This document shows, in pieces, positions 1 through 23,248 of a DNA stretch of 23,248 nt. The stretch is from a virus. The translations under genes and the position numbers were made by a program. The DNA lies in the IMG/VR virus record IMGVR_UViG_3300008262_000316, positions 1 to 23,248 of that record; one strand, 5' to 3'. The stretch's first letter is position 1. Every line of letters starts with the position of its first letter. Under the pieces are notes generated by a model. That model did not search any database. It was not told the DNA's origin and worked only from the letters and a program-made list of their open reading frames with translations.

Positions 1-1
1 C

Positions 2-865
2 CCTTTTCATGGAAGCACAACTTTTAATTCAAAAATTAAAAGTTATGATCATTTAGCTCAAAGGGTTAGAAGATCATTAGGAGAACCTTTAATTGAAGTA
101 GAAATAAGCAGTGAGCAAATGTATGAAAACATAGATATTGCTTGTGAATATTTTACAAAATTCGGAGGAACAACAGAAGAATATTTAGTTTTTAGATCTG
201 ATCTTTATGAAACTGGTAAAGGTCTTAGAATGGATAAACTTTTTAGTATTACTCCAGAAATGTATAATTCGAATCGTGTTGATAATACTACAAATCAAAA
301 TTTAAGCGCATCATATGATTTTGATTTGGATGAGTACAGAAAAGTAATTGATGTTTTTTCTTTTGCAGAAGGAAATAATTCTGGTGTTAATACACTTTTT
401 ACAATCGAACATACAATAGCACAACAAGCATATTTTGGTCATCTATTAGGAAATGTTGGATATGATTTAATTACATGGAACGCATTAAAAGAATGGTTAG
501 ATACTAGAGAAAAATTATTAGCATTAAAACCTTATTTTAGATTTTCACCAGAAACACAATATTTAAAAATTATACCAGAACCTTCTAAATCACAAATTTA
601 TTATGGATTAATTGGTTGCCATGTACAAAAGCCAATTAGAGATATTGTTAGTCAACTTTGGATTTATAAATATGTTTTAGCATTATCAAAGATTACGATT
701 GGTCATGTAAGAGGAAAATATAGTGGAACTAATCTATTTGGTAATCAAACAGTAAATCATCAAGATGTAATGAGTCAGGGTATAGCAGAAAAACAACAAC
801 TTGAAGAGGAGATTACAAAAGATTTAATAGACAGAGAACCTATTACCGCCTTTTTTGTTGGATGA
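2..865 (+). CDS. 13: Neck protein gp13 (T4-like), 5'-partial
   Basis: T4 gp13-type neck protein, which with gp14 seals the portal vertex of the filled head and lets the tail join. The frame is open from base 2, so 287 residues are visible and the true start lies left of the window (T4 gp13 is about 309 aa). The ATG at 119 is internal: the 39 codons before it encode a family-like stretch containing RRSLGEPLIEVEIS followed by an acidic helix. Other family-like parts are the WLDTREKLLALKPYFRF segment, YYGLIGCHVQKPIRD, the GKYSGTNLFG loop and the C-terminal FFVG. The stop overlaps the next ATG by 4 bases (ATGA), indicating translational coupling with gp4. The family assignment comes from remembered motif patterns, not from an alignment. 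Confidence 0.82.
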   Translation, partial: PFHGSTTFNSKIKSYDHLAQRVRRSLGEPLIEVEISSEQMYENIDIACEYFTKFGGTTEEYLVFRSDLYETGKGLRMDKLFSITPEMYNSNRVDNTTNQNLSASYDFDLDEYRKVIDVFSFAEGNNSGVNTLFTIEHTIAQQAYFGHLLGNVGYDLITWNALKEWLDTREKLLALKPYFRFSPETQYLKIIPEPSKSQIYYGLIGCHVQKPIRDIVSQLWIYKYVLALSKITIGHVRGKYSGTNLFGNQTVNHQDVMSQGIAEKQQLEEEITKDLIDREPITAFFVG

Positions 866-1332
866 TAAAACCAAAATTAATTAAAAAAAATACCGATTTT
901 AAACAAGGTAGATTTAATCCATTAAATCCATCAAAATATAAAGGAACATTTCCTATTATATATAGATCTAAAATGGAATTAAATACAATGAGAATGTTAG
1001 ATAAAAATCCAAACGTTATAACATGGGGATCTGAATCTGTTATTATTCCATATGTATCTCCCCTGGATAAAAGAATACATAGATATTTTGTTGATATGGT
1101 TGCTGCAATAAAACAAAAAGATGGTTCTGTAAGAAAGGTATTAATAGAAGTAAAACCATTTAAACAAACACAACCACCAGTGTTTAGTAATAAAAAATCA
1201 CAAAAAACTATTGTTTATGAAAATGTTCAATATGCAATGAATATGGCAAAGTTTGATGCTGCTAAACAATGGTGTGAAAAAAATAATTTTTTATTTTTAA
1301 TACTAACAGAGAATGAAATTACACTTAATTAG
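862..1332 (+). CDS. 4: Head completion protein gp4 (PD-(D/E)XK-type)
   Basis: T4 gp4 (also called gp50/65) acts on packaged heads before tail joining and belongs to the TnsA-like PD-(D/E)XK nuclease fold. The product is 156 aa, against about 150 in T4. The family-like N-terminal block NPSKYKG...IIYRSKMEL is present. Candidate catalytic residues in order are E39 (in RSKMEL), D78 (in RYFVDM) and E96-K98 (in LIEVKPF), followed by the QTQPP segment. It starts inside the gp13 stop codon (4-base overlap), so it is probably coupled to gp13 translation, and no Shine-Dalgarno is visible. A small hairpin spans its stop codon. Confidence 0.88.
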   Translation: MIKPKLIKKNTDFKQGRFNPLNPSKYKGTFPIIYRSKMELNTMRMLDKNPNVITWGSESVIIPYVSPLDKRIHRYFVDMVAAIKQKDGSVRKVLIEVKPFKQTQPPVFSNKKSQKTIVYENVQYAMNMAKFDAAKQWCEKNNFLFLILTENEITLN

Positions 1333-1337
1333 TGTAA
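1319..1337 (+). other. Small hairpin over the gp4 stop codon
   Basis: A 7-bp inverted repeat TTACACT (1319-1325) and AGTGTAA (1331-1337) surrounds a 5-base loop and includes the gp4 TAG. There is no U-tract afterwards, so it is not a standard intrinsic terminator. It overlaps the TAAATA element of the next gene. It could be an RNA processing or stabilising hairpin, or chance in AT-rich DNA. Confidence 0.35.
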
Positions 1338-1340
1338 ATA
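1335..1340 (+). promoter_or_regulatory. TAAATA late-promoter-like element before gp21
   Basis: GTAAATAATAATATAATATATT precedes the gp21 ATG in three parts: GTAAATA, then an AT run, then ATG. TAAATA ends 15 bases before the start. It resembles the TATAAATA element read by T4 gp55 sigma. The region is so AT-rich that one copy alone is weak evidence; the support comes from its recurrence in front of most gapped genes here. Confidence 0.4.
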
Positions 1341-1355
1341 ATAATATAATATATT

Positions 1356-2027
1356 ATGCAGAATAACGCCTATCGACTTTTAGTTGAAGAACCAACATAT
1401 GAAGTTCAATATTTAATTGAAGAAAAAAACAGAAATTCTCCATCAAATTTATTTATTCATGGACCATTTTTGATGGCAGATGAAGCTAACAAAAATAAAA
1501 GAATTTATCCATTAGAAGAAATGGTTAAAGAAGTCGATAGATATTCTAAAGAGATGATCTTAAATAAAAGATCAACAGGAGAATTAAACCACCCACAATC
1601 TCCAGAAATTAATCTTGAAAGAATCTGTCATATGGTTACAGATCTTAAACAAAACGGAAATATCTTTGAAGGAAAATCAAGAATTCTTTCTACACCAATG
1701 GGACAAATCGTTAGGTCACTTCTTTTAGATGATGTTAAATTAGGAGTTTCTTCTAGAGCATTAGGAAGACTTGACCAAGATGGTCAATACAACAGAGTTT
1801 CTGATTTTAGATTAGTAGCAGTAGATGTTGTTGCTGATCCTTCTGTTCCTACTGCATTTGTAAATGGTATTTTAGAATCAAAACAATGGATACTTCAAGA
1901 TAATGGACAATTTGAACCTTTATTTGAAAGGTTCGAAAAAAATATTAGTAACCTTCCTAAAAATAATAAAAACGTTTATTTAAAGGAACAAGTGATTGCG
2001 TTCATTAATGCACTCAAAACATTGTAA
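1356..2027 (+). CDS. 21: Prohead core protease gp21
   Basis: Maturation protease of the T4 prohead, a serine protease related to herpesvirus assemblins. It sits in the core and cleaves scaffold, capsid and internal proteins at (I/L)xE|(A/G) sites. The product is 223 aa (T4 gp21 is 212). Candidate catalytic residues are H79 in STGELNHP, S132/S133 in KLGVSSRALG, and an Asp in VAVDVVADPSVP (D157 or D161). The start was chosen at the first ATG after the AT-rich promoter-like region; there is no Shine-Dalgarno. It sits directly upstream of its core and scaffold substrates, the usual T4-family order. Confidence 0.92.
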   Translation: MQNNAYRLLVEEPTYEVQYLIEEKNRNSPSNLFIHGPFLMADEANKNKRIYPLEEMVKEVDRYSKEMILNKRSTGELNHPQSPEINLERICHMVTDLKQNGNIFEGKSRILSTPMGQIVRSLLLDDVKLGVSSRALGRLDQDGQYNRVSDFRLVAVDVVADPSVPTAFVNGILESKQWILQDNGQFEPLFERFEKNISNLPKNNKNVYLKEQVIAFINALKTL

Positions 2028-2030
2028 ATA
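2025..2030 (+). promoter_or_regulatory. TAAATA element before the 72-aa gene
   Basis: GTAAATA overlaps the gp21 stop codon (TAA at 2025-2027) and ends only 5 bases before the next ATG. If it is a T4-type late -10 element, the transcript would begin at about the ATG and be leaderless. Confidence 0.38.
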
Positions 2031-2035
2031 AATAT

Positions 2036-2254
2036 ATGAGAAATTCTATTTCAAAATTCATTACTGCTATTTGTGAAAAAAATTATTCACAAGCAGATTC
2101 ACTTTTAAAAGACATATTAACCGAAAAGGTAAAACAAAAAGTTAAAAAAATCATCAAAGACAAAGAATATTGCTGTGATGATTGTAAAAAACAAAAAAAA
2201 CATTGCAGTGATTGTAAAAAAAACAATAAAACTGTATCAAAGAAAGGTAAATAA
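2036..2254 (+). CDS. Small Cys-rich protein in the prohead-core position
   Basis: A 72-aa basic protein between gp21 and gp22. Residues 1-41 look helical (SKFITAICEKNYSQADSLLKDILTEKV), resembling short core/scaffold-like proteins of other T4 relatives, where small core proteins (gp67/gp68) are encoded near gp21. The C-terminal part has paired cysteines: C47-x-x-C50 and C57-x-x-C60, with C46 adjacent, in a Lys-rich setting, consistent with a zinc knuckle. The DNA coding for the Cys part is a short tandem duplication. A core-protein role is inferred from position and the N-terminal pattern; nothing identifies it as gp67 or gp68. An opposite-strand reading frame over the same bases is rejected as a shadow. 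Confidence 0.6.
   Translation: MRNSISKFITAICEKNYSQADSLLKDILTEKVKQKVKKIIKDKEYCCDDCKKQKKHCSDCKKNNKTVSKKGK
2174..2229 (+). repeat. Short in-gene tandem duplication coding for Cys knuckles
   Basis: GTGATgATTGTAAAAAACAAAA is followed by a near copy, GTGATTGTAAAAAAAACAA. Each copy codes for a C-x-D-C-K-K unit, so the two CxxC pairs probably arose by local duplication. Confidence 0.5.
2248..2253 (+). promoter_or_regulatory. GGTAAATA element before gp22
   Basis: AAGAAAGGTAAATA overlaps the end of the 72-aa gene and is followed by ATATATAATTCAT and the gp22 ATG, 15 bases after TAAATA. The same AAGAAAGGTAAATA string occurs before gp23 (3219-3232), an unusual identity for two non-homologous spots. AGAAAGG is too far from the ATG (about 21 bases) to serve as a Shine-Dalgarno. 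Confidence 0.45.
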
Positions 2255-2268
2255 AATATATAATTCAT

Positions 2269-3162
2269 ATGGATATCTCAACAATTTTAAAAACACTAGA
2301 TCAAAGTGTATTAAATGAAGAAACCGCAACAGCTATAGCAGAGGCTTTTGAAACTGCTGTTAATGAAAAAGTCCAAACAAAGCTTTCATTAGAATTAGAA
2401 AGTTCACTCTTAAAGCAAGACGAAGATCATGCTTCTAAATTAGAAAATTTAATTGAAGCAATTGATTTAGATCATTGTAACAAATTAAAAGAAGTTGTTG
2501 ATACCATCAATGAAAACCATGCTTCAAAATTAGAAGAAATTTCTGAATTTTACACAAAAGCCTTAAATGAAAAGGCCGAATCATTCTCAGATAAGATCAT
2601 TTCTGAAATGAGCAATTATTTAGATTTATATCTTGACAAAAATTTACCAGTTACACAACTGGAAGAAGCTGTTTCAAACACTCATGCAAAAGTTCAATTA
2701 CAAAAGATAAAAGATATCTTGGGAATTGATCCAGAAACAATCAATGAAAACGTCAAAGTTGTTTTGAAAAAAGGAAATGATCAAATTAATGACCTTCAAG
2801 AAAAATTAAACGAAGCTTACAATCAAAACACAAAACTTTCATTACAAGTAGAAAATTTAAACTCATCTCTTTTATTAGAAAAAAAGACAAACAGCATGGC
2901 TTTTTCTAAAAAAGAATATTTAAAGAAAATTTTATCAGATAAATCACCTTCATATATTGAAGAGAATTTTAATTATGTAGTTGAAATGTTTGAAAAAGAC
3001 GATTCTTCTGAAAGAGCTATGTTAGCTGAACAAGCACAAACAAAATCTTTTTCAAAAGATGTTAAGGTTCCAGCACCTGTTATTTCAGAATCAGTTGATA
3101 AATTAAATAACAATGAATTTAACCCAGTAAGTGATTACTTAACAGAATTAAGAAGATCATAA
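2269..3162 (+). CDS. 22: Prohead scaffold protein gp22
   Basis: Major core scaffold around which the gp23 shell assembles, later degraded by gp21. The product is 297 aa (T4 gp22 is 269), rich in Glu, Lys and Leu and predicted to be almost entirely helical coiled coil. The DKIISEMSNYLDLYLDKN segment (about 109-125) resembles the conserved central helix of the family. Matches to the gp21 cleavage rule (I/L)xE|A are seen at IAE|A (25|26), LIE|A (63|64), LEE|A (133|134) and LNE|A (182|183), as expected for a protein that must be shredded. Residues 53-97 hold three 15-residue repeats beginning D/N-H-A/C-x-K-L. It sits between the small core-like gene and gp23, the T4 order. Confidence 0.85.
   Translation: MDISTILKTLDQSVLNEETATAIAEAFETAVNEKVQTKLSLELESSLLKQDEDHASKLENLIEAIDLDHCNKLKEVVDTINENHASKLEEISEFYTKALNEKAESFSDKIISEMSNYLDLYLDKNLPVTQLEEAVSNTHAKVQLQKIKDILGIDPETINENVKVVLKKGNDQINDLQEKLNEAYNQNTKLSLQVENLNSSLLLEKKTNSMAFSKKEYLKKILSDKSPSYIEENFNYVVEMFEKDDSSERAMLAEQAQTKSFSKDVKVPAPVISESVDKLNNNEFNPVSDYLTELRRS
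2425..2559 (+). repeat. Three 15-residue repeats in gp22
   Basis: Repeat units begin DHASKLE (53), DHCNKLK (68) and NHASKLE (83), so His recurs at 54, 69 and 84. The period of 15 residues (about four helical turns) suggests a regular stripe along the scaffold coiled coil. Confidence 0.65.
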
Positions 3163-3176
3163 AAAATTTTAAGTTG

Positions 3177-3199
3177 TAGAAGAGAATGGTTCTTTTCTA
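3177..3199 (+). other. Hairpin in the gp23 leader
   Basis: TAGAAGAGAA (3177-3186) pairs with TTCTTTTCTA (3190-3199) across the 3-base loop TGG, giving a 10-bp stem with one G-U pair. It is followed by A-rich sequence, not a U-tract, so it is not a classical terminator. It lies about 40 bases before the gp23 start and upstream of the TAAATA element. It could protect or process the gp22-gp23 transcript or attenuate read-through. Confidence 0.5.
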
Positions 3200-3226
3200 G
3201 AAAAACATAATCCAAAAAAAGAAAGG

Positions 3227-3232
3227 TAAATA
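3227..3232 (+). promoter_or_regulatory. GGTAAATA late-promoter-like element before gp23
   Basis: AAGAAAGGTAAATATAAAACAT leads into the ATG. TAAATA ends 8 bases before the start. The 14-base string AAGAAAGGTAAATA is shared with the gp22 upstream region. The T4 gene 23 late promoter is also close to its start, which fits this reading. Confidence 0.5.
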
Positions 3233-3240
3233 TAAAACAT

Positions 3241-4680
3241 ATGAATACAATCAAACCCTCAACAGGCTTCATCGACAAAGGTCGTGCTGACATGTTATTG
3301 GAAAAATGGGCACCCGTTTTGAACTATAGTTCAGATCGTGTTAAGCCGTTAGAAGACGATCACACTCGTTTATCTACTGCTATCCTCATGGAAAACCAAG
3401 AACGTTGGTGCATTGAAGAAAACGGTAATGTCAGCGGTATCGCTGGTGTTTACGGTGGTTCTGCTCCTGGTCAGACTGGTCTTTCTAACAGTGATAGTTA
3501 CGCAACAGGTGATGCAAGACTTCCAAAGGTATTAATCCCTATGGTTCGTCGTACATTCCCTGAGCTTATCACTAATGAGATCGTCGGTGTTCAGCCAATG
3601 GCTGGTCCAGTTGGTTTGGCATTCGCTATGCGTTATAAGTATGATACCGCAAGTTTAGGTGGAACAGGTGTTGACGGATACGGCACACTTGGACCACGTA
3701 CTGCTGGAAATGATGGCGTTCCTCGCCAAAATGATGGCACTGAACTTGGTTATCAAAATCTTGATACTCGCTTTACTGGTACTAGTGCTGCATTCTTGAG
3801 CGGAAACAGCGATTTCACAGTCGTTGGAGAAGATCAAGGTGTTGCTGCACTTTTAAGTCAGTTTGAGTTAACTGGAAACATTCCTCAAGTATCTCTTGAG
3901 TTCGCAAAGACTGCTGTTGAAGCTAAAACTCGTCGTTTAGCTGCTCGCTGGTCCGTTGAACTTGAGCAAGATATGAAGAACATGAATGGTCTTGATGTTG
4001 ATTCTGAATTAACAAATGCTATGAGCTATGAAATTCAGGCCGAAATCGACCGTGAAATGATCATGAGAATGGTTCAGATCTCTCTCAACGCCGGTAAAGG
4101 CAATGGATATAGTTTCTGGTACGCTGCTTCCGCTGATGCCCGTTGGCTCGGCGAACGCAATCGTGACTTCTACAGCAAGATTATTGTCGAGGCTAACCGC
4201 ATCGCAATCCGCAACCGCCGTGGTTCTGCTAACTTCATCGTTGCAACACCTCGCGTCTGCACTATTCTTGAGATGTTACCAGAGTTCCAATGGATGCCAG
4301 TAAACGGCAACGTTAATACTCAACCTACAGGCATTGCCAAGGTTGGTAATCTCGGTGGTCGTTTCGCAATCTATAGAGACACTCGTACAGAAGCTCAACT
4401 ATTGGCCGGTACAAGAAGCGCAAACGATGCTATTGAGTATGCACTTTTAGGTTACAAGGGTGCTGAATACTATGATACTGGTATCGTATATTGCCCATAT
4501 ATCCCTGTTATGATTCAACGTACTATCGGTCCTAATGACTTCTCTCCAAGAGTTGGTCTTATGACTAGATATGGTGTTGTTGATCATATCTTCGGAGCAA
4601 GCTTATACTATCACACAATCATTGTAAAAGGTCTTGGAACTGACAATGTTGCTCAAACCGCAGGTCGCCTCTATCTCTAA
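3241..4680 (+). CDS. 23: Major capsid protein gp23
   Basis: Main HK97-fold shell protein of T4-like heads. The product is 479 aa (T4 gp23 is 521 before cleavage). Family-like landmarks are the N-terminal LLEKWAPVLN segment, PKVLIPMVRRTFPELITNEIVGVQPM (about 94-119), the MRYKY strand, the AKTRRLAARWSVELEQDMKNMNGLDVDSEL helix and the ANFIVATPRVCTILEML segment. A gp21-like cleavage site may lie at IEE|N (60|61), but N at P1' is unusual. This gene stands out in composition: bases 4081-4140 are 31/60 G+C, while 12661-12720 in a tail gene are 6/60. Its arginines are mostly CGT/CGC (about 27, against about 6 AGA), whereas the other genes use AGA almost exclusively. This is consistent with selection for very high expression. 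It is followed by the strongest terminator in the window. Confidence 0.95.
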   Translation: MNTIKPSTGFIDKGRADMLLEKWAPVLNYSSDRVKPLEDDHTRLSTAILMENQERWCIEENGNVSGIAGVYGGSAPGQTGLSNSDSYATGDARLPKVLIPMVRRTFPELITNEIVGVQPMAGPVGLAFAMRYKYDTASLGGTGVDGYGTLGPRTAGNDGVPRQNDGTELGYQNLDTRFTGTSAAFLSGNSDFTVVGEDQGVAALLSQFELTGNIPQVSLEFAKTAVEAKTRRLAARWSVELEQDMKNMNGLDVDSELTNAMSYEIQAEIDREMIMRMVQISLNAGKGNGYSFWYAASADARWLGERNRDFYSKIIVEANRIAIRNRRGSANFIVATPRVCTILEMLPEFQWMPVNGNVNTQPTGIAKVGNLGGRFAIYRDTRTEAQLLAGTRSANDAIEYALLGYKGAEYYDTGIVYCPYIPVMIQRTIGPNDFSPRVGLMTRYGVVDHIFGASLYYHTIIVKGLGTDNVAQTAGRLYL

Positions 4681-4694
4681 GTTGATAGAATCCC

Positions 4695-4732
4695 AAAAAA
4701 ACCCGTTGATAGAAATATCAACGGGTTTTTTA
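4695..4732 (+). terminator. Strong intrinsic terminator after gp23
   Basis: ACCCGTTGATA (4701-4711) and TATCAACGGGT (4716-4726) form an 11-bp perfect stem closed by a GAAA tetraloop (GNRA class). It is flanked by an A-run (4695-4700) and a T-run (4726-4731) that extend the pairing and give a U-tail. The A-run makes it able to act on both strands. It is the most GC-rich hairpin seen in the window. Confidence 0.92.
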
Positions 4733-4739
4733 TTTTTAT

Positions 4740-4767
4740 TTGACATTCATAAATTATATCATTAAAT
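4740..4767 (+). promoter_or_regulatory. Possible sigma70-like promoter before the 79-aa gene
   Basis: TTGACA (4740-4745) matches the bacterial -35 consensus exactly. TTAAAT (4762-4767), 16 bases further on, is a weak -10. An overlapping CATAAATT (4748-4755) resembles the late element TATAAATA at 6 of 8 bases, so either reading is possible. It restarts transcription just after the gp23 terminator. Confidence 0.4.
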
Positions 4768-4773
4768 TATTGT

Positions 4774-5013
4774 ATGGACAAAAAGAAACTTTTTTCAAAA
4801 TTAAAAAACCCCAAAGGACCATTCACTATGGATTTTGTTTTTTCTGGTATAGAATTTAATGCTGTTATAAACCATGCTATGCCATCTGAATATACAATTA
4901 AATTAAAAAGTAAAACAAAAAATATATCCAAGTATTTTTTAGATAACGTCAAGGGATATTTGGAACTAGAAGGATTTGTTGATATGGCAGAAAAACATAA
5001 TTTATTTTGGTAA
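4774..5013 (+). CDS. Hypothetical protein, 79 aa
   Basis: Small gene between gp23 and the 331-aa gene; I do not recognise the family. The product is basic and looks mixed alpha/beta, with no signal peptide or membrane segment: a Lys-rich start, FTMDFVFSGIEFNAVINHAM, a TIKLKSKTKNISKYFLDNVKGY stretch and a C-terminal HNLFW. The + strand reading is preferred over the longer opposite-strand frame (4767-5048). It lies just after the gp23 terminator, ends before the next TAAATA element, and shares the strand of its neighbours. Confidence 0.55.
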   Translation: MDKKKLFSKLKNPKGPFTMDFVFSGIEFNAVINHAMPSEYTIKLKSKTKNISKYFLDNVKGYLELEGFVDMAEKHNLFW

Positions 5014-5022
5014 GTTTTTTGG

Positions 5023-5028
5023 TAAATA
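5023..5028 (+). promoter_or_regulatory. GGTAAATA element before the 331-aa gene
   Basis: GGTAAATATATGAT leads straight into the ATG at 5035, with TAAATA ending 6 bases before it. It shares GGTAAATAT with the gp23 upstream region. If it acts as a T4 late -10 box, transcription would begin at about the start codon, giving a leaderless mRNA. Confidence 0.45.
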
Positions 5029-5034
5029 TATGAT

Positions 5035-6030
5035 ATGAATTTATTCAACGAGTTTTATCATAATATAATATCAGAAGCTACTTCTAAAGTAGCTAAAAAG
5101 TCTTCATTATCTAAACTTCAACACGGATATGCAAGACAGTCATTAGAATCACAACAAGCACAAAATGCTTCTGTTGTTGAACTAAAGCCTTCTAATTTTT
5201 CATCTTTACAAAAATCAATTAAAGATAACAATGATGATTATGAAAAAGCTCAAGATATGTTTAATATAATTAAAGGTGTTCATGAAAAGGCACTTGAAAA
5301 GATACAACAAACAAAACCAGAGCTTTATAGAGCATTGTTAAAAATGACAACATCTAAGTTTCATGATCCTGAATTATTAAAAACACAAAATATACAACAA
5401 TTTAAAGCTAATATTTTAAAAGAATTAAATGATTCTAAGAATAAAGGAGAAATTGATCAAAAACAATTTGTTAAGTTTTTCATGAATTCAGCAAAATGGC
5501 ATAAATTGTATGCATCTATTCTTTTGGAATTAGAAAAGGTTTCTATAGAAGGAGATACAGAACAAGAAAAAGAAAATATAGCTAGATCTGAAATTCAAAC
5601 AGTAAATCCTTTAACAAGAAGAGATAGATCACAATTTATTTCAGCTAAAAAAGAAAAGGCTAATGATAAATCTACTGTATTTTATTTTGATTCTAAAGGA
5701 AGACCATATAAAACAACTATTATTATACCAAATGCCTCATATGATTCTTTACAAGAAAATGAGGATAATGTTCCAGTAACTGGATCATTTTATAGAGGAG
5801 GATTAAGAAACTTTGGAAATCCAACCCCTCCCCCTTATTTTGAGGATGAGGATGGCGCTGAAGTTAATTCTTATGATCCAGAAGAATTAAGAGGAAAACC
5901 TGTTTCGAAAATAAAACAATTAGTTAATCATGATGCGGCTAAATCAGCATACGAAAAAATGATTAATGATCCAGATTTCAGAAAAAAATATCCAACAGAT
6001 AAATTTAGAAAGTCTTATAGTTTAGAATAG
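5035..6030 (+). CDS. Candidate internal head protein with capsid-targeting sequence
   Basis: The 331-aa product has no family I recognise. Its N terminus, MNLFNEFYHNIISEA, resembles the capsid-targeting propeptide of T4 internal proteins (IPI-III type, MKTYQEFIAEA): a short amphipathic start, an EF pair, and ISE|A (14|15), which fits the gp21 rule. After cleavage the protein would begin ATSKVAKKSSLSK, basic like packaged DNA-associated proteins. Residues about 60-180 look helical; a middle segment, STVFYFDSKGRPYKTTIIIP, looks like strands; a Gly/Pro-rich GSFYRGGLRNFGNPTPPPYF region follows, with an acidic patch and a charged C-terminal helix. It belongs to the head region, two genes after gp23. 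The internal-protein role is inferred from these points. It ends one base before the convergent gp16-like gene. Confidence 0.6.
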   Translation: MNLFNEFYHNIISEATSKVAKKSSLSKLQHGYARQSLESQQAQNASVVELKPSNFSSLQKSIKDNNDDYEKAQDMFNIIKGVHEKALEKIQQTKPELYRALLKMTTSKFHDPELLKTQNIQQFKANILKELNDSKNKGEIDQKQFVKFFMNSAKWHKLYASILLELEKVSIEGDTEQEKENIARSEIQTVNPLTRRDRSQFISAKKEKANDKSTVFYFDSKGRPYKTTIIIPNASYDSLQENEDNVPVTGSFYRGGLRNFGNPTPPPYFEDEDGAEVNSYDPEELRGKPVSKIKQLVNHDAAKSAYEKMINDPDFRKKYPTDKFRKSYSLE

Positions 6031-6044
6031 ATTATTGATCTATT
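6026..6044. terminator. Weak hairpin at a convergent gene junction
   Basis: AATAGAT (6026-6032) pairs with ATCTATT (6038-6044) around TATTG. The stop codons of both convergent genes (TAG at 6028-6030; TAA on the minus strand at 6034-6032) lie within it. It is AT-rich with no clear U-tract, so only a weak bidirectional terminator at best. Confidence 0.35.
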
Positions 6045-6514
6045 ATAGTATCTTCTATAAGATGAACCTTTTCTCTCTGAGGTTCTTTATCAAACAATTT
6101 TTTCATAACATCTTCTCTGGATGCTATAGCAATAACATTTGTTGTTTGTTGTGGTTGTTTCTTTAAACCATCAGCCTCAAGTTTAGCTACTTCTATATTG
6201 TTTTTGTGTTGCTTAATCTGTAGATTGATCTTATTAAGGCCATCAATAGCCTTTGTGGTTGCTCCTATAAGCTGTGCCAAGGCCGATATTTCCTTTGGGT
6301 CTTGTCCTGTCATTACAGAGTCCTTTAAATTGCTTATAGCCTCTAGTCCAGATTCAATAACCTCTGCTGTTTTATTATAAACATAATCGTTTACATTTTC
6401 GTCATTTAAACCTAATGGTGAATTTGTTTTTTTGACAGGGTTTAATGTTGTATTTTCTACCGAATCGTTTTTTAACTGATCTATAATTGAATCTATTTCA
6501 CTAGAATTGTCCAT
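6032..6514 (-). CDS. 16: Probable terminase small subunit gp16
   Basis: A 160-aa acidic, helical protein, close to T4 gp16 (164 aa), which recognises concatemeric DNA and stimulates the gp17 packaging motor as a ring. The central part, about residues 47-110, reads as two long helices (YNKTAEVIESGLEAISNLKD, then EISALAQLIGATTKAIDGLNKINLQIKQ), as in the gp16 core hairpin. The C-terminal NVIAIASREDVMKKLFDKE matches the pattern of a short strand plus helix found at the gp16 C terminus in marine T4 relatives. It is unusual in being alone on the minus strand, away from gp17. Assignment rests on length, layout and remembered pattern; another coiled-coil virion protein is possible. Confidence 0.58.
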   Translation of the reverse strand: MDNSSEIDSIIDQLKNDSVENTTLNPVKKTNSPLGLNDENVNDYVYNKTAEVIESGLEAISNLKDSVMTGQDPKEISALAQLIGATTKAIDGLNKINLQIKQHKNNIEVAKLEADGLKKQPQQTTNVIAIASREDVMKKLFDKEPQREKVHLIEDTIIDQ

Positions 6515-6540
6515 AGCTATTGAATTATATATACTTACTC
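6515..6540 (-). promoter_or_regulatory. Late-promoter-like region for the gp16-like gene
   Basis: Reading the minus strand, GAGTAAGTATATATAATTCA precedes AATAGCT and the ATG at 6514. The ATATATAATTCA part is identical to that before gp22 (2256-2267), and GTAAGTA resembles GTAAATA. This suggests the same promoter class, although the TAAATA core is altered. Confidence 0.4.
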
Positions 6541-6580
6541 GGTGTTTAATGTTTTTCTTTTGTATTTTTTTATTTTTTTA

Positions 6581-6609
6581 TGGACAAGACATAGTTAATA
6601 GAATATCAT
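6581..6609 (+). promoter_or_regulatory. Sigma70-like promoter for gp44
   Basis: TGGACA (6581-6586), then 17 bases, then TATCAT (6604-6609). Both hexamers match the bacterial consensus at 5 of 6 positions and the spacing is ideal. The gp44 ATG lies 7 bases after TATCAT, so the leader would be nearly absent or the start of transcription close to the codon. No late TAAATA element is present, which fits a replication gene expressed before the structural genes. Confidence 0.5.
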
Positions 6610-6616
6610 CATTGAA

Positions 6617-7555
6617 ATGAAAGTTTCTCATTATAATGATTTATGGGTAGAGAAATATAGACCTAAAGTTTTATCTGATGTATTATTAACGGATAACGAA
6701 AGAACATATTTTGATTCAATAACCGACGATATTCCAAATCTTTTGTTATATGGAAATCCAGGAACAGGAAAGACTACTTTAGCCAAAGTTTTAATTAATA
6801 GCGTATTAAAATGTCAATATCTTTATATTAATGCTAGTGATGAATGTGGAGTAGATACTATAAGAAATAAGGTTATATCATTTGCAAAGATTAGATCAAT
6901 AGATGGTCTTAAAAAGGTTATAATTCTAGATGAGGCTGATGGATTATCACCTGATAGTCAACGCATTTTAAGAAATGTAATGGAGGAATATCACGAAACC
7001 TGTAGATTTATTCTTACTGGAAATTATATTTCTAAAATAATAGAACCTCTAAAATCTAGATGTGTTTCTTTTGAATTAAAAACTAATATAGATGAAATTT
7101 TAAAAAAATGTATTTTTATATTAGTTAAAGAAAAAATAGAAATTAGTGATCAGGAAAAAAAGAAAATAAATCTTTTTGTTTCAAAAAGACTTCCAGATAT
7201 AAGAAGAATTATAAATGATCTTCAGTTATTTTCTGTTTCTGGTAAATTAAATATTATAGAAACGGATAATATATCTGATTTTGCTACATCTATTTACGAA
7301 AAATTATTAAAAAAAGAATGTTCTCTTTCAATAAGAAAATATATAATAGAAAACGAACATCTGTTTAATAACAACTATCAACTTCTATTAAAATCTTTAT
7401 TTGAAATTTTTTATAATTCAGAAATAAAAGAAAATTACAAAAAAATGATCCTATTAGATATAGGAGAATATATGTATAAAGATAATTTTGTATTAGATCA
7501 CGAAATAAATTTTTATTGTTGTATTAATTCTTTAGAAAATACAATACAAAAATAA
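6617..7555 (+). CDS. 44: Sliding-clamp loader ATPase subunit gp44
   Basis: AAA+ ATPase of the phage clamp loader (RFC small-subunit family). In T4, gp44 with gp62 opens the gp45 sliding clamp and places it on primer-template DNA. The product is 312 aa (T4 gp44 is 319). Motifs seen: N-terminal LWVEKYRPKVLSDVL, Walker A GNPGTGKT (46-53), Walker B VIILDEAD (101-108), sensor 1 region ILTGNY (132-137) and the SRC arginine-finger motif KSRC (146-149). No gp62 or gp45 gene lies beside it; its neighbours are minus-strand genes on both sides. It looks like a replication gene placed inside the structural region. Confidence 0.95.
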   Translation: MKVSHYNDLWVEKYRPKVLSDVLLTDNERTYFDSITDDIPNLLLYGNPGTGKTTLAKVLINSVLKCQYLYINASDECGVDTIRNKVISFAKIRSIDGLKKVIILDEADGLSPDSQRILRNVMEEYHETCRFILTGNYISKIIEPLKSRCVSFELKTNIDEILKKCIFILVKEKIEISDQEKKKINLFVSKRLPDIRRIINDLQLFSVSGKLNIIETDNISDFATSIYEKLLKKECSLSIRKYIIENEHLFNNNYQLLLKSLFEIFYNSEIKENYKKMILLDIGEYMYKDNFVLDHEINFYCCINSLENTIQK

Positions 7556-7568
7556 AGATTTATTTTTT
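7548..7568. terminator. AT-only bidirectional terminator between convergent genes
   Basis: AAAAATAA (7548-7555) pairs with TTATTTTT (7560-7567) around a 4-base loop, and each strand ends in a T-run. The stem has no G-C pairs, so it is weak, but it lies exactly between the gp44 stop and the stop of the convergent 178-aa gene. Confidence 0.45.
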
Positions 7569-8096
7569 AATTTTAATTTTTATATTCTTTTTAGTTAAAG
7601 ATTTATCAATTGGTAGATTTCCTACCTTTAAAAAATCTGGAGCTTCTTTGGGAGAATAATCGGTCATAGGTTGTTCGTATTTGTTTGGAACACCCTGTAC
7701 TGGTGGTAAATTTGGACCAAAATCTAAAATTTCAATAAATTTAAAATCAGCAGGAACATTAAATTCTGAAAATTCTGTTGGGTGTGAAGGTGATCTTGGG
7801 TCTGTTTTAATTGTTAAATAAAGATTGTTTGATCCAGAATAATCATTTGCGTCTTGTCTGTCCATCATTGTTCCATCAGCATGGATTTTATGAATAAAAA
7901 AGAAAATTCCTAATTTAACTAGATTTTGTAGCCAGTCGGTAAAAACCGAATCTCCAGAATATCTTTGTTTAAAGTAAGGAGAAGAGAAAAAACTATCTTT
8001 TATTTTTACTGGTGTATTTTCTCTAAATGCTCCACCGTTTGCATATTTGGCAAATGCTTTTTCGTATATTAAATTAAAAGAATTATATTTTGTCAT
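7560..8096 (-). CDS. Hypothetical protein, 178 aa, divergent from gp25
   Basis: I do not recognise this family with confidence. The N-terminal part, NLIYEKAFAKYANGGAFRENTPVKIKD (about 8-34), is followed by SVFTDWLQNLVKLGIFFFIHKIHADG, a Pro-rich middle (DPRSPSHPTEFSEFNVP; PNLPPVQGVPNKYEQP) and a very basic C-terminal tail ending in KKNIKIKIKK. There is no signal peptide or clear membrane helix; the LGIFFFI run is too short. It shares an overlapping late-type promoter with gp25, which argues that it is expressed late and may be a virion or assembly protein. Confidence 0.7.
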   Translation of the reverse strand: MTKYNSFNLIYEKAFAKYANGGAFRENTPVKIKDSFFSSPYFKQRYSGDSVFTDWLQNLVKLGIFFFIHKIHADGTMMDRQDANDYSGSNNLYLTIKTDPRSPSHPTEFSEFNVPADFKFIEILDFGPNLPPVQGVPNKYEQPMTDYSPKEAPDFLKVGNLPIDKSLTKKNIKIKIKK

Positions 8097-8107
8097 ATTA
8101 TTTAAAT

Positions 8108-8115
8108 TATTTATA
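8108..8115 (-). promoter_or_regulatory. Late promoter TATAAATA, minus strand
   Basis: Exact T4 late consensus TATAAATA on the minus strand, ending 11 bases before the ATG at 8096. It overlaps the plus-strand copy by four bases inside a perfect palindrome. Confidence 0.65.
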
Positions 8116-8119
8116 AATA
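8112..8119 (+). promoter_or_regulatory. Late promoter TATAAATA, plus strand (gp25)
   Basis: Exact T4 late consensus TATAAATA on the plus strand, ending 13 bases before the gp25 ATG. With the minus-strand copy it forms the palindrome TATTTATAAATA (8108-8119). In T4, gp55 reads this element with no -35 box, so two overlapping promoters facing apart are physically plausible, probably used one at a time. Confidence 0.68.
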
Positions 8120-8132
8120 TATTTATCCTAAT

Positions 8133-8621
8133 ATGGCTACAGTTCGACTAGATAATTTAGTAAGACCAAAACAAATTAATTCTTCTATAACAAAAGCATC
8201 AGAAGAAACATATGATAATGTAGTTTATAGTGATCTTCATTTAGATTTATCTATGACAAATTCTGGAAACACAGAAACAAAAATAGGTCTTAATAATGAT
8301 ATTAAAATAGATACTAACGAAAATGCTATTAGAAATGCAGTTAAAAACTGTATACATACAAAAAAAGGAGAAAAGGTTTTAGATCCAGAATTTGGTATGG
8401 ATATAGAAAAATATTTATTTGAACCTCTTTCAGAGGATAGAGGAGATACTATTGCTAGATCAATATTGTCTGATCTAGGTACTCAAGAACCAAGAATAAA
8501 TATATTAAAAATAAAAGTTAATGTAAACTATGATGATAATTCTTATGGAATAATGATTATTTATGAAATTCCAAAAATAAACAAAAAAATTAATGATGAG
8601 TTTACGTTGAAAGCAAAATAA
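8133..8621 (+). CDS. 25: Baseplate wedge protein gp25
   Basis: Baseplate wedge component of the GPW/gp25 family, related to type VI secretion TssE; it helps join the inner baseplate to the start of the sheath. The product is 162 aa, about 30 longer than T4 gp25 (132). The family core runs from about residue 62: ENAIRNAVKNCIHTKKGEKVLDPEFGMDIEKYLFEP, a RGDTIARSIL helix and the hallmark EPR triplet (119-121) before a strand-rich end. The extra N-terminal about 45 residues (IDE-rich and polar) are not part of the usual fold. It heads the long baseplate and fibre block and lies directly upstream of gp6. Confidence 0.93.
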   Translation: MATVRLDNLVRPKQINSSITKASEETYDNVVYSDLHLDLSMTNSGNTETKIGLNNDIKIDTNENAIRNAVKNCIHTKKGEKVLDPEFGMDIEKYLFEPLSEDRGDTIARSILSDLGTQEPRINILKIKVNVNYDDNSYGIMIIYEIPKINKKINDEFTLKAK

Positions 8622-8624
8622 ATA
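8619..8624 (+). promoter_or_regulatory. TAAATA element before gp6
   Basis: AATAAATATAAAGATACATATAT precedes the ATG in segments: the TAAATA box overlaps the gp25 stop and ends 15 bases before the gp6 start. It is the same layout as before gp21 and gp22. Confidence 0.4.
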
Positions 8625-8639
8625 TAAAGATACATATAT

Positions 8640-10445
8640 ATGAGTCAAACAACAATAGATAAAAATTCTTATTTAAATTTCGATGCTTTAAGTTTAAAGT
8701 CATTGATTATAGATAAATTAAATAAAGGTAAAGTTTTTACTGATCAGAATTATCAAGGTTCCAATTTATCAGCAGTTATTGATGTAATAAGTTTAGTTTT
8801 TGGAAATTTAATGTTTTATTTAAATAAAACATCATCGGAAAGTATGTTTTCTGAAGCACAGCTTTATGAAAACATGAATAAAATAGTTAAGCTTTTAAAC
8901 TACAAACCAGTAGGAAAAATCTCTTCCACTGTTCCTATTAGAATAACAGCTAACCAAAATATTGTTTCTAATAATTATACAATACCTAGATATAGCTATA
9001 TAAACGTAAATGGAATACCATATTCATTTACATCTGATGTTTTTTTTACTAAATTAAATGATAATATTTCTGAACAAATAACACAGATTAATGATAAAGT
9101 TTTATTAAAACAAGGTTCTTTTCAAGAATATCCTATATATACTGCAAAAGGTTATGATAATGAAGTTGTTTATCTTTCTTTAGACGAAAATATATATGTT
9201 GATCATTACAGTATAGATGTTTATGTTAAAGAATATCTATCAAATCAATGGGTAAAATATAATTCTGTAAATGAATTATATCTACATACAGCAAATGAAA
9301 CTGTATATGAAATAAGATACAATGACAACAAAAGATATGAAATAATATTTGGTAATGATGTTAATGGTAAAAAATTAAATACTGGAGACGAAGTTGTTAT
9401 TTATTATCTTAAAATAGATCCACAAGAGTCCACTTTAGGTGCTGGTGCAATACCAAATTCTTTCATAGTTAGATATAATTCAATGTTATTTCCAAATATA
9501 TTGGATGATACAAATTCAATAAATGCCAACTATTTAACATCTTTTCAACTTTCTAATGTTTTAATTAGTAATGCATACCCAGCAACAGATTTTAAAGAAG
9601 AAGAAAACGTAGACGAAATAAGAAGAAATGCACCACAATCATTTAGATCACAATATAGATTATCAACAAAGGAAGATTACGAAAACCATATTAAAAATTA
9701 TTATTCCGACATAATCAGAGATGTAAAAATATTAAACAATAATGATTATCTAATGAAATATATGAAATATCTTTATGATATAGGATTAAAAAATCCTCAT
9801 ACTGAAATTAATATAATGTATAATCAAATTAAATTTTCAAATTCATGTAACTTTAATAATTTATATATTTGCGCTGTTCCTAAAACTCAAAATCAAATAT
9901 TTTTAAATCCACCACAAAAAGAATTAATTTTAAATGGTTTAAATCCATTAAAAATAATAACTACTGAACTAGTTACTGTTGATCCTGTGTATATAATGTT
10001 TGATTTTTACGTTCCACCAGACGCTGGAAGTACTTTAACATTAGCAGATCTAGATCCTACTATATTAAGAGTATTTAAATCAAAAACATCTATAAATTCT
10101 GATTCATATATAACTAATAAAATATTAGATATATTTAATGAACAGTTTTCTCACAAGAATTCTAAATTAGGACAATTTGTTGATATTAATAAAATTACAA
10201 CAGACATATTATCATTAGATGATGTTTCTGATATAAAAACTGTTAATACAAGAACAGGAAAGTACACAGATGGTATTAGTCTTTTAGGGTGGAATTATTA
10301 TTATCCTTCTAATGATAGAAAAGTTTACACTCAAAATATAATACTAGATGAGTTTAAATTTCCTGTTTTTAATAACATTTCATCTCTAGGATCTCAGATA
10401 CAAATTTTTAATAATAATATTTCACAAGAAGCAATTCAATTTTAA
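8640..10445 (+). CDS. 6: Baseplate wedge protein gp6
   Basis: Largest ring-forming wedge protein in T4 (with gp7, gp25 and gp53), of the J/gp6 baseplate family; its dimers tie the wedges into a continuous ring. The product is 601 aa (T4 gp6 is 660). The N-terminal part, SLKSLIIDKLNKGKVFTDQNYQGSNLSAVIDVISLVFGNLMFYLN (about 19-63), fits the conserved helical region, followed by EAQLYENMNKIVKLLNYKPVGK. The middle is strand-rich and the DEIRRNAPQSFRSQYRLSTKEDYENHI segment (about 328-354) is the typical late domain of such proteins. It directly follows gp25, as expected for neighbouring wedge partners. Confidence 0.88.
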   Translation: MSQTTIDKNSYLNFDALSLKSLIIDKLNKGKVFTDQNYQGSNLSAVIDVISLVFGNLMFYLNKTSSESMFSEAQLYENMNKIVKLLNYKPVGKISSTVPIRITANQNIVSNNYTIPRYSYINVNGIPYSFTSDVFFTKLNDNISEQITQINDKVLLKQGSFQEYPIYTAKGYDNEVVYLSLDENIYVDHYSIDVYVKEYLSNQWVKYNSVNELYLHTANETVYEIRYNDNKRYEIIFGNDVNGKKLNTGDEVVIYYLKIDPQESTLGAGAIPNSFIVRYNSMLFPNILDDTNSINANYLTSFQLSNVLISNAYPATDFKEEENVDEIRRNAPQSFRSQYRLSTKEDYENHIKNYYSDIIRDVKILNNNDYLMKYMKYLYDIGLKNPHTEINIMYNQIKFSNSCNFNNLYICAVPKTQNQIFLNPPQKELILNGLNPLKIITTELVTVDPVYIMFDFYVPPDAGSTLTLADLDPTILRVFKSKTSINSDSYITNKILDIFNEQFSHKNSKLGQFVDINKITTDILSLDDVSDIKTVNTRTGKYTDGISLLGWNYYYPSNDRKVYTQNIILDEFKFPVFNNISSLGSQIQIFNNNISQEAIQF

Positions 10446-10451
10446 TGTTAT

Positions 10452-13400
10452 ATGATTACATTAACATCTAACTATTCAAAAAGCGATCAAGGTTTTGTTA
10501 ATTTTACAGTATTTAAATTTTCGTTAACAGGTCTTCCTTCTGGTTCTACTTTAGATAATATTTTATATGTATTTGGTGATAATACTAAGGTTACAGTAAA
10601 GACAACTGAAACTGAAAAAATATATAAATCAGAAGGAACTTTTAAAGTTAAAGCAACAATATCATATTTTCAAAAAAATAAAAAACAAACTATTTCAAAA
10701 GATTTTACTATAAAGATCAAAAAACAACCTTTAAGAAAATTTATAATAACAAGAACAGTTAGAAATGAAAATGATAGTAATTATGCAAGAGCTACTAAAT
10801 TTACACTAACACCAGATTTTGAGTTTTTTGGAGATAATCTATCTGATTTAAAAACAATACAATGGGATCTTGGGAATGGTGTAATTTCTAATAAACCTAT
10901 TTTATCTAATTTTACATTTGATTCTGCTAATATTTTTAATATAAAAATGTTAGGTTACACAAAATCTAATATAAAATTTGAAGATGAACAAATAGTAGTA
11001 ATAAAGGAATTTGTAAATGATTCTATAAAGTTTACAAAAATACCACCACCTACTATGGCTGGTCATATAAATAGATTTCCATTTCAAATAGAAATAACAT
11101 CACCAATAAGTGAACAAGATCATTATGTTGATTTATATGCACAGTTTTCTAGATCTAGTCCTCCATTAGATAATCCTACAAAATATACTTTTTTAAGATC
11201 TGAATGGAGATTTTTAGACACTTCTTTTAATAAAATAGATTCAATAAAAATACAAAAAAATCAATACCCAATTAAAATAAATGATTACGGGGAAGAAATA
11301 AAAAAACAATACATAGATCTTCCGATGGAAGATGGAACTTATTCTAGATTACTTACAGAAGAATATAAAGCAGGTAATACTGTTGGTATAAAAGGAACTT
11401 GTCGTTTTTATTTTGTTGATGATTGGTATAATCAAGATCAGGTAACAAAAAAAGAACAATATACTACAATATGGGCAACATTAAGAAGTAATTTAATAAG
11501 AAATAATACATCAGACAATAATATAGATGGTTTACATCCAGGACATGCTAATAGTACAGCACAAACACATATTCCCTATGTTACACTATGGAGAGAACCT
11601 GATATGATTAAGTTTACAAGAAATGGTTGTAATCCTATTCCTGTAATGCAATGGGCTGGTTCTGATATTCCGTTCGTAATAAGCTTAGGATATAAAAACC
11701 CAGTTGTTGTTGACGAAATAGTAATAAATGAAAATAAATCTAGATTATACGATTCTCTTGGTGGATTTTGTAGATATTTGCCATTTTCTGAAAAAGAACA
11801 AATTCCTGTCAACCTTGTTTTTTCTAATACACAAACACCAGTAAGTTCTTTCTTAAAAAGAAAAGAAGAGCCAATTATACAATACAAAGATACTAATGAT
11901 TTATTAATAGGTGGATATTATTCTAATACATTTGAGCAAGCTAGATCTAGTAATGTTCAGTTTTCAGCAAATGTAACATTTAATGAACCTAATTTAGAGG
12001 CAAATAATTATAATCCATATATTTGGGTTTTAAACCCAAACAGTGGAAATATTAATGTTTGTCAATATGTTTATACTGATAATCAAATTGTTAATAGCCC
12101 TCAATATTTTAATTCTGAATTGGTAGATACTTATGATGATATTTTTATTAAAAATAAAATTCAAGTATTGGGTTCAGTAAAAACTAATAGAAATATGGAT
12201 ACTGCTGTTTCTTTACAAATAGAAACAGATAAAAAACCAAGACCACATATATCTAGTAAGTTTGATAATAAAGGATCTTTAAATGGATTATTTTGTATAG
12301 CTTCTCTTAATTTTCCATCATATCATGCATGGATTTGTGACATAGAACTAGATTTAATATATAAAGTTACACCTGAAGGCTCCATAATTAAAAAAATAGA
12401 TTTAAGTACTTTAGGTCTAATTAAAAATTCAACATCAACACAAAAATATAATCCAAATAGTATGGTTTTGGATTCTAATTTAAACTTATTTGTCACGTTA
12501 GCAAATACTGGTCATGTTTTAAAATTTAACAATGAAGGAGTTTTAAAAAATGTTTTAAAACTAACTTCATCATTAATTAAAGCTACTCCTATATGTATTG
12601 ATACTGATAAAGAAAATAATGTATACATAAGTGTTATAAATAATAACAATATTAGCACATTATTTAAATATGATAATAATTTCAAATATTTAAATTCCAA
12701 AAATTATCCTAATATTAATTTAGGAAATATATTAATTTCTCGTAACAACAAAATATATGTAATAAATAACGGAGACTTAGATAAAAATTTAAATTTCGTT
12801 CAAAGTGAATCTTTTGTTGAAGTATTAAATACAGATTTAACAGAAAATTCTTTAAGTTTAAAATATAAAACAAAAAAATTTCCATTAATAAGAAATTTAG
12901 TTTTAGATAAATTAGATTCGTTGTATTTTAGTTATTCGTATAATAGCATAGCTAAATTAGATATTAATGGTACTTTATTTAAAACAACAATACCTGTTTT
13001 TAAGAAAAACGACACAAAAAATAAAACAATAATAGAAGGATTAACATACAGTTTAAATAATAAATTATATGTAATAAATTCATTAGAAAACATAATACAT
13101 GTTATAGATGTAACTTCATTAAAACAAGAAAAATATTTTTATATAAACCCATCAAATATTGAATATGATCTAGATTCACAGGGTCAATTAAAATACCCAT
13201 TAAACAAAAGAGAATCTATTTTATCAAAATCATTAAAAGCTAATGGTGATTTTAATGGATGGAGATGGAATTATAAATATACATATAGAGATACGAGTCT
13301 ACAAAAAAAACTAACAGGAACTAGCGCAAACATATTACTTTCAAACACTAATTCGAATAAATTTTTTGCTAAAAATGAAGATTTTGATATGGGTAAAACT

Positions 13401-14777
13401 ATGTACGGTTATAGTTTTATGAAAGTATTAAAAGAAAGTCCTTTTTTATATAATAATAAATTTTATGATTTAGAATTGTTAAATGATAAAAATTCTAAAC
13501 TTAATAATGAAATCAATAAAGTTTCTAGAGAACTACAAGATGCTTTAAATAACAAAACAGATGAAGAAATTAAAGAAGTACAAGAAGTATTAAGAAGATT
13601 ACAAGACGATAGAGCTAATAGTGATCTTATTTATACGCCAGCAAAAGGATTTATTGGTTCTATATTTGGTTCTTATCCATATCAACCAAATGATTTAGGA
13701 ATAGATATATTTTCTAGAATTGCTAATTTTGTAGATAAATCATCTAACATAGATACATGTGATATATCTCATTTATATGATATAATGCAAAAAGTCGATT
13801 TTAACGATAATACATTTAAAGTTAGGTTTCCAGAAGGAATTTCTAGAATAGTTGATTATTGTTCAATATCACCAACAAAATTAATAGGAGTAAATTGTAA
13901 TTGTGGTGATGTGTTTGTAGCAAATCAATATGGTTACGGAAAATGTTCTTATTGTGGAAAAGAAAAAAAATCTAATAAAGGAAAAGAAATTAAAGATAGT
14001 CAATATAAAATAAAAGCAGGAAATTTTTATGTTTTAAAATTTGAAAAATATAAAAATAAATACAGAAAAATAAGTACAGGATTAGTTGATGAAAAATCTG
14101 AATATACTATAACAGAATTAGCAACATCTATAGGTCTACCAGAAGCATGGTATGTTAATCATTCATTTTTTGAATATGTTCCTTCTTCTGAAGTTTTTGC
14201 GTTAACAAATTATAGATATTTAACATCATATACATCTTCACAATATAATTCTTTAACTTCTTCTGTAAGAAATGTAAGTTCAGAATTTATTACTAGCCAA
14301 ATCTTATCTCCGCAGGTTTCTACCATATACTATACTTTAACATCAGATTTTTATTACTCTACTGGTGATAAAGATGAATGGTTTATGTATACAAAAAATA
14401 TAATTCATTCTAATTTATTAAATTTTGTTAGTTCTTATAAAGAACCTGTATATTCTTTGTCATATAAAACAAGAAACTATGTTTCATCTGTTCCATTCAT
14501 AGATTATGACAAATATATAACAGAACTTGATTCTGTTAAAACATTAAATTCTATATCAAATGAAGGAATTAACACATTAACAAACTATATGACTTCTGTT
14601 AAATATAAAGTGTTCTATAAACTAGATTCAAAATATAAAACAGAAAATATAATAGATTGGGATAATTCTCAAACAAACATACCTTCTAATTTAAATAATA
14701 GTCAATGGTATTCTGTAAATGGTCCTGTTGAAAGAATGATAAATTTCGAATTACAAAAAGGTTTGGGTTTAATTTAA
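10452..14777 (+). CDS. Large baseplate-region protein with PKD-like, propeller and zinc-ribbon parts
   Basis: A 1441-aa protein just after gp6, in the position of the large wedge protein gp7 in other T4 relatives. Domains seen in order: a PKD-like domain (about 10-90, with YVFGDNTKV); a second PKD-like domain (about 130-170, WDLGNGV ... ANIFNIKM); a strand-rich middle; a probable beta-propeller (about 606-886) with repeats of the form N-x-hydrophobic-Y-I/V, e.g. NNVYISVINNNN, NKIYVINNGD, DSLYFSYSYNSIAKLD and NKLYVINSLENIIHVID; a charged coiled coil (about 1005-1057); a zinc ribbon with C1149-x-C1151 and C1165-x-x-C1168; and a C-terminal part with NIIDW...WYSVNGPVERMINFELQKGLG, resembling ends of structural proteins in marine T4-like phages. 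No signal peptide. gp7 identity is inferred from position only. Confidence 0.72.
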   Translation: MITLTSNYSKSDQGFVNFTVFKFSLTGLPSGSTLDNILYVFGDNTKVTVKTTETEKIYKSEGTFKVKATISYFQKNKKQTISKDFTIKIKKQPLRKFIITRTVRNENDSNYARATKFTLTPDFEFFGDNLSDLKTIQWDLGNGVISNKPILSNFTFDSANIFNIKMLGYTKSNIKFEDEQIVVIKEFVNDSIKFTKIPPPTMAGHINRFPFQIEITSPISEQDHYVDLYAQFSRSSPPLDNPTKYTFLRSEWRFLDTSFNKIDSIKIQKNQYPIKINDYGEEIKKQYIDLPMEDGTYSRLLTEEYKAGNTVGIKGTCRFYFVDDWYNQDQVTKKEQYTTIWATLRSNLIRNNTSDNNIDGLHPGHANSTAQTHIPYVTLWREPDMIKFTRNGCNPIPVMQWAGSDIPFVISLGYKNPVVVDEIVINENKSRLYDSLGGFCRYLPFSEKEQIPVNLVFSNTQTPVSSFLKRKEEPIIQYKDTNDLLIGGYYSNTFEQARSSNVQFSANVTFNEPNLEANNYNPYIWVLNPNSGNINVCQYVYTDNQIVNSPQYFNSELVDTYDDIFIKNKIQVLGSVKTNRNMDTAVSLQIETDKKPRPHISSKFDNKGSLNGLFCIASLNFPSYHAWICDIELDLIYKVTPEGSIIKKIDLSTLGLIKNSTSTQKYNPNSMVLDSNLNLFVTLANTGHVLKFNNEGVLKNVLKLTSSLIKATPICIDTDKENNVYISVINNNNISTLFKYDNNFKYLNSKNYPNINLGNILISRNNKIYVINNGDLDKNLNFVQSESFVEVLNTDLTENSLSLKYKTKKFPLIRNLVLDKLDSLYFSYSYNSIAKLDINGTLFKTTIPVFKKNDTKNKTIIEGLTYSLNNKLYVINSLENIIHVIDVTSLKQEKYFYINPSNIEYDLDSQGQLKYPLNKRESILSKSLKANGDFNGWRWNYKYTYRDTSLQKKLTGTSANILLSNTNSNKFFAKNEDFDMGKTMYGYSFMKVLKESPFLYNNKFYDLELLNDKNSKLNNEINKVSRELQDALNNKTDEEIKEVQEVLRRLQDDRANSDLIYTPAKGFIGSIFGSYPYQPNDLGIDIFSRIANFVDKSSNIDTCDISHLYDIMQKVDFNDNTFKVRFPEGISRIVDYCSISPTKLIGVNCNCGDVFVANQYGYGKCSYCGKEKKSNKGKEIKDSQYKIKAGNFYVLKFEKYKNKYRKISTGLVDEKSEYTITELATSIGLPEAWYVNHSFFEYVPSSEVFALTNYRYLTSYTSSQYNSLTSSVRNVSSEFITSQILSPQVSTIYYTLTSDFYYSTGDKDEWFMYTKNIIHSNLLNFVSSYKEPVYSLSYKTRNYVSSVPFIDYDKYITELDSVKTLNSISNEGINTLTNYMTSVKYKVFYKLDSKYKTENIIDWDNSQTNIPSNLNNSQWYSVNGPVERMINFELQKGLGLI

Positions 14778-14808
14778 AAATGTTTGATATAATTATATAA
14801 AGTAAAAA

Positions 14809-17800
14809 ATGAATCCGTATATATTAACTAAATCTGGAACCTGGCCTTTCGAAAAATATACAATTAGCTTAAATGAATCTGTTATAGATTTTAGAGATGA
14901 AAAATTAGCAGTTGAATTCATGTTTTCTCCTGTTTTTGTAGAAGATAATAATTATACGGAGTTTTATCATTCAAAATTTAATTATAATACTTCTCTATTA
15001 GGCTTAAGTTCAAATTATAATTTTATTACATCTGACTTTGGTGATGTTAATTTACCATTAAAAAATAATTTAAATTTAACATGGACACCTTCTTCGTTTA
15101 GAGGTGGAAACTATGGTAATATATTTTCAGGAATTTTATTGAGAGATAGAAAATTTAAATATTATGGAATAATAACATACCCAAGTAAATTGTTTTTATA
15201 CCCAACACAAGTAAATGCATTAAATGAATATTCTTATGATGTTCCAGATACATTTTCTACTTTAACAGCTATAGATTCGAATGATATTAATAATATATAT
15301 TCACTAATATCTCAAAATTCGGCAGCTATAAATATAAATACAATAGATAGTCCTTTAATATCTTCTATTAATTATTTTTTAACATCTTTTAATAATTACG
15401 AAACAACAAACTTTATAGAATGGACTGCCACAACTTCGGGGTTTAATAAAAATTCGTTTGTTTCGTATTCATCAAGTAAAAGAGACGAATTAAATGATTC
15501 GAATGTTAATGTTTCAATAAGTTCATTTGTTTATATTACATCATCTAATTTTATTAAAAATTTTATAGATATAAATTCTTATAACTTAAATCTAAATGAT
15601 ATTTTATCATCTAATACATATTATAGATCAAATACATTTTTTTCAAATATAACATCAATAGAGTATAAAACATTTATTAAACAAATAACATCATCTAATT
15701 ATTTTATACAAACATCTTCTGTTTTGTTAGAATATGATTCATTCCAATTAATAGATAATCTTCCAGCTAGTGCTATAAAAACAGGGAATTCTAATGAGAT
15801 ATCAACGATTCCAAAAAATATTTTATCATTAAAAAGTTCTTCTATAAATAATATAGTTTATAATCTTTCTGGTAACATAACAAAATGTTTGAACAAAATT
15901 ATAAATTTCACAGAAATCTATAATCCAGTAGATTATAGTATTAATTTAGAAAAACCAGGTGCTAAAATAAGACCAGATACTTGTAGACTTTGTTATGATA
16001 TAAAATTTGTTGATTATACTAACGGACAAATAAATGAATTTGGTGATGAATATGATGATTTTGATATAAAACCAGACAGATCTATAGGTGGTTCGTCTAT
16101 TATTAAACAAAATAATAATATACTAACTTTTCAGATGTTTCAATCTGCTATTAGACCAGAACTTCCATTAGAAAATATGGAAAACTGTGTTTTAAGTTCT
16201 GTTTTAAATTTAGATAATTCAAATTTTAAATATTTAAATACATGGACACCTGATCTATTTTCATTTGAATCTAAAAAGACATCAATATCTGGTGTCCCTG
16301 GAAAATATTTAGGACTTAGATATATAGCAGAACTCCCATATATATCAGAAAACGAAAGTATACAATCTTCTATATTTTCTGTTTCTAGTTTTCCTTCTTT
16401 ATCTATTAATTCACCAATATCAATATCAAATCATAATGACACACTAAACTGGAATTTAAAATATCCTCCATATTATTATATTTTTAATGCTTCTTATAAT
16501 ACAACTAACTCATTAATAAATTATACAAATAAAAATTCTTTAATGTTTTATTTGTCATCAACGGTGCTTTCAAATACATCAAGTATAACAAGCGATGATC
16601 CTTATGATAATACATGTGTAGTTGATTTATATACAAGTGTATATTCTGATTATGATATAGTAGAGCTACCATTAAAACAGTATGGAATAAACGATTATAT
16701 AAAATACGAATTAATAGGTAACAATAGATCTGATTTCGATTTGTCTAAATTAAAAGCATATATAATAGATATACCAAATTTATCTAAATTGAATGAAGTT
16801 AATATTTTAACAGAATATAGTATGGTTAGTTCTCCATATATACCAGCAATTAATGGTTCTTTTTTAAGATTGGTTTATAATTTAGGTGAAGGTGGTGGAA
16901 TATTCACTTTAAAACCTACACTTTCTACAAAAGTAGGAGAATTAGAGTCTTATTGGGCAACTTCATTTCCTGTGGCATTCGATACAGAAATTAAAAATTA
17001 TATAAAACCATTTCCTATAAAAACCATATTTAGTGATATAACGAGTGTTAGACTATCAATAGAAGAATTAACATCAGTATCTTCTATAAATTTAAAAGAC
17101 ACTGAAATATGTTGGATATTTCAAGAACTTTCGGGTTTTGAAGTAAAAAATCTTACACCAAATTCTAATATTACAATTCCTGTAATAGAATCTGGTGTTT
17201 TTTATAATTTTGATGATGTTAATTTGATAGAAATTGTTGGGTTATTTGAAACACCATATAATATAACATTATCATCATTTTATTATGAATCAAAAACAAC
17301 AAAAACAATAAACCCAGATTTATTTAATTTGTACCATGAAAAATCAATTTTAATAAAAAGAAATGACATTGATTTAAAAAACGAATATAAATTATTAAAA
17401 TTTGATTGTAAAGTTCCTTTATATAATAAAATATTTGATGTTAATCCAACATCAACTGTAATGTGGAACTGGGATTATACAACAAATCAATCGGCTGTTT
17501 CTGCTTATATATGCCCATCCGATTATTCAGTAAGCTCATTAGATGTTTTTTTAAATGATATAAATTTAAATGTAATAAAATATGATGAAAATACTGTTTT
17601 GGAAGGTGGTGTTTTAAGTAGTATATTTATTTTAATAGAAGCAGAAAAAACAATAACAGAAGATGAGTATCCATTTAATATAAGATCAGAAGTAAGAGAC
17701 GCTGGAAATGTATTTATTTCTGAATTAAATACAGAGATAAAAACACATCCATCGTCTGATGTATTTTCATCTGATTTTAAAATAAATTATACAAATTTTT

Positions 17801-20229
17801 TGAGTTATGATTTAATTAATACAGATTCTAAAATAAATTCTGTGACAAGACCTCCTAATGGAACTAATGTTTTTTATATAGAAGCTTTAAAATTAAATTC
17901 ATTACAATCTTCTATAAGTTCAATGAAGTGGGTAATAAATAATACAGTAACTCCTCTTTCATCCAAATCTCTACCATATAACTATTCGGAAACTATAAAT
18001 TTAACAAAAGATGTTTCTGGTTTTTTTGATGCTGATTTAATTAAAGATTTTAATTTATATAAAACAATATTAAAAAATTATACAAATCTTGAAATAGTAA
18101 ATCCTTTATCAACAACGAATATATTAACATCTAGCGAAGTTGATTTATTAAACTTTTATTTAGACCCGTTTAGACTTACAGAAATTGGATCAGTATTAAA
18201 TAGCATGATTAGTTCTGTAAACAATACACCTCTTGCTACTTCTATTTATTTAACAACAACAAGTTTATATATTAGTAGCTTTGATACAGAAACAGAAAGA
18301 GATTTGTTTTTGAACCAACAAAAAGACGTTTATTCTTTTTCTTATTTCGGTGAAACAAAAACTAATTCAGATATAATTGATGGTGAAGAAGTTTTTTCTA
18401 CATATGATTTATATTCATTAAATTTATATACTTCTTCAAATACATTCGTATTATCAGATAATCAAAGTGTTATCAATAGCTTTTCTTCTAATAATATAGT
18501 AGGTAAAAATAACATAATAGATACAAAAACATACTTAAATCAAACAAGTTCTTTTGAATATAGTATATATGAACAGAATATTGAAAAAGAAGCATATTCA
18601 GAATATGAAGTTTCTTTATTTTTAGAAAACGTTTCGATTGTAAACTGGAGTGGTTTATATAATTTTAAACAAACAGCAAAAATAATAATACCCGCTGAAA
18701 TAGAATTTTTAACAACACCAGATATATATTTAATACCAAGATTTACATGGATTCCTGACTGGAAACAAAAAAATAAAACAAAAAGATCAGTTTTTAAATT
18801 TATTTGTGATGGAAATACTAGAACATTCAATATAACAGGAACAAATTCTTTAACAAATAATTCCGATATACAAGTATATTTAAATAATAGTTTAATATAT
18901 CCTAATATATTATTTTTAGATACCCCCAATTTTAGTTTTATTTCCAATGGAATTACAAAAACTTTTAATATTTCAGGATTAGGGACTATTAATGATCCTA
19001 CATATATAAACGTATATAGTAACAATATTTTATTAACACCTGTTATACAATATACATTATCTAGTAATTTAGTAACTTTACAAAATGCTGTTTCGAGTGG
19101 ATCTAAAATTGATATTTATATACCAAATGGATATGAACTTTCTGATAATATCGTAACATTAGCAACATTTCCTGTATCTGGATCTTTGTTGGATATTTAT
19201 GGATTACCTAATGAATTGTATTATAACAACAGTTTAACTAATAAATTTATTAGTATATTAGATGATTTTAATAAAACGGATGTTCATTTATTGACTGGAA
19301 AAACATACGGAAATACTTTATCTGGTAATTTTTATAATATAATACTTCAGGGACTTCAAGACACTGATATTTTACCTGATGATCCTATACAAATAGTATT
19401 TGGAATTAAAGATGAAAATGATAATACAACAATATTAGATGATCAAATAATAGACGATCCTTCTCAATATATATTATCACATAATGAAATTTATATTAGT
19501 GGTATAAACATACCAACAACTCAAGAAATATATAATACAGATGGTATGCCTGTATGTTTAACAGCTTTTAATAGATTTTTCCCTATAGAAAGTTCTGTAT
19601 CTTACTTGGGACTTGATGAATTAAGTTCATCAGAATTAAAGTTGTTTTATTATCCAATAACAGCATGTACTCATAAAAGAGAGTATAATGAAAACGGAAT
19701 TGTTACTGGAAATATTATATCATTCAATCCTAAATTAGATGAATATGAACCTTTTAGATTTTTGTTTTATCCAGAGGTCAATGATTTAGATTTAGATTCT
19801 AAAAGAATTATAAAAGTAAAACAAATAATAGAAACAATTCCAACAAATTCTCCTAATATATTAGAATATGATAAATCTAATGTTGTATATACACTAAGTT
19901 CAGATTTTTGGTCAGTGTCTTCTACTTTTCCCGCTATATCAAATGGTTATGTAGAATTATTTAAAATAAATACAGGTGATCCTGCGATACCATTAACTGT
20001 TTCTGATTTTGGTGTATCTAATCTAGTATTAACTGCTTCTGCTTTTTTAGCTTCTAAAATAACAGATTATACATTTTCAAAATACACTTCTTCTGAATAT
20101 TCAGAAGAAAGAAATCTTTGGAATACTTCATATCAAACAGTAATAGGAAACGAGAATTATCCAACAGTTTCTTTATTGGCAAAAAGTAAAAATACATACA
20201 GTATTTTTGATGAAATATCATCAGTTTAA
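14809..20229 (+). CDS. Giant tail or baseplate structural protein, 1806 aa
   Basis: The longest gene here; I recognise no family for the whole. It is rich in Ser, Asn, Thr, Ile and Tyr, strand-rich, without signal peptide or membrane segments, and very low in Cys apart from one CRLC (392-395). Residues 1329-1374 and 1375-about 1438 are two copies of a beta unit of the form F-x-F-x-x-x-G-x-T-(K/R)-T-F-N-I-(T/S)-G...V-Y-x-N-x-x-x-x-x-P, a layout common in phage structural beta domains. The segment around MWNWDYTTNQ (about 883) may be another beta domain. It sits between the 1441-aa protein and the fibre genes, so a role in the outer baseplate or as a fibre-attachment scaffold is likely but inferred. 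The upstream AT-rich run (TATAATTATATAAAG) may hold a promoter; no TAAATA box is present. Confidence 0.68.
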   Translation: MNPYILTKSGTWPFEKYTISLNESVIDFRDEKLAVEFMFSPVFVEDNNYTEFYHSKFNYNTSLLGLSSNYNFITSDFGDVNLPLKNNLNLTWTPSSFRGGNYGNIFSGILLRDRKFKYYGIITYPSKLFLYPTQVNALNEYSYDVPDTFSTLTAIDSNDINNIYSLISQNSAAININTIDSPLISSINYFLTSFNNYETTNFIEWTATTSGFNKNSFVSYSSSKRDELNDSNVNVSISSFVYITSSNFIKNFIDINSYNLNLNDILSSNTYYRSNTFFSNITSIEYKTFIKQITSSNYFIQTSSVLLEYDSFQLIDNLPASAIKTGNSNEISTIPKNILSLKSSSINNIVYNLSGNITKCLNKIINFTEIYNPVDYSINLEKPGAKIRPDTCRLCYDIKFVDYTNGQINEFGDEYDDFDIKPDRSIGGSSIIKQNNNILTFQMFQSAIRPELPLENMENCVLSSVLNLDNSNFKYLNTWTPDLFSFESKKTSISGVPGKYLGLRYIAELPYISENESIQSSIFSVSSFPSLSINSPISISNHNDTLNWNLKYPPYYYIFNASYNTTNSLINYTNKNSLMFYLSSTVLSNTSSITSDDPYDNTCVVDLYTSVYSDYDIVELPLKQYGINDYIKYELIGNNRSDFDLSKLKAYIIDIPNLSKLNEVNILTEYSMVSSPYIPAINGSFLRLVYNLGEGGGIFTLKPTLSTKVGELESYWATSFPVAFDTEIKNYIKPFPIKTIFSDITSVRLSIEELTSVSSINLKDTEICWIFQELSGFEVKNLTPNSNITIPVIESGVFYNFDDVNLIEIVGLFETPYNITLSSFYYESKTTKTINPDLFNLYHEKSILIKRNDIDLKNEYKLLKFDCKVPLYNKIFDVNPTSTVMWNWDYTTNQSAVSAYICPSDYSVSSLDVFLNDINLNVIKYDENTVLEGGVLSSIFILIEAEKTITEDEYPFNIRSEVRDAGNVFISELNTEIKTHPSSDVFSSDFKINYTNFLSYDLINTDSKINSVTRPPNGTNVFYIEALKLNSLQSSISSMKWVINNTVTPLSSKSLPYNYSETINLTKDVSGFFDADLIKDFNLYKTILKNYTNLEIVNPLSTTNILTSSEVDLLNFYLDPFRLTEIGSVLNSMISSVNNTPLATSIYLTTTSLYISSFDTETERDLFLNQQKDVYSFSYFGETKTNSDIIDGEEVFSTYDLYSLNLYTSSNTFVLSDNQSVINSFSSNNIVGKNNIIDTKTYLNQTSSFEYSIYEQNIEKEAYSEYEVSLFLENVSIVNWSGLYNFKQTAKIIIPAEIEFLTTPDIYLIPRFTWIPDWKQKNKTKRSVFKFICDGNTRTFNITGTNSLTNNSDIQVYLNNSLIYPNILFLDTPNFSFISNGITKTFNISGLGTINDPTYINVYSNNILLTPVIQYTLSSNLVTLQNAVSSGSKIDIYIPNGYELSDNIVTLATFPVSGSLLDIYGLPNELYYNNSLTNKFISILDDFNKTDVHLLTGKTYGNTLSGNFYNIILQGLQDTDILPDDPIQIVFGIKDENDNTTILDDQIIDDPSQYILSHNEIYISGINIPTTQEIYNTDGMPVCLTAFNRFFPIESSVSYLGLDELSSSELKLFYYPITACTHKREYNENGIVTGNIISFNPKLDEYEPFRFLFYPEVNDLDLDSKRIIKVKQIIETIPTNSPNILEYDKSNVVYTLSSDFWSVSSTFPAISNGYVELFKINTGDPAIPLTVSDFGVSNLVLTASAFLASKITDYTFSKYTSSEYSEERNLWNTSYQTVIGNENYPTVSLLAKSKNTYSIFDEISSV
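18793..19122 (+). repeat. Two-copy beta-domain repeat in the 1806-aa protein
   Basis: Copy A (from residue 1329) reads FKFICDGNTRTFNITG then IQVYLNNSLIYPN. Copy B (from residue 1375) reads FSFISNGITKTFNISG then INVYSNNILLTPV. The order and spacing of conserved positions are kept, with offset 46 residues, so it is an internal duplication diverged at DNA level. Confidence 0.65.
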
Positions 20230-20245
20230 AATAAAAAAAAATAAG

Positions 20246-20251
20246 TAAATA
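20246..20251 (+). promoter_or_regulatory. GTAAATA element before the tail fibre gene
   Basis: AAGTAAATAATATAATAC precedes A-rich sequence and the ATG at 20268; TAAATA ends 16 bases before it. It has the same GTAAATA start as before gp21, the 72-aa gene, gp23 and the 331-aa gene. It would allow separate expression of the fibre cassette. Confidence 0.42.
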
Positions 20252-20267
20252 ATATAATACAAAAAAC

Positions 20268-22136
20268 ATGAGCGATTTTATTCCTATAGAAATTAGATAT
20301 CTTGATGATTTAATAACACCATTATCTGGAGATACGATATTTCCAGTTTCGTATGGCACAGAAGATGATGGTTACGAAGTAAGATCTGCTACTATTAATA
20401 ATGTCCTTGATTTTATTAAATCAATGACACAAGACTCGTCTTTTAATAGTTTAAATGTAAGCAATTCAGCAACAATTCAAAATTTTCTAAATATAGGACA
20501 AGTTTCAAATGATCTTGGTTATGAATTATATGTTGATGGAAATGTTCTGATAAGTGGTTCTATTTCTGCATTAAGTACTGTTAACTTTTTTACAACAAAC
20601 GTAACAAAAACATCTTCTATGTGGTTAACTGGTGCAAGTTCTGTATCATTAAAAGTAGAACAACCATTTAATTTTCCTGTAGCACAGTTTTATGACGGAA
20701 ACAACATTTCACTTCATATTGATGGTGTTGATACAAGATCCGGAAATGTTGGAATTAAAACATTAACACCGAACGAAAGTTTAACTGTATTTGGAAATAT
20801 AAGTTCTAGTAATATTGTATATTCTTCTGATATTAATACATATAATTGTAACACTAATTCATTAACATCTAGTTTTTTAAATAATACAAATAATAGTAAT
20901 TTAGCAACTACCAGCGGATCTAATACAAATATTGGAAACTTAAGTTCAGCAACAACCAGAATTTTAGGAAATGTATTAATAAACTCTGTTAGTAGTATAA
21001 ATGATGTTGATACTATAATTGGAAATGAAAACTCGGATGTTTATATTAACGGTTATCTGTTTACAAAAAATGTATCTTGCGATGGAAACATTTATATAAA
21101 TTTAGATTCTCCTAATTATTTTAATTTAGGAAATTCTAATGCAGTTAATTCTATACAAGGGAATACTTCATTAAGCGGAAATGTTTTTATTGATGGAAAT
21201 GTTGTGATAAATTCAGATGATTCTGATAATACATTTTTAAATACAGGAAATAATACTGGTAATGTTTATATTGGAAACCCACTAAACACAACAAATATAA
21301 ATTCAAAAAATTATACAATTAATACTATATTAACTAGTGATTTTTTATATTATAATTTTACAGAATATGAAAGTTTAACTTCAACCATAGAAGATATTTT
21401 TAACACTAGTACTGTTGTATTCAGTTCTATAGAAGTAAATTCATTAGTTGATAATTTAACATCTTTACAATATAAAATTTTAACAAATGTAGAAGCTGAA
21501 AATATTGATTTATATCAAAAAACATGTATTTATGGAAATAGTGATTTTTATGTAAATTTAAAAAGTTCGAATCTAGATATTGATTCTTTAAACACTATAA
21601 ATTTAAGAAGTTTATCTGGTGGTTCTATTAATATAGGAAATTCAAGATCTGGTACATTTTTATTAGGAAATTTAATAGGAATTAATAATGAAAATGATGG
21701 TTTAGAAAAAAATACATTTATAAATAATGAACAATCATCTGGTAGTGTATATATAGGAAATTCACAAAATACAGTAAACATAGAAGCTTCTTCAGTTAAT
21801 ATAAATTCTGTTAGTGGAATAGAAACTAATATAGGAAATTTAAATTCAACAACAAATGTAACAAATTTAAATATAATAGGAGGGTTAAGTGCATCGGCTG
21901 GAACATTTAGTCTTAAAAATGTTGAAATAGAAAATCTTATTATTTCTGAAAATTTATTATCATTAAAAAATACTAAAGTAAATGATTCATTGGAAATAAG
22001 TGATACGGTTTCTTTATCATCTGTAAAGTTTACTGGAGAAATTTTTAGTAACGTTGAAAGTGTAACAGCAACCAACTCTTATATTAAAGTTTTAATTAAC
22101 AATGAATACAAATATATAAGATTGTTTGATATTTAA
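20268..22136 (+). CDS. Tail fibre protein with repetitive beta body, 622 aa
   Basis: Probable trimeric tail fibre. The N terminus (about 5-50: IRYLDDLITPLSGDTIFPV...YEVRSATINNVLDFI) matches the virion-attachment layout of many tail fibres, an L-x-x-L-x-x-D-x-x-x-P-V start leading to a short helix. At about 159 comes GNVGIKTLTPNESLTVFGNI, the GNVGIGT-x-x-P-x-x-x-L-T-V-x-G motif widespread in phage fibre shafts. The rest is a string of IGN units (e.g. VYIGNPLNTTNI, INIGNSRSGTFLLGN, VYIGNSQNTVNI, TNIGNLNSTTNV) that suggest a triple-beta or beta-solenoid shaft. It ends SYIKVLINNEYKYIRLFDI, a plausible capping strand pair. There is no S74 chaperone domain. It overlaps no downstream start once the ATG at 22141 is used. 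Confidence 0.78.
   Translation: MSDFIPIEIRYLDDLITPLSGDTIFPVSYGTEDDGYEVRSATINNVLDFIKSMTQDSSFNSLNVSNSATIQNFLNIGQVSNDLGYELYVDGNVLISGSISALSTVNFFTTNVTKTSSMWLTGASSVSLKVEQPFNFPVAQFYDGNNISLHIDGVDTRSGNVGIKTLTPNESLTVFGNISSSNIVYSSDINTYNCNTNSLTSSFLNNTNNSNLATTSGSNTNIGNLSSATTRILGNVLINSVSSINDVDTIIGNENSDVYINGYLFTKNVSCDGNIYINLDSPNYFNLGNSNAVNSIQGNTSLSGNVFIDGNVVINSDDSDNTFLNTGNNTGNVYIGNPLNTTNINSKNYTINTILTSDFLYYNFTEYESLTSTIEDIFNTSTVVFSSIEVNSLVDNLTSLQYKILTNVEAENIDLYQKTCIYGNSDFYVNLKSSNLDIDSLNTINLRSLSGGSINIGNSRSGTFLLGNLIGINNENDGLEKNTFINNEQSSGSVYIGNSQNTVNIEASSVNINSVSGIETNIGNLNSTTNVTNLNIIGGLSASAGTFSLKNVEIENLIISENLLSLKNTKVNDSLEISDTVSLSSVKFTGEIFSNVESVTATNSYIKVLINNEYKYIRLFDI
20920..21860 (+). repeat. IGN repeat region in the tail fibre
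   Basis: At least five units of the form (Y/N/T)-I-G-N-x-x-(x)-(T/S)-x-x-(I/L/V) occur near 20926, 21261, 21631, 21750 and 21830, often followed by another short G-N-x-hydrophobic turn. Spacing is irregular, and the DNA copies share TATTGGAAA or ATAGGAAAT. Confidence 0.6.
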
Positions 22137-22140
22137 AAAA

Positions 22141-22869
22141 ATGAAATATATAATACCAGATCACATAAGCGGTAATACTTGGGAAGGAATAAGTACTATA
22201 ACTATATTGGAGTCTGGATCTGCTGTGAATTTAACTGGTTGTGATGCTAGAATACAAGTAAGACTTAACAATAATATATCCAGTCCTGTTTATTTAGAGT
22301 TATCTACAGAGGATGATACTATAGAATTAACATTTCCAGACCAAGGTTGTATTACAGTACCACCTTGTTTAGTAGACTTACCTCCAGGAAAATATTATTA
22401 TGGATTAATGTTAACATTTCCAAACGGAAATTCTAAAACATATCTTGAAGGAGAATGGAAAATATTACCAAGTACAGTAAGAAAATCTATTGCTAGTAAT
22501 AAAATGGAGGTTTATAAAAAATATATATATTTTGGTGCAGATGAAATATCAGAAGCTCCTAATACATCTGATGATATTAAAGCACTTTCAAACTATCATC
22601 CAAAATCATATAATGGGTTTGGATTTGATATTACTATACCACAAGGAACTAAAAGAATAGTGGTTGCTTATCCAAGTCAACTAAGAGATTTAACAGACAT
22701 AAGCTTTAGAAATTTTGGTAATGTTTCTGTTTTAGATAGATTCCTCAAAAAAACCATAAATGTTACATCAGAAGGGAGTAATGGAATTATAAGCGTTCCT
22801 TATAAAGTATATTATTATATACCTACTGTTTCTTATGGGGCATCGGTAACTTATGATGTAATTATATAA
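22141..22869 (+). CDS. BppU-like two-domain tail protein, 242 aa
   Basis: Residues 1-112 match the layout of the N-terminal domain of lactococcal-type upper baseplate protein BppU: a W-E-G strand (TWEGISTITI), LTGCDARIQVRL, an LELSTEDD strand, then LPPGKYYYGLMLTFPNGNSKTYLEGEWKI. In fibre cassettes this domain joins a receptor-binding part to the virion. Residues about 126-242 (YFGADEI... IVVAYPSQLRDLTDISF ... YKVYYYIPTVSYGASVTYDVII) form a beta domain of a type often found at the ends of tail proteins, ending in the virion surface layer. The ATG at 22141 is preferred to a TTG at 22126 that would overlap the fibre stop. It lies 4 bases after the fibre stop and 4 bases before the next fibre gene, so the three are likely co-transcribed. 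Confidence 0.68.
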   Translation: MKYIIPDHISGNTWEGISTITILESGSAVNLTGCDARIQVRLNNNISSPVYLELSTEDDTIELTFPDQGCITVPPCLVDLPPGKYYYGLMLTFPNGNSKTYLEGEWKILPSTVRKSIASNKMEVYKKYIYFGADEISEAPNTSDDIKALSNYHPKSYNGFGFDITIPQGTKRIVVAYPSQLRDLTDISFRNFGNVSVLDRFLKKTINVTSEGSNGIISVPYKVYYYIPTVSYGASVTYDVII

Positions 22870-22873
22870 TAGT

Positions 22874-23248
22874 ATGCCTTATTCATTTCTTCCAATACCA
22901 AAAGGATTTCAAAGATTAGATCCATTTCCTCTTGATTCAACGTTTGTTTTTGAAACATTACAAGATTTAACAAATTATGCTTTAAATTTAAATGATACTG
23001 CTTATATAGGTCAAATTTGTTCTGTTATTTCAGAAGAATCGTTATATTTAATAAAACCAGATAGAACATTAAAAAAAATAAATGATGATAGTTCTTTTTT
23101 TGCATTTGTTTCATCAACTTCTTCTGTATGGGTTTATCAAGGAACTGATTTAAAACAGCTTAGTTCTAATTGGGAAAGTACTTTTACCACAGTAAATTCT
23201 AATTCAGCTAATTGGAACTATCAAGGAACAGATTTAAAACAGCTTAGT
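22874..23248 (+). CDS. Tail fibre / appendage protein with 28-residue repeats, 3'-partial
   Basis: The start of another fibre-like gene cut by the window end (125 codons seen). The N-terminal domain MPYSFLPIPKGFQRLDPFPLDSTFVFETL... (RLDPFPLD-x-x-x-V/F motif, then helix, AYIGQICSVIS strand and YLIKPDRTLKKI) is of a kind found at the front of many T4-like appendage proteins. From residue 84 on, tryptophan-bearing repeats begin: YQGTDLKQLS occurs twice, 28 residues apart, separated by SNWESTFTTVNSNSANW. Such W-x-S-x-x-x-x-V-x-x-N-S-A-x-W strings are typical of trimeric coiled-coil fibre shafts. It follows the BppU-like gene by 4 bases. Confidence 0.75.
   Translation, partial: MPYSFLPIPKGFQRLDPFPLDSTFVFETLQDLTNYALNLNDTAYIGQICSVISEESLYLIKPDRTLKKINDDSSFFAFVSSTSSVWVYQGTDLKQLSSNWESTFTTVNSNSANWNYQGTDLKQLS
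23135..23248 (+). repeat. 84-base (28-residue) tandem repeat, cut by window end
   Basis: TATCAAGGAACTGATTTAAA (from 23135) recurs at 23219 with a single change (T to A), followed in both by ACAGCTTAGT, giving an 84-base period kept in frame. The high DNA identity suggests recent duplication or ongoing recombination. The number of further copies is unknown. Confidence 0.8.

Follow-up and report, generated by a model that had tools for sequence, protein, structure and literature searches.

Some of the internal proteins of phage T4 are known to counter restriction or to help take over the host, and to our knowledge little has been learned about such proteins beyond cultured phages. The question whether an uncultured T4-like virus packages a protein of this kind is raised by a gene for a 331-aa protein (X331; 5035-6030, plus strand; N-terminus MNLFNEFYHNIISEATSK), which is located just downstream of the major capsid gene gp23 on a viral record of 23,248 bases. 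This whole record is referred to as the window. The original prediction held that X331 starts with a T4-style targeting propeptide, and the sequence tests agree with it: the geometry is conserved, a site of the gp21 type is present and the gene appears to be a late, variable one beside gp23. Thus, we regard it as likely that X331 is a T4-type capsid-targeted internal head protein, whose tag is cut after E14 and which is probably ejected into the host. The following features of the window bear on this question:

1356..2027 (+): gp21-like prohead protease (PF03420, E=3.6e-26); its own N-terminus contains LLVE
3241..4680 (+): gp23 major capsid protein (PF07068, E=3.8e-91); predicted maturation site C-I-E-E60, followed by N61
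4696..4731 (+): intrinsic terminator downstream of gp23; stem of 16 pairs and T-run
4740..4768 (+): sigma-70-like promoter before X79 (TTGACA, 17 nt, TAAATT); consensus match only
4774..5013 (+): X79, small partner gene (79 aa) that shares its contigs with X331
5023-5028 (+): late-type box TAAATA, 6 nt before the X331 start codon
5035..5076 (+): predicted capsid-targeting propeptide, residues 1-14 (MNLFNEFYHNIISE), from conservation and an AF2 helix
5074..5079 (+): predicted cleavage by the prohead protease after E14 and before A15 (I-S-E, then A), from the L/I-X-E rule of gp21 and the gp23 site
5077..6030 (+): mature X331, residues 15-331 plus stop; AF2 model with a mean pLDDT of 65.6; pI 9.0

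The placement of the 331-aa gene in the head region is borne out by its immediate upstream neighbours, which are gp23, a gp22-like gene and a prohead protease of the S77 type. The gp22-like scaffold gene and a small gp67-like gene were named by position and sequence style, the library support being weak. Downstream of gp23, the order is intrinsic terminator, TTGAC-type promoter, X79, late-type box and X331. Stem-loops of differing sequence occupy the place of the terminator in three relatives (L002, L004 and L018). The promoter call is supported by a TTGAC at a similar place in the same three relatives, while sigma-70-like consensus matches in the region are about as numerous as in shuffled sequence (14 found, 13.5 in shuffles). 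The best-ranked cultured gp23 proteins come from T4-like cyanophages and are only about 33-35% identical to the window gp23, and the virus therefore belongs to an uncultured, distant T4-like clade. In one relative (L074:4970-6748, plus strand), the prohead protease gene contains an in-frame insertion of about 370 aa that resembles an intein and is absent from the window copy; it matches Intein_splicing (PF14890) with E=9e-9, slightly short of the cut-off.

X331 belongs to an orphan family with relatives on about ten environmental viral contigs; no relative was found among 50,697 records of cultured phages or in GTDB, searched with one genome per species. Identity to the window protein ranges from 96 down to about 33% among the members, the most divergent ones being at about 33-36%. 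The dN/dS values of about 0.1-0.37 between the relatives indicate purifying selection and thus a real gene. X79 is present on every contig bearing X331, and a search with X79 yields the same set of contigs; this small protein has no match in Pfam, PHROG or PDB.

The N-terminus of X331 shows the features that had first drawn attention to it. Positions 5035-5079 of the window encode MNLFNEFYHNIISE followed by alanine, with the EF pair at E6-F7 and the IxE site as I12-S13-E14 before A15. In the nine aligned members, M1, L3, F4, Y8 and E14 are invariant and position 7 is either F or Y. The tag ends in [I/L/V]xE before A or M across the family: most members have ISE, LTE or IQE before alanine, while the L009/L014 branch has VNE before methionine and departs at P3 (Val) and P1' (Met). 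The mean identity between the subgroups is 54% for residues 1-14 versus 26% for residues 15-39. Moreover, AF2 places a helix at residues 3-17, partly with low confidence. According to the rule for T4-type capsid-targeting sequences (CTS), the N-terminal propeptide comprises 10-19 residues and has aromatic residues at positions 4 and 7 (PMC9026906). In the CTS of T4 IPIII (MKTYQEFIAE, cut before A), residues 4 and 7 serve targeting and residues 8 and 10 processing, which is blocked by an aspartate at position 10 (PMC9026906). X331 has the corresponding features with F4, F7, I12 and E14 in a propeptide of 14 residues. Conservation, geometry and the glutamate site thus support the prediction that X331 starts with a capsid-targeting propeptide like those of T4, closed by a site of the gp21 type.

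Does the virus have a protease that could cut at this site? The T4 enzyme gp21 cleaves after L/I-X-E (PMC9026906), and a gp21-type protease (PF03420) is encoded in the window as well as in all six large relatives. In 57 aligned gp23 sequences, [I/L/V]xE is kept at the expected maturation point, with A, S, N or G as the next residue in most of them. Furthermore, the N-terminus of the protease itself keeps LLVE or a close variant in the clade. Because both places retain such a motif, [I/L]xE is a credible cut motif of the clade, with the specificity being read from the gp23 site, and the ISE of X331 before alanine would fit it.

It could be argued that the helix is an ordinary one, that IxE before alanine is a coincidence and that X331, whose gene would follow gp23 by chance, has no place in the head. 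Indeed, IxE is short and common, and the AF2 confidence is low at residues 1-6 and 13-35. However, no member of the family lacks E14 or the aromatic pattern. The frequency of the motif also speaks to this point. As the window is the whole viral record, the proteome scan drew on six related contigs of 130-212 kb (G001, G005-G008 and G021), two of which carry X331. The 1342 proteins were grouped into 647 families by their sequence beyond the N-terminus. Of these 647 families, 18 have a tag-like motif at the N-terminus with E at P1, while 3.4 were expected from internal positions of proteins (5.3-fold, p=1.8e-8), and the residue after the motif glutamate is alanine in 16 of 90 cases (18%) versus 5% (p=8e-6); the patterns were drawn up after viewing X331, and these p-values are therefore somewhat inflated. 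This choice matters much less for the comparison of E with D or Q: with other residues at P1, the ratio of observed to expected families is 0.2 for D, 1.0 for Q and 0.4-2.5 for the remaining ones. The excess is thus specific to glutamate, in line with the proposed protease site. The exact T4 geometry, with aromatics at 4 and 7 and [ILV]xE within the next five residues, occurs at 0.00094 per internal position, and about 0.25 such proteins are expected by chance in a genome of 270 genes. As a positive control, a closely similar pattern matched 10 of 255 open reading frames in T4, including ipII, ipIII, alt, gp24 and gp2. The products of ipII, ipIII, alt and gp24 are gp21 substrates. About half of the T4 matches are not known head proteins, so that the motif alone would be right about half the time.

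The DNA upstream of the gene provides a further line of evidence. X331 had been credited with its own late-type box, and TAAATA at 5023-5028 is of the same kind as the boxes before the head genes of the window, where TAA[AG]TA occurs near the start codons of gp21, gp67, gp22, gp23, gp25 and gp6. The box before X331 is conserved in L002, L004, L009, L014 and L018, and it has been lost in L001 through a 20-bp deletion; late expression of X331 is predicted from it. In the related contigs, 31 of 52 tagged families have a late-type box versus 127 of 595 untagged ones (p=1.5e-8), and the box is found in 18 of 102 families whose motif has a residue other than E. This comparison reads DNA outside the coding region and is therefore independent of the protein motif, although the box may in part reflect the context of the translation start. 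The association of the tag with late boxes, the specificity for E at P1 and the T4 control all argue against a chance resemblance, which we consider quite unlikely.

The spacing of these boxes was also recorded. In the six related contigs, TAA[AG]TA mostly lies 5-7 nt before the ATG, and Shine-Dalgarno-like motifs precede the boxed genes at about the rate of shuffled sequence, except in G008. Assuming that transcription is initiated as it is at the late promoters of T4, the late mRNAs would be nearly leaderless.

Several other proteins with such N-termini were observed. The window itself encodes, at 7560-8096 on the minus strand, a clade-conserved protein of no known family that starts with MTKYNSFNLIYE followed by KAF and has the T4-type geometry (aromatics at 4 and 7, IxE). 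Two very basic proteins of 52-66 aa are candidate DNA-binding internal proteins: one (L093:13083-13283, minus strand) starts with MISFKEFLLE followed by KRKR and has the exact spacing of T4 IPII and IPIII, and the other (G006:58420-58578, plus strand) starts with MKKISFKEYLLE followed by KKKR. A cluster of small tagged proteins is located at G005:174843-197584 (loci L130-L131), several of which share a further, ALKSF-like motif shortly behind the tag.

The position of X331 is variable among relatives. The space between gp23 and the next conserved gene (neg160) could be compared in 64 relatives in which both genes are seen: it is shorter than 300 bp in 25; X331 occupies it in 7 and a different tagged protein in 21, while 11 have only untagged genes there. 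These counts are suggestive, since the search pattern for this slot was written after looking. The other tagged proteins form families of 93-108 aa and 148-156 aa and are unrelated in sequence to X331. Moreover, X331 is missing from most relatives whose gp23 is 74-79% identical to that of the window. Judged from these sequences, X331 is dispensable in the clade and looks like variable cargo, which argues against a role in the shell or the core.

Two alternatives have to be weighed here. X331 could be a component of the prohead scaffold or core, like gp68, that is targeted by its tag and is not an injected effector. The gene lies among core genes in a window in which no gp68 was recognised, the T4 internal protein IPIII has a role in assembly (PMC9026906), and the conserved L239-x-E241 of X331 could be a second cut site. 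However, in the window protein a small residue follows an [ILV]xE site at only two places, whereas core proteins get cut to pieces; the mature domain is conserved, and the gene is absent from most close relatives as described above. A core role is therefore rather unlikely. X331 could also belong to the shell, for example as a diverged gp24 vertex protein, since its genomic place and the style of its propeptide resemble T4 gene 24 (MAKINELLRE, followed by S). In addition, a homing endonuclease gene lies between gp23 and X79 at L009:9501-10952 (minus strand; phrog_3339, E=2e-117) and at L014:3217-4554 (minus strand), a situation comparable to that in T4, where segD sits between genes 23 and 24. 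This reading is very improbable, since X331 has neither profile similarity to gp24 nor a match to the Gp23 family, its largely helical model has no capsid-protein match, and close relatives do without it.

What the mature part of a capsid-targeted X331 might do was approached by structure prediction. The AF2 model comprises a low-confidence linker, a helical domain at about residues 40-170, a conserved strand pair at 211-231 and a PPP region; a model based on the L017 member was of lower quality (pLDDT 61.7). The pI of the mature protein is 8.3-9.6 across the family. X331 gave only weak and inconsistent matches in Pfam, PHROGs and PADLOC, the sequence search of PDB yielded nothing, and Foldseek found no match below 0.001 to the first model in PDB and BFVD. 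Homology to T4 IPIII was discarded for lack of profile similarity, and an Alt-type ADP-ribosyltransferase because there was no Pfam, Alt-profile or fold match. Likewise, a gp24 vertex protein with the HK97 fold had no Gp23-family, gp24-profile or fold match to recommend it. The earlier impression that the mature protein is unlike known internal proteins has thus held up. The T4 internal proteins are a diverse set with the CTS as the only common part, and one of them, IPI*, inhibits a restriction enzyme (PMC3012670). By analogy, mature X331 would most likely block a host defence or aid host take-over.

The following are read directly from sequence: the tag with its conservation, a protease and a gp23 site that match it, the late box, the E-specific enrichment across the clade, and the variable, dispensable locus. 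From them we infer the fate of the protein. Residues 1-14 would form a helical capsid-targeting sequence, whose aromatics at 4 and 7 may dock on the prohead core of gp22 and gp67. The S77 protease would then cut after E14, and the basic mature protein of 36 kDa would be retained in the head with the DNA. The protein would then probably enter the host by ejection and, once there, most likely serve as an accessory factor against defences or for take-over. A wider and rather doubtful idea is that the tags are a cargo code on tens of unrelated late proteins, that the place after gp23 is an exchange slot, and that X331 is a new injected effector accompanied by an early-expressed partner, X79, perhaps a chaperone or an antidote for the producing cell. 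If the reading of X331 as an internal protein is right, tag and late box together would list candidate injected proteins of uncultured T4-like genomes. Most of these candidates belong to no family that is recognised, and testing of the X331 family would begin with X331 itself.

Known T4 systems offer three comparisons. Like T4 gp24, X331 follows gp23 and has a short propeptide ending in an LxE-type site, but it lacks similarity to gp24 and is absent from most relatives. T4 Alt is an injected ADP-ribosyltransferase that is placed in the head core. X331 resembles it as a large protein with a short propeptide, for which placement in the head core and injection are predicted by analogy; unlike Alt, it belongs to no recognised catalytic family, and the two share no sequence or profile similarity. 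With 317 aa, the mature part of X331 is larger than and unrelated to that of any T4 internal protein; in contrast to the T4 genes, X331 is a neighbour of gp23 and has a small partner gene, and its cut is predicted four residues later than in IPII and IPIII, which corresponds to about one helical turn. However, X331 shares with IPI, IPII and IPIII the short propeptide, the aromatics at 4 and 7 and the IxE site, as well as a basic, highly variable mature part encoded by an accessory gene.
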